From Psococerastis gibbosa (Eukaryota > Arthropoda > Insecta > Psocodea > Psocidae): a stretch of 64,000 nucleotides of DNA. The number at the start of each line of letters is the position of its first letter. Position 1 is the stretch's first letter. Below the pieces are notes generated by a model. It searched no databases and was not told where the DNA came from. It saw nothing but the letters and a program-made list of their open reading frames with translations. Shown piece by piece: positions 1-64,000 of the stretch. The stretch lies in the NCBI GenBank assembly GCA_963971405.1, contig OZ020492.1:15922151-15986150 (forward strand), given 5' to 3'. The position numbers were made by a program, and so were the translations under genes.

Positions 1-66
1 CCACCCATAATCTGCCGCCCTGGGCTGTAGCCCAGTGGGTAAATCAGGCCCTGTATCTGCCTAGTT
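1..66. mobile_element. End of a short hAT-like element, cut by the window edge
   Basis: The text matches 52800-52871 (a terminus ending in CAGG(C/A)CCTG). The other end is outside the window. Confidence 0.5.
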
Positions 67-600
67 AAAAAAAAAACAATATCACGCTGAGGAGTGTTTG
101 CGAATGGCTCTGACCTCATTTCCGGAAGTGACCCGAATAATTTTTTACGCCACTGAATTATTGTAGCTACTGCGCTGCGGTTTTACCATTAGAAATGTTA
201 AAATCCTATTTAATTCTGACGGCTCTACCGGTCAATCCGCCTACACCATGCACCTTCTGAACCTCATTGGCTCTGAAAACCTAATACACACTTACTTCAT
301 ACATGACCAGATCATTTTATAAGGCAAGCATAAGGTACAATGGCAACTAACATTATTTTATTACCATTGCTATGATGTTCCTTAATGAACACAGGAATTT
401 TTCAGTAGACTGTAAGTGCACGTTATTGCTTTCCAATTTATTTGGTATTGCGGTTATATTTGTATTGTTTTACTGTGTTTTTACTGTATTTTGTATTTCT
501 TAACATTAACCAGGGAAATCGAACAGGGAAGTGGATGAGAAGGTAACGTGAATTTTCTTCAGTTCCAACTTGACATATTTCTAGTTTTCTAGTTTATTAA
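67..600. other. No gene recognised
   Basis: AT-rich sequence. I see no coding frame or repeat family that I can place. Confidence 0.5.
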
Positions 601-602
601 AC

Positions 603-766
603 GAAAAGATTAATCGCATGCAAACAATTTAATGAATGTATCCGATTGACCTTTTCAGTCGCCTCTGTAGGTTATTACCTGTGATGAGCACGACACGACT
701 CCGTTTGCATGGCGTGTAAAGACTCGCACAAGTGCAAGCACGTTACCACCTGGCCATCGAAGTCGA
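603..766 (-). mobile_element. SINE-B copy
   Basis: Reverse-oriented copy of the family whose head has an A-box-like TGGCCAGGTGG and whose body ends GCGATTAATCTTTT. It is nearly full length. Confidence 0.75.
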
Positions 767-782
767 TATATAAAGAAATACA

Positions 783-1000
783 TGGCCGTGCCCAGGGGGT
801 GGTCCAGGGAGTCCGGACCCCCCCCCCCCAATATTTTTTGAAATGTAAATCTGAATTGTTTGAAGAATTGGAATAAATTTATTTGAGTTTGAACACTGGA
901 TGGAACGGATTTTCATTAAAAAAAATTACGGGAAAAAGTTTTGTAGTTATGCTTACGAATCATCGTCTATTGAACTGTTACGTGCTTTTTTATATTTATT
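783..1000. mobile_element. G-run MITE fragment (GCCGTGCCCAGG family)
   Basis: One terminus (GGCCGTGCCCAGG, then GTCCGGACCCC) and internal sequence shared with 46119-46443 and 56647-56906. The second end is not clear. Confidence 0.55.
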
Positions 1001-1074
1001 TATAAAAAAAATGACCCTTCTGTTTGCAGTTATATTCGCACTTAAAATCTTAAAAAATTTAAGAAAATTTAAGA

Positions 1075-1165
1075 AAATTATTTACCATGAAATTACTCAT
1101 TTTCTCTATCTACTAATGTTGATAAATTGGAAAGCATGTTCGAGTAAACTCGGTAGTACCTGTTT
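1075..1165 (+). mobile_element. 3' end fragment of the GCTTTCC repeat family
   Basis: Matches the last ~90 bases of the long copies, including the near-palindrome CGAGTAAACTCGG. Confidence 0.7.
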
Positions 1166-1440
1166 AAACCTTGGCAGCCCTATGTATGGCCAAGAAAAAT
1201 ATAGGCAACCCTACGTTTTCATACTCTATAGACTTAGTACTAATGGCTAGTGTAAAAAATTTTCCATAAACACATCGGTGAAAATTCGACAAAAAAGTGA
1301 TTTTTTAATTTTGAATTATTGGTAGCCTGGCCAGGATTTTTCCAGGCAACTCATTATTTTTATGATCTTTAGCCTACTAAATTGCTTATAAAACCATTTT
1401 CATCCCATAACCAGATCGGTGAAGGTCGATCTTACTTCGG
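1150..1440 (+). repeat. Dispersed repeat R1, copy 1
   Basis: The same ~290 bases occur in reverse orientation at 40863-41145, with about 80% visible identity. The class is unknown. Confidence 0.75.
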
Positions 1441-1742
1441 ATCTTAGGCTATAAGGAGCCTGATGATAAGAGCATAGCAGCGCATATTAGATTTGTATTT
1501 TATTGGACTTTTAAGTCTCTTTGCAAATAAATAATTATTTATTAATTTATTTATTTTTAGTGATTGATTGATGTGAGGAATTTATTGAAATCATGCACAA
1601 TTTCATGATACTGAGAGATAGGAACTGTATAGCCTAATCAAAAAATCATAATATTATATTATTTTATTCAATCCCGAAATACCGGGATTCTCTCTATGCG
1701 ATATACCGCGATTGTCGAGAGAAAAAAATGGTTGGGGATGCC

Positions 1743-1906
1743 CACTAGTGGATCTAGAAATTTTTAGAGGGGTTGGCTGAGCTAGTGAATATAGGTCTAT
1801 GATAGAATGAAGATTTTTTTGAAAGTGTGTTTTATCTAGTGTAAGTTGGGTAAGAGAGGGGGGGGGGGGCTTTAGCCCCATTAGCCCATAGCTGGATCCG
1901 CTGGTG
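1743..1906. mobile_element. hAT-like MITE, 164 bp
   Basis: Ends CACTAGTGGATC and GGATCCGCTGGTG are flanked by a perfect 8-bp duplication GGGATGCC (1735-1742, 1907-1914). A G run lies inside. Confidence 0.85.
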
Positions 1907-2389
1907 GGGATGCCGAATCTCGGGTTTGCGACCTCTAGTTTTGTTGTACAAACGAGCTTTGATAGTATGTAGTGGCGGATTTGCCAATTGGCAACTGAGG
2001 CAAATACCAATATCCGCGTACATTAAAGATTTTTTTTTGCTGCATATTATGTTTAAAAAAATTTTAAATAATTTTATTTATCAGATATTAAGGAATAATT
2101 TTTGAAATTTAAGCGCGAATTTCTGTTCAGTTGGTACATTTAAAAAATAAAATAAAAAATAGTTGTTTTATTTGGTTATATATGTCCGCGACAACGGCAG
2201 CTCCTATGTCCGCCCCTGGTTATGCAGGTATAGATATATCATTGCTAGACTGCCATTGGGTTTCGGCATGATTGCTTGTAAGTTGCAATTAATTGCTGCT
2301 GTGGTAAAGCTATAAGGCAAGCTGCCGGATATAATTTTGTGAATTTATTATTAAATTTATTATTACATTTATTATGGAATAACGGTTAA

Positions 2390-2620
2390 TGTAACAGCAA
2401 AGGCTTTCACGGCCGGAGTCGAATGAAGAACCAGTAGAATCCGGGCTGATGGGCCGTGGTCGAAATGAAAGCGAACTTCCAAATTTCCAAAAGGTTGTAT
2501 CTTAGAAGTCGACGCAGTTCCACTGAATATGTCGACCGCATATGTTGACGAAACGTTTGGAAGTTCACTTTCATTTCGACCACGGCCCATCAGCCCGGAT
2601 TCTACTGGTTCTTCATAGCG
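2390..2620. mobile_element. Foldback element F, copy 1
   Basis: Arms at 2425-2482 and 2552-2614 are inverted copies (AACCAGTAGAATCCGGGCTG outermost). A leader CAAAGGCTTTCACGGCCGG precedes the left arm only. It marks the left edge of the segmental duplication. Confidence 0.85.
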
Positions 2621-3208
2621 GTTAATAATAAACACCCAGACTAAGAGAAGTAGACATTAGGTCAATAAAAGTGATAGAACATGAACAAATAAGATATTTT
2701 TAATATTAGATTTATGTTCTCCGTCCCACTAATAAACAAATCTTCGCAGATGCAAGAATAATGCATCACAAGTACATCCATTAGAAAGGCCCCCGCACCT
2801 AGCAGGTTTTATGACTGCAGGAGAAATATTTTGCTGAACAATAAGTAAATATTGCCCGTCGACGATAACTTGAAACCCTGGTGAGTAAGGTAACTGTAGA
2901 AACCAGAGGTCAATGTGTTGTTATCGCGTGGGAGTCAATTCTGAAAGTTTATGGCTAGACTGTATAAGGTAAATATAAGTTGCACATCCCTGAAATATAT
3001 ATAGCTAGCGTCTGTTTTAAGATATTCGTGGGTGGTCGATGTTGGCTGGCTTTGTAACCTTGGAAGTAGAAATTGTGTTATTATACCAGCAAGACTATTG
3101 ATGTGATAATTTGCCTTTTATGTACGTAATAATGCATTGGCGTAATTTCAATATTTTTCAAGTTGACAATTAATTAGGGAAATTTCAAAACAATATTGTG
3201 ACTATTTT

Positions 3209-3337
3209 ATTATAAGTCAATGGTCAATGGTAAATGTGGTATTGACGTTTTAGTAGACATTAAAGACATACTAAAAATGCCTGCTACCACGTCAAAACCA
3301 TATTTACCATTGACCATTGACGTATGTGGAAACCCGC
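3209..3337. mobile_element. Palindromic MITE (CATTGACGTATGTGG family)
   Basis: Inverted arms around TCAATGGTCAATGG, with a core shared with 44387-44550 and 45397-45558 (GACATTAAAGACATACTAAA). It is absent from the paralogous site near 42725. Confidence 0.7.
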
Positions 3338-3835
3338 CTTAGTCGTATTTTTTCCAGTCGCAGAGGGGGGGGGGGTCAAATTACACCTCTGCACTCATGG
3401 GCTTCGCCAACTATTGACAGGGAGGAACAGCCCTACCTAGAGGCACAAAAATTACCTAGAAAAGTTCAATTTATTGCTTGTATTGGTTTTCACTTTTTAA
3501 TAGGCAACCTGAGGGGAAGGCCTTAAAGGTGCAAAAAATCAAGTACCACATGAAATATCTATCGTAAAGCCGTCGAAAATATCCCATCCTCTTGAAGAAA
3601 TGTTCCTAAGCATTTAAATGTAGCGTATTTCTGCATATGGGGCATTTCAAGTGAAGCGTATAACGAAAAATAGGTCAAGTGCTGGATTTTGTTCATAGTT
3701 GGGTTAATCCTACTTTTTTGGAAGCTATATAATGGTGCACGCTAATTGTTTTGGCTTAGTTTCCGATTTATGCGACTTCAAAGAATTGGAAAAATGTTAG
3801 GAACTGATTTTTTGATTGCTATTAATAAAGTTAAT

Positions 3836-4047
3836 AAAAAAATAAGGACTTTTTTTGTTCTATTACTAAGCCAACCTAGCGGAGTTAGAGCTATAAAGCC
3901 CTCTTACACTCAACTAGGAAGACCCTGGACCGCCTGCTTTACATGCCCTCCCAAGCATGGCCAGAAAATATAGAAAGTGTAGGACTCGAACCAACAACCT
4001 TTCGGGTGAATGTTAGAGTCCGTACCACTACTCTACATGTCAATTGG
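3836..4047 (-). mobile_element. SINE-A copy in SD1
   Basis: Read on the minus strand, it has a tRNA-like head (A-box TAGAGTAGTGG-like, B-box GGTTCGAGTCC) and a T/A-rich tail. SD1 copy 2 is uninterrupted here (43210-43230). Confidence 0.85.
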
Positions 4048-4329
4048 GTTGGGTTTTAACTAAATCGTGTTTAATTGAGAACATTAATTGATTTTCTTAT
4101 AAATTAGTTAAATTTAGAAATTATATTTTTGTTTCGTATGGTAAACCTTTAGAAGTAATGAACTAATTATGCTCGTAATTGGATTTGATTTACTGATCTT
4201 TAACCGAAATTGTATTCTTACCCGTCCATGCACTGATTATTGCAGATTGAATTTAATATCTTCATTCTAATTTCCCCTTTCCACCCAATCCTAATCGGTA
4301 AGGGAAATACGCGACTGCACGGCATGTTG

Positions 4330-4545
4330 TTCACCACAGGGTATGTAGAGTAGTGGTACATACTCCGACTTTCACCTGAAAGGTTGTTGGCTCGAGTCCC
4401 ACACTTACAACATTTTCTGGCCATACTTCGGAGGGCATGTATAGCAGGCGGTACCGGGTATTCCTAGTTGAGTTTAATAGAGGGCTTTATAGCCCTAACT
4501 TCACTAGGTTGGCTTAGTAATTAAACAAAAAAATTATTTTAATTT
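4330..4545 (+). mobile_element. SINE-A copy
   Basis: Head with A-box and B-box (GGCTCGAGTCC), body GCTTCGGAGGGCATGT, and an A/T-rich tail. Confidence 0.85.
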
Positions 4546-4869
4546 ATTAATTTATAAATCACGCAATGAGAGCTGTGATCAAGATATATGATTTTCTAGG
4601 CTCTGTCAGCTCTTTAGAATCAGGTCCGATTTTCACTTTAATTAGGGTAATTAATGCGATGGCTGTGAAATAAGAGAGTTTCATGTTCAGCATTAGGAGT
4701 TTAGTGTACTGTAGAAAGGCTAAAAGTCTCCCAGGATTAACGCGAGTGTGGATTTTATATTGTGCATTGTACGAGCCGTCTGGTAGGTCGGGCAATCTGT
4801 GAGCATGTGCTGCACAGTAAGTAGTCATACGCATTGGTTGCATTCCGGCGGTTGGTATTTGCTCACTAT

Positions 4870-5692
4870 TAAGCTGCGTCCAGACTGTGCATTAACGCAT
4901 TGCATTTCTGCAGAGCCGCAATACTTTTTCGTAGTGTGGAACAAAAGCCGAAACGCAATGCATTGGGGAACAGGGATTAAGGGATCCGCCAGTTGGCGGT
5001 CTTTGTCAAAGTAAACCCGATCGGCACGGTGTGGCCTGTGGTCTGGACGGCGTGGGATCCCCATTCTCGATGCATTCGCAAGCTCTCAGTACCCACGTGG
5101 TCTGGCCTCACTCATCTTCTGCTGTTGATTTGTGTCTCTTCTTCTATCAGTTCTATCTGCCATTGTCGAAAGAAATTTCGAAACCCCATATCACATCGAT
5201 ATTCCAGGTTCAGTTCGCCGACATCGTCCAGAATCAAATCTTACATTAAATCGCTGGCGTTGTATGTAGTCCTGCTTTTTAGACTCGGTCGAACCCAAAA
5301 TATTTTTTTCCTGCGCATAGGTGCACAAGACAAAATCACGGCAGCATCACTACATCTTTTTTTTTCAAGAATTGCGAGTGATACTGACCAAGGCCGTAGC
5401 CAAGGGGGGGTTCATGGGGGTTCAACCCCCCCCCCCCGAAATGAAATGGCTTGACACTTGACAGAATCGAATTTTAAGAGGAAATATAAAAACCACTATG
5501 TAATACCCAATGAAATTTTTAAACCCCCCCGAAAAAAATCCTGGCTACGGCCTTGATACTGACCTCGTTATCACACGTCCATCCATAATAATGCAACTGT
5601 AGTGTGGACGGAGACCTTAATGCAAAGCACTGCGGCTTTGCCGAAATGCAATGCGTTAATGCACCAGTCTGGACACGGCTTTAGGTATGAAA
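4870..5692. mobile_element. MITE with ~60-bp inverted ends, carrying a nested hAT-like element
   Basis: Left end AAGCTGCGTCCAGACTG and right end CCAGTCTGGACACGGCTT are inverted copies that extend through GCATTAACGCATTGCATTTC. The interior is unrelated and contains the 5389-5555 element. Confidence 0.7.
5389..5555. mobile_element. hAT-like MITE, 167 bp (CAAGGCCGTAGCC)
   Basis: Ends CAAGGCCGTAGCCA and TGGCTACGGCCTTG lie within perfect 8-bp duplications ATACTGAC (5381-5388, 5556-5563). G and C runs sit just inside the ends. Confidence 0.92.
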
Positions 5693-5699
5693 GAGTTGA

Positions 5700-6190
5700 A
5701 TGTGTAAGTTCTATAGGCAACCTCGCAAAAGATACCTCAAAGCGGCGCGACCTTGGCTAAAACTTGAATTCCTGCTGTGTCAGCAACACTGAGCTAACTA
5801 AATGCAACGGCAGTGGCGTAACCAGGCATCAGAATACTGAATGGTGAAAATATTAGTAAGTTGGAGCAAAAGCTCTGACAGCTGTATTAGGTATTTCTAC
5901 GCCAGTAGGATCATTCAACCCATACAACCCTTTTCCAAGCACCCGCTTTAATGTTTTTTTTTTTCATTTCGTCTCTTGAACCCTAAAAAGTTATTGAAAT
6001 TATTAGTCAAACATGCATTGTACCAGGAAAACGCTTTGCGAGACTACATGCCGAATTTCATCCAAATCTGTCAAATAGTTTGTACCAATTGCTGCCCCAT
6101 GCAAGGCATGTCACTGACCCCCAAAAAATATATCATAAAAATAGGGAAGCCTCCCCACTTCCCCAGCACCCACCTACTTCAAATCCGACT
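5700..6190. other. No gene recognised
   Basis: A possible hAT-like end (CAGTGGCGTAACCAGGC, 5812) has no partner that I can find. Otherwise featureless. Confidence 0.4.
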
Positions 6191-6196
6191 CAAAGA

Positions 6197-6440
6197 TTAG
6201 TAGTATGGTTGGACACAGTCCCAGGCCACGGTGTGGGCCCATAGGACAGGGGACCTCCTGATTATAGTGGATTCCGAACCACTTGGGAAACACAGTGAAG
6301 TCACACGATTAGTTCGGAGGTGACCAGGACAAGTCCTACCATGTTTCCCTACCGGCACTGTGCACACTACCAAGTTATCTGCATCTTTGAACCTGCTCTG
6401 GTCCGCTAGATTCAACTTGGTAAGGCGGCCGGCTTGACTC
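6197..6440 (-). mobile_element. SINE-D fragment
   Basis: Shares GGACCTCCTGATTATAGTGG and the following ~120 bases with 63850-63990, and is the reverse of 16495-16660. Confidence 0.7.
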
Positions 6441-6607
6441 AAAGATTAAATTGATCTTGTATAGCATTATTAACAGAAATATTTCTGGTAGTGGCATTTT
6501 GGTTAACCTCACAGGCGCTTTTTGCGCACCAACAAATAGAATCGCAGCACGCAATTTTTCCTCCCAGTATCGCATTATGTAACGCAGACGCTATGTAGTA
6601 TTTAATC

Positions 6608-6745
6608 ACTGTCAGTAAGGAAAACAGTGAGGAAAAAAAGAAAGCCAGCAAGAAAAACATGTTGGGACACGGGGGGGGGGGGCGTTAATTATCTAATGAG
6701 GAAAAAAGAAAGCAAGCAGGAAAAACATGTTGGGACACGGGGGTG
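6608..6745 (+). repeat. Imperfect tandem duplication, ~70 bp
   Basis: GAGGAAAAAAGAAAGC...ACATGTTGGGACACGGGGG occurs twice. Each copy ends in a G run. Confidence 0.75.
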
Positions 6746-7290
6746 GGGGGGGAGGGAGGGGGGGCGATTGCTCCATGCTCCAATACCCATGTATAGGAAT
6801 TAAACCCTATAACCAATTACTAACAAGAAATAAAGCAAATAATGGAAAAATTATATTCCGGGAAAAAGTAAAAGAAAGGTTAAAAGAATACAGAGCATAT
6901 TCACATAATATAAATGTAATCTTTTTAAATTTTTAATCTTAATTTTTTTTTAGCAGAGTATTTTTTATTTGAGAAAAAACAACAACAATGTAACAGGTAC
7001 TGATCGCGTACGGGCTTCTAAAGCCCAGCGATAACAGTTCTATTGTATTTGTAATGTGCACATACATTATTATTATTACGTGGAGGGTTGGGCTGACATA
7101 GGTCTGGAGACCCTTTGAACAGCATAATTATTGGGATCTCATCCCAATCATTCAAACTATGTCCTTAGCCAATTAATTAGCTGTTGAAAAACAGCAGCTT
7201 AACCTTGTTAGCGAAGACAACCATGTCCTTCAATGGCAAGTCAATCAGATCGACTTGGTCGATGTATGCAGCCCCAAAATTAAATATTAA

Positions 7291-7498
7291 ACATTGACTT
7301 TTTGTTCTATTACTAAGCTAATTAACCTAGCGGAGTTAGGCCTTTAAAGCCCTCTCTTACACTCAACTAGGAAGGCCCGGGACCGCCTGCTTTACATGCC
7401 CTCCGAAGCATGGCCAGAAAATGTAGCCAGTGTGGGACTCGAACCAACAACCTTTCGGGTGAAAGTCAGAGTCTGTACCACTATTCTACATGTCCTGA
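7291..7498 (-). mobile_element. SINE-A copy
   Basis: Reverse orientation. B-box complement at GGACTCGAACCAAC; tail on the left. Confidence 0.85.
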
Positions 7499-7574
7499 CC
7501 GTCCTGACAGTCAACCGCGCCCGCGTGCATATACATAATAATAAATTGTCTTGGAAATACATTCATTCACTCAT

Positions 7575-7870
7575 TCATTCTTTGCGTGGTAAAGCAGCTA
7601 CGGTTCGGCCACGTCCACATACTGGGCCCTGGGGGAAGGCAAGCTGGCTGGAAAAAGCTAGCCGAGGCCACTAGCCATTAGTCAGACCGAGGACAACCCT
7701 CTAGGAATGAATCAAAAACAACTGGGGGAGAAAAGGTGGAATACGAGGGGATGACAATCGACCGAGTGGACTATAAGAAAAGGACACCCCCCCCCCCCCC
7801 CACGCTGCGCCGCATGCGGCACACTAAGGAGGTAGAAGAAAATGAAGAAGAAGCAGAAGAAGAATTGTGG
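7575..7870 (+). mobile_element. LINE 3' end with GAA-rich tail
   Basis: Frameshifted text encodes the end of a LINE reverse-transcriptase ORF (R-x-FGHVH, then GRPRTTLEE-like), followed by a C run, ACGCTGCGCCGCATGCGGC and a GAA microsatellite tail. Related ends are at 61430-61620 and 63366-63420. Confidence 0.6.
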
Positions 7871-8179
7871 GACGGAAGGACTGTTTTAGACTTTCACAGA
7901 TATTGTTGAGACCTGCAAGCTAAGAGAGTATGTAGTGTAGTGCCAAAGGCGTAGCCAAGAATATTTCCGGAGGGGGGGGGGGGTCAAACCTGCCCCCAAA
8001 AAACCTGGGAATAATTTGTTTAGAATTTCTTTTTACAGTTTTTGGGGAAAATTCCTTTTAATTTGAGTAAATATTACAAAAGGTTGTCTACTATACTATC
8101 GAACTGTGCATCTGAGGGTTGACTATTTTGTTTTAGGCTAATGGCTCGAGTCTCTAATCTCCGAATTATTTCGTTTCAG

Positions 8180-8298
8180 AAGGTTCAAGCCACAAAATGA
8201 ATTACCACGGTAAGAAGATACGAGAGGAGAAAACATCTCCGGAAAATTTATGCCCAAAACCTGGAACAAGTGCTGAAACAGAACAAAGGCAACAAAAG
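8180..8298 (+). CDS. Gene A exon 1 (first visible coding exon)
   Basis: The acceptor is TTTCAG before 8180 and the donor is GTAAAT after 8298. From the ATG at 8197 the exon gives 34 codons and ends in phase 0. Its C-terminal GTSAE..Q..QQ motif matches the repeat unit of the 21583 exon, and both exons leave the same two bases of a split codon at their 5' end. A shorter exon ending at a strong GTAAGA donor at 8210 is possible. Confidence 0.55.
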
Positions 8299-11200
8299 GT
8301 AAATCCTAATCAGGTATTCCTAACTTAAAACCCATGGTATTGATACATACAAACTACAGCCGGAAGTTAAAAATAAGCTTGGGTTGCTGGTAATCTCTTA
8401 AATAACACAAAAAATTGCTTTAAAATTATGGATGCGCAATGGTTAATAACAATTATTGACTAATCAATAGCTAAAAATCTTAGTCTAAAGGGGATCCTTT
8501 ATGAAGTCAGGCAATCAATGAATGACATGACAATGTGTCGGCTTCTTATTCCATTTTTAATTACACTCTCTGATATTATACACGGAAGAAAAGACGGTAA
8601 GCCAATAGTTTACTCTCTGTTTCAAATTGTTTAAGGACGACGTTGCAGCAGAGCTCCCAATGCCCCAAAAGATTTTCCGACCATGGGAGGATGCTACAGT
8701 TGGTATCGAAATACAAGAACGCCGTTGCGAGGTATAGTTAAATCTTTACATGTCCGGTACTCACGAACGTTCGACGCGGCGTGTGACGCTGAGAAATTTA
8801 TCGTGTGAACAAATAGCCTGGTGATAGGTTGGTGCAAAGAAAAGTTAATTTCTGAGCGCAATTCCGAAAGTTTTGTGACAAGGACGCGTGTTCCGGGCGT
8901 GTTTAGGGGTAAACCCGTGCGGTTCTGTGCAACCGGCTTCACGCCAGCTGGCTATGGTTCGAAGAAATCTTCAGCTACAATGGAAAAGACAAAATCGCGA
9001 CTGGCAGAATCGAACTCAATGGCTGGACTATAGTGTATAACACACGGATACGATATAATACTACAATTAAAATTGATCAATAGATAGTAGAATGTTTTTA
9101 GGCAAATGGGCAAATCTCACAGACAGGTACCGTGTATTTGTTTGTTTCTCGAAAAGATTTTCCACTCCGTGATTAGCATTCTGTTTCTTTATTCCCCCGT
9201 GTATGAGCATCCTTTGGCTCAGACTCCCTGGACCGTAGCCGTTGATCTTTTTATATTGTACTCCATTTCTGCTAAGTCATTGTCCATTTTCAAGTGATGG
9301 TAATAAAAGGGTAACAGTCCCCGCATTGGCGGTATAGGGGCAGGCTAGTTCCTGTCAACTTGTAATAGAAATATACTACGCTTCAAAGGTCATTCACCTA
9401 TTAAAAACCCCGTAACCGTGATTACAAACCAATGGTAAACTTTCTGGTTCAAATTATTTCAGGATGAAGCTGCAGCTGAGAACGGAGTGGAGGCACCAAA
9501 TCCCCAAGTACCCCAATTGTTTTTCAAACCATGGGAGGATGCCACTACTGCGATAGAACTTCAAGAACGCCGTTGCGGGGTAATTTTATTAATCTTTAGC
9601 CTCCCGTAGGTATCTCCTTCCTTTGGTTCAGACCCTCAAGGCCGTAACTGTTGACCCCTTCATGTTTTACTCCATTTTTGCTGAATCATTGTCCATTTCC
9701 ACGCAAAGGTGATAAAAGTTTCCAGTCCCCGCAGTGGCGTATATGAGATATATTTTCGGGAAGGACTGAGACCAAATTGCCTCTTGCTATCAATTTCTTG
9801 CCGTGGGCAGAGGACCCAGAAGACGTTTCACCAACCAAACCACTTACTGTTCACTGCTGACCCGAACTTCTATTACATATGGCAAATTATGCATTACAAC
9901 AGCTCATTAGTTAATTTTGTCTTAAATTTTCCAATTTCGAGGGCGCTGCCCCACCCCCCCCCCCCTTCCTCCCCATATATACCCCAAAGAGTCCCCGGAG
10001 AAGATCGCTTACCTCTCCCGTTAGCCCCGGAAACCCGGCTACCACCGGGGTTGGCTACCCGATCTCCATCTTTTGCAGCAGAACCTATCGTTGAGGTTGG
10101 AGAAGGCTAGTTCCTGTCAACATGTTAGAAAAATATACTAGTCTGCGCATCAAAGGCTCTTTGCCCATTAAAACCCCCGTAAAATGTAGGCTACTACTAC
10201 TATCCAATAGTTGACTCTCTGTTTCAAATTGTTTCAGGGCGAAGATGCAGCCGAGATCGATGTGGGGGGACCGAATCCCCAAATCCCCCAAATGATTTTC
10301 AAACCCATGGAGAATGCTGGTATCAAACCACAAGAACGCCATCGCAAGGTATAATTAAATTCTCCACACCCAATATTTCTCCATCTTTGGTGAGAGAATA
10401 CTAAGTTAGAGCCACTTTTACGTACCGTACTTGGAGGGAAAAGTACGAGTAATAATGAAATGAAATGAGAAAGAAATATATTTCCCCAGAATTACCAAAA
10501 ATACAAATTACAAAAAGTAATAAATAACAATTGGAAAAAGCTGTGATTAGAAAGTAGGAAAATAGTGATTCAGGAAAGTAGGCAGGTAAAAATTCGAATG
10601 TGATTTGCTTTTTTTTATCATTATTATTAACAATATTAATGCAATTTAATTCAATTTTATTCATTTTCTTCAATACCTAAAATACATTATTCCATTTTTT
10701 CATGGTAAGGGCCCTAAGGGATAAATCCTCGCTGATCAGCACTGGACCCTTGTTTTATTGAAACTTAAACATAGAAATTATTGAGTTAAGAAAGACTAAC
10801 ACTACGTGATCTACTGACTAGGTACCACTAACTAAACTAAACTAAACTGACCTTATAGTAAAATTAATTATAATTAACTAAGTTAAACTACAATAAACTA
10901 CGTATTATTGTAAACTTATGTTAAACTAATATATAATAAACGATGATTGATGACGATGTAATTAAGGAAAGTATGTATAAATTTAAAAGAAAATAATGAA
11001 GTTTTATATTATTAGGTTTTAATTATTGCTATCCAATTTATACGTAGTATAAGGAAAGCTTTGTGACGGTCGAAATTTTCGATTCCGAGATTTCAACGGA
11101 TTTACATGTTTTAAGGTCCCAGGAACCCCAAAAAGTGGTTTTTACGAAATGTCTGTCTGTCTGTCTGTCTGTTCGTCGATTTTCGGGCAAACTACTCAGT

Positions 11201-12208
11201 CGATTTTGATGAAATTCTGCATGTAGGTTTACAAAAATCATACCTCGGGACCAGTTTTTTTATTTGGGGCTAACTCAATTTGGGGAGGGTTTTATTCTCA
11301 AAAAACGCCAAAAAAACTTCTAAAAAAATTATTTCTCAAAAACGACTCCAACGATTTCTTTTAAATTTACGTATATTGTAGTAGTTATTAATCTTAATAA
11401 AATGCGGGGGGTCGCTTGCCCCTTGATAGTTTGGTTCTGGGGGTAAAAAAATAAAAATAATTAAATTTTAATGAAAAATGACTAAAAAATAATTTTTCTG
11501 TGAAACCTTTCTATCGATGATTTCTACCTTCAGGCATGTATTAGGTGTTAAATTGAGTAACGAAACCGGACAGGTTGCTTTCCCAGAAAAGTATTTGGTT
11601 TTGTAGAAAAAATGTTTTTTTGAAAAAATGATAGAAAATTCACGCTCAAATGCATTGCGAGCCCTGCCAGTATTGCTGTGTGGTAATGTGTTGGTCTCAC
11701 CTATCTAGAATTTACCTCACCACCAGTGACGAGTGACGTCAGGTGGACAACCCCCCCCCCCCCCCCCCCCCGAGATATCGGAAAATAGGGAAATTATTTA
11801 CCATGAAATTACTCATTTTCTCTATCTACTAATTTTGATAAATTGGAAAGCATGTTCGAGTAAACTCGGACCGGTTCTGGTTAAGATTGTGCTATAATTT
11901 TCCTTCAGAAATTTAGTAATGGCTGACTTCAATTGATTACATACGATTAATGATTTTATATGTTCAGGAAGAAAGTTGCAAAGAGCGATAGAAATGTATA
12001 AATATGGGAATTTTTGTAAAGTTCTGAGTTGGGTTTGATGGCTTTGTGGTTGCAACCGGTACGAAAAATTTTATCTGTCATTTTTTGATCAATGACTAAT
12101 CACCGATCTCATAAAAGAAGAAAAAAATGTCACTTAATAGCGCAGAAATGAAATCAATAGAATTAATGAACAAAATATAAGTAGCCCATAGTAGTAATAT
12201 TTTTTTTT

Positions 12209-12260
<52 letters not shown>

Positions 12261-14650
12261 GTTTCTTTATTGTACTAGGCTCCCCTAGCGGAGTTAGGGC
12301 CTTCGGGCCCTTTCTTACACTCAACTAGAGGGCTAGCTAAATAGCGTTACATAGGTACAACATTATTTCTAATATAACACTAAAGTGTAGAGACATTCAC
12401 ACATTCATTCATACATGGAGAGCGAAACAATGTCAGATCTTCATGCATAAACAATAGCTACAAAAATAAAGAATGGAAAAATTATGAAATTATAGGCTGG
12501 AAAATGGATTTTTATTACTTACAAACTATAAATTGCTATTGTAGTACCTACCTACAGAATTAAAAAATTAGTTTTTTGGAGTTTTTTGAAAATTAAACCC
12601 CCAAATAGCCCAAAATAAAGGTATGCTTTTTTTAAAACCTACATGCCAAATTTCATCCAAATCCACTGAGTAGTTTGCCCGGAAATCGATGGACAGACAG
12701 ACATTTCGTAAAAACCACTTTTTTGGGTTCCTGGGACCTCAAAACATGTAAACCCGTTGAAATCACGGAATCGAAAATTTCGACCATCACAAAGCTTTCC
12801 TTATACTATACTACGCATAAATTGGAAAGCCAAAACTACTCAATAAATATGATAAAGCAGTTGCGTATGGGTTGATGGGCCGTGGCTGATCTAAAAGCGT
12901 AATTCCAAAGTTTCCTTAACATCTGGGTTCGCCATCTCTACTTAGTTACTACCGAGTCTCCCTGATACACAATCCTAACAGAGGCGGACACAGCGACCGG
13001 CACTGTGGGCATTTGCCCCCCCCCCCTCCTTTGGAAGGCAGTTATATTCTTGGCCTCTAAAATCCAAGTGTTAATTGCACTCAAAATTTATAAAACCCCA
13101 CTATTTCAGCCCTATTTTTCAAAAAAATTCTCCCGGGGGAGAACCCTGGGTCCCCCTTGTGCACAATTTTATTAATTTCCGGCAATATAGAAACCTTATT
13201 GCTCTGAAAATGCGTAAAACCCCAATGTTTCAGCCCTAATTTAAAAAAAATATATTACCCAGGGGAGACCCCCGGGCCCCCCTTAATTTCCTCCCAATCC
13301 TCTGGCTCATGCGCAAAGGACACTACGGTCATTATTTTAAAAGCTGCGTACGTCCATGAGAACGGCTTTCCCCATTTTATACACTTTTATGAAAATGGGT
13401 AGAGGGACGCCAAATAATACACGGCCCCCCTCGAAAACCTATCGTTACGTTACTGACAAGTGCCTCCCCCTTTTATGAGGTCTGGATCCTAGAAGTCTGC
13501 CACTGATGCTATCGATCGCAGCTGATGTTGACGCTTGGAAGAAGGCTGCTAGATTCCACTGTCTTTTACAAGGGGATAGGATTTACTCAATAATTCAGAG
13601 TAGCACACAAGAGCAATGATCAAATCAACCAAAAACCATCAGTCCTTATCAGTACTAAGCCATCAGTCCTTCTCAAGACTTAGCCTGATGATGGGAGTAG
13701 CACCCAGTCCCGAAACGTCGCCCCCTTCCCCTGACAATGGGCTCCACCCTCATCGTTCGATGACTATGAGGCCCATGCCTCTAATGACTATTAACACAGC
13801 AGGCAATGTATGTCCGACTAATCCTTTGTTGAGTAGATTTTACTGCTTGATCATGGGGCTCTGGCCATGAAAGCCTTTCTAATTAAATTCTACTAAAAAA
13901 TAATATAAACTGAATGTACCGAGACTTCGATGGCCAGGTGGTAACGTGCTTGCACTATATGTGAGTCTTTACACGCCATGCGATCGGAGACGAGTCGTAG
14001 CTCAACACAGGTACTAACCTACAGAGGCGACTGAAGAGGTCAATCGGATACATTCATTAAATTGTTTGTATGCGATTAATCTTTTAAAAAATAAAAATAA
14101 AAAATAAATAAATAAAAATAAACTGGTACGCTAGATGACTTCTTTAAAACGTATTCCTTTGCGACATGTTCGCATGTCGGTCGTATAGCCCGCAAATATT
14201 GAAATTTCTTGGGATCACTTGTTTCAGGACAAGGCGGTTGAATACATAGCTGGACCCAGTACCTCAGCTGGTGGGACACATGATGCGTATATTAGAGAGC
14301 GACCTTCAGGTAGCGCCGGAGAAGGGAGTTGTCTGAACTATAGTCTGTCTATGGACCGAACTGGTACATGGAGGTTGCTGTGGACATGCGATATCTGCTT
14401 CATGTGTTTTCGTTGTAAATCACAGTTAATTGAGCACATGAGATATCACGTGGGAGAGAATCCCTATCGCTGTCAAGATTGCTCAAAGACATTTTCTCAC
14501 AAATTTATTTTAAAGAAGCACCAGAAAACTCATCTACGAGAGAGTTGTGTCAAATGTTGGATTTGCTCGAGTAGGTTCGGCACAGGCAGTGCTCGGAAAA
14601 TGCATATGGTTCGATCTGTCACAAGTCAATGTCTCACAGCCATCACCTAA
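8197..14650 (+). CDS. Gene A: five-exon C2H2 zinc-finger protein with duplicated exons
   Basis: Five pieces join in one frame: 8197-8298, 8636-8731, 9463-9579, 10238-10348 and 14228-14650, giving 282 residues. All four introns are phase 0 with GT donors; acceptors are CAG except AAG before 8636. The start ATG at 8197 has A at -3, but the exon begins at an AG acceptor at 8178-8179, so a 5' exon exists and translation could start further upstream. Exon 1 ends in a GTSAE..Q..QQ motif. Exons 2-4 are paralogous 32-39 residue units (acidic start, P-Q-x-P-Q core, KPWEDA, QERR end). Exon 5 carries two good C2H2 fingers (C-x2-C-x12-H-x3-H) and a third lacking its last ligand. Such proteins usually bind DNA; the target is unknown. 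An intact gene is likely but transcripts are needed. Confidence 0.6.
8636..8731 (+). CDS. Gene A exon 2 (duplicated exon, copy 1)
   Basis: This is 32 codons, phase 0 at both ends. The acceptor is AAG, a weaker form than the CAG of its two sister exons. It contains a KIFRPWEDAT core and ends in QERRCE. Confidence 0.6.
9463..9579 (+). CDS. Gene A exon 3 (duplicated exon, copy 2)
   Basis: This is 39 codons, phase 0 at both ends, after TTATTTCAG. It shares the acidic start, the KPWEDAT core and the QERRCG end with exon 2. The flanking intron sequence is also duplicated: 9191-9306 resembles 9600-9720. Confidence 0.65.
10238..10348 (+). CDS. Gene A exon 4 (duplicated exon, copy 3)
   Basis: This is 37 codons, phase 0 at both ends, after TTGTTTCAG and before GTATAATT. 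The unit is more diverged: the WED of its sisters has become MEN, but PNPQ.PQ and the QER end remain. Upstream intron sequence at 10105-10237 resembles 9345-9462. Confidence 0.62.
10350..11027. other. Intron sequence, no feature recognised
   Basis: AT-rich, with simple A/T/C repeats around 10820-10930. Confidence 0.4.
11028..11880 (+). mobile_element. GCTTTCC repeat family, nearly full-length copy
   Basis: About 850 bases, from TGCTATCCAATTTATACG to AAATTGGAAAGCA and the near-palindrome CGAGTAAACTCGG. It includes a (GTCT)n block and a C run, has no coding capacity and is of uncertain class. The longest copies are here, 50173-50954 and 57813-58610. Confidence 0.8.
12213..12260. repeat. (TAA)n microsatellite
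   Basis: About 15 uninterrupted ATA/TAA units. It runs directly into the tail of a SINE-A fragment. Confidence 0.95.
12258..12340 (-). mobile_element. SINE-A tail fragment
   Basis: Only the 3' third is present (CTAGCGGAGTTAGGGCC). Confidence 0.65.
12555..12828 (-). mobile_element. GCTTTCC family fragment
   Basis: Reverse copy of the first ~270 bases, ending in ATAAATTGGAAAGC. Confidence 0.75.
13570..13880 (+). mobile_element. SINE-C copy (body)
   Basis: Matches the body of 29625-30168. It lacks the SINE-A insertion found there, so it represents the empty site. It contains CCTGATGATGGG and CCCGAAACGTCG. Confidence 0.75.
13924..14090 (+). mobile_element. SINE-B copy
   Basis: Full head to tail, A-box-like TGGCCAGGTGG, ending GCGATTAATC and A/T. 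It lies in the last intron of gene A. Confidence 0.85.
14228..14650 (+). CDS. Gene A last exon, C2H2 zinc fingers
   Basis: It opens in phase 0 after CTTGTTTCAG and runs 140 codons to TAA. About 55 linker residues rich in G, S and T precede finger 1 (CDIC...HMRYH) and finger 2 (CQDC...HQKTH). Finger 3 (CWIC...H) has no second histidine before the stop. A fragment at 15391-15450 would fit as the missing end of finger 3 plus a linker, so this exon may be truncated. A SINE (13924-14090) lies about 140 bases upstream. Confidence 0.65.
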   Translation, partial: DKAVEYIAGPSTSAGGTHDAYIRERPSGSAGEGSCLNYSLSMDRTGTWRLLWTCDICFMCFRCKSQLIEHMRYHVGENPYRCQDCSKTFSHKFILKKHQKTHLRESCVKCWICSSRFGTGSARKMHMVRSVTSQCLTAIT

Positions 14651-14698
14651 ATGAGCTTGCCGACAGGCTCACAGGCATTATCCCCCTTTTAAGTTTGT

Positions 14699-15122
14699 GG
14701 CTTTCCAATTTATACGTAGTGTAAGGACAGCTTTCTGATGGTCAAAATTTTCGATTCCGAGATTTAAACGGATTTACACGTCCCAGGAACCCAAAAATGT
14801 GGTTTTTACGAAATGTCTGTCTGTCGCTCTGTCTGTTCATCGATTTCCGGGCAAAGTACTCGGTCGATTTTGATGAAATCTTGCATGTAGGTTCACAAAA
14901 AACAAACCCAGGAACAATTTTTTATTTTGGGGGTAACGCAATTTTGGTGGTTTTATTCTCAAAAAACTCCAAAAACACGTCTAAAAAAAATATTTCTCAA
15001 AAACGGCTCCAACGATTTCTTTTAAATTCACATGTATTGTAGTCGTTATAAATTTTAATAAAATGGTGTTGGTCGCTTGCCCCAAATTGGAAAACATGTT
15101 CGAGTAAACTCGGACCGTTTAT
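14699..15122 (+). mobile_element. GCTTTCC family copy with internal deletion
   Basis: The 5' ~370 bases join directly to the 3' terminus (AAATTGGAAAACATG). Confidence 0.8.
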
Positions 15123-15390
15123 TTAGTCTTGTTTTTAGGGGGAGGGGTAAGAACAAATTTTTTTCGACTCGCCCGGAAAATGAGGGTTCCATAGTAATTT
15201 ATATTTACATACAAAGACAACCCAATCTAGGGTATCTATACTGCGTGCTGCGCTGGCCTCAAACATTATCAAGCGGTATATAAAGAAAATTAGATTCTGT
15301 GTAAGTAAATTGTATCAGGGGGATAATGACAAATCTTACAATAATTTTCTACAAGTTTCTCATTTTCTGTAGCTGTAATATGACATGCCT

Positions 15391-15450
15391 AGAATTCACA
15401 CTGGAAAGATGCCTTACCGGTGTTTCTGTTGGCTTTTTCGAGTAACTTAG
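15391..15450 (+). pseudogene. Detached zinc-finger fragment
   Basis: Nineteen codons before a TAG read as a typical C2H2 linker (RIHTGKMPYRC) and the start of a finger whose cysteines are C-x-C rather than C-x2-C. An internally deleted repeat of the GCTTTCC family (14699-15122) lies between it and the zinc-finger exon. It is probably the severed continuation of gene A's finger array, now broken. A TTTTCTGTAG acceptor-like site lies at 15372. Confidence 0.45.
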
Positions 15451-15639
15451 AAAGGGTTTCCACAAGCGATATCATAATTGAAAGAATTCATAAGAATTGG
15501 CAGCAGCCCAAAAGTGTTTACAATTGGCCAGCCAAAAAAATTATAATTCTTATTTTATATTTAATTTACTAATCAAATTATTAATAACTCCATTCAAGTT
15601 GTACTCTTAATATGTTTTAAAAACTATTCTTCTTATTTA

Positions 15640-16118
15640 GTATTAAGTATTTGTAATTAGTATAGTGACATTTAATCTAATATTTTAACCTTAACTACTT
15701 ACCTACCCATGATCTACCTATTCGGAGCGTCGTCTTAACCGCTGGACCACAAGCCCCCAACAAGTGCAGCCTCTCAAAATCTTCTACTTATATACTACTA
15801 CTAATATGTATATTTTGTATTGTATTCTTAATTTTGAATATATTGATTGATTGATTGATATGCTCTTATTGACAAGATTCGTATTGCTAGACAAGTTAGC
15901 ACAGCTACACAACTAAGTATATAACCGAACAGTTCTATGAGTTCACATTATTCAAGATATTGCAGTATTATATGGTACATGACACTGACATTACACTAAC
16001 TTTGGTTGTAGAGGTATCTTCCTCGTTATAACCAAAATTAGTGGATATATGCAAAACTGACCTCCTGTATCCGACGTGAGTCAGTGTTATGTAGGCTACC
16101 ATATGATGACACTGCAGA
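15640..16118. mobile_element. Diverged relative of the 18662-19028 insertion
   Basis: Shares the tRNA-like complement CGTCGTCTTAACC..TGGACC, then ATTCGTATTGCTAGAC and half of the palindrome (ACACTGACATTA). Confidence 0.65.
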
Positions 16119-16127
16119 AACTACATT

Positions 16128-16388
16128 CAGTGCCGGATTAACCCATGGGCATTGGGGCACAGGATCATGCCCCCCCCCCCCAGAAATGCCTAAAATTCTG
16201 GCCCCCACTAACAAGTTTTTTTAGATAAAAATATATAAAATTAAAAGTTTTGAAATTGTCGGGAAATTATGTTTTTTTTTTTTTTTTTTTGCTGCAATGC
16301 TGGTAGATTTATGAATTTTAGAGGAATTTGCAGTTGCACCCACGGCCCCCACATATCTTGTGCCCCAAGAGGGGTTAATCCGGCACTG
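16128..16388. mobile_element. hAT-like MITE, 261 bp (CAGTGCCGGATTAACC)
   Basis: Ends CAGTGCCGGATTAACC and GGTTAATCCGGCACTG with perfect 8-bp duplications ACTACATT (16120-16127, 16389-16396). Confidence 0.95.
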
Positions 16389-16494
16389 ACTACATTGTCT
16401 ACATTACTACTTAAAGCCAACAGCCGTACCAAGTTGTTCCACGAGAACAGAGCCTGTTCCTAGCTGCAGCAAACTTGGTAGTGTGCACAGCGTT

Positions 16495-16800
16495 GGCAGG
16501 AGAACATGGTGGGGCATGATAACGCACTGAGTCTACTAGTCAGTTTAAGTGCGTGCTTGAATCGTGGTCACCTCCAAATTAATAGTGTGACTTTACTAGG
16601 TTCCCCAAGCGGTTCGGAATTCACTATAGGTCTACCCTGTCAGTCAACCCTTCCCCGTGAGGTGAAGGAATCTGCCCTAAGGGTAACTCAAGTTAATAAA
16701 GAGACTCACCCCCCCCCCCCCCTCTCGCCCCGCCAGACTGACAGAGTTGCTTAAAACAGAAATGCTGAAAGCTAGCGTTGAAAAACAAACAAACAAAAAT
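16495..16800 (+). mobile_element. SINE-D copy
   Basis: tRNA-like head region (GATAACGC..., TGAATCGTGGTC), then a body ending CAGAAATGCTGAAA and a (CAAA)n tail. Confidence 0.7.
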
Positions 16801-17017
16801 GCTGCTACTTGAGAATTGGGATAGTCAAACCTCGCCATCTGGCAACGGCCATGTGTAAATTTCCTCATTCGTTGCATAACCCGGCGTTGAGATCATAAGG
16901 AAAAATACGAGAAATTGCGTGTTGCCGGCAATATTCACTGAAGGTGCCCGTGACAAACGCAGACGAATCTTACACTCAGGTTCTAGGGTCGAGAGGTAGT
17001 CTGAAAGGTGCAAACTA

Positions 17018-17415
17018 CGGTACACTTCAGTACCCACGACCGTACCTGGTCATGCAATATTATTTAAAAAATTAAATCTTGGTCATTTTAGGCTGAAAAA
17101 GTGCTCTTCTCAGTAATCTCACATTGGATCAACAATACAATACCTACCGTTCACGAGCGGATGAAGGTGTTAAGTGCAATGTATTTTTCTGTTCGTCATT
17201 GACTCAATGCATAAATAAACACTACGGTATTCTTCGGGTACCCACGACCGTACATGGTCATGCAATATTGTTTAAATCTTGGACATTTTAGGCTGAAAAA
17301 GTGCTGATCTCAGTAATCTCACATTGGAACAACCATACAATAACTACCGTTCACGAGCGGATGAAGGTGTTAGAATGTATTTTTCTGCTCGCCATTGCAT
17401 GAAGTATTTTATGTG
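17018..17415 (+). repeat. Tandem duplication, ~208 bp unit
   Basis: TACCCACGACCGTAC occurs at 17031 and 17239, and the following ~190 bases match well. Confidence 0.85.
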
Positions 17416-17502
17416 ACGCTATATGCCATGGCACTATGATCAGTTTCCTGCCTGGCCCTAAAAACAGGTGTCTCATTTACAACACAAACTACTAAAGCCA
17501 TG

Positions 17503-17690
17503 TCGAGTAGTGGTACGGACTCTGACTTTCACCCGAAAGGTTGTTGGTTCGAGTCCTACACTTCCGGCATTTTCTGGCCATGCTTCGGAGGGCATGTAAA
17601 GCTGGCGGTCCCGGGTTGAGTGTAAGAAAGGGAACTCCGCTAGGTTGGCTTAGAAGTAGAGTAAAGTAAAGTCCTTATTTATTTATTTAT
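17503..17690 (+). mobile_element. SINE-A copy, short body
   Basis: Head intact (GGTTCGAGTCC). About 35 bases of the body are missing before the tail. Confidence 0.8.
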
Positions 17691-18661
17691 TAACACCTTA
17701 CTTACGTACTAGCTATCGTCAGCCTTGCCAGGTTCGCCATTTGTGGACGCGCTGCCTCACGGAATATATCGTCCCTTGGGTCTCCCCATCTTCTACCAGG
17801 GCTGGGCACTCGGGTATAAGCTCTGTATTCATTTCACCTTCGTTACACGGGGGGTACGTGCCCAAAGCAAGGACCCCCCCCCCCTCCAGGAGGGAAGGGA
17901 GGTAGTCGTGGCCGGTGGTGGTCCTGAAAGCAGCAGGCTCACTGCCCTACCTGGGTGTTGGCGAGTCAATAATGGGTGGCTAAAATATTAGAAAATGGTC
18001 AGATAACACGTCAGCGAAGTCGCAGTTTATTCCACCTGGCTGGTCTTGGCAATTACTGAGCCGGCGCAAAGGTATCCTCTACTTCTCCGCTCAGTCAGAA
18101 GGACAGAACTTGTCTGTTGGGTTGGGTTAACATATTACCGGCAAAAGGGAGTTCAGGTATGTATCCCAATACAGGGGGGAGGGCAGGGGGTCAGCTGCCC
18201 ACCCCCCCCCCCCCCCGCAGAATTTATTAAATGTATTGTTTGTTAATTTATTAATGAAATAATCGATGGTAAAATTACGCAGCCTAGAGGCAAACCAATA
18301 ATAAAATACGACACAATAACAAGGGTACCGGTATGGAGCTGGGGCTCGTAACTTCTTCAAAAAATATTTTTTACTTCAAAACCAAAACCTTGCTTGGCTT
18401 GAGAAAACAGCCTATTTGGTTTACGACCATAGAAACGTGAGATGGAACAGACGGAAAACAAAATTAACATAGGAAAATATCAGTCAGTGTATTTCAGTTC
18501 TGTGTTATGACGCTTCAGTTCATGTGGATGGTAGGGCACGACTGGCGCACCTATGCTATTAGCGCTATATAGCGCTCAGCCTGAAGAGTGTACAGCCCTT
18601 AGGAAATTGGCAGCCCGTAATTTAATACTTTTTATTTAATTAACTAAGCATGTTATTAAAG

Positions 18662-19028
18662 CCAAAATTAGAGGATATGGAAAAAACTGGGCTTGGTGGG
18701 AGATTCGAACCCACGATCTACACCCAACCGGGGCGTCGTCTTAACCACTGGACCACAAGCCCCAACAAGTCCAGTAATCGCCAAATCCTCTACTTATGCT
18801 CAAATTGACATGATTCGTGTTGCTAGACTGATTAGCAAAACTATATCTAACCGAACAGGTCTGTGAGCTTCTTAATTGCATAAAGACAATGCTTTTTTCA
18901 ATACATTGTAGTGTTATATGGTATATATAACACTGACATTAAATTAACTTTGGTTGAATTTCGGTTATCTCTTCAACCATAGTTAATTTAATGTCAGTGT
19001 TATATATACCATATAATACTACAATGTA
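18662..19028. mobile_element. Unclassified 367-bp insertion with a tRNA-like segment and a palindrome
   Basis: Flanked by perfect 12-bp duplications ATGTTATTAAAG (18650-18661, 19029-19040). It holds a minus-strand tRNA-like segment at 18686-18760 (A-box TGGTCCAGTGG, B-box GGTTCGAATCT) and a palindrome with ~50-bp arms (18905-19027). The empty site is at about 49535-49600. Confidence 0.85.
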
Positions 19029-19149
19029 ATGTTATTAAAGATTTGGCTCATTAAAGTTGTAGAAGACTACTTCATGCATCAGATAATAAGATATTTTTGA
19101 TTTTCAAAATTTTAGTTTTTTCATGAACTTGATAATATTTTTTAAACAA

Positions 19150-19480
19150 TAATAATACTTACTTTTACTTACTTTTACCGCGCCTTATCCTCATAGAGGG
19201 TCGGCGGCACGACAGCAGCGTATCCACACAGTCCTGTCCTGTGCGTCCTCGGTGGAGAGCCCCAAACTTCTCACATCCCCGGCGTTCTTTCTTCTCAGTG
19301 TAACTCTCGGCCTCCCTGGTGGTCATCTTCCTTGTATCCCCCGGTTTGTTACTCTTTTTACTAGGTGGTTTTCGTCTCTGCGTAGTACGTGCCCCCACCA
19401 GCTCAGCCTCCTTTCTCTGAGTTTCTCCAGTACCTCCCGGGTTCTCATCTCTTGTCTTATGTCTTATTTTCTACGTTGAT
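19150..19480 (-). pseudogene. Probable LINE debris
   Basis: Minus-strand GC-richer block with interrupted frames rich in Arg and Lys. No catalytic motif is visible. Confidence 0.35.
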
Positions 19481-19619
19481 CTCTCAGCGTCACGGCACAG
19501 GATCTTCTCAGCATTCTCATTAACTCATTTCAGCTACGTGAATCATGTTTTCTTCACACTGTCGTACAGCCCAGCTCCCAGACCCATTCAGCATGCACGA
19601 GCGGACAACTTATAAATAA

Positions 19620-19757
19620 ATAATAATAAGGACTTTTTTGTTCTATTACTAAGCCAACCTAGCGGAGTTAGGGCTATAAAGCCCTCTCTTACACTCAACT
19701 AGGAAGGCCTGGGACCGCCTGCTTTACATGCCCTCCGAAGCATGACCAGAAAATGTA
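19620..19757 (-). mobile_element. SINE-A, truncated head
   Basis: Tail and body only. It stops before the B-box. Confidence 0.75.
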
Positions 19758-19768
19758 GGAAATTGCTT

Positions 19769-20060
19769 TTAAATCATGCGTCCTTTCAGCTTTTTGGGCA
19801 TTTTTCGGTCTGTGAGTATCCCGGACATGTCTCGGAACTTCGCCCAGCCGGCTTTTTTCCGACTATTGAAATCTTCTTGACAGCCCCCATTTTGCTCTAT
19901 GACACTACCTAGATACTTGAACTTGCCTACTTTGTTTAGGGGTTGATTTCCAATGCCTGATGGTGCCTGGTTTCTGTCGTACACACTCCATATACTCCGT
20001 TTGTGCACGGTTCACTTTCAATCCCTCTATTTCTTGCGCTTCAACCCATTTGGCTATCTA
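19769..20060 (-). pseudogene. LINE reverse-transcriptase remnant
   Basis: Two frames together read as the conserved segment after the catalytic region: GLKVNR.QTEYM in one frame, then FKYLGSVI and DRKMPKKLKGRM in another. This segment is typical of LINE reverse transcriptases of the RTE/Jockey-like kind. The frameshift makes it dead. Confidence 0.75.
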
Positions 20061-20887
20061 ATAAATAAATAAATAATTTTTCACGTATAATCGATTTTTA
20101 TAAAAAAATGACAATTTTAAAAACTAAAAATACCTTATTATATTATGCACGAGGTAGTCTCCTACACCTTCAATGAGCCAAATCTTTAATAACACGTTTA
20201 GTTAATTAGGCCAAAATAAAAAATATTAATTTTTGGGCTCCCAATTTCTTACGGGCTGTACACTCTTAAACACGTGGGGTTTAGCCGACACACCTGCGCT
20301 TTGATATCACGGGCAGCTACCCCCCCCCCCCCTACCTATTCACATGCATACGACAAAATATAATCTATATATGAAATGCTTAGTGACGCTTTTAAGAATC
20401 AAAATAAAATAAAGTAATATACGATCTAGTGTTTCGCTCCTTGATTTGCCTGTTTTAACTGCAAAATGCTAACTTTTCAAGTGATCGCTCCAAAGTTTTT
20501 TCCGGTGGTTTTAGTCTATGTATCTCCTACAATTCAGCGATGACACTTTCATTTTCTTTTACAGGCTTGCAGATACGACGATTGGACGTAAAAAAAATAG
20601 GAGAAAAAAAGAAATTCTTTGATGTAATAAAAAAACATTTTTTTGCTGTTAAAACAGTTGGCAAATCAAGGAGCGATATATTATTTAAGTTGAAGTTATT
20701 AGTATTAAGAAGGGAGAAATCCTTTAGGCCTTTATTATATTCCCACTTGGTATGTAATACTGAAAAAACACAATACATGAAAAAAAGACTTTATAGTCTT
20801 ATTGTTCGCCATTTGTATTGCAATAAAGTCGTTTATTCATTCATTCATTCATTCATACATGTATTTATTTATTTACTTATAATGGAG

Positions 20888-20985
20888 CTGCAAAGGCTTT
20901 CACGGCCGGAGTCGCATGAAGAACCAGTAGAATCCGGGCTGATGGGCCGTGGTCGTTATGAAAGTGAACTTCCACACGTCGACAC
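20888..20985 (+). mobile_element. Foldback element F, single arm
   Basis: Leader CAAAGGCTTTCACGGCCGG and one arm only. Confidence 0.75.
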
Positions 20986-21287
20986 TTCGCAGGTTGTACC
21001 GCGGTGGTTCCGTACCGTGGCTCCGTGGCAATTATTAGTGTGTTGGATATTGGTCTGCCCGTTCAGGACTATGCAATCGTCCCATAGAGAAATTCAGTGC
21101 TTTGGGATAGGGAAAGTCAAGGCAACCGAAATTTAACCCCAGAACAATTATTTACCCATGGAACTACTCAAATTGTCAAACTCGGTTTCTATGCTATTAA
21201 TAGATAGGAACGCATGTACTCGCAATGGTCCTTTAATATATAATTTTATACAATTTCAATTAAATATTGAGACTTATTTTCCGTGTT

Positions 21288-21500
21288 ACATTTTTTTTTT
21301 TTTTGTTCTATTACTAAGTCAACCCAGCGAAGTTAAGGCTGTAAAGCCCTCTCTTAAACTCAACTAGGAAGACCCGGGACGGCCTGCTTTACATGCCCTC
21401 CGAAGCATGGCCAGAAAACGTAGTAAGTGTAGGACTCGAACCATCAACCTTTCGGGTGAAAGTCGGAGTCTGTACCACTACTCTAGGTGTCCTGATTCTA
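21288..21500 (-). mobile_element. SINE-A copy
   Basis: Full length in reverse, starting with a T run. It lies about 80 bases upstream of the gene B exon. Confidence 0.85.
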
Positions 21501-21582
21501 CATCCCCTGACTGTGATGTCGATAAATAAACCATTACATATGTATGCCATCGATTAATATTCTCGAATTCCCATTGTTTCAG

Positions 21583-23617
21583 AAGTACCCTACAAAATAT
21601 CTCCAATCGATTTATCCACAAAAACTCGAAAAAGTGCTGACATGGAATTAAACAAACCCCAGAAAAATGACTATGATGACTTTGTTTACTTTGCTTTATA
21701 CAACACCTGTCCCTGGCTGTTCAGCCATCCGACCCCGAGCCTCGCAGTACCTGCGTACCTGCTCCCGCCAGTGCGAGGACAAAACGTTCCTCTGGATTTA
21801 CCCGTGAATTTTGTAGCAAGTGCTGACATGAAACAAAACCAACAAGGGGAAAATGATAACTCGGAGACACTGGTATCAGTACCTAGAGCTCCTTCGAATT
21901 TAACAATGAATTTTGGAACAAGTGCTGACATGAACCAAATCAAACAAGGGGCAAATGTTTACTGGGAGACACAGGTAGAACCTAGAGCTCCTTCGGTTTT
22001 AACAATGAATTTTGGAACAAGTGCTGACATGAACCAAATCCAACAAGGGGCAAATGTTTACTGGGAGACACAGGTAGAACCTAGAGCTCCTTCGGATTTA
22101 ACCATGTATTTTGGAACAAGTGCTGACATGAACCAAATCCAACAAGGGGAAAATAATAATTGGGAGGCGCTGGGAGAACATATAACTCCTTCAGATTTAA
22201 CCATGAATTCTGGGACTAATACTGACACGAATCAGAACAATAGCGGGGAGAATCTGGATCAGGTATGTTGCAGGTTTTTATTTATATCAGTAGAGTGGTA
22301 TGACGTTTTTGATCAAGTTAGTAAGGAGTTGCCAATTTGGTGGTCGGCAGGACGATATGTAAGGAAGGTGGAGGAACCATTTCTCCCAGAATTCACTTAA
22401 TATTCCCCTTTATAGGCGCCCATTCCACCGACCGGCTAGGGCTATTTACAAAAACGGTGACGTGGTAGCAGACATTCAAGACTTAGGGGGCGTTTCCACC
22501 GACCTCGCTTTGCAGAATGCAAATGACATTGACGGAAATTAGAATTTTTCTTTTTATAGAAATCTATTAAAATGTTTGTACTTAACATATCCCATGACGC
22601 CATTTTTTAATTTTAGTTTGTTTGTTTGTGATTTTACTGTATGATCATTGATCAATTTTAACTATGGCATAGAGGAAAATAAACATTTCCGTCAATTCTG
22701 CAATGCGAGGTTGGTGGAGACGCTACCTAAGTCTTGAGTGTCTGCTACCACGTCACCGTTTTTGTAAATAGCCCTAGCCGGTCGATGGAATGGGCGCAAT
22801 ATTTATCACAGCATATAAGGTATATTATACGCAAATTAGCATAAAACAGATATTTGTGTCCAGACTATAAATGAATTCACTACCCTTTGGATTGATAATA
22901 GTCAAAGAATGTTTTGTGATGATTGGACTTTCGATATTTCGATTTCAATGGATTAACACGCTTTATGGTCCCAGGTTCCCCCAGGACCCCAGGTTTTTAC
23001 GTAATGTCTGTCTGCCCAGGGACGGTTTCAGAAAAAGTTTTCGGGGGGGGGGGGGCGACCTGAAAAATATCGCGTTTCCCTTACTTGAGTAACAATTTCT
23101 CTTCATTTCCTTCAAAAGTCCATTCTATCTAGTATAAAGCTATTTTTCTCGGGGGGGGGGGGGGGGGCGACCGCCCCCACCGCCCCCCCCCCCAAGGATC
23201 CGTCCCTGTGTCTGCCTGTCTCTCATTTTAGGGCCAAACTACACGACAGCAACAGATGAAATTCGGCATGCAAGTTCTTTTTTCTTATTTTATTGATAAT
23301 TTCATGATAACTGTCACTTGATGTAAAAAAAAAAAAAACAGAAAAAACTAAAAGCATGCCAATATATGATCTTCGTAAGTTAAGATTGGACTGAGGCCAC
23401 ATTGTTTTTTTATATTACAATACTGCGTGGTCGTAATTTCTCCATTAAATTGCGTATTTAAAAAGGTCGGAAGAGCAACCTGTTTAAAAAAAATTATATT
23501 TCTGCCACTTGGCTAAGCCAATAGCTGACCAAGGTACAACATACCTTAGTCATGCCTAAACCGTGACCTCAATCCACTGAAATTTCTAAATAGTCAATTT
23601 CGACCGTCACAAAACTT

Positions 23618-23651
<34 letters not shown>

Positions 23652-26169
23652 ATATAAATTGGGGTACAGGTGTTACCTGTGTGCACTTAAGCCTTGTGCC
23701 CCCTACAACAAAGTATCTACATCACTTCTACATCACTTTCTCGAGGCCTATCTCCCTCACGAGAGCCAGGATCTTGAGGGGATTCAGAAGTGGTGGGTCT
23801 TTTACATGTAACTGCAAGCTTTCCGAGCATGCTGCTCTTCTTCGTGCGATTGCATCGCATTGCATCGCAGGTCCTCCGCACCTTCATTGCAGAATCTGCA
23901 AGACTATAGTTGTCTCCCTAAGAGACTCCAGATATTTAACCCCAGGACCAAAGACGCCAAGGCCTGTTCTTGGTTTGGTACTTCCTAGCCTAGAGCCATC
24001 AGTATACCACTTGATTGTGTGACTATTGAGAATTCCTGCTGATTCCCAGCATTCTTTCACTGTCCCTAATATAGTTTCGAATTCCCCCCTAAAACAGTAT
24101 TTTGGATGGATTCTATCGCTTGGCATATCCAAGCAGTGGTCAGACGTAGTCAGAGAGGCTGAGTCTCTCTTAATTGCCCTTACACTCCTAGTAATGCCAT
24201 TTCTGCTGAAGTTTCCACTGCAACATGGAGGGGTGGGAAGTCCAGTACTATCTCCATTGCTGCAGTGGGACAGGATTACATAGCCCCTGTAAAGCATCAT
24301 GTTAGAGAATACGGGCTTCTGAATGTAGCCATAATTTGGATTATTCAGAGAAAAATTCTCATGTGGTTTGATTTTGCATGTCCATGAAGCCATGACCAAT
24401 GGTATGGTTACAGCAGGAAAAGACAGGCAGAAAAAAAACTTTCCTTATACTAATGTGTAAATAGGAGAACAATAATGAAGCCTTTGTGCCCACGTGGAAA
24501 ACTAATAGCCAATGTTAACAAATGAAGCCTTGAAGAAGGATTAATGTAGAATTTTGTTCACGAAACTTTCTATACAAAATCTTGCAGACAAGACTTGTGC
24601 GATATTGGTCGAATTAACTTAAAGAATGCTGCGTCTCATTTTTTTACAACAAAAAGCTCCTTGTAGTCTGCATCTGACTCATAGGCAATGCTGTTGTTTC
24701 ATTTGTTTGGCTTCTTCCACCAATAAATTATAAACAAACCGAAACGAGTGATCCCAGTGATCTCTTATATACTTTCCTATTTATCAATTAGCATACATAT
24801 GTAGTTACTGTAAGAGATAGACTCGTTTTTTTAAAATGATTAATCGCACACAAACAATTTAATGAATGTATCCGATTGACCTCATCAGTCGCCTCTGTAG
24901 GTTAATACTCGTGTTGAGTTACGACACGTCTCCGATCGCATGGAGTGTCAAGACTCGCACAAGTGCAAGCAAGGCCGTGCCCAGAGGGGTGGTCCAACGG
25001 GTCCGGACCCCCTCCGAAATAGAAGGGTTGCACACTGAATAGAATGGACTTTCATTAATAAAATACGTAAAAAAGGTTTTGGACCCCCTCCGAAACAAAA
25101 ACCAGGGCACAGTCTTTAGCGCAAGCACGTTACCACCTGGCCATCGAAGTCGATAATGTACTTGGTTAAGTCATGCTTTCGCCTGTTTCATTGGGTCCAA
25201 GGCCTTGCCCAGGTTTTGATTTCGGGGATTTCCAAACAATGTTTTAACGTAATTATCAATGAATTAATGGATACATTCTTCAAACCGTACAGGGTTTACA
25301 TACAAAAATTCATTTGGGGGGGGGGGTCCGGACCCCATGGACCACCTGCCTGGGCACGGCCATGATTGCGTCAATGGTAAGCTTATTTGAGCTTGACCAT
25401 TATCCCTTGTAGCTGGTGCATGTAGGTAGACATCGACGACCCATACCAGTTTGTCAGTGGCCAAAAATTCATGCGGAAACAATACAAAATAATGTCCGAA
25501 ATCCATGGGGTCGTTAGCATTGGACAAGGGACCAATGGGCCACTACAAGTAGTAGTAGTAGAAGTAAGTATGAGTAACTCGACCCAAGTACCCGTTAGGT
25601 TACTTGGTGAGGCAATTGAAGAGGTTACTCGGATACATTCATTAAATTGTTTGTACGCGATTAACCTTTTTATTTAAAAAAAAATCTTTCCAACTAAGAT
25701 ACAATAATATGATTGTTTAATTGGGCAGGTTGACGATTATTTTTCACTCTGGCCTATGAGACATTAAGGAGGGAAACCCTTAAGGGAGTAAAAGTTATTT
25801 TTATTTCACAGTATATAACGATGATAGACAGGGCCGTAGCCGTAGCCAGAATTGTTTTTAGGGGGAGGGGTACATATAAAACTCCATTGTATCTAGTGTA
25901 CGCTGCAAATATTTCGGGGAGGGGGGTCCGGACCCCCTGGATCCCCTCTGCCTTGATGATAGGTCAGTAAAAAAATATCATTTTCTGAAGTTTTATTCTT
26001 GCAGGATGGAGACGACAAGGATTCCCCGGAGAGTACGGTGGTCAACTCGGACCGTGACCGAGCCTCCGTAAAGGATTGCATCGACCGGAACAACCCGCTG
26101 AAGAGGAGGGAAAGGAACCTCCGGCGGAGTGGACGTGATGAGAGGCGAGGCTTACGCCAGTATTGCTGA
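21583..26169 (+). CDS. Gene B: two visible exons, 33-residue repeat protein
   Basis: Exon 21583-22262 follows CCCATTGTTTCAG and ends at GTATGT in phase 0. Exon 26005-26169 opens in phase 0 after TTATTCTTGCAG and runs 54 codons to TGA. The first exon has a short unique segment and then one diverged, three good and one partial copies of a 33-residue unit (core GTSADMNQIQQG). The second exon is strongly basic and acidic in patches (RD, KRRER, RRSGRDERR). No known domain, signal peptide or membrane span is visible. The first exon begins with two bases of a split codon, so at least one 5' exon is missing; I did not find it. The GTSAD motif and exon start link it to exon 1 of gene A. The long intron holds many transposons. 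Confidence 0.58.
21780..22262 (+). repeat. 99-bp coding minisatellite in gene B
   Basis: The units are 99 bases (33 codons). Units 2 and 3 are almost identical in DNA, which points to recent slippage or unequal exchange. The last unit is cut by the splice donor at 22263. Frame is kept throughout. Confidence 0.85.
22413..22797. mobile_element. Palindromic MITE with a second MITE nested at its centre
   Basis: Outer ends GGCGCCCATTCCACCGAC and its inverse GTCGATGGAATGGGCGC. Inside, GGCGTTTCCACCGACCTCG and its inverse bound a second unit (about 22489-22725). Confidence 0.8.
22895..23620. mobile_element. GCTTTCC-related fragments, two orientations
   Basis: Plus-oriented start (22905-23240), then minus-oriented sequence ending CGACCGTCACAAAACTTTCC. 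It is interrupted by a MITE at 23017 and by the LINE at 23623. Confidence 0.6.
23017..23208. mobile_element. hAT-like MITE, 192 bp (CAGGGACGG)
   Basis: Ends CAGGGACGG and CCGTCCCTG with perfect 8-bp duplications TGTCTGCC (23009-23016, 23209-23216). Two G runs and one C run lie inside. Confidence 0.95.
23623..24434 (-). mobile_element. 5'-truncated LINE with RNase H fragment
   Basis: Minus strand with a poly-A tail (T run at 23623-23647) and a 12-bp target duplication AAAACTTTCCTT (23611-23622, 24435-24446). It encodes WYTDGSR..GTGLGVFGPG, the start of the RNase H domain of non-LTR elements, then jumps to a CRFCNEGAED zinc-knuckle-like end. Most of RNase H is missing, so it is an internally deleted copy. 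Confidence 0.85.
24825..25157 (-). mobile_element. SINE-B copy split by a MITE
   Basis: The family sequence resumes after the 24970-25117 insertion. Confidence 0.85.
24970..25117. mobile_element. hAT-like MITE inside SINE-B, 148 bp
   Basis: Starts CAAGGCCGTGCCCAG and ends CCAGGGCACAGTCTTT. Duplication AGTGCAAG/AGCGCAAG matches 7 of 8. Confidence 0.82.
25198..25364. mobile_element. hAT-like MITE, 167 bp (CAAGGCC.TGCCCAGG)
   Basis: Ends CAAGGCCTTGCCCAGG and CCTGGGCACGGCCATG. Duplication ATTGGGTC/ATTGCGTC matches 7 of 8. Confidence 0.85.
25575..25682 (+). mobile_element. SINE-B 3' part
   Basis: Body and tail (GGATACATTCATTAAATTG) without the head. Confidence 0.75.
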
Positions 26170-26264
26170 GATGAGGTGGAAAGCAAAGAGTGTGACGACA
26201 TTAATGACGGCAAATGTCCCCAACTCGCCAATCAACCCGAGCGACAGAGAGACAACTCATCAAA

Positions 26265-26360
26265 ACTACATTATTTTGTTCCTGGTACCTCAAAACGTTT
26301 AAACCCGTTGATATCTTGAAATCGAAAATTTTGAATATTAAAAAGCTTTCTTAAAAATAG
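26265..26360 (-). mobile_element. GCTTTCC family fragment
   Basis: Reverse fragment with CTCAAAACGTTTAAACCCG. It follows gene B's stop codon by about 95 bases. Confidence 0.65.
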
Positions 26361-26458
26361 AAATAACGCATAAATAAGAAAGAAATATGCATAAAATACA
26401 ATAGACTTTTTTTTTACTACGGCCACTTGGCTAAGCCAATGGCAGGTCGAGGTACAGC

Positions 26459-26759
26459 CAGTGCCGGATCACCAACTAGGCACACTAGGCAACTGCCTAA
26501 GGGCCCAGAGCTGCCTGAGGGCCCAGTGCTGCCTGAGGGCCCACAATTGTTTTAAAAAAGTTAATTGACCTATGAGCACTAAAGCTACAACTTGTCGTTA
26601 ATATGTGTAAACCTTTCATGCATTAATTAAAATATGATGTATATTGTAATTTGTATTATTAGCTCTTAATTGGAATGTTAGTCAACTTACCTAGTAAGAC
26701 TACAGACATAGAGCCCATAGAGGGGGGAGGGGGGCCCAGAGAAGGTTAATCCGGCCCTG
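26459..26759. mobile_element. hAT-like MITE, 301 bp (CAGTGCCGGATC)
   Basis: Ends CAGTGCCGGATC and AATCCGGCCCTG with perfect 8-bp duplications GGTACAGC (26451-26458, 26760-26767). The surrounding sequence has an empty paralogue at 23512-23560. Confidence 0.95.
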
Positions 26760-26828
26760 GGTACAGCACAAACTTAGTTACTCCTAAATTGAGACTACGT
26801 CGTCCAACTCTCATGTAGGGCCATGCAT

Positions 26829-27161
26829 CAGTGGCGTAGCCAAGGGAGGGGGGGGGGTCAGTGGGGTCCGGACCCGCCCCCCCAAAAATTGAGCAAAATC
26901 AAATTTTTTAGATATTTATCTTTAAAAAAATCACCGGGGAGACCCCGGTCCCCCCTTTTCCAGTTTTGTTAATAAAGTTATCGTCTGCAAAATCAAAATT
27001 TTTGGCCGACAAACTACTAGTATTTAGGGCCTATCTATTAAAAAACGATCCCGGGGGGGGGGAGCACCAAATGAAGCACCACCCCATTCGAAAACTTATC
27101 GCAAACTTTCTGAAAACTGGACCCCCCCCCCCCAAAAAAAAAAATTCTGGCTACGCCACTG
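26829..27161. mobile_element. hAT-like MITE, 333 bp (CAGTGGCGTAGCC)
   Basis: Ends CAGTGGCGTAGCCA and TGGCTACGCCACTG. Duplication CCATGCAT/CCTTGCAT matches 7 of 8. Confidence 0.9.
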
Positions 27162-27366
27162 CCTTGCATGACTGATGATAACCCTAGGTCAAGGGCCATC
27201 GTCATAATGCCCCTTACTTCCGTGAGTGACTCACCCAAACCTTGACAAATTTTCTATTTATTATGTTCTTTTCAGGTGAAAAAAAATTTGTCTGTCTTTT
27301 CCCACTTATGACTTAACCTTACTTGCTATTTTCTAGGCAACGCCCGCTCTTGGCATTTCTGCCATT

Positions 27367-27822
27367 CAGTGGCGGCTCGCCATCAGAGGCAACTGAGACA
27401 GTGCCTCACCTAATTTTCCAAACAATTCGACTGAAAAAGTGTATTATGAATTAGGAAATGTAGGCTAATCAAATTCTAGAAGAGACAATTAAAACAAAAA
27501 CGAAAAATACCGCGAAAAAGAACCATGAGCTGAACAAGCTTCAAACATTCAACAACTCGCTATAACGATGTATGGAGTCACCATTTTTGACTGCCTCGCC
27601 ATTGGTAGAAGACAGATACGAATTTGAGCTGTTAAAAGCTCAAACAGCGTGAAGATACATACTCAAAATATTCGCTGCACCCAGCTCAATGATGAGGCGA
27701 TGAGACATGCGCTAGACCCTGCCTCCAAATGAGTTTAACACACACAGCTCTGCCAATTTTTATTTTTATTTAATTTGTGTATGCTGTGCCTCACTAATTT
27801 ATATCCCCACGAGCCACCACTG
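27367..27822. mobile_element. hAT-like MITE, 456 bp (CAGTGGCGGCTCG)
   Basis: Ends CAGTGGCGGCTCG and CGAGCCACCACTG with perfect 8-bp duplications CTGCCATT (27359-27366, 27823-27830). This one has no long G run. Confidence 0.95.
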
Positions 27823-28334
27823 CTGCCATTAGGCGCCACACTGACCATTAATCAATATAGAAGAGCATTAAGTGATACACCTGCTAATGCATTTCCTCAG
27901 TAAGAATCTGGCAGAAGTACAGATGGACAGCATCAATGACTAGGACCACAAAGACTTGAAGCAGTTGGAGCGCAATGACTCCGCCAATGGCTGCAGGCAG
28001 GCAGGCAGGCAACAGAACCATAAATTATGGCATGAACGCGAAGGGGAACTTACCGCCAAACGACAGGTACTAAAAGACCCTCATTGAAAACAAATTATAG
28101 AGCGACCTTTTCCTATCCCAAGTAAAAGGCACAGAGGCATAACAATAAGTCACATGAAAACGTTGAGTTTTATTGCATTGTAAACAAAGCAACAACTTCA
28201 GGTCGGGCAATGTCTTTAACAAATAGAAAAGCATTGTCTACCTCAAAAGAAGAAATCTTTGACGCGATGGATGATAACAGTAAAAAAGATTCTAGAAATC
28301 ATTCACAGAAAAAAAATCGATTCCCAATGAACGT

Positions 28335-28632
28335 AATACGAAAATATATCAGTAGAATCCGGGATGATAGGCCGTGGTCGTTCTGAAAATGTACTTCCAA
28401 ACGTTTCGTCAACACCTGCGGTTGACATCTTCAGTGGAACTGCGTAGACTTCCAATATTGTATCTCGGAGGCTCAGCAGCAACTGTTGCATCTCACTGCG
28501 AGTTGCAACCTTTGCTGAAGATGTCGACCGCAGATGTTGTAGAAACGTCTGGAAGCACACATTCAGAAAGACCACGGCCTATCATCCTGGATTCTACTGA
28601 TTCATCACGTAACTCCGGTCGTGAAAGCTTTT
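28335..28632. mobile_element. Foldback element F, full copy
   Basis: Inverted arms meet around 28440-28510 with the core ACATCTTCAGTGGAACTGCG. The right end is the complement of the CTTTCACGACCGGAGTTACG leader. Confidence 0.8.
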
Positions 28633-28670
28633 GTATAATAAAATAACTATTTATTCTAGAAACATTAAGC

Positions 28671-28674
<4 letters not shown>

Positions 28675-28735
<61 letters not shown>
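28675..28735. repeat. (TAA)n microsatellite
   Basis: About 20 uninterrupted units. Confidence 0.95.
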
Positions 28736-28737
<2 letters not shown>

Positions 28738-29212
28738 GTCTTTATTGAAAAAATAAATGTATATGGATACTGCGAGATTAGGGCCTATGGCCGTCTCTTA
28801 CGCTTAAATCTATATGTCAACGAAAGTTTAATGGCAGTAGACGGTAATAGATTTTTTTAGCACAATAGTTTTAATTTAATTGAGGAACTTATATTGCGGG
28901 ATATTGATATAATTACCATTAGAGGCTATATATAGACAAAAATGTAGGGAAAAAAGTAACCTATGGAATGGCTCGAAAAGGTGTGTGGGCAGATTACAAT
29001 TTCGGCAAGGGGCTCTCCATAAAGACTTAAATAATAAATTGGAGGAAATGAAAGCAATTTAATGATAGTTGAACTATTCTTCTATGCATAAATCTCAATC
29101 TTACTAGCCAGAGGCTGGCACCATTAGGTAACTTTATACAGTATGACAATAGGCTATATAGTATGCCATAAGAATATTACCCTACAATTTCACAATAAGG
29201 TACTTTGATGAA

Positions 29213-29310
29213 GCAGTAGAATCCGAGATGATAGGCGGTGGTTGAAAGCGTACTTACAAACGTTTCGTCAACATCTGCGGTCGACATCTTCAGTGGAACT
29301 GCTTAGATTC
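29213..29310 (+). mobile_element. Foldback element F, single arm
   Basis: AAGCAGTAGAATCCGAGATG arm and the ACATCTTCAGTGGAACTGC core only. Confidence 0.7.
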
Positions 29311-29624
29311 CTGTGATACAATAGCATACTTCGCAAACATAAAATTACTTAAGTCAAGACGGATTTCCAGAACCCCGAAGTTAAAGATCTACAAAACGCA
29401 TGTACGACCGGTTGCAACCGCTTCTTCTTCTGGCACTACATCCCTTGTTGGGCTTTAGCCTGCTCGACAACACTCAACCAGTCATCTCAATTCTAAGTTT
29501 TGTACAACGCCTCACCATCTACATTTCATTGATTGATTGATTGATTGATTGATTGATACGGACTTCCAACTTGCGAAGGTCAGTTTCCAATGAATATACC
29601 TATATAACTCCAGTTAAAAAATTA

Positions 29625-30168
29625 CTCTGGCGAGGGCCGCGGTCGAGTGGTTAGAGAGCTTGCATTTTAATTGGGAGAACGGTAGTTGGTAGTTCGAATC
29701 CTCATGGGGCTTTACTTTATATAATTCAGAGTAGAATACGCAAGAGTGATGAGTCAATCGACCAAAAACAATCAGATCTTCTCAGGACTAATTCTGATGA
29801 TGGGAGTAGCCAATAGCACCCACTCCCTAAAAGTCACCCCCTTTCCCTGACTATGGGCCCCGCCCTAATTGTTCGATGACCATGAGGCACATGCCTCTAA
29901 ATAAATAAATAAATAAGGACTTTAATTGTTTCTATTACTAAGCCAACCTAGCGGAGTTAGGGCTATAAAGCCCTCTCTTACACTCAACTAGGATGACCCG
30001 GAACCGCCTGCTTTACATGCCCTCCGAAGCATGGCCAGAAAATGTAGCCAGTGTGGGACTCGAACCAACAACCTTTCGGGTGAAAGTCAGAGTCCGTACC
30101 ACTACGCTACATGCCTCTAATGACTATCAAACACAACAGGCAATGTAAGTCCAACTAACCCTTTGTTA
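29625..30168 (+). mobile_element. SINE-C copy split by SINE-A
   Basis: tRNA-like head (A-box GGTCGAGTGGTTAGAG, B-box AGTTCGAATCC) and a body like 13570-13880. SINE-A interrupts it at 29901-30108. Confidence 0.85.
29901..30108 (-). mobile_element. SINE-A inserted in SINE-C
   Basis: Perfect 12-bp target duplication ACATGCCTCTAA (29889-29900, 30109-30120). Full length; defines the family's ends at about 208 bp. Confidence 0.95.
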
Positions 30169-30169
30169 A

Positions 30170-30905
30170 ATACCATCTACGGACTCCCAACTCGCGAAGG
30201 TCAGTTTCGAACTCGTCCTTCCAGCGTTTTTTAGGACGTCCGGCCAGTCGCCTTCCTGTTGTCCTTGCTTGGTACATATTTTTATACATATTATACATAT
30301 TATACAAGGTTAACACATGGACACCTAATGGCAGGCACCCCACCCCCCATATGCCACAATTGTCAGGTACGACTAACTATTCCTCACATTGTCATAGAAT
30401 GCCCTGTCTACTCAAGATACAGAACCTTCCCTCCTGATACAGATTTCCAGAAAGCAGTCTCGCACAATACAATTCTTCTCCAGCACACCATTCCTTTTCT
30501 TCACTCAACAGCTCTGGCAAGCCTCATCTAACAAACAACACACTACTTTAATACAAGCATTGGCAAACTGCCCTTAGACGGTCACTGGGCAACCCGTTGT
30601 CCAGTGCCCTCCTGATCGCAGTTTGCCACACACCACCAACTAATACCATACACACACAACACAGACAACAACACCGGCAACTACAAACCAGAAAGCGCGT
30701 TTACCCACACGGGTCTGGCGCTTTATAATAAAAAAAAAAAAAAAAAAAAAAAAATATTTTTCGGCATGCGGTCGTCTGACATTCTTACGAAGTGTCCCAG
30801 CCATTTTATGCGCTGCGCTTTTATGAACCGGACTATGTCTTCTCCAACGGTTGCAACATACGGCCCAGAAACCAATAATCTTATAGTCATTGACGCGAAA
30901 TATTA
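30170..30905 (-). pseudogene. LINE reverse-transcriptase C-terminus, split
   Basis: Read on the minus strand, [20 protein letters not shown], then GRPKKRWKDEFETDL: the classic end of many LINE reverse transcriptases. Removing the 30284-30753 insertion restores continuity. Confidence 0.8.
30284..30753 (+). mobile_element. 5'-truncated LINE with poly-A tail inside the older LINE
   Basis: It encodes the C-terminus of an RNase H-bearing LINE (RLTHGHLM, C-x2-C...HIVIECP) followed by a 3' UTR and ~23 A. Target duplication ATATTTTT (30276-30283, 30754-30761). Confidence 0.85.
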
Positions 30906-30929
30906 CCTCTAAGTACTGGAAATGAAGGT

Positions 30930-31055
30930 ATTACACGCCATGCAATCGGAGACGTGTCGTACTCATCACGGGTAATAACCTACAGAGGCGACTGAAAAGG
31001 TCAATCGGATACATTCATTAAATTGTTTGTATGCGATTTATCTTTTCTATAAAAA
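30930..31055 (+). mobile_element. SINE-B, head truncated
   Basis: Starts at ACACGCCATGC and ends in an A run. Confidence 0.8.
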
Positions 31056-31059
31056 AAAA

Positions 31060-32960
31060 GTTATGAACCAGAACTGGAAACAGAAAATGGCAATTAAGAA
31101 GGAACTCGGAAATAGACGCAATAATGCAACATTTGCAATGCAAAAGCGGCGCAAGTGAGGGCCACTTTACCCGTATCAGACGATGCCCATGTTCCCTTCT
31201 TCCCCGATTGCCCTTTGAATTCAATTCCCGCCGCACCGCGCACCCGTTCATTTTTTTTTTTTTTTAACGAGGAAAAGCGTATTGCAGTTATATAATTAAT
31301 TATACGAATCGAATTTTCGTCTGCACTGCTGCCAAAGTGCGTAAAGTCCCACTGTTTCGCGATTTTTTGAATCAAAACATTTCCCCGGGGCTACCCTCGG
31401 GCCCCCTCTTTGCAGTTACGTGAATCTGAAAATCTAAATCTGAAATTTTATCAATAAGTGGACAACCCTATATGTTGGGCCTACTTATTAATTTTTTTAA
31501 TTTCACCTGGGGTCCCCCCCCCCTCTTTGCAGGATATAATTTCACTACAATACTGTACTATGGACTGAAACCCCATCTCAAAATCCTTGGGTGTGGCCTT
31601 GGGTACGTACGTCTATGGAATTTGAGAAATGCAATGGTCGCATTGATCTAACTAAAGCGTTGGGATGGGGAAAATAGTTGCAGGCTAAATGTAAATATGC
31701 CCCTAGGACAATTTATTCGCATGTATGGTCACAGCCATTACTCCTCATTTACTATGTACTACAAAATATATAAGGAGGCAAGTAATCATGCATGCATTTT
31801 TATAGATGTAGTAGTCAGTGGTAATTCTCCAATTTCCAAGCAAAATTCTCAATCTACCCCACCTGTCCTCCCCCCCTGCATCCGTCCTTGGTTGGCCTAC
31901 AGCTAAAGGGAAAGAGTAGTGATTTAGTTTGCTTGTAGAAGAGCTGCTGCCGCCTGCTGCAGGTTGCATATTGCAGTATAGTAGCCTACATTTTTTGTTT
32001 TTGCTTACTTATATTCTTGTTCGTATACAATGCGATAAACTGAATTATATCTACAATTATATCTTACAATATTAATATCAAAACATATACTTATTACAAT
32101 TTCTTTCCATATATTTGATACATGTATTCCTGGCTGTAGATGCTTTCTGCAAAGTTAAATAAATATCCCTAAAAGCCCCAAAATTCGCCTATATGGATAT
32201 ATATATGAAAAATAAAGACAATTTTCTTTCTTTATTTCTCTCAATTGTTGTTATGCGATAGCATAAAATACTAATCTTTCAAGACGAAGACTTTAACAAT
32301 AACAAGATTATTAGGGCATGGCCCATTGCCATCATTCCTTACCGACAAAATGGGGGGGGGGGGGGGGGGCATCCCAAACAACCGACTTATTTCAAAACAA
32401 TAACCCAGTATCAGCATGTTTTTTGAAAAGAGGCAATATTCCATTCACGTTATTAACAAAAGAAAAAAAAACACGCTATACGGCCCTATGCGCAGCCCAC
32501 TCATCCGTCACTATATATTTACGACCTTTTATACAAACAAAAAAAGTCATAAATACATAATGAAGGTTGGGTTGGGCTCCTCAAATGTCTCTCCCGAGGA
32601 CCCTAAATGACTCTGCCCCCCTGCACAAATTGGTTAATTGGCTTCTTTCTATTCGACCCAGCACAATGCAGCAGGGCGTATAATTGCAGGTGGAGGTAGG
32701 CTACCGCAGGTATATCCTGAACTTGTCATTAACAGGTACCTACTAACATATACCGTGGGTTCCTAAATCTTCTTACAAGGTACTATCTATCTTCCGGGTA
32801 CACGGTCACTTTTATGTTTTACTTATGCAAAGATACATTTTCTAATATAGGGAAACTTCTACCTATGTGTGCAGCTTGTAAATGATGGCCATCTTTATTG
32901 ATTGTGCATATTAATGAGAAAGAAGGGCCGACTGACCTTCCGTAAAAAAACTTTTTTGGG
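31060..32960. other. No gene recognised
   Basis: Mixed AT-rich sequence. Short (C)CCGGGG hairpin debris at 31380-31530 resembles the 53-54 kb repeats. A G run lies at 32343-32360. Confidence 0.4.
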
Positions 32961-33192
32961 TTCCAAGCAGTCAGGCCCGTACCTAGGATTTTATTTGATG
33001 GGGGGGGGGGCAAGAACAATGGTTTGTACAAATGATACATCCGTAGTAATTTTAGTGAAAACTCTTACATTATTTATTATTTTTTATTATTATTTTATCT
33101 TCTGCCAGTCTCGAGGGCCGGTGGCGTGCACATCTTCGAGCACTTGGTCCCTCTATCTTAGCCTTGGCCTACCGGGCCGCCGAGGGTGGTTC

Positions 33193-33920
33193 AAGGTGTC
33201 TTCTAAAACTAGCTTTGGCGTCCTCTTCGCTTGCATACGCTGTACATGACCCAGTCATTGGATTCGACGCCCTTTTAGTTCTAATATTATGTTCGGGTTG
33301 GCGAACAGGGCATGTATTTCGACATTGTCAGGACATATAGAGTAGTGGTACGGACTCTGACTTTCACCCGATAGGCTGTTGGTTCGAGTCCTACACTTCC
33401 TACATTTTCTGGCCATGCTTCGGAGGGCATGTAAAGCAGGCGGCCCCGGGTCTTCCTAGTTCAGTGTTAGAGAGGGCTTTATAGCCCTAACTCCGCTAGG
33501 TTGGCTTAGTAATAGAACAAAAAAGTCAATATTTATTTATTTATTTATTTATTGTGCCAGATCCTCCAGAGGCCGTTTAGTTCTCCCATCTACCGCCGAA
33601 GATATGATGATTACTGTCTACTGTATATTTTGTAATTTTACGTAACTTAGTTAAACAAATATTGTAGGTACCATAAATGATTTTAGATAATTGCACTCAA
33701 TTTTCAAGATTAGCATTTTATTGACCTTTTAAGCCTGTTTGCAAATAATTAATTAATTATGATTATTAATTTATTTATTGCTTTCCAATTTTTACGTAAT
33801 ATAAGGAAAGCTTTGTGATGGACATAATTTTCGATTCCGAGATTTCAACGGATTTACACGTTTTGAGGTCCCAGGAACCAAAAAAAAAAACGGTTTTACG
33901 GAATATCTGTCTGTCTGGGG
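33193..33920 (+). repeat. Inverted duplication ID1, copy 1
   Basis: About 728 bases, almost identical to 50817-51544 in reverse. It contains a SINE-A (33325-33560) and the start of a GCTTTCC element (33779-33918). Confidence 0.9.
33325..33560 (+). mobile_element. SINE-A copy (in ID1 copy 1)
   Basis: Full length with a (TTTA)n tail. The same insertion is in ID1 copy 2. Confidence 0.88.
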
Positions 33921-34672
33921 GAAGCCATGCTATCTCCGACAGCATGGCTTCCCTACTTGCGCTGGACTCGAGTAGCTACGAGTCCAAGCAGGTGTGGGAA
34001 TGTATGCTTGCACTCAACGAATTGGGAGTGACGAATAAGGTCACCCTCATGTGGGTTCCAGGACACGCCGGGATCGAAGGCAATGAAAATGCCGACGCCT
34101 TGGCGAGAGAAGGGAGCGCGCTACCCTTCATTGGGCCTGAACCCTTCTGCGCCTTCCCGAGAAACCGCCAAACCCTAGAGATTGGCCTATGGGAAGAAAA
34201 GAGAAAGGAAGCATACTGGAAGTCTGTCACAGGCCACAGACAATCCAAAATATTCCTCACTCACTCTAAGAGCTATACCGCCAAAGCACTGAACCTCAGC
34301 AAGCCTGAACTTAAGGTACTTACAGGTGCACTCACAGGACACTGCCACGTGAACTACCATTTAAAGAACATGGGTAAAGTCTTGAATGACACCTGCCGAT
34401 TCTGCAAAGAAAAGGCTGAGACTGCTGAGCATATCATCTGCTCGTGTCCGGCAGTAAAGAACAGACGGCTGCTAGCAACGTCCTCTTGGTTTCTATCACC
34501 AAGGGAGGCTTGCCAGTTGGCCCCTGGGCAGTTGTGCAGGTTTTTACGGGACCTGCTGACTGACCAGGACTAAAAGTACGGGGATTCACAATAGATCTTT
34601 AAGGTCAAAGTGAGCCAAGCTCAAGTAGCAGCATCGCCCCATTACTAATCTAATCTAATTATTTTTTTGTAT
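33921..34672 (+). pseudogene. LINE ORF2 end: RNase H and zinc-knuckle
   Basis: An open frame to 34573 encodes the C-terminal half of an RNase H domain (WVPGHAGIEGNENADALAREG, with the conserved H and D) and a CRFCKEKAETAEHIICSC zinc-knuckle-like tail, typical of R1/Jockey/I-like non-LTR elements. The 5' part with RNase H start, reverse transcriptase and endonuclease is missing. The 3' end is (ATCTA)n. Similar ends are at 23.7 and 44.6 kb. Confidence 0.85.
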
Positions 34673-35091
34673 CAAATTATGGGGGGCCATGGCCCCCTGC
34701 CCCCCCCCCCTTGGGTACGGGCCTGCTGGCAGTCTGACACCTCTAAACGTGTAAATGCACTGAAACAGGTCCGTATCGCACTCTCATATAATTAAATGGG
34801 CTATCGTTCTGATTCAACAGTACTAAGTTTTGTTGCAGCTTGTTTGTGAAAAGAGTTCTCTAGAAAAACCAGTCGTCTCCTGACCATTTTAGAGTTTTAG
34901 TCCTTTCATATTACTTCCAATCAAGTAAGTTAATTTATTTTTTTAAGTTTGGCTATTTATTTAACCATTTTTAAATTATAATATTACAATTAAGTTGTTG
35001 TTGTCGCTATCATATTGGTGAAGGAAATGCATAGAGTGGTTATCGAAATAGGCATTAGAAGAAGTATTTCGTTCATTTGAATACATGACAT

Positions 35092-35341
35092 CAGAGGCGT
35101 GAAGTTGTAGAATGATGGTGGGGCAAAACTAAGTAGACCTTATGACGTCATCAGGCAGGATAAGGAAAAATTGAAAAATATAAGTATAGCTATAGATTTT
35201 ATAAAGCTAACAAAGGAATGCTATTCATATTGCTGCAAAGGGGCTCGGGGGTCTCCATAAACCACGTCTTACAATGCTCGAGGCTGGGGAAGGGGGGGGG
35301 GGGGCAAAATGGACCGTGCCCCCACCAACTTTACGCCCCTG
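35092..35341. mobile_element. hAT-like MITE, 250 bp (CAGAGGCGTGAAG)
   Basis: Ends CAGAGGCGTGAAG and CTTTACGCCCCTG with perfect 8-bp duplications CATGACAT (35084-35091, 35342-35349). Confidence 0.93.
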
Positions 35342-35397
35342 CATGACATGACCCCAATTGGCCACAGTATTAAAATTTATCCCATATCATGCATCAT

Positions 35398-35590
35398 ATC
35401 ACCCGAAAGGTACCGTAGTTGGTTCGAGTCCCACACTGGCTACATTTTCTAGCCATGCTTCGGAGGGCATGTAAAGCAGGCGGTCCCGGGCTTTCCTATT
35501 TGAGTGTAAGAGAGGGCTTTATAGCCCTAACTCCGCTAGGTTGGCTTAGTAATAGAAACTATAAAAAGTCCTTATTTATTTATTTAAAAT
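35398..35590 (+). mobile_element. SINE-A, 5' truncated
   Basis: Begins just before the B-box (GGTTCGAGTCC) and ends in (TTTA)n. Confidence 0.82.
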
Positions 35591-36131
35591 GTACAAAACT
35601 CTTTCTTCCAATGTCTCTGATATTTTGTAGCTCTGCAATGAATTTTCTCGATAAATTCGACTTTCCACAAAGGATGAGTGCTTGTGTGTCCCGGGGCGTC
35701 GGATTTGGTTTTAACCAAGGAAAACAATCATGTCGTGGTATAAGCAATCTTGAATACGGCTTCAAATTAAGTTTGCTGAATCGTGGATGTATATTTTTAT
35801 GCGAGCATAATTTAAACTTTTCATTTGAAAACAGAACTACGAATGTCGACCAAAATACGTCCTTTATGATATTAATATCATTATTATATATTATTTATGA
35901 TGTAATTTTTTATTAATTAACGTACAAAGCCTATAAAAGGTAAGAAAACATTATAGCGGTACCGTATGGAGGAAAGGCATGCATGGAAGGACATGAGGGG
36001 CAGGGAGGTAGCGTCCCCCCCCCCCCCACAAATGGGCTGGATCCGTCCCTGAGGAAAGGTCACAGAAGACGGGAGCATTTGGTCACACAATTAGTATTGA
36101 ATTGTTTGTAAAAAACATTTGAACCACTAGT

Positions 36132-36316
36132 CAGGCCCGTACCCAGGATTTAATTTTTTTTTGGGGGGGGGGGCAAGAACAATTTTTTTTATAAATGATA
36201 GGTACATCCGTAGTGTTTTAGTAAGTTTAGCTAAAACTCTTACATTATTTAATATTTTTCATCAAATTTAGGGGGCCATGGCCCCCTTGCCCCCCCCCCC
36301 CTTGGGTACGGACCTG
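36132..36316. mobile_element. hAT-like MITE, 185 bp (CAGGCCCGTACC), intact
   Basis: Ends CAGGCCCGTACCCA and TTGGGTACGGACCTG. Duplication CCACTAGT/CCGCTAAT matches 6 of 8. Confidence 0.85.
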
Positions 36317-36889
36317 CCGCTAATAGGCTTACAATTATAAAAAAACTTGGCAATGGCCGGCATTCCTTAACGGTGAAAAAGGGGAAGAACATCCCAAACC
36401 AACCATAAATATACTTATATGCAGCACCAATTTATAATTAAACTAAAAATAAACGGCTAAACATTTTTGTTTTTTTAAAATTCACCTATACTGTAGTTGT
36501 AGTTGATAATTTGGTTTTGGGGGAAAAAAATAAGAAAAGGCTCATTATTCATGACAAATGACTGTTGGGAATAGACTCTAGAGGATAGAACCTTTTCTGG
36601 ACTATAATGGATCTCAGCAGTGAAAATGAAAATCATTGTTAAAATAGAGTTAAAACACTTTTTTTTAAAATTAGTAACACTTTGCTCCAAGCTATTAAGG
36701 CATAAATATAAATTATAATTATGATTTTTTAAAAGTTTCATCACGTTTAGGGTGTCCAAGGTCGAATGAACTTGCCTCCCCGTTTATATCTCTACCGCTT
36801 CCTGACCTTTTCTTTATACTATTTTTTTAATGCGATCCTTTCATAAGATTATTATTTTTGGTTAGTTTTGGTTTCAGGCAACGCGTACC

Positions 36890-38956
36890 ATGATGGGCTC
36901 TTCGCACCCCCCTCCTGCTGAGACTCCTACCAATGACATCACCCTAGTTGGTAATTCTTCAGATGATACCACTTCTTCGCCTCCATCGGAAGACACCGAT
37001 CCTGCAGAGAATTGGTCTTACGATGACGACCTTCGTGAGATCTATGGACTGCTCCCAGCTTCCCTAATTCTGAGATCTTCGTCGGTTGAAAATAATAGCC
37101 CATCCAGTCCGTCAGATTACACGGGTTTTGGCGTCTCATCACTCTCATCATTCAGGAGTTTTCTATACCAGGTTTTGTTCTCGAGTTTCTCTAGATCTGG
37201 TTGGCGTACCAGTGCTCAAGACGAAGAAGGTGACACTAATCAAGCTCCTCCTCCTCCCCCAGATGAATTGTCAGAGCACTCTGTGTTGGGTATCTCCTCT
37301 GGTGCCGAGCAGCTCAACAGTTCCCAAGGCGGTGATAGTCAGGTACACAGTGCTCAAGAAGAAGGTGACACTAATCAAGCTCCTCCTCCTCCACCAGATG
37401 AATTGTCAGAACACTCTGTGTTGGGTATCTCCTCTGGTGCCGAGCAGCTCAACAGTTCCAGAGGCGATGGTAGTCAGGTACACAGTGCTCAAGAAGAAGA
37501 AGGTGACACTAATCAAGCTCCTCCTCCTCCCCCAGATGAATTGTCAGAGCACTCTGTGTCGGGTATCTCCTCTGGTGCCGAGCAGCTCAACAGTTCCCAA
37601 GGCGATGATAGTCAGGTAAAAAGTAATCAAGAAGAAGAAGGTGACACTAATCAAGCTCCACCTTCTCCTCCCCCAGATGAATTGTCAGAGCACTCTGTGT
37701 CGGGTATCTCCTCTGGTGCTGAGCAGTGCACCAGTTCTCAAGGCGATGGTAGTCAGGTACAAATTCACACTTTTTCAAAATATATGGGGTAACGGTATAT
37801 GAATGAATGTTTTAGGTTATTTATTAGCATAACATTATTGGGAGACGATCTTGACGGACGTCCCTATTCGCGAAAACGTTGATCTCCCGTTGATGCCTTT
37901 TGCGTTACGTAAAAGGTTGGTGGTTTATGATCCTGAAACCGGGAATACCAAATGAGAGATTCTTTTTTCAGCTTAGTGACTCTGATGAACTGGCTCCAAT
38001 TACAAGACAGCTCATCAAATACTTGGAAAACGCCATGAGAGCGAGAGGGAAGAATATAATTTGGGTGGCGAAGTGCTCTACGGGGATGATTGGTGATCTC
38101 CGTCACCATTACGACACCTTTCGAAACTTCGTCTGGAATGTCCAGAGTTCGCTTGAGCGCTGGAAGGAGGCTTATTACAACTTACATTTGGTGGATGCTA
38201 CTGAATTTCCAAATCTTTCAATAATAAGAGGACAGTTCGAAAAAAACCCGGAGGTGGAAGATCTTTTTGTATGTATTTTATCAACGTAGAGGCCAAATCC
38301 AACGTAAAACAATAACTTATAGACTATGTGTGTAAATTATATTTTTAAACCCCCCAATGAATGCAATTTTGCAACTGAAGCGGTATAAGATATGATTTAC
38401 CAATTGTTTGCCAACAAAGATCTGTTCATTGTTGCAAATGCTAGACGTATATGACACCTTTAGTAGATATCTGACTATGCTGATTTTGCGGCTGCATAAC
38501 GATGAATTAACTAATGAATTTAAAAAGACATGCTATGCTTCTTACAAAATATTTGGAAAACTCTGCCTTAACTTGAAAAGAGAAGTAAACATGAATAAAG
38601 AAGGACTTTTGTTTCTATTACTTAGCCAAGCTAGCGGAGAAGTTGCTACCCAAACCAGTTTTCATACCGAGTCCACGCGAAGCCCTCATTGTTAGTTGAC
38701 CCATAAATAGATATGTATCCTATTTTTGTAGGAAGATATTCCTGAAGACTTCATGTGGTGTGGACCAATGAAAAGTGGTTTGCACCGCGTCTATCAAGAA
38801 CTGGATAGACTTTTATCGGCATCTATCAATGAGATTGTTGCGCTAAGGGACATCGACATGAAGGATATCTGGCTATTGACGGGTCGTGTCCAATACTTGA
38901 TCGACCTCTTCAATAAAGAAATAGACGAAATAGACTCTCCTTTTTCAAAATACTAA
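36890..38956 (+). CDS. Gene C: three-exon acidic/proline repeat protein with helical C-terminus
   Basis: Exons 36890-37756, 37972-38268 and 38732-38956 join in phase 0 at both introns (GTACAA/TTTTTTCAG and GTATGT/TTTTTGTAG), giving 462 residues ending in TAA. The ATG follows a GGTTTCAG acceptor at 36877, implying a 5' untranslated exon. Residues ~1-105 are Ser/Thr/Asp-rich; ~106-289 are four units of about 45 residues (EEEGDTNQAPPPPPDELSEH...SSGAEQ...SQ). Residues ~290-462 are predicted helical with evenly spaced Leu, Ile and Trp and no low complexity. No signal peptide or membrane segment is seen. The contrast between a fast-evolving repeat and a conserved-looking helical part suggests a modular scaffold or adaptor. 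I do not recognise the family. Confidence 0.72.
37206..37756 (+). repeat. ~135-bp coding tandem repeat in gene C
   Basis: Four in-frame units of roughly 132-138 bases differ mainly in the number of GAA codons and of CCT/CCC proline codons. Each unit ends in a GTCAGGTAC string like the real donor at 37757, so duplication has also copied cryptic splice sites. Confidence 0.85.
38595..38650 (-). mobile_element. SINE-A tail fragment in gene C intron 2
   Basis: GGACTTTTGTTTCTATTACT..GCC..GCTAGCGGAG only. Confidence 0.6.
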
Positions 38957-39835
38957 AATCATATACTCTGTATCTATATTTATCTGAACTTAGACGTGAC
39001 CGTTTTTGGTTGTAATTCTGTATTTCTAATGTTAATTTGTGATTCAAAGATTCGCAAATCAAAGTTTAAGTAATTTGCGTATTATTTAACATTATAATAT
39101 ATCCTTTCATGATTTTTGTTTCGATATAAAACTACACACTTTTCTTAAGCTTATTATTGCCGTGTACTATTCTTTTGTAAACGAAAGCAGTACTGCTCCG
39201 TAATTTCAATCAAACCAAAATAACCTTTGCTGTTCAAATTTACTTAAAGTCGACGTACCTTCCTGATTCCTACTGCAAGGAGTGAATCAACAACCTCCTC
39301 ACACAATGCTATTTTTACAAAATTTATTTATTTTATTTTACCGTGCCTAAAAAAATTGATGAACTAGTACTAACAACGGCTTGTCAAAATTTTAGGGTGG
39401 ATACATTTTATTATAATAAAAAATAAATTAAAATAATGGATTTTCTCATCCATCTACGAATTAACATCAATAATGCTATCTATTGTAATTTGAATGTTTT
39501 ATGTAAATATTTATAGGTTACTATAGCAGGCCGGACATAAAAATTAAGTCTCACGTAATTAACTCTGCATTATGTAAATTTATAAAAAATAATCAATAAA
39601 AGCAAGAAAATATAATTATATATAATAATAGAAAAATATAAAGTTTTATTTCCTCCTCCTGCAGGCTACGTATAGGTTATGCAGCTTAAGGCCGTTCCCA
39701 CCAACTTCCAAAAACATTCAATCTAGTATAAATAAATGTTACCCCAGGAGAAAGCTTGGTCCAACCGACAGCAAACAAAATTTTACCGTTTTGAAAGGTT
39801 TTGCTGAGTTCGTTTCACATCTACGAGTAGCAGTT
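38957..39835. other. Downstream of gene C, no gene recognised
   Basis: AT-rich. AATAAA-type signals occur at about 39597, but no clear gene end can be fixed. Confidence 0.4.
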
Positions 39836-40003
39836 GGTAATGTAACAGCAAAGGCTTTCACGGCCGGTGTGAAATGAAGAACCAGTAGAATCCGGGCTGA
39901 TGGGCCGTGGTCGAAATGAAAGCGAACTTCCAAACGTTTCGTCAACATCTGCTGTAGACATCTTCAGTGGAACTGCGTAGACTTTTTTTTTTTATTATTA
40001 TTT

Positions 40004-40176
40004 TTTTTTATAAAAAGATTAATCGCATACAAACAATTTAATGAATGTATCCGATTGACCTCTTCAGTCGCCTCTGTAGGTTAGTACCTGTGTTGAGTTA
40101 CGACACGTCTCCGATCGCATGGCGTGTAGAGACTCGCACGAGTGCAAGCACGTTACCACCTGGCCATCGAAGTCGA
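40004..40176 (-). mobile_element. SINE-B copy
   Basis: Full length in reverse, after a T-rich tract. Confidence 0.85.
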
Positions 40177-40178
40177 CT

Positions 40179-40432
40179 TGATTAATAACTTTATATATAA
40201 AAAAGTGCACTTAATTCCACAACATAAATTTTTAATAGTAACAGCTGTTTCGGTGTAACACCATCTTCAGACCCCTCTCTTAGATCTGGCATCTGGAGTG
40301 CCCCGCCTATTCCCCCTCCACGCTAATTAAGAAGTCTGAAGAAGGTGTTACACCGAAACAGCAGTTACTATTAAAAATTTATTTACGTTGTGGAATTAAG
40401 TGCAATTTTTTATATGTAAAGTTATTAATCAT
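40179..40432. mobile_element. Foldback element G
   Basis: Arms 40179-40271 and 40331-40432 (GATTAATAACTTTA outermost, TTTCGGTGTAACACC inside) around a ~60-base spacer. Confidence 0.85.
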
Positions 40433-41236
40433 GTTTCACTTCCACGAAGTCACTGAAGAAACTCTCTCATGGATGCGTAGTCTTCCAAAATACAATCTTA
40501 GAAGTCTACGCAGTTCCACTGAAGATGTCGACTGCAGATGTTGACGAAATGTTTGGAAGTTCGCTTTCATCTTGACCAGGGCCCATCAGCCCGGATTCTA
40601 CTGGTTCTTCATAACGGTTAATAATAAATACCCAGACTATGAGAAGTAGATATTAGGTCAATAAAAGTGATAGAACATGAACTAATAAGATATTTTTAAT
40701 ATTCGTTTTATGTTCTCCGTCCCACTAATAAACAAATTTTCGCAACTGCAAGAGTAATGCATCAAAAGTGCCTCCAGTAGGAAGGCACCCGCACCGAAGT
40801 CTTGCCGGTTTTATGACTGCAGGAGAAATATTTGGTTGAACAATAATAATCTAACATTCGAAGTAAGATCGACCTTCACCCATCTGTTTAATGAATGAAA
40901 ATTGTTTTATAAGGAATTTAGTAAGCTGAGAATTATAAAAATAATGGGTTGGCTGAAAAAATCCTGGCCAGGCTGTCATTAATTCAAAACTCAAAATACA
41001 CTTTTTTGGTTGAATTTGCACCGATGTGTTTAACGAAAATTTGTTACACTAGCCATTAGTACTAAGTTTATAGAGTATAAAAACGTTGGGTTGCCTATAT
41101 TTTTCTTGGCCATACATAGGGTTGCCAGGGTTTAAACAGGTACTAAAAATATAGGTATCTTCAACTTACTTGTTTAATGGATAAATTAAACATAGAAATA
41201 AGCGCTGATTTTTTTGCGAATACGATGATGTAGGGT

Positions 41237-41429
41237 CAAGGGTGGATTTTGTCTCCAATTTAAGGGGGGGGGGGGTCAGTGGGCAGGTTCAGTGGATTAT
41301 AACATTAAAAAAAAAAAAATTAATTCCCACTGTAAGCCCATTGTTATCAAGTGTAAGTTAATTTTTTTTGGGGGGGGGTCCGGAGTCCGGACCCTCTGAC
41401 CCTCCCCCCCCCCCTAAAATCCGCCCTTG
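41237..41429. mobile_element. hAT-like MITE, 193 bp (CAAGGGTGGATTTT)
   Basis: Ends CAAGGGTGGATTTT and AAAATCCGCCCTTG. Duplication TGTAGGGT/TGTAGGTT matches 7 of 8. Confidence 0.87.
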
Positions 41430-41638
41430 TGTAGGTTGCCAGCAAAAGTCCTATCCAGAATGAGGGTTGCCGAATTTTAAAAAATGACATTTTAATGCGA
41501 TTGTGAACGTAAGACAAAGAGATCTGAGAATATGTCTCGTGCGATAGACGAAGACACAGTTTTCTAGCTGCTGGTTGCTCAATTCCTGGAAGTGATTTAC
41601 TGATATTACTGAGTGAGGTAACTATAGGAACCAGAGGT

Positions 41639-42090
41639 CAATGTGTTGCTATCGCGTGGGAGTCAATTCTTCAAGTATATGGCCAGACTGTATACCGTAC
41701 ATATATGTTGCACATTCCTGAATATATATAGCTAGCGTCTGTTTTAAGATATTCGTGGGTGGTCCGATGTTGGCTTTGTAACCTTGGAGGTAGAAATTGT
41801 ATTCTTATACCAGCAAGACTATTTTATGTACTGTCAATGTGTTGCTATCGCGTGGGAGTCAATTCTTCAAGTATATGGCCAGACTGTATACCGTACATAT
41901 ATGTTGCACATTCCTGAATATATATAGCTAGCGTCTGTTTTAAGATATTCGTGGGTGGTCCGATGTTGGCTTTGTAACCTTGGAGGTAGAAATTGTATTC
42001 TTATACCAGCAAGACTATTTTATGTACTGTCAATGTGTTGCTATCGCGTGGGAGTCAATTCTGCAAGTATATGGCTAAACTGTATACCGT
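41639..42090 (+). repeat. 196-bp tandem array, 2.3 copies
   Basis: CAATGTGTTGCTATCGCG starts at 41639, 41835 and 42031, exactly 196 bases apart. The first two units are almost identical. SD1 copy 1 has only one unit (2912). Confidence 0.95.
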
Positions 42091-42104
42091 AAATAGGCCT
42101 ATAA

Positions 42105-42412
42105 GTATGCCTGCCAGATTTCTTTTTTAAAAAACCGGGAGGTTTCAGTTTGGCTTATACAGTATGCGCTATACCTATTTTTCTTATTTTTTTCAACATC
42201 TAGGGCCAAGTGCAATAAATTAGCATCAAAAATATAGAGGGCCTCCACGGGGAAACCCGTTCTCAAGGACGTACGCAGCTTTTAGACATTTAGATTTGAC
42301 AGGCGACGAACACAATTGCACACGGCCTCCCGACAACATTCACCCGGGAGCCAGGAGATTGGGCTGAAAACCAGGAACCTCCCGGGTAAACCGGGAGGTA
42401 TGGCAGGCTTAC
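42105..42412. mobile_element. Probable MITE in SD1 copy 2
   Basis: GCCTGCCAGATTTC at one end and ATGGCAGGCTTA at the other, both next to CCGGGAGGT. It is absent from SD1 copy 1. Confidence 0.6.
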
Positions 42413-43494
42413 CTAAGTTGCACATTCCTGAAATATTTATGGCTAGCGTCGGTTTTAAGATATTCGTGGGTGGTCGATGTTGGCTTTGGAGGTAGAAATT
42501 GGATTGTTATACCAGCAAGACAATTTTATGTACGATTTTATTTTCACATCATTCAGAAGAAACGCTCGTCTACATTTTGTTTTATCAGCCCGCCTTCTTC
42601 TTCTTTTAATGCCTCTTCTAGCGAAGATTGGCGATCATCATTGGCATTGGCGTCATTTCAATATGTTTCAAGAGGGGAAGGAGAAGTTGACAATTGGGGA
42701 AATTTTAAAACAATATTGTGACTATTTCCTCCTTACTCCTGTTTTTTCCAGTCGCGGAGGGGGGATCAAATTACGCCTCTGCTCTATTGGGATTCGCCAA
42801 CTATTGACAGGGAGGAACAGCTCTACTGAGAGACACAAAAATTACCTAGAAGCGTTCAATTTATTGCTTGTATTGGTTTTCCCTTTTTAATAGGCAACCG
42901 GAGGGGAAAAGCCTTAAAAGTGCAAAAATCAAGTACCACACGAAATATCGGTCGTAGAGCTACTAGCGAAAATATCCCATCCGCTTGAAGAAATGTTCCT
43001 ACGCATTTAAATGTAGCATATGTCTGCACATGGGTGAAGCAGATAACGAAAAACATTGTCAAGTGCTGGATTTTGTTCATAATCGGGTAAATCCTACTTT
43101 TTTGGGAGCTAAAAAATGGTGCACGCTAATTTTTTTGGCTTAGTTTCCGATTTATGCGACTTCAAAAGAATTGGAAAAATGTTTGGAACTGGATTTTTTG
43201 ATTGCTATCAATTAAGTTATTATTGGGTTGGGTAATAACTAAATCGTGTTTAATTGAGAAGATTAATTGATTTTCTTATAAATTAATTAAATTTGGAAAT
43301 TAATTTGTTGTTTCGTATAGGAATCCAGAAGTCAGTCGATTTCTTTAGAAGCAATGAACTAATTATGCTCGTAATTGGATTTGATTTACAGATCTTTAAC
43401 CGAAATTATATTCTACCCCGGCCATGCATTGATTATTGTAGATTGAATTAATATCTTAATTTCCCCATCCCATGCCCAATTTCCCCTGTCGCTG

Positions 43495-43628
43495 CTGAGC
43501 CTCCGAGATACAATCTTAGAAGTGTACGCAGTTCCACTGAAGATGTCGACCGCAGATGTTGACGAAACGTTCGGAAGTTCGCTTTCATTTCGACCACGGC
43601 CCATCAGCCCGGATTCTACTGGTTCGTC
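43495..43628. mobile_element. Foldback element F, right arm
   Basis: Core GCAGTTCCACTGAAGATG, then the arm ending GATTCTACTGGTTC. Confidence 0.75.
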
Positions 43629-43969
43629 ATCAGCAGTTGATAAGTTTACCTTTTCAATGTTTGCACGCAAAACGTTTTCCTATTTTGACCCACAACTAAA
43701 TTACATTTTTGAGGGGGGTAGTTATGGATAATCAAAATAGGAAAAACAGATGTAGCATCGATTAAATCAGAGCGTCATTAATTAATTTACAATAGATTTA
43801 CCAAATTTAGGGGGGGGGGGCAGCCATCCCCCGCCCCTTGTATATGTTTATGGTTAAGCGACATGGAAGACTAGCGATCTGAATTAATTAAGCTACATGA
43901 TATACTCGTTGTCACTAGAGCATCTAATTATTCTAAGTGCAAGAAGACGTAGTGCCATGATTGATTCGG

Positions 43970-44045
43970 TGCAGTGGTCAGCAAACCACCTCGGCAAGGT
44001 GGAGACTCGGGTTCGAACCCGAATGTAGTTCTAATCCCTTTACTG
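43970..44045 (+). mobile_element. tRNA-like SINE head
   Basis: TGCAGTGGTCAGC with B-box GGTTCGAACCC. It differs from families A-D and has no visible tail. Confidence 0.45.
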
Positions 44046-44088
44046 ATTCATCTACATAATAGTAGTAATGTAAAATATGAGACCAAAG

Positions 44089-44327
44089 CAGTGGCGGCGC
44101 TAGAATTTAAAGGTGGTGGGGCCAGGGGACATGACTTCTATCTGGGGGGGGGGGGGGCAATGAAAAAACAAAACAATTTTCATTGGGGGTAGGTATAACG
44201 TACAATAGTTCTGCAATTGAACAACATGTACAATATCTCAAAAGTGGGGGGCCATGGAGGGGCCGGACAAACTGTTGGGGGGGGGGGGGGGCAGGCCCCC
44301 TCAGGCAGCCCCGTAGCGCCGCCACTG
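44089..44327. mobile_element. hAT-like MITE, 239 bp (CAGTGGCGGCGCTA)
   Basis: Ends CAGTGGCGGCGCTA and TAGCGCCGCCACTG. Duplication GACCAAAG/GACCAAAC matches 7 of 8. Confidence 0.92.
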
Positions 44328-44386
44328 GACCAAACATCAAAGACCAAAGACCCCTTTGGGTGTGCACCGACCATGGCGTCAGGTAA

Positions 44387-44550
44387 GGGGGGTATTCCAT
44401 ATACGTCAATCGTCAACGAAAAATTGAAAAAAGACGTTTTAGCAGACATTAAAGACATACTAAAAATTCTGCTACCACGTCAATTTACGTCATTTTGACG
44501 TCATTTTTCAATTTTTCGTTGACGTTGTACGTATGTGGAATGGGCACCTT
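44387..44550. mobile_element. Palindromic MITE (CATTCCACATACGTC family)
   Basis: Inverted arms spanning CGTCAACGAAAAATTG. Same family as 45397-45558. Confidence 0.82.
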
Positions 44551-44559
44551 AGAAAGAAT

Positions 44560-44765
44560 ATTACGAACCAGCAGAAGAGTGATTGGGTAGCTCGCAGTTA
44601 CATGTAAAAGACCTACCGCTCCTAAGCCCCCTCACCTGGCTCTCCTGAGGGAGATACGGTAGGCCTCGAGGAAGTGAAGTGAAGTAGATACTTTGTTGTA
44701 GAGGGCACAATAGACCCAATAGGCTTAAATGTACATTGGTACCCCATTAAAATGTATATATATAT
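44560..44765 (+). mobile_element. LINE 3' end
   Basis: Matches the end of the 23623-24434 element (CGCAGTTACATGTAAAAGAC, ACTTTGTTGTAG). Confidence 0.75.
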
Positions 44766-44898
44766 ACATATATGCTAAGCAACCACAGCCTCTTTTTCAA
44801 TGTCTTATTAGGCCGGCTGAATTGTGTAGACCAATACTCTAATTTTTGCCATGGAACTACAAAAATAATTTAAGCTACATAAGTGATTATAATAATTA

Positions 44899-45126
44899 AA
44901 TGCTTTTACGGCCGGAGTTACGCTATGAAGTTATAGAATGGCGAGGGATAGGCCGTGGTCGTTCTGAAGCAGTACTTCCAAATGTTTAGTCAACATCTCA
45001 AACAGCAGTTTCTGATGAGCCTCTGAGGAACAATCTTAGAAGTCGAAGCACTGACGATGTTGACCACAGATGTTGACGAAACTTTTGGAAGTACGCTTTT
45101 AATGACCACGGTCCGATTATACGGCT
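44899..45126. mobile_element. Foldback element F, diverged, next to gene D stop
   Basis: Both arms are present but diverged. The right end touches the TGA of gene D. Confidence 0.7.
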
Positions 45127-48100
45127 TCACTCATCCCCTTCAACAAGGTCATCCTCCAACATTTCTTGGAGTCCAATTACGAGTTCTTCGGGGAATTCAT
45201 TACTGATTTGTGGCATCATTTCACGAAGGCGGCGGTGTGATTGCATCTGAAAAGGAACAAAAGATATAAAGCTTTTTGGCAACTTACTTTCTTACATTAC
45301 GTGTCCGGGCCTAGGACACGTTGATCCAAAACGTTGCAGCCTAGATGGCTTTGTCGTTGGCGTCTAAAAGATCTTTCTGGGACACAGCTTCTCTTAGGCG
45401 CCCATTCCACATACGTCAATCGTCAATGAAAAATTGAAAAATGACGTCAAAATGACGTAAATTGACGTGGTAGTAGAATTTTTAGTATGTCTTTAATGTC
45501 TGCTAAAACGTCATTTTTCAATTTTTCATTGACGATTGACGTATGTGGAATGGGCGCCTTAGTCTCGGGCAAACCAGAAGGTGGCCGTCGTCTTGTAGTT
45601 ATCCGCATTCACAAGTCGGGTCTTCCGCCAGCCCCCACCTACACAGGTTCCCGCGGCATCTTTTGGTAGCCTTCAATGGCATAGTGGTAGCTTGTTCGTA
45701 CTTGTGCGAGTCTCTACACACCATGCGATCGGAGACGTGTCGTAACGCATCACAGGTATTACCTACAGAGGCGGCTGGAGAGGTTATTCGGATACATTCA
45801 TTGAATTGTTTGTATGCGAATAATCAATATAAAAATATAAAAAATAAAAGGCCCCCAAAGTTTTGCCATTGGATGCTTGTATTGAAACGGTGATTGATTG
45901 CGGTTAAATCCGATCGACTTCAACAAATTTTAAGCTAAATGAAAGTTGCTAATGCTGCCGAGTGCTGAAATGGTAGGGTGTGCTGAAATATAATTGTAAC
46001 ACTGGAAACCGCTTTTTGGAAATCTGCGTTGGGAGGGAAAGCTCGGTAGATGGAGTAAGCGGGCATTCTACAATAATGTGTGGAAGTGGTACCTAAAAAT
46101 TGTTGTTGTTTCTACGTACCCAGGTTTTGGTGGTCCAATTTTTTTTAACGTAATTAATTAATGAAAGTCCATTCTATCTAGTGTTCAAAGTCAAATCAAA
46201 TAAATTTATTCCAATTCTTAAAACAATGCAGGTTTACATAAAATGATAAATTGGTATATAAATTAGCTGGTATAGAGCAGACCTTCGGGGCTAAAGCTCG
46301 CTTAATTTAAAGACGTTTCTCATTTCATTCATTCCATTCATTTCATTTCATGTATCCTTAAAATATAAATTTAAATTTGTGTAAAACCCTTTTATTTCGA
46401 GGGGGGGGGGGTTCCGGACCCCTTGGACCACCCCCTGGGCACGGCCCACTCATCTGGTGTTCAAACATCCCCCTATAGACGTATACAGGGGGGGGGGGCA
46501 AAATTTAATAAATGTATTGTATAAATGTATTGTGAGTTAATTTATTGATTATTGCGCCCTTATTTCATCGATAATACTATGTTTCTTCTATTTTGACCCC
46601 CAACCAAAATGGGCTGGATCCGTCCCTGCCCCCACCCGTGGTTTTATAGCTCTCAACTTGTTACCTATCGCAGAATTCCACTATGTCTGTCAGCATTCTG
46701 TTAAGTTATGTGCTGTATTTTTGTCTAACGGGTTAATTCAAGACAATTATAAGATTACGGATGAACTTTAATCGTGTAGATCGTGGGTTCGAATCCCAAT
46801 AAGTTCAGGTTTCTTCTAAATCCTCTAACTTCGGTTACGCTAAGACAAGCTTACCATTGGCACACAAGGCCGTAGCCAAGGGGGGTTCATGGCGGTTCAA
46901 ACCCCCCTCCCCCCCGAAATGAAATGGCTTCTTACTAGATAGAATCGGATTTTGAGAGGAAAAATAGAAACCATTATGTAATACCCACTGAAATTTCTAA
47001 ACCCCCCCCCCCCCCGAAAAAAATCCTGGCTACGGCACACAATGTAATAGAAATAGGCATAAGGACATACCATCAATATTCTTAAACTTCGCTCCGTGTT
47101 TCTCATAGAGTTCACATCAGGCTCTGTATCAGCTCTCACAATTTCATCTAATAGAAGCTGGTTGATCTGTGCTTCTAAGACGTTTCTTTCTTCCTTCAGC
47201 CGCCTTTGCTCTTGGAGTAGTAGCATAATTTCTTCAAACCGTTGCTGGTGACGAAGAGGTTGGTTGTGGCATAAGGCAGTGATCAAGCCTTCAATATCCA
47301 AAATATTCTTCCCCGATTGTTCATAGCTTTTCAATTTCAAAATTGCGTTGTTTATTACTATAAATTGGACGTGTAAATTGGCCTGAAACAAATTACAATA
47401 AATGACGCAATGAGCCAATGGCTTTTTTGCTTTCCTATTTATATGTAATATAAGAAAAGCATTGTCATGGTTGGAATGTTCGATTTCAGTGGTTTTACAC
47501 GTTTTGAGGTCCCAAGAACCCAGAAAGGGGTTTTAACGAAATGCCAGTCGGTCTGTCTATAAATAATAATATTGTAAAATAAATTGTTTGTCGATCTGTG
47601 GGCAAACTTTCATTATCTTTTTTCTTTTTTTTTTAAAAAAAGGTTAATCGCATACAAACAATTCAATGAATGTATCCGATTGACCTCTTCAGTCGCCTCA
47701 CTAAGTTACCTAATAGGTACTTGTGTCGAGTTACGACTAAGTACTCAGTGGTCTTGAATGAAATAAGAAATGTAGGCATACACAAATCGTACCTCAGGAA
47801 CAATTTTTTTTTATTTTAGCTAACTCAATTAACTCCAAAAACTAGAAAAAACGTCAATCCTCTAACTTTATATTGAGTACGACTCAATTGATTTTTCTTT
47901 TATGTACAGTAATATACAACATCTCATTTAATTAATGAAAAATGAAAAAAGAAAAACAAGTTTTCATCATATATTTGCTTATCCGAATGGAATTCCCAAT
48001 TGATTCTGATAATATTAATTATCTATTTCATCGTTGAGTCTACCTTATTATTTCCAGGCGGACAATGAATTAATATTCTGTTTCTATTTTCTCAACAGCA

Positions 48101-48706
48101 ACAATACATAGAACGAGAGAAAGGGAGAGAAAGAGAGAGAGAAAGGGAAAGAGAGAGGGGGAGAAAGGGGGAGAAAGAGAGGGAGAAAGGGAAAGAGAGA
48201 GAGAGAGTTAGAGAGAGTTAGCGACAGAGAGCTAGCGAGAGAGAGAGAGAGAGTTGGCGAGAGAGTGTTAGCGAGAGAGTTAGCGAGAGAGAGAGTTAGC
48301 GAGAGAGAGTTAGTGAGAGAGTTAGCGAGGGAGAGAAAGGGAGAGAAAGAGAGATAGAAAGGGAGATAGTTAGAGAGAGAGTTAGATGTGCCGCTTTTTT
48401 TAGCCAACGGGAACATATTTTTTATTACGGTCAAGTAGCATCGCCCTTTTTAGAAATTACTACAAGCATTTCGGGAAGAGGGTAGGTTGCCCCCTTGCCC
48501 CATGTTCCATCTGCCTATTTGTCTGCTTGCCATGTACACTTCGAAACACTTTAGGTCTTTCTTTCAAGTGATTAAACTTGAAATCACGCTACTTCTCAAA
48601 TGATAAACTCACATCTTGCTGTTCCATTGCACCAGCAACTCCTTGACCGAACTGTTCATCCATCTGTCTCAGTTTCTTGACTGCTCGACTTGGTTCCGTT
48701 ATGAAT
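45127..48706 (-). CDS. Gene D: small coiled-coil protein, 5' end missing
   Basis: Three exons on the minus strand join: 48706-48613 (1 + 93 nt), 47382-47071 (312 nt, phase 0) and 45246-45127 (39 codons and TGA). Donors are GTGAGT and GTATGT; acceptors are CAG. The 174 visible residues are hydrophilic and helical, with a leucine/glutamate coiled coil in the middle exon (FEEIMLLLQEQRRLKEE) and an acidic C-terminus (EDDLVEGDE). The 48706 exon begins with one base of a split codon, so more exons lie upstream. No domain is recognised; a structural or complex-subunit role is only inference. Foldback element 44899-45126 abuts the stop codon and may supply 3' UTR sequence. Confidence 0.66.
45397..45558. 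mobile_element. PIF/Harbinger-like palindromic MITE, 162 bp
   Basis: Ends GGCGCCCATTCCACATACG and its exact inverse, flanked by TTA on both sides (45394-45396, 45559-45561). A TTA/TAA duplication is typical of PIF/Harbinger. Confidence 0.8.
45671..45840 (+). mobile_element. SINE-B copy with a perfect A-box
   Basis: Head AATGGCATAGTGGTAGC fits the tRNA A-box better than any other copy. Ends in an A/T-rich tail. Confidence 0.85.
46119..46443. mobile_element. G-run MITE (GTGCCCAGG family), long copy
   Basis: Starts near TACCCAGG and ends CCTGGGCACGGCC. Internal text is shared with 783-1000 and 56700-56850. Confidence 0.65.
46467..46632. mobile_element. G-run MITE (GGATCCGTCCCTG family)
   Basis: GACGTATACAGGGGG at one end and GGGCTGGATCCGTCCCTG at the other. 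Relatives at 35963-36052, 43696-43860, 59290-59455 and 59812-59955. Confidence 0.65.
46867..47036. mobile_element. hAT-like MITE in gene D intron
   Basis: Same family as 5389-5555 (AAGGCCGTAGCCAAGG ... CCTGGCTACGG). A clean duplication could not be read. Confidence 0.75.
47071..47382 (-). CDS. Gene D middle exon (coiled coil)
   Basis: This is 104 codons, phase 0 at both ends, between TTTGTTTCAG and GTATGTCC as read on the minus strand. A short G-run transposon (46867-47036) sits about 35 bases inside the following intron. Confidence 0.68.
47430..47870 (+). mobile_element. GCTTTCC family copy with SINE-B inside
   Basis: 5' part from GCTTTCCTATTTATATG, interrupted by a reverse SINE-B (47628-47740), then continuing (ACAAATCGTACCTCAGG). 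Confidence 0.7.
48110..48388. repeat. GAGA-rich purine tract
   Basis: About 280 bases of GA, GAAA and GTTAGCGAGAG variants, nearly pure purine on the plus strand. It lies in the intron of gene D between exons 47382 and 48613. An open frame on the other strand (Ser-Leu repeats) is a by-product of the repeat. Confidence 0.9.
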
Positions 48707-48794
48707 CTGGAATTCAAAAAAAGTAATTTCAACATAACATAGGTCCTATTTCAGCACGCTCCATCAGCTCAAATCAAAAACCTTACAGAGAAGA

Positions 48795-49205
48795 TGTAAG
48801 GAAACAATATATCGAACGATAATCGGACCAATCGTAACCTATGGGTGTGAGACATGGGTCATGACTCGGAGGAGCGAGGAGCTGCTTGAAAGGTGGAAGC
48901 GTAAGATACACCGAAAGGTGTATAGGCCAGTGCAAAATCAGTGAAAGAGGGAGGGACAGAGAGAGTGGCGTATCCGAAGAAATGACGAGAGCTTTACGCG
49001 ATACGAGTATATCGAGAACCTCCGATAGTAGCCGAAATCAAGAGCCCGCATCAGGTGTCTAGGGCACGTGGAACGAATGCCAGAAAATAGGGCTACAAGA
49101 GCAGCCCTACACAAGATGCCCAAGAGAGAAGACGAGTGGGACGGCCACGGATGCGATGGCTGGATGACGCCGAGGTGGATCTGGTGACCTTTGGCGTCGA
49201 TGACT
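48795..49205 (+). pseudogene. LINE reverse-transcriptase C-terminal remnant
   Basis: Broken frames read PIVTYGCETW, ERWKRKI.RKVY, WRIRRNDE, RCLGHVERMPENR and similar: the thumb-to-C-terminus stretch of RTE/Jockey-type LINEs. Several stops make it dead. It lies just upstream of the first visible exon of gene D (minus strand). Confidence 0.8.
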
Positions 49206-49214
49206 GACGAAGCT

Positions 49215-49380
49215 GAAAACGACTGATGGTTTCTGGACGATTGAGGACGATTGATTCATTGCTCTTGTAGTCTACTCTGAATTATTGAGTAAATCCGATC
49301 TCCTTGAGGATTCGAACTACCTACCGTTCTCCCGATTGAAATGCAAGCTCTCTAACCACTCAACCACGGCACACTGTTAT
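49215..49380 (-). mobile_element. SINE-C copy
   Basis: Head complement GAGGATTCGAACTACC and CCACTCAACCACGGC, followed by the body. Confidence 0.8.
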
Positions 49381-49514
49381 TGGGGTCATCGAACATAGCA
49401 GCAGCAGCGTGGATACACAGTGTTCACTTTGATAAGTTACTGCAAGTCAGATTTGAACAAGCAGCACTGTGTTTCCACAAGCTAAGACGATGGGTCTGGC
49501 CGTATTTAGGAGCT

Positions 49515-49640
49515 CATAATAATACTTATTTTTTATTTAATTAACTAAGCATGTTATTAAAGATTTGGCTCATTAAAGTTGCAGGAGACTACTTCATGAC
49601 TTCATCATACCCATATAATAAGGTATTTTTAGTTTTCGAT
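49515..49640 (+). mobile_element. Fragment of the 18586-20272 foldback element
   Basis: Arm sequence without the 367-bp insertion; this is the empty site. Confidence 0.8.
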
Positions 49641-50172
49641 ATTATTATTGCTTTCCAATTTATACGTAGTATATTAAAACGAATTGAGACCTACCTGTAC
49701 TAGCGATTGAAAGAAACTAATCTACGATCTCGTAATTGACACGGAAACAAAAATACATTTACGTAACTGTTTGCACCGGTCGGCATGCGCTGTAACATGT
49801 GCTTACAAGAGCAGCTCGGTCTTGCAAAAGATGTAACAAAGCCATTTATGAGGATCCTAGCCTAGTGTGTCAATTGTGCTAGGGGCGCTTTAATTTTGTC
49901 TGTGGTGAGGTAAGAAAACCAAGGCCGTACCCTGGGGGGGTGGGGGGGGGGGTTAGGGCCAGGGGGTCAGGGTCAGGCTCCACTTGTCCAATGGGTCTCA
50001 TCCAAGGCCGTAGGCAAGGGGGGGGGGCGTAATTTATGTGGCGCATTATCCGTTATTTTGTCATCCGTACAAAAACGCATGCATAAAAGAGCTCTTAGAC
50101 GTCTATTATTTGCAATTAGAAAGAAAGAAAGAAAATTGTCTTCATTTTCCATATGGGCGAATACAATTAACA

Positions 50173-50954
50173 AGAACCGGTCCGAGTCTACTCGAACATG
50201 CTTTCCAATTAGTAGATAGAGAAAATGAATAATTTCATAGTAATTAATTATCCTATAGTTAAATTTCTGATATCACGGGGGGGGGGGGACCTATTGGCAA
50301 TTATCTGTGACATTGCATATACTAGATCGAGCAGACCAATACATTACCACACAGTAATAATATAATGGCAGGGCGCACAATGCATTTGAGCGTTAATTTT
50401 CTATCATTTTTTCGAAAAATAATTTTTTGCACAAAACTAAATACTTTTTTGGGAAAGCAACCTGTCCGGTGTTGCTACTCAATTTAACACCTAAAACATG
50501 ACTGGAGGTAGAAATCATCGATAGAGAGGTTCCGCTGAATAATTATTTTTTAGTCATTTTTCATGAAAATTGAGTTATTTTACCCCTAAAAGAAAACCAT
50601 TAAGGGCTAAGCGACCCACCACATTTTGTTCACATTGATATCGACTACAATATATGTGAATTATAAAGAAATCGTTGCAGCCATTTTTGAGAAATGATTT
50701 TTTTAGACGTTTTTTGGGAGTTTTTTTGTGATTTTTGTAAACGCACATGCTGAATTCCATAAAGGTGCACTGTGTAGTTTGCCCACAAATCGACGAACAG
50801 ACAGAACGACAGACCGACAGACAGACAGATATTCCGTAAAACCTTTTTTTTTTGGTTCCTGGGACCTCAAAACGTGTAAATCCGTTGAAATCTCGGAATC
50901 GAAAATTATGTCCATCACAAAGCTTTCCTTATACTACGTAAAAATTGGAAAGCA
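50173..50954 (-). mobile_element. GCTTTCC family, nearly full-length copy
   Basis: From AGAACCGGTCCGAG to AAAATTGGAAAGCA. Its 5' part belongs to ID1 copy 2. Confidence 0.82.
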
Positions 50955-51544
50955 ATAAATAAATTAATAATCATAATTAATTAATTATTTGCAAACAGGC
51001 TTAAAAGGTCAATAAAATGCTAATCTTGAAAATTGAGTGCTATTATCTAAAATCATTTATGGTACCTACAATATTTGTTTAACTAAGTTACGTAAAATTA
51101 CAAAATATACAGTAGACAGTAATCATCATATCTTCGGCGGTAGATGGGAGAACTAAACGGCCTCTGGAGGATCTGGCACAATAAATAAATAAATAAATAA
51201 ATAAATATTGACTTTTTTGTTCTATTACTAAGCCAACCTAGCGGAGTTAGGGCTATAAAGCCCTCTCTAACACTGAACTAGGAAGACCCGGGGCCGCCTG
51301 CATTACATGCCCTCCGAAGCATGGCCAGAAAATGTAGGAAGTGTAGGACTCGAACCAACAGCCTATCGGGTGAAAGTCAGAGTCCGTACCACTACTCTAT
51401 ATGTCCTGACAATGTCGAAATATATGCCCTGTTCGCCAACCCGAACATAATATTAGAACTAAAAGGGCGTCGAATCCAATGACTGGGTCATGTACACCGT
51501 ATACAAGCGAAGAGGACGCCAAAGCTAGTTTTAGAAGACACCTT
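50817..51544 (-). repeat. Inverted duplication ID1, copy 2
   Basis: Reverse complement of 33193-33920 over its whole length, including the SINE-A at 51183-51405. Confidence 0.9.
51183..51405 (-). mobile_element. SINE-A copy (in ID1 copy 2)
   Basis: Same insertion as 33325-33560. Confidence 0.88.
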
Positions 51545-52149
51545 TGTATTGTTTTTGTATGCATTTTAGGCCATTGCCAAACTGGTGTACGTTCTCGATG
51601 TCAACCTACACCGGCTACAAGCGATAATGGACAAGCTGAGTCAAGCTTACCATTAACGCAATGAAAGAGGCGAAGACATGACTAAACCAAGTACAGATTC
51701 GAGTCTCTCAATGGTTCACATAACTTGGGACAATGTTTTTTTTATATTTTGGGAAATTGTTTCTAAAAAAAAACGGCTTCAACTATTTTTTTTTTAAATT
51801 CACATATATTGTAGTCACTATAAATTTAGACAAGCCCCCAATAGGTCACTTGTCCCTTCAATAAACTAATTACTAAAGGGACTACAAATTACGCTTCTGA
51901 TGGGCTATAAAATGAAATGAAATGAAATGAAAATCGTATATTTATATACATAAGCGTACAATTAACAATAAGGTAGTTTTACAATTGTGAAGGGGGGGTC
52001 CCAAAGGAATGGTTCCCGTGCTGGGCCCCCCTTCAACTCATCGAGCTTTACCAAAAAGAAAACCTAACGTTTTAAAAAAATAATAATTAAAAAGAAAAAA
52101 ACTAAATAAAATAATGGACTGTATAAGGAAATATAAATTGAATAAGCCT

Positions 52150-52330
52150 GATTGCGACTTCAGTGGCAGCGTGCTTGTGCGTCTTGTGAGTCTCTATACA
52201 CCTTGTGATCGGAGACGTGTCGAAACTCGACACAAGTACCTGTTAGGTTACTTAGTGAGGCGATTAAAGAGGTTAAACGGATACATTCATTAAATTGTTT
52301 GTTAGCGATTAACCTTTTTTTAAATCAAAA
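52150..52330 (+). mobile_element. SINE-B copy
   Basis: Head AGTGGCAGCGTGC..., body GATACATTCATTAAATTG. Confidence 0.8.
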
Positions 52331-52607
52331 TAACAAAAATTTACTCTGCTAATCTAGTGGAGGTGTAGTATACAGTAGTACCTATTGTAAAATATACTGT
52401 ATTGTGTGGTGCTATAAGGTGTCTCTGTGAATGTAATTTTTTTAGTGAATAGGAGCATTCACAACCTGACTATACATTTTTCTAATGTCGGAAATCAAGC
52501 CAACCCTTCTCACTCTGAAAAACAAGAAAACTTAAATATCAGTTTGCAGTGCTGGTCCCGTCAGCAATTGAGAATCCAGAGAGTTGCCATGCTTATCCAG
52601 GGGACCA

Positions 52608-52871
52608 GGGCCTGATATAGGAATTTGCCACTTCTGGGTTAGTCAGAATGCCCCCCCCCCCCACCAAGTCTGGGATTTTTTCTTGTTTCAATTTTCAGCA
52701 GTTGAGAACGAACTTAGGGTCGAAGCCGCCGACGCGACCGGATCGATAATGATGAAGAGTGACAACAGCACGTCTAGAGAGTTTTCTCATAATTTGCCCC
52801 CGCCCCCCAAAATCTGCCACCCTGGGCTGTAGCCCAGTTAGCCCAGTGGGTAAACCAGGACCTGCTCTTAT
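52608..52871. mobile_element. hAT-like element (CAGG.CCTG ends)
   Basis: CAGGGCCTGATATAGG at one end and AAACCAGGACCTG at the other. C runs inside. Its right part matches window position 1-66. Confidence 0.55.
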
Positions 52872-53449
52872 CGAGACAACGCCATTAATCATCGTCAAGC
52901 AAAGATTGTACCCTGTTGCTACAATTAGACACATCGGGGTCGCTTCTAACGGTTCGCCTCTTTGTCGGCGCCATTACCGCATTAAAAGGAACACACCAAA
53001 GGGGTTACTGTAGGTAGCCCTAATGGGATATCAAGACGTGATGCATTCAATCCACTATATTACCCAACACAATGACACCATAAATTGACCCAAATGTCAA
53101 TAGAATAAAAGAAACCGTATTGCAACGGTACCATATAACGGTGTCTTAAGCTTCGCAAAAGGAAAAATCAAAATAGGCTATAGAAAATCCCGTTAAGAGT
53201 ATTTAACGAGGGTGGCGCGAAGGTCAGATTTATAGAAAGTCGTTGAGGCTTGAACAATGTACCTATTGTCACACTGCACCTTACTATGGAATGATCAACC
53301 TCATAAAACGAAGGCTCTATACCAATAATCATTGAATATAAAATTATAATGCTAGTTAAGGCCTATTTTTGCAATACAATGTAAAGCATAAACACAGGTA
53401 AAGCCTGATATTAAAATAAAGTACTCAATTTCAATAATAAATAAATGAA

Positions 53450-53512
53450 TAAGGACTTTTTTTGTTTCTATTACTAAGCCAACCTAGCGGAGTTAGGGCT
53501 ATAAAGCCCATT
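53450..53512 (-). mobile_element. SINE-A tail fragment
   Basis: Tail and first ~45 bases of the 3' body only. Confidence 0.7.
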
Positions 53513-53624
53513 ATATATTTTAATATAAAATAAAATATAAAATATAAAATTTGTTTTGCTGACAATTGTCCTAAATGGCATAATAATGATTCACTCTGAG
53601 CCATTGAAGTAAATAGGGGGGTCC

Positions 53625-54395
53625 TGGTGACAAAGACGTTTTGGAGGCTAAAGGCATCGTATCCACAATAATGAAAGGGAAATTAATTCTTAGCTTGCTT
53701 ATTTTACATGAAAAAAATCAACATATTGACCAAGTACTTTCACAAAAAATGTATTACTCAAAATGCTTAAAACCCCAATACTTCAGAGGTATTTTTTCCA
53801 AATTTTTCTCCGGGGGAGAACCCCGGGCCCCCCTCAGATTATTCGTCGTTATAATTTCTCAATTGTACACGTACTGCTTGCAAACATTCGCGTAAATAGG
53901 GCTAAGCTAAGCCCTCCCTCCAGAAGCACCCGTAGCCCCCCCCAGACTTTCTGGTGACAAAGACGTTATACGAGGCGAATGGCATAGTATCCACAATAAC
54001 GAAAGGGAAATTAATTCTTGGTATGCTTATTTCACATGAAAGACATCATGAAAAAATCAACATATTGACCAAGTACATTCACAAAAATATATTACTCAAA
54101 ATGCTTAAAACCCCAATATTTAAATAGTAAATAGTAAATAGGGTGGTCCTGGGCTAAGCCCTCCCCCCAGAAGCACCCGTAGCCCCCCCCCCCCCAGACT
54201 TTCTGGTGACAAAGACGTTATACGAGGCGAATGGCATAGTATCCACAATAACGAAAGGGAAATTAATTCTTGGTATGCTTATTTCACATGAAAGACATCA
54301 TGAAAAAAATCAACATATTGACCAAGTACATTCACAAAAATATATTACTCAAAATGCTTAAAACCCCAATATTTCAGACCTATTTTTTCAAAAGG
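53625..54395 (+). repeat. Three dispersed-tandem copies of a ~180-bp block
   Basis: GGTGACAAAGACGTT starts at 53625, 53953 and 54205. Copies 2 and 3 are nearly identical. C runs separate them. Confidence 0.85.
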
Positions 54396-54429
54396 TAGGT
54401 TTATTCGTCTGTAAAATTTCAACTGTACT

Positions 54430-54670
54430 GCTTGCAAAATCAGTAAAACCTCCCTAATTTGGGCCTATTCAACATTTTTTTTCTCCGGGGGAGAACCCCG
54501 GGCCCCCCTTTCTCCAGCGTAGAATATTCGTAAAACCTCACTAATTTGGGCCCATTTATCAATTTTGTTTTCTCTTTGAGAGACCCCCGGGCTCCCCTTC
54601 CTCCAGGATATAATATGCGTAAAACCTTATTAATTTGGGCCCATTTATCGATTTTTTTTCTCCGGAGAAT
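54430..54670 (+). repeat. Short tandem repeat with CCCGGG hairpins, ~3 units
   Basis: Each ~85-bp unit has GTAAAACCT..AATTTGGGCC and a hairpin such as TCCGGGGGAGAACCCCGGG. Confidence 0.8.
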
Positions 54671-55070
54671 CAAAGTCTTGGGGTCCTAAAGCCCCCCCAG
54701 AAATTTTGGGAATTTACGCCAATGCTCTGAGCAGCTGTAATACACGTGTGTACCATGTGTACCTATGGCCTACTGTCATCAATGTGCGTCATTATTAGCC
54801 AATCAGAGCGCTATTTACATGTCTTTTTGACTACTGATGGGTAGGCTCCCTGAAGTGATAAAAGACTTGTAACGGTGACTAAGAGGACAATTCGCAGACA
54901 AGCAGCTGACAATTCTCAGTTACCAGCCCAGAGAGTCAGAGAGCAAATACAAGAATGCGTTTAGGGTAAGTGCAGGGACGGTTTCAGAAAAAGTTTCCGG
55001 GGGGGGGGGGGTGGCCTGAAAAATATCGCGTTTCCCTTACTTGAGTAATAATTTCTCTTAATTTCCTTTA

Positions 55071-55839
55071 CAAGTTCCAGAACTTTAAAATATAGCCTTA
55101 AAGTAAAACCTCCAGCACTCATTTTTATCAATAGCTTTTCATGATCCTTAAACGTTATTATAAGCCTAAATGCAACCAGTATGTACTGCATTTTGATCAT
55201 AGCATACCTACCTATAGGTTTTACTTTTAGGCTATATTTTTAAATTCTGGAACTTTGTCTTTATCCAATGGTTAATTGTTAGGTATTATTAATTATGACA
55301 GCTAACTTAACTAGTTACTGTTTTGACTATTTTCCATGACGAAATCGAGAATCTACTGAATTGTATTATATGTCTTGCCTTATGGTTGGAAATGGAATAA
55401 ATAGCCTACTACTTCGCATATAGGGCCTACAGTACCTAACCTACCTACCATTTTCCATCTTTGGTACCAACTGTCTAACTAGTGTTATAAGGTACAGTAT
55501 GTGCTGTACCATACAACAGGCCCTTAGACAGGATTTTACTTCAGAGGGGGCTGCTGCGCCTGCGATGACTTTTTCCTTAAAAAAAAGGTCGCCCAGTAAC
55601 TAGTTGTCATAATTAATAATACCTAACAATTAACCTTTAATTTTGATAAAGCCAAATTTCCAGAATTTAAAAATATAGTCTAAAAGTAAAACCTATAGGT
55701 AGGTATGCTATGATCAAAATCCAGTACATACTGGTTGCATTTAGGCTTATAATAACATTTAAGGAGCATGAAAAGCTATTGATAAAAATGAGTGCTGGAG
55801 GTTTTACTTTTAGGCTATATCTTAAAGTTCTGGAACTTG
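55071..55839. mobile_element. Pair of palindromic MITEs in inverted orientation
   Basis: Arms 55071-55320 and 55594-55839 are inverted copies. Each contains a palindromic unit bounded by AGTTCCAGAA..TTAAA. A truncated CAGGGACGG MITE (54973-55070) abuts the left arm. Confidence 0.85.
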
Positions 55840-56214
55840 TAAGCTGCTCACCTTCCTCGTTGGAGGGGTAGAGCCAATTGGACTAAGTCCTGACACATGC
55901 ACGCAGTAACAAGGAGGCAGTCCAGCATTTATGTTATCAAGAAATAAGGTGGAAAAAGACCAATTAGGTTACAAGAACTCTTCGGATCGGGCTCGAAGGA
56001 TCAATGTGGTGGTCTACGATAGCTCAGGAATAAATAGGGGGGTGAGGTAGATCTCGTCCTTGTGTCCTCAGGACGCGTGACTGATCAATCTACACCTTCG
56101 CCAGCAGCCCAAGTCCATGAGGCATGAGCCTCAAAAACAGAGCAGGGGCTCACTAAATAATTATGCGTTGTACATACAGGGTCCAATTAATATGATCGAC
56201 GAGTTCACTGTAGC

Positions 56215-56500
56215 CTCAACAGAGGGGTGGAGGTGGGTCCGGCCCAACATTCAGGATTACTATGCAGTTGCATGCGGGCAATTGGGCTGCAAGAAAGCTC
56301 ATGGCGGAAGAGACGGATCCCCCGATAGAAATAGCTTTATACTAGATAGAATGGACTTTTGAAGGAAATTATGAAAAATTGTTACGCAAGTAAATGAAAC
56401 GCGATATTTTTCATGCCACCGCCCCCCTCCCCCAAAACTTTTTCTGAAAACGTTTCTGCATGGCAGAAGCATAAAGCTATGGCGTAATCTAAAAAAAGGA
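56215..56500 (+). mobile_element. LINE 3' end split by a MITE
   Basis: GGGCTGCAAGAAAGCTCATGG and GGCAGAAGCATAAAGCTATGG match the uninterrupted end at 61088-61135. A CAGGGACGG-family MITE (about 56308-56457) separates them. Confidence 0.7.
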
Positions 56501-56646
56501 ATAAATAAATACCTAGCTGACTGCAGGGGCGTATCCTAAGTGCTAGGTATAGAGAGTGGACTGCATAAGAAAATATGAATTGAATGAGCCAAGTCAGCCA
56601 ACCGTAATCTTCTTATTCAGTGGAGGTGTAGAACAGTAGGTAGACC

Positions 56647-56906
56647 GTGCCCAGTTTTTTTTTTTTGGGGGGGGGGGTCCAAATAATTTTTTTACCGTAG
56701 TTTATTAATGAAAGTCCATTCTATCCATCAGTGTTCAAATTCAAAGAAATTTATTCCAATTCTTCAAACAATACAGGTTTAAATAAAATGATAAATGTTA
56801 TCCCTGAAATATGTAATTAAATTTAAATTGGTATATTTTTATTTCGGGGAGAGGGGGTCCGGTTGCCTTGGACCCCCCCCCCCCCCCCACTCCCTGAGCA
56901 CGGCCA
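56647..56906. mobile_element. G-run MITE (GTGCCCAG family)
   Basis: ACCGTGCCCAG start and CCTGAGCACGGCC end. The central text is shared with 46200-46260. Confidence 0.68.
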
Positions 56907-57167
56907 TGGGTAGACCTACTATAATATGTACTGTTTTGTGTGGTGCTTTAAGCAGTGGCGTGTTTCACTATGGGGCCAGGAGGACCATGACCCCAGGGTC
57001 CCCACAAAAAAGGGGCCCCCACATAAATCCACAAAATACAAAATTACACTTGAGATAAAAAAAGATTAAACTAAATTTAAAGGAAATAAACTTGTCGAAA
57101 TATTTGGTGGGATCGTGCCATGACAATGATGATTAATCGCCTTAAATTCTATTATATTTTGCATCCT

Positions 57168-57385
57168 AAATAAATAAATAAGGACTTTTTGTTCTATTAC
57201 TAAGCCAACCTAGCGGAGTTAGGGCTATAAAGCCCTCTCTTACACTCAACTAGGAAGGCCCGGGACCGCCTGCTTTACATGCCCTCCGAAGCATGACCAG
57301 AAAATGTAGTAAGTGTAGGACTCGAACCAACAACCTTTCGGGTGAAAGTTGGAGTCCGTACTCTACTCCTACTCTACATGTCCTG
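57168..57385 (-). mobile_element. SINE-A copy
   Basis: Full length in reverse after an (AAAT)n tail. Confidence 0.87.
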
Positions 57386-57439
57386 ACCATCCTGTGTCTC
57401 CATTTTATAATTGATAGTGGAATTTCACTGTCAAGCTCA

Positions 57440-57715
57440 TAACAAAAACTGCTATATTAACACATTCAAAAAACACATACAAAAAACATATACCCCTTTT
57501 TTGCCATAGAAACATTGCCATGCTACATACTACACCTCTCAGACCCATAAACTCAGCTACCACTAAATCCACAGCTTACCAAGTATTGCCACTCCCTAAA
57601 TGGAACAAGACTAACTCGCGGCGCTCACTACTCTATCAAGCAGTAACACAATACAATTACACTAATAAACACACAAGCATGAACAATGTACCTGAAAAAA
57701 CAACACAGGCTTAAA
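57440..57715 (+). pseudogene. Possible LINE C-terminal remnant
   Basis: LPLPKWNKTNSRRSLLYQAV resembles the end region of L2/CR1-type reverse transcriptases. The context is broken and support is weak. Confidence 0.3.
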
Positions 57716-57812
57716 AACGCAAAATTGTACTCTGGCTGGAGAGTGAATTAAGCAATTTAAACTGCATTGACTACGTAGCCTACTGTAGTTTTACTTATTT
57801 ATTTTTTACATA

Positions 57813-58610
57813 TTGCTTTCCAATTTATGCGTAGGCCTAGTATAAGGAAAGCTTTGTGACGGTCGAAATTTTCGATTCCGAGATTTCAACGGATTTACAC
57901 GTTTTGGGGTCCCAGGAACCCAAAAAAGTGTTTTTTACGAAATGTCTGTCTGTCGGTCGGTCTGTCTGTTCGTCGATTTCCTGGCAAACTACACGGTGGA
58001 TTTGAGTGAAATTTGGCATGTAGGTTCACAAAAATCATGCCTCGGGACTATTTTTTTTATTTTGGGCTAACTCAATTTTGGGGGGTGTTATTCTCAAAAA
58101 ACTCCAAAAAAACGTAAAAAAAAATTATTTCACAAAAACGGCTCCAACGATTTCTTTTAAATTCACATATATCCTAGTCGTTCTTAATGTTGATAAAATG
58201 CGGGGGGTCGCTTACCCCTTGATAGTTTGCTTCTGGGGGTAAAAAAATAAAAATAACTTAATTTTAATGAAAAATGACTAAAAAATAATATTTCTGCGAA
58301 ACTTTTCTATCGATGATTTCTACCATCAGGCATGTTTTAGGTGTTAAGTTGAGTAAATTTTTTTTGAAAAAATGATAGAAACTTCACGCTGAAATGCATT
58401 GCCTGCCCTGCCATTATTACTGTGTTGTAATGTGTTTTAAATATATTGAGGCTACCTCACCTTCAGTGAAGTCAGGTGGGCACCCCCCCCCCCCCCCCGA
58501 GATATCCGAAATTTAACCATAGGAAAATTATTTACCATGAAATTATTCATTTTCTCTCCCTACTAATTGATAAATTGGAAAGCATGTTCGAGTAAACTCG
58601 GACCGGTTCT
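57813..58610 (+). mobile_element. GCTTTCC family, nearly full-length copy
   Basis: From TGCTTTCCAATTTATGCG to CGGACCGGTTCT. Best preserved ends of the family. Confidence 0.85.
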
Positions 58611-59062
58611 TTATGAATGCATTGCACTAGCATTAACAAGGGCCATAGTCTGCTTCGTTTGTGTAAATTGATATTTTAATAGAAACTTGCTATAGCCATT
58701 GTATTGCCTAGCAAGGACAATAGTCCGCTTTTGTTACAAAGAATTTGTTAAATTTACTTTATTACATATATTAGGTTTGATGTGCCACCCTCCCACGCTC
58801 CGGCTTGAGGGGGCACAGCCTGTAATTTTATGTATATATATTTTTTAACGAGAAATACACGGTTTTTCTATTCTATTCTGTATTCGCCTATGGGTGACAT
58901 TTTTGGCCCAGAAAGGCCCCCCCCCCACAATTCCGGCCCACAAGGCCAAACCCGGCACTGGTTGGTTGTAAGGTGTCTTGGTCACTTGGTGAATGTATTT
59001 TTAGTGAATAGGCTACGCTACTTTATCTACTGGTACCCGTGGCTTGCAGATATCCGTAGGAA

Positions 59063-59282
59063 CAGTGGCGGACTGGGACTGGAACTCGGCCCTGGCATTT
59101 TCGAATACCGCGGCCCCTTCCTCAGGTCAAAAAGGCGGACGCGCGCTTACTTTGAAATTCTAAATGGTATTGTTATGCTTGTTATTAAAACAAATTTTAT
59201 TTTGAAATATGTTAAGATTTTTTTCCTTTGGAAGTCCGGCCCCCAACAACTATTTTCGGTCCGTCGGCCCAGTCCGCCACTG
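59063..59282. mobile_element. hAT-like MITE, 220 bp (CAGTGGCGGACTGGG)
   Basis: Ends CAGTGGCGGACTGGG and CCCAGTCCGCCACTG. Flanks CGTAGGAA/CTTAGGTA match 6 of 8. A second copy of this end is at 60013. Confidence 0.8.
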
Positions 59283-60132
59283 CTTAGGTATCATGGACGG
59301 ATACAGGGGGGGGGCAGGAGGGTAGCTGCCCCCAAAATTTGGTAAGTCTATTGTATTTCAATTTATTACGCTCTGATTTAATCGATACTGCATATGTTTT
59401 TCCTATTTTCACTCACAACTACCCCCCCCCCCAATGGGCTGGATACGCCCCTGGTGGGAATCCCAGGGGTGAGCACAATAAACACTATTACACGAAATGA
59501 TCAACTTACCACAACTCACAGTGATTTAATTAACAATAGGCTACAAAATAGGTGAGGAAATAAATAACAGTTCCTTTTGGAGTCAATATAGAAACAAGAC
59601 TACGTGTGGGGTCAATGTGAGGGTACCCTCGGCAACAACCCGCAACTATGTTTACCTTGCGTAGTGGAAGGGTTTCAAGGACAACACTGTCAACACTGAC
59701 ATTAAACTAGGCGATGACAACATCGTGAAAAATACGAGAAATGGTGGGACAACTGGCGGCGATTCTATCTTGTTCACTGTCGTGATGCACAGTGCAGAAC
59801 AGGGACGGATCCAGCCCATTATTAGGCGGAGGGGATGGTTGTGGGTCAAAATAGGAAAAACATATGTAGAATCGATTAAATCAGAGCGAAATAAATTAAT
59901 TTACTATAGATTTACCAAATTAGGGGGGCCCCTGCCCCCTTTGTATCCGTCCATGGTATGTATTCAATGTATTTTATTCTAATTCGTGTATTTACCTGTC
60001 GAATGTGAATGCAGTGGCGGACTGGGCCGGCGGGCAGGCGGGCATTTGCCCATCTCCTCTGGCGTGGTGCAAGGACTGGCATTAAAAATCTTTCTTGCAG
60101 TAGCATAAACGGTGTGCCGTACATTTTTGTAC

Positions 60133-61200
60133 CTACTTTCCAGGATTTGCCACGCCTTTCCAAAGGTTGTCCCATTTCCGGGGGTTATTGATGAGACTTG
60201 CCTTCCCCTTTAATGCACTTGACAAATACTGGAGTTGGTCGTCGGCGGAAAGGTTAGGGAACTTATTGATCACCCATGAGAATCGTAGGCTAAAGGCTGA
60301 CCATTGAGATTCTTCCCCTGAGAATTCAGGTAGGCTTATCTCCGGCAGTCTAGGCATTGGGTCTTGCTGACAAGCCGCAGCTGGTGCAGCACCCGTGAGA
60401 GCGGGGAGCATGGCCTGCAGGGCTTGAATTACGGTGTAGGCCTATCCTTCAGCTTGGAGTACTCGTCGGTGCTTTTGCCCCGATCCTTCATATTACAAGC
60501 CCTTAATATTTCCGAGGCATTGGATTTCAAATCCGTTAAAATTTCTTCCCTCCCTCAGGTACATAGGTGCTCACGCTGAGGCTAGTGTAGGTAGCTTACA
60601 TTCAATATTCTGCAATGCAGGAAAATCGTGAGCAATCTCATCCGCACTGGCTGCACCATAGTACTACAATGGATCCCTGGGCATGCTGATGTCCATGGAA
60701 ATGAGGAAGCGGATAGACTCGCCAGAGAGGGAGCTGCTATGGAACAACCTGACAAACCCATGACCTTAAGTGACTGTAAGAGGCATACCAAAGAATTCTT
60801 TCAGGTTAAGTGCGGGACAGCCCACAGGACCGACACCGCTGGAAAAACATGGGAAAAACTAGTGCAGAAGAAAGACAGGCCGCCAAAGAACCTACCCAGA
60901 TACCAGGCAGTTGCGGAATTTAGGTTAACTACGGGTCATGACTACCTTCAGAAGCATCTCCACCGTATAGGTGCAGCAGCGGAGCCTTTCTGCCCTTTAT
61001 GCGACACCCGGGAAGAGATGGACGGAAATCATCTTAAGACGTGCCAGGCTCTTGTCAGTAGCAGAGGTTCACCAGATTATGTGTTGTATTGGGCTGCAAG
61101 AAAGCTGATGGCGGAAGCCTAGCGCTATGGTGTAATTAAAAAAAAAAAAAAAAACATTCAATATTGTCCAGTACACGGGCCAACCGATCCCGGTCAGCTA
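60133..61200 (-). pseudogene. BEL/Pao retrotransposon gag remnant, split by a LINE
   Basis: Minus-strand frame 60411-60133 reads LPEISLPEFSGEESQWSAF, the start of the DUF1759-type gag of BEL/Pao elements. Across the LINE insertion, ADRDRLARVLDNIECKL precedes it in the same direction. Stops and missing pol make it non-functional. Confidence 0.75.
60610..61153 (+). mobile_element. 5'-truncated LINE (RNase H end) with 12-bp TSD
   Basis: The open frame encodes the RNase H C-terminal part (WIPGHADVHGNEEADRLAREG) and a CPLCDTREEMDGNHLKTC knuckle, then a 3' end ending in poly-A. Target duplication ACATTCAATATT (60598-60609, 61154-61165). Confidence 0.92.
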
Positions 61201-61254
61201 CTAGGGGGTCCATTATGCATACAATGTCCTACGCTTGCAGTTGAAAAACCAAGT

Positions 61255-61630
61255 GGGACAACCCAACCGGGACATCGCATTGGCAGCGTTCCGAATGGCC
61301 ACCCGACACAACTACCCCCGGAGCCACCTCCACAGAATAGGTGTCGCTGATTAGACAGGGCCACTCTGACGTAGAGTATGCGTGCAAGCTGAAGGGGGGC
61401 ATAAGAGGGACAAATTTAATTTTTTTCCATTGCTAAAGAAATTGGTTCGGCCAGGTCCAAAGGATGGACGAGAACAGGACCACCCGGAGGTTGGCGGAAG
61501 CAAGGCCACAAGGAAGATGACCCATCGGCAGACCGAGGACAACCCTCGAGGAAAGGATTGAACGACTCACTGGAGCAAGAGGGAAAACAATGGCCGAGTT
61601 TAGGTATTAGCGTCTGACCGGGGCGAGTTC
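61255..61630 (+). pseudogene. Fragments of two LINE 3' regions
   Basis: DIALAAFRMATRHNYPRSHLH resembles the RNase H tail of 60610-61153. LRWFGQVQRM and IGRPRTTLEERIERL are another LINE's reverse-transcriptase end. Confidence 0.6.
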
Positions 61631-61663
61631 AGGAAATGGGTTCGGGGTGACCTGGTGTTCGCC

Positions 61664-61832
61664 CGGCTCGGTCTCGGTCTCGGGTCTCGTCTCGGTCTCG
61701 AAACGAGACTTTTTCCGAGACCGAGACTACTTCAGAGTCTCGGTTTCGAGACCGAGACTCGAGACCAATAAAACACGAGCGAGACCGAGACCTAATAGTC
61801 TCGGTCTCGTCTCCAAATGGTCTCGGTTTGGG
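61664..61832. repeat. GAGACC/GGTCTC palindromic block 1
   Basis: Dense GAGACCGAGAC and its complement, alternating in orientation, able to form many stems. Confidence 0.9.
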
Positions 61833-62153
61833 TTTGATGAATCTGTAATAGTAATACATTCTGTGCAAGAGCTCAGTTGTCGCTCTTATCATGACGCCCC
61901 TGCTAATGAATGAATGATCTCTGTCTATGGCCTATATGTACAATGTCAACTATGTGTTTACACCAGGTTCGGAGTTTTGCTTAGCTAGACGACAATCTTG
62001 CTTATCTTCTATATATTCTATATAATTATTCCATTCCTTGTGTTTGGTATTTTTGTGTGTGTGGGCGGTATAGGTAGTTGAGTAAGCCAAATATGAGGAC
62101 CTCATTCTGTAAATAGTTTTCAACTCAGAAAAGCTTGCAGATTATGATTCTCG

Positions 62154-62402
62154 ACAAGCACGTAGCCAGGATTATATTTCGTGAGAGGCTAACTACCAGG
62201 GGGTCGAGGGGGTATAAACCCCCCCGGGAAATTTTTAAGAATTTACATGCAAAACACACAGTTTTAGTGTTTTTAGAGGGAGAAAAAAGAATACAGGTGA
62301 AATATCAAACAGAACAATGCAAGTTTTTTATATATTTTTTTACAATTCGGGGGGGGGGGGGCTTCAGCCCTCAAAGCCCACTCCCTGGCTACGTCCCTGA
62401 CT
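62154..62402. mobile_element. hAT-like MITE, ~249 bp (GACGTAGCCAGG)
   Basis: Ends CACGTAGCCAGG and CCTGGCTACGTCCCTG. GATTCTCG is repeated on both sides (62146-62153, 62403-62410). Confidence 0.78.
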
Positions 62403-63225
62403 GATTCTCGGTTTGTTGGTTTTTTTATTATATATATATATATATTTTTTTATACCTCAATTAAAAGGACTAAAAAAATCTTTTAGACCCATTTCAATGA
62501 TTGTTTTATTGGCAATATTCAATCTTTTCTTATTTTGACAGTCATTATTATTATTACATTTGCATCAGCATTTATCCATATACAGTATATACTGTATTTG
62601 TGCCAGTGAGGACCCCAGGGGTGAAGACTAGATGAACTTCCCACGTAAAACAATTCAAATAGTTACTATAGCATGAAACTGCACCCCCACCCTCCCCCCC
62701 CCCCTAGAGAAATATTTCTGATATTTCTGGGTACCCCTTGGCGTGTGGTGTAGCTCTGTCACAATTGAAAATGTACTAGAGCATCCGATGTGTCAGTAGC
62801 GCCATTTGGGTCTTTGGGGGGGGGGGGGTGTCGAATAATATGCACTGTGTACCTATTTTAACCGTTCTTGCCCCCCCCTCCCCCAAAGCCACCCTTAAGG
62901 AAATTCTGCAATAACGTCACTGTTTGAGGTCCACCTACTGTAAGTAGAAGTGCTGGGACAGCAGGGTTTTAGGGCTGTTCCACGACCTCAGCTTATTCTA
63001 GGCTAAGCCAAATGCCATAAGTTAAGCATGGATAGGGATGCCAACTTGAGCTTAGGACCAGGTTAAGCCGAGGTCGGGGTGGGACAGCCCCTTACTGGGT
63101 TCGTGATGGCCAGAATCTGAGGAAAAACATGCTTATGCATGCATTGCAATTCAGTGGTCGTTGGCCACAAAAAGTATAGCAGTCCAGGCGGTTATTACAA
63201 TAATATAATGCAACCATGCCTATTT

Positions 63226-63356
63226 GAAAACCGAGACTCTCGAGACTTTCGAGACGAGACCGAGACCAGGTCATTTTTTAGAGACCGAGACCGATACCGA
63301 GACCATGCATATCGAGACCGAGACCGAGACCCCGTAGTCTCGTCTCGGTCTCGGAC
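63226..63356. repeat. GAGACC/GGTCTC palindromic block 2
   Basis: Same motif as block 1. It is followed by GGGTGACCCCC and the ACGCTGCGC LINE-tail sequence with a GAA-rich tail. Confidence 0.9.
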
Positions 63357-63699
63357 GAACAATAGGGTGACCCCCCCCCACGCTGCGCACATGGCATTAA
63401 GGGAGAAGAAGAAGTAGAAGAAGCCAAAGAATATAACATTCAATTCGATAATTCTGATTATTCCAATTAAAAAGCCTTTAAACAGAACATATGACTAGAT
63501 TAGGTAATAAATTAATAACCATCGAGAATCTATTGCCGTCTCGATAGATTCGAAGCCAACTATTGCAAACTTAGGCGCCAGTAGCAAAAAATTTTCATAA
63601 GTAGCGTAGTTAGTATTGGAACATGTAATGTCAAGAACGTAACCAGAGATGCTGTTTAAACTGGACAACAATGGGAACCGCTCCTAGCAAAAACCATCC

Positions 63700-64000
63700 C
63701 CAGCAAATTGTTTGTTTGTTTTCCAGCGCCTGTTTCAGCATTTCTGCTTGAAGCACCCCTGTCAGCCTGGCGGGGGGAGTGAGTCTGTTTATTAACATGA
63801 GGGCAGACTCCTTCACCTGGGGGAGAATGGGAGTTGACTGACAGGGTGGACCTCCTGATTATAGTGGATTCTGAACCACTAGGAGAACATAGTAAAGTCA
63901 CACGATTAATTCGGAGGTGACCAGGACTCGACACGCACTTAGACTCGCTGGTCTAGTCACAGCACGTTATCATGTCCCACCATGTTCCCCTGCCAACCCC
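63700..64000 (-). mobile_element. SINE-D copy
   Basis: Reverse copy with TTTGTTTGTTTTCC tail, body and head (GTGTCGAGTCCTGG). Confidence 0.75.

Follow-up and report, generated by a model that had tools for sequence, protein, structure and literature searches.

In the Xenopus FAR finger-associated repeats, repeated N-terminal units stand ahead of C2H2 zinc fingers, and ZAD is another N-terminal domain associated with such fingers. The FiNZ and KRAB genes carry a short N-terminal exon upstream of the exon that encodes their C2H2 fingers (PMC10547256). Tandem exon duplication is itself a known and common process, and a figure of ~10% of animal genes with tandemly duplicated exons is cited in PMC9013439.

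We analysed a 64,000-nucleotide stretch of the Psococerastis gibbosa genome, referred to as the window (C20:15922151-15986150, within 409 Mb and 68 contigs). It holds a gene with fingers, gene A, whose three N-terminal modules resemble, by description, the layout of the Xenopus FAR genes; genome searches placed a sister gene, A', ~330 kb away in inverted orientation, near C20:16.26 Mb. Like the FiNZ and KRAB genes as portrayed in PMC10547256, gene A has a short N-terminal exon upstream of a C2H2-finger exon; unlike them, it belongs to a pair of genes found rather than a large family, has two intact fingers, and repeats its module as separate exons. The comparison with FiNZ is likewise one of descriptions (PMC10547256). 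With the tandem exon duplications of animals treated in PMC9013439, gene A shares neighbouring homologous exons of equal phase and shared intron sequence; it differs from the cases given there in that its module has no Pfam match, the gene encodes zinc fingers, and the paralogs differ in copy number.

Three homologous phase-0 exons in tandem

The module exons and the related intron stretches lie as follows, in window coordinates:

8636-8731, + strand: module exon 1 (m1), 96 nt, 32 aa, phase 0-0, TTTAAG acceptor
9463-9579, + strand: module exon 2 (m2), 117 nt, 39 aa, phase 0-0
10238-10348, + strand: module exon 3 (m3), 111 nt, 37 aa, phase 0-0, without a detected counterpart in A'
9186-9462, + strand: intron stretch in common with the pre-m3 intron, 75-80% identity to 9593-9743 and 10099-10237
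9593-10237, + strand: pre-m3 intron, its duplicated stretches interrupted by ~360 bp absent from the other intron

Frame 0 is free of stops in m1, m2 and m3, and each exon has AG at its 5' and GT at its 3' side. Nucleotide identities are 76% for m1/m2, 78% for m1/m3 and 75% for m2/m3, with gaps of 21 nt and 6 nt as the sole interruptions of the alignment, and 13 of 39 columns are invariant across the three translations. The similarity continues into the introns: the 34 nt immediately 5' of the three exons are 79-94% alike, and the sequence just 3' of the exon agrees at 83% between m1 and m3 (15/18 nt) and at 81% between m1 and m2 (21/26 nt). Upstream of m2 and m3 a further ~250 intron nt can be aligned at 75-80% identity, and matches between blocks that include exon and intron reach E values down to 3.6e-34 (blastn within the window). 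The segment 9744-9992 of the pre-m3 intron has its counterpart after m2 in A'.

The blocks are thus adjacent, homologous and equal in phase and have flanking intron in common, the features by which tandemly duplicated exons are recognized; judged by their sequence, m1-m3 are genuine tandem duplicates of an exon, and their host is probably a zinc-finger gene. The original prediction had placed three phase 0-0 blocks encoding one 32-39-residue module at these positions, and had described them as tandem duplicates of symmetric exons that share intron on both sides. Lengths, frames, splice dinucleotides and homology all agree with the placement, and the exon identity of 75-78% together with the common flanking intron upholds the duplication; shared intron was found for 34 nt upstream and 18-26 nt downstream, although the share of m1, unlike that of m2 and m3, is short. 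Profiles recovered m1, m2 and m3 from the 64-kb window at E values of 7.7e-45 to 7.1e-54, values that are strong by construction because the profiles were made from these exons. Beyond the three exons they gave nothing in the window at E<1 (DNA) or E<0.1 (protein), and a fourth module in the window was rejected, since the profiles match no other site.

Exon 1 and the zinc-finger exon

The remaining recognizable parts of gene A are the following:

8180-8313, + strand: exon 1, an open frame; acceptor and CAG/GTATTC donor the same in A'
14228-14650, + strand: terminal exon, phase 0 acceptor TTTCAG, 140 aa, stop TAA; Pfam zf-C2H2
14387-14449 and 14471-14533, + strand: canonical C2H2 fingers 1 and 2, by Pfam and pattern scan

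The likely start codon of exon 1 is the ATG at 8197, and a simple start-and-donor scan of gene A found no coding exon upstream of exon 1 in 6701-8178. An alternative in-frame donor, AAG/GTAAAT, follows position 8298, 15 bases before CAG/GTATTC. The latter is common to A and A', whereas the AAG/GTAAAT of A reads GAG/GCAAAT in A'; since CAG/GTATTC, which likewise preserves the frame, is the one donor that the paralogs have in common, we place the probable end of exon 1 at 8313 rather than at 8298.

The next recognizable coding exon after the modules is the one at 14228-14650, which consists of a linker, two canonical C2H2 fingers and a third finger without its second histidine. It scores 30.6 bits against Pfam zf-C2H2 (cut-off 25.2), and a PDB search with it returned C2H2 proteins of many kinds (among the best 60 of 226 matches). 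The modules and the finger exon are compatible in phase and stand in the same order in A', and the joining of m3 to 14228 is proposed from this phase and paralog order. Between m3 and the zinc-finger exon lie inverted copies of one repeat, at 11020-11315 and 12572-12838, with arms up to 96% complementary.

Further repeats occur elsewhere in the window. An exon-like open frame at 21584-22262 (+) contains a 99-bp tandem repeat of 4.4 copies, giving 33-residue units; its genome matches are its own full match and two short weak ones, and within the window GTSADMNQIQQ of this repeat exon resembles GTSAETEQRQQ of exon 1 at E values of 0.44-0.97. At 36866-37789 (+) an open frame with a 138-bp tandem repeat (4.0 copies of 46 residues each) has two exon-like open frames downstream of it, at 37894-38286 and 38732-38953, and none of the three has a Pfam family above cut-off. 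A 196-bp tandem repeat of 2.3 copies, 98% matching, occupies 41637-42095.

A paralog with two modules

Gene A lies at C20:15930330-15936800 and its paralog A' at C20:16258800-16263700. A' contains exon 1, m1, m2 and the zinc-finger exon in the order, phases and splice sites of gene A, and is without m3. Its modules are:

C20:16261190-16261285, - strand: A' m1, homologue of gene A m1
C20:16260330-16260446, - strand: A' m2, homologue of gene A m2

The genome searches score the best candidates only, and the m1 copies were located with m2 as query. At E values up to 10, m2 gave six matches, namely the three modules of the window, the two of A' and one unconvincing match (33% identity, E 1.66); m3 gave three (itself, m2 and A' m2), and exon 1 two, in A and A'. 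With the zinc-finger exon as query, at least 53 genome matches were obtained at E values up to 1e-10 among the best 150 of 1934 candidates, led by A (100%) and A' (80%); the other 51, at 32-48% identity and many of them on C15, look by sequence like other zinc-finger genes. On C15, ~28.9-30.6 Mb holds a cluster of many C2H2 zinc-finger open frames, perhaps a large lineage-specific zinc-finger array.

At the DNA level, the homology between A and A', interrupted but in the same order, extends in window coordinates from 6813 to 9992 and from 13556 to 15082. DNA alignment left 9992-13556, the interval that holds m3, without a match at the corresponding site of A'; what it does match in A' is A' m2, through m3, and dispersed repeats located elsewhere. 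The sequence of A' at the place expected for m3 part-matches G/C-rich repeat-like sequence of the window (best E 1.8e-7). A relic of m3 in A' was rejected: below E 0.6, profiles run over a 22-kb A' region (protein profiles over the three frames of the gene strand) detected m1 and m2 but no further copy.

Corresponding modules of the two genes are 92% (A_m2/A'_m2) and 93% (A_m1/A'_m1) identical, and m3 shares 73-82% identity with these four modules. In an unrooted module tree with 200 bootstrap replicates, A_m2 and A'_m2 group at 100, and both m1 copies separate from the m2 copies plus m3 at 96. The position of m3 outside both A/A' pairs suggests that it predates the A/A' split; loss is then the simplest account of why A' does not have it. 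Thus A' most likely lost m3, while a later gain in A by conversion from another source is formally conceivable. By these sequence comparisons the module number would have changed in frame between the paralogs, by loss of a whole exon, and the count of three in gene A against two in A' accords with the earlier suggestion that copy number may vary. The same prediction had named the exon at 8636-8731 as the only one with an AAG acceptor and hence perhaps weakly included. It is the only one among the exons inspected, and the AAG recurs in A', where the first exon base is A and not G; the m1 acceptor is therefore no fresh defect. The zinc-finger exon, the paralog and the near-neutral substitution pattern lie outside that prediction.

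Joining of the modules in the transcript

We consider inclusion of the modules in series within one transcript to be the somewhat likelier mode of splicing. The rival arrangement, in which mutually exclusive choice leaves one module per transcript and yields isoforms with a single N-terminal module, appears unlikely to us. It is nevertheless what the exons themselves would allow: they share frame and splice-site type, differ in length by less than 20 aa and are homologous, as the prediction of mutually exclusive exons presupposes. Pairing of docking and selector RNA elements is one known mechanism of such choice and is not present in every mutually exclusive cluster. Criteria for recognizing these clusters are given in PMC3228551, according to which 90 of 16180 exons of the Drosophila X chromosome that are not mutually exclusive also fit.

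The three 34-nt elements common to the upstream introns were scanned against 50-nt intron windows over 8314-14225, a scan confined to those elements. Of 40 shuffles, 39 paired as well as these elements at their best, or better, and the elements were in none of the longest 25 of 42 inverted pairs; for the common upstream elements the scan thus gave no signal of docking-type RNA pairing beyond shuffles. Furthermore, exclusivity is not an obvious consequence of intron lengths of 731 and 658 nt, and decay of mRNAs that include two modules would not be expected to enforce it, because the joined modules keep the frame.

Frames are kept while amino acids change at about the neutral rate

The coding comparison of A with A' covered 684 aligned bases, made up of exon 1, m1, m2 and the zinc-finger exon up to its base 339; the remaining 84 bases of that exon (the end of the third finger, with two indels) were left out. 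Over the 684 bases there were 0 stops and 0 indels, whereas the introns, alignable over 1614 bases, showed 13 indels. The absence of coding indels has a Poisson P of 0.004, and with the third-finger end included the count becomes 2 indels versus 6.2 expected (P=0.054); the neutral probability of meeting no stop is 0.064. For all three modules of gene A to be stop-free, the neutral probability is 0.24.

Over the same 684 bases, pS was 0.086 and pN 0.081 (pN/pS 0.94). Of 228 residues, 189 were identical; under neutral change the mean would be 187.9. Exons differed by 8.2% and introns by 6.7% (P=0.25). By exon, pN/pS was 0.84 for exon 1, 1.13 for m1, 0.28 for m2 and 1.84 for the zinc-finger part, the m2 value having a Fisher P of 0.042 before any correction for four exons. 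Within gene A, the three modules compared with one another gave dN/dS values of 0.45, 1.91 and 0.46, and amino-acid identity did not clearly exceed that of neutral simulation (P=0.05, 0.94 and 0.37); nor was there an excess of third-position changes, the 28 unambiguous ones falling 11/10/7 at codon positions 1/2/3. Amino-acid constraint is therefore not detectable over the whole of the A/A' comparison. Frames kept without overall constraint fit a zinc-finger gene that is fast-changing, diversifying or starting to decay.

That A and A' are decaying duplicates free of any remaining protein constraint, with the blocks as relics of exons, has in its favour a pN/pS near 1, an exon divergence equal to that of the introns, and a third finger broken in both genes in different ways (14567-14650 in A; in A' the exon was covered up to C20:16259005): relative to each other, A is short by 34 bases at the third-finger end and A' is 14 bases longer in a TTCG run. 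Against it stand the AG/GT sites and frames of exon 1, m1 and m2, the acceptor of the zinc-finger exon and two canonical finger patterns, all preserved in both genes, together with 0 indels in 684 bases and a stop-free m3; we regard decay as improbable. That the three modules are coding exons is, in our judgement, highly probable. Dispersed repeats are abundant in the surroundings, yet an origin of the blocks as a dispersed transposable element that looks exon-like by chance was rejected as extremely improbable, the m2 and m3 searches (six and three genome matches among the best candidates, which alone are scored) having yielded only the five A/A' module exons and the weak E 1.66 match.

The best-kept module segment and its F[RK]PW motif

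The best-kept part of the module reads PQxxF[RK]PWEDA. Between A and A' this PQxxFxPWEDA core differs at 1 of its 66 bases and the remainder of m1 and m2 at 17 of 147 (Fisher P=0.015, for a core picked after inspection). The motif is FRPW in m1 of both genes and in m2 of A', and FKPW in m2 of A; in m3 the core has FKPMENA instead of F[RK]PWEDA, and hence FKPM.

Pfam searches at E values up to 10, with filters that drop most matches above E ~0.1, returned 0 families for m1, m2, m3 and exon 1 up to 8298, and a known Pfam domain for the modules was rejected; no KRAB, ZAD or other Pfam N-terminal domain profile matched m1-m3. FRPW is given as the Groucho motif of Huckebein in PMC6547707 and PMC3698143, and according to PMC6547707 Znf703 was little affected when its similar motif, FKPY, was mutated. 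Like Huckebein, gene A would encode a C2H2 protein, and its m1 and m2 contain FRPW and FKPW; the resemblance extends to four letters only, and m3 has FKPM. A literature search for FKPW returned unrelated contexts only. None of the 11 pattern matches from a scan of viral contigs was confirmed. By analogy, the modules are doubtful candidates for Groucho-type docking segments.

Discussion

We read the locus as a C2H2 zinc-finger gene whose repeated N-terminal region is encoded by tandemly duplicated coding exons, an account that we think probable. Gene A would then be a small C2H2 zinc-finger gene whose three N-terminal modules of 32-39 residues arose when a single phase-0 exon, along with flanking intron, was duplicated in tandem in two rounds. 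The triplication would have preceded duplication of the whole gene as the inverted A', which would then have lost m3, an order of events that is read from an unrooted tree. Spliced as the series exon 1-m1-m2-m3-zinc fingers, the gene would encode a protein of ~287 residues, in which fingers 1 and 2 may bind DNA and the modules may serve as a series of short docking sites, perhaps for a corepressor, with PQxxF[RK]PWEDA at their centre; the number of modules would then tune the strength of binding. More speculative still than Groucho-type docking is a lineage-specific zinc-finger family with a tunable N-terminal array of exon-encoded F[RK]PW corepressor-docking modules, in which repression would be altered through gain and loss of whole exons.

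If the modules are unused, the locus is a case of duplicated exons that hold open frames while their amino acids drift, and a caution for annotation from sequence alone. If they are used, A and A' provide a compact natural experiment on the duplication and loss of symmetric exons and on the dose of an N-terminal segment, which would be of greater importance should the repeated F[RK]PW modules be corepressor-docking sites.
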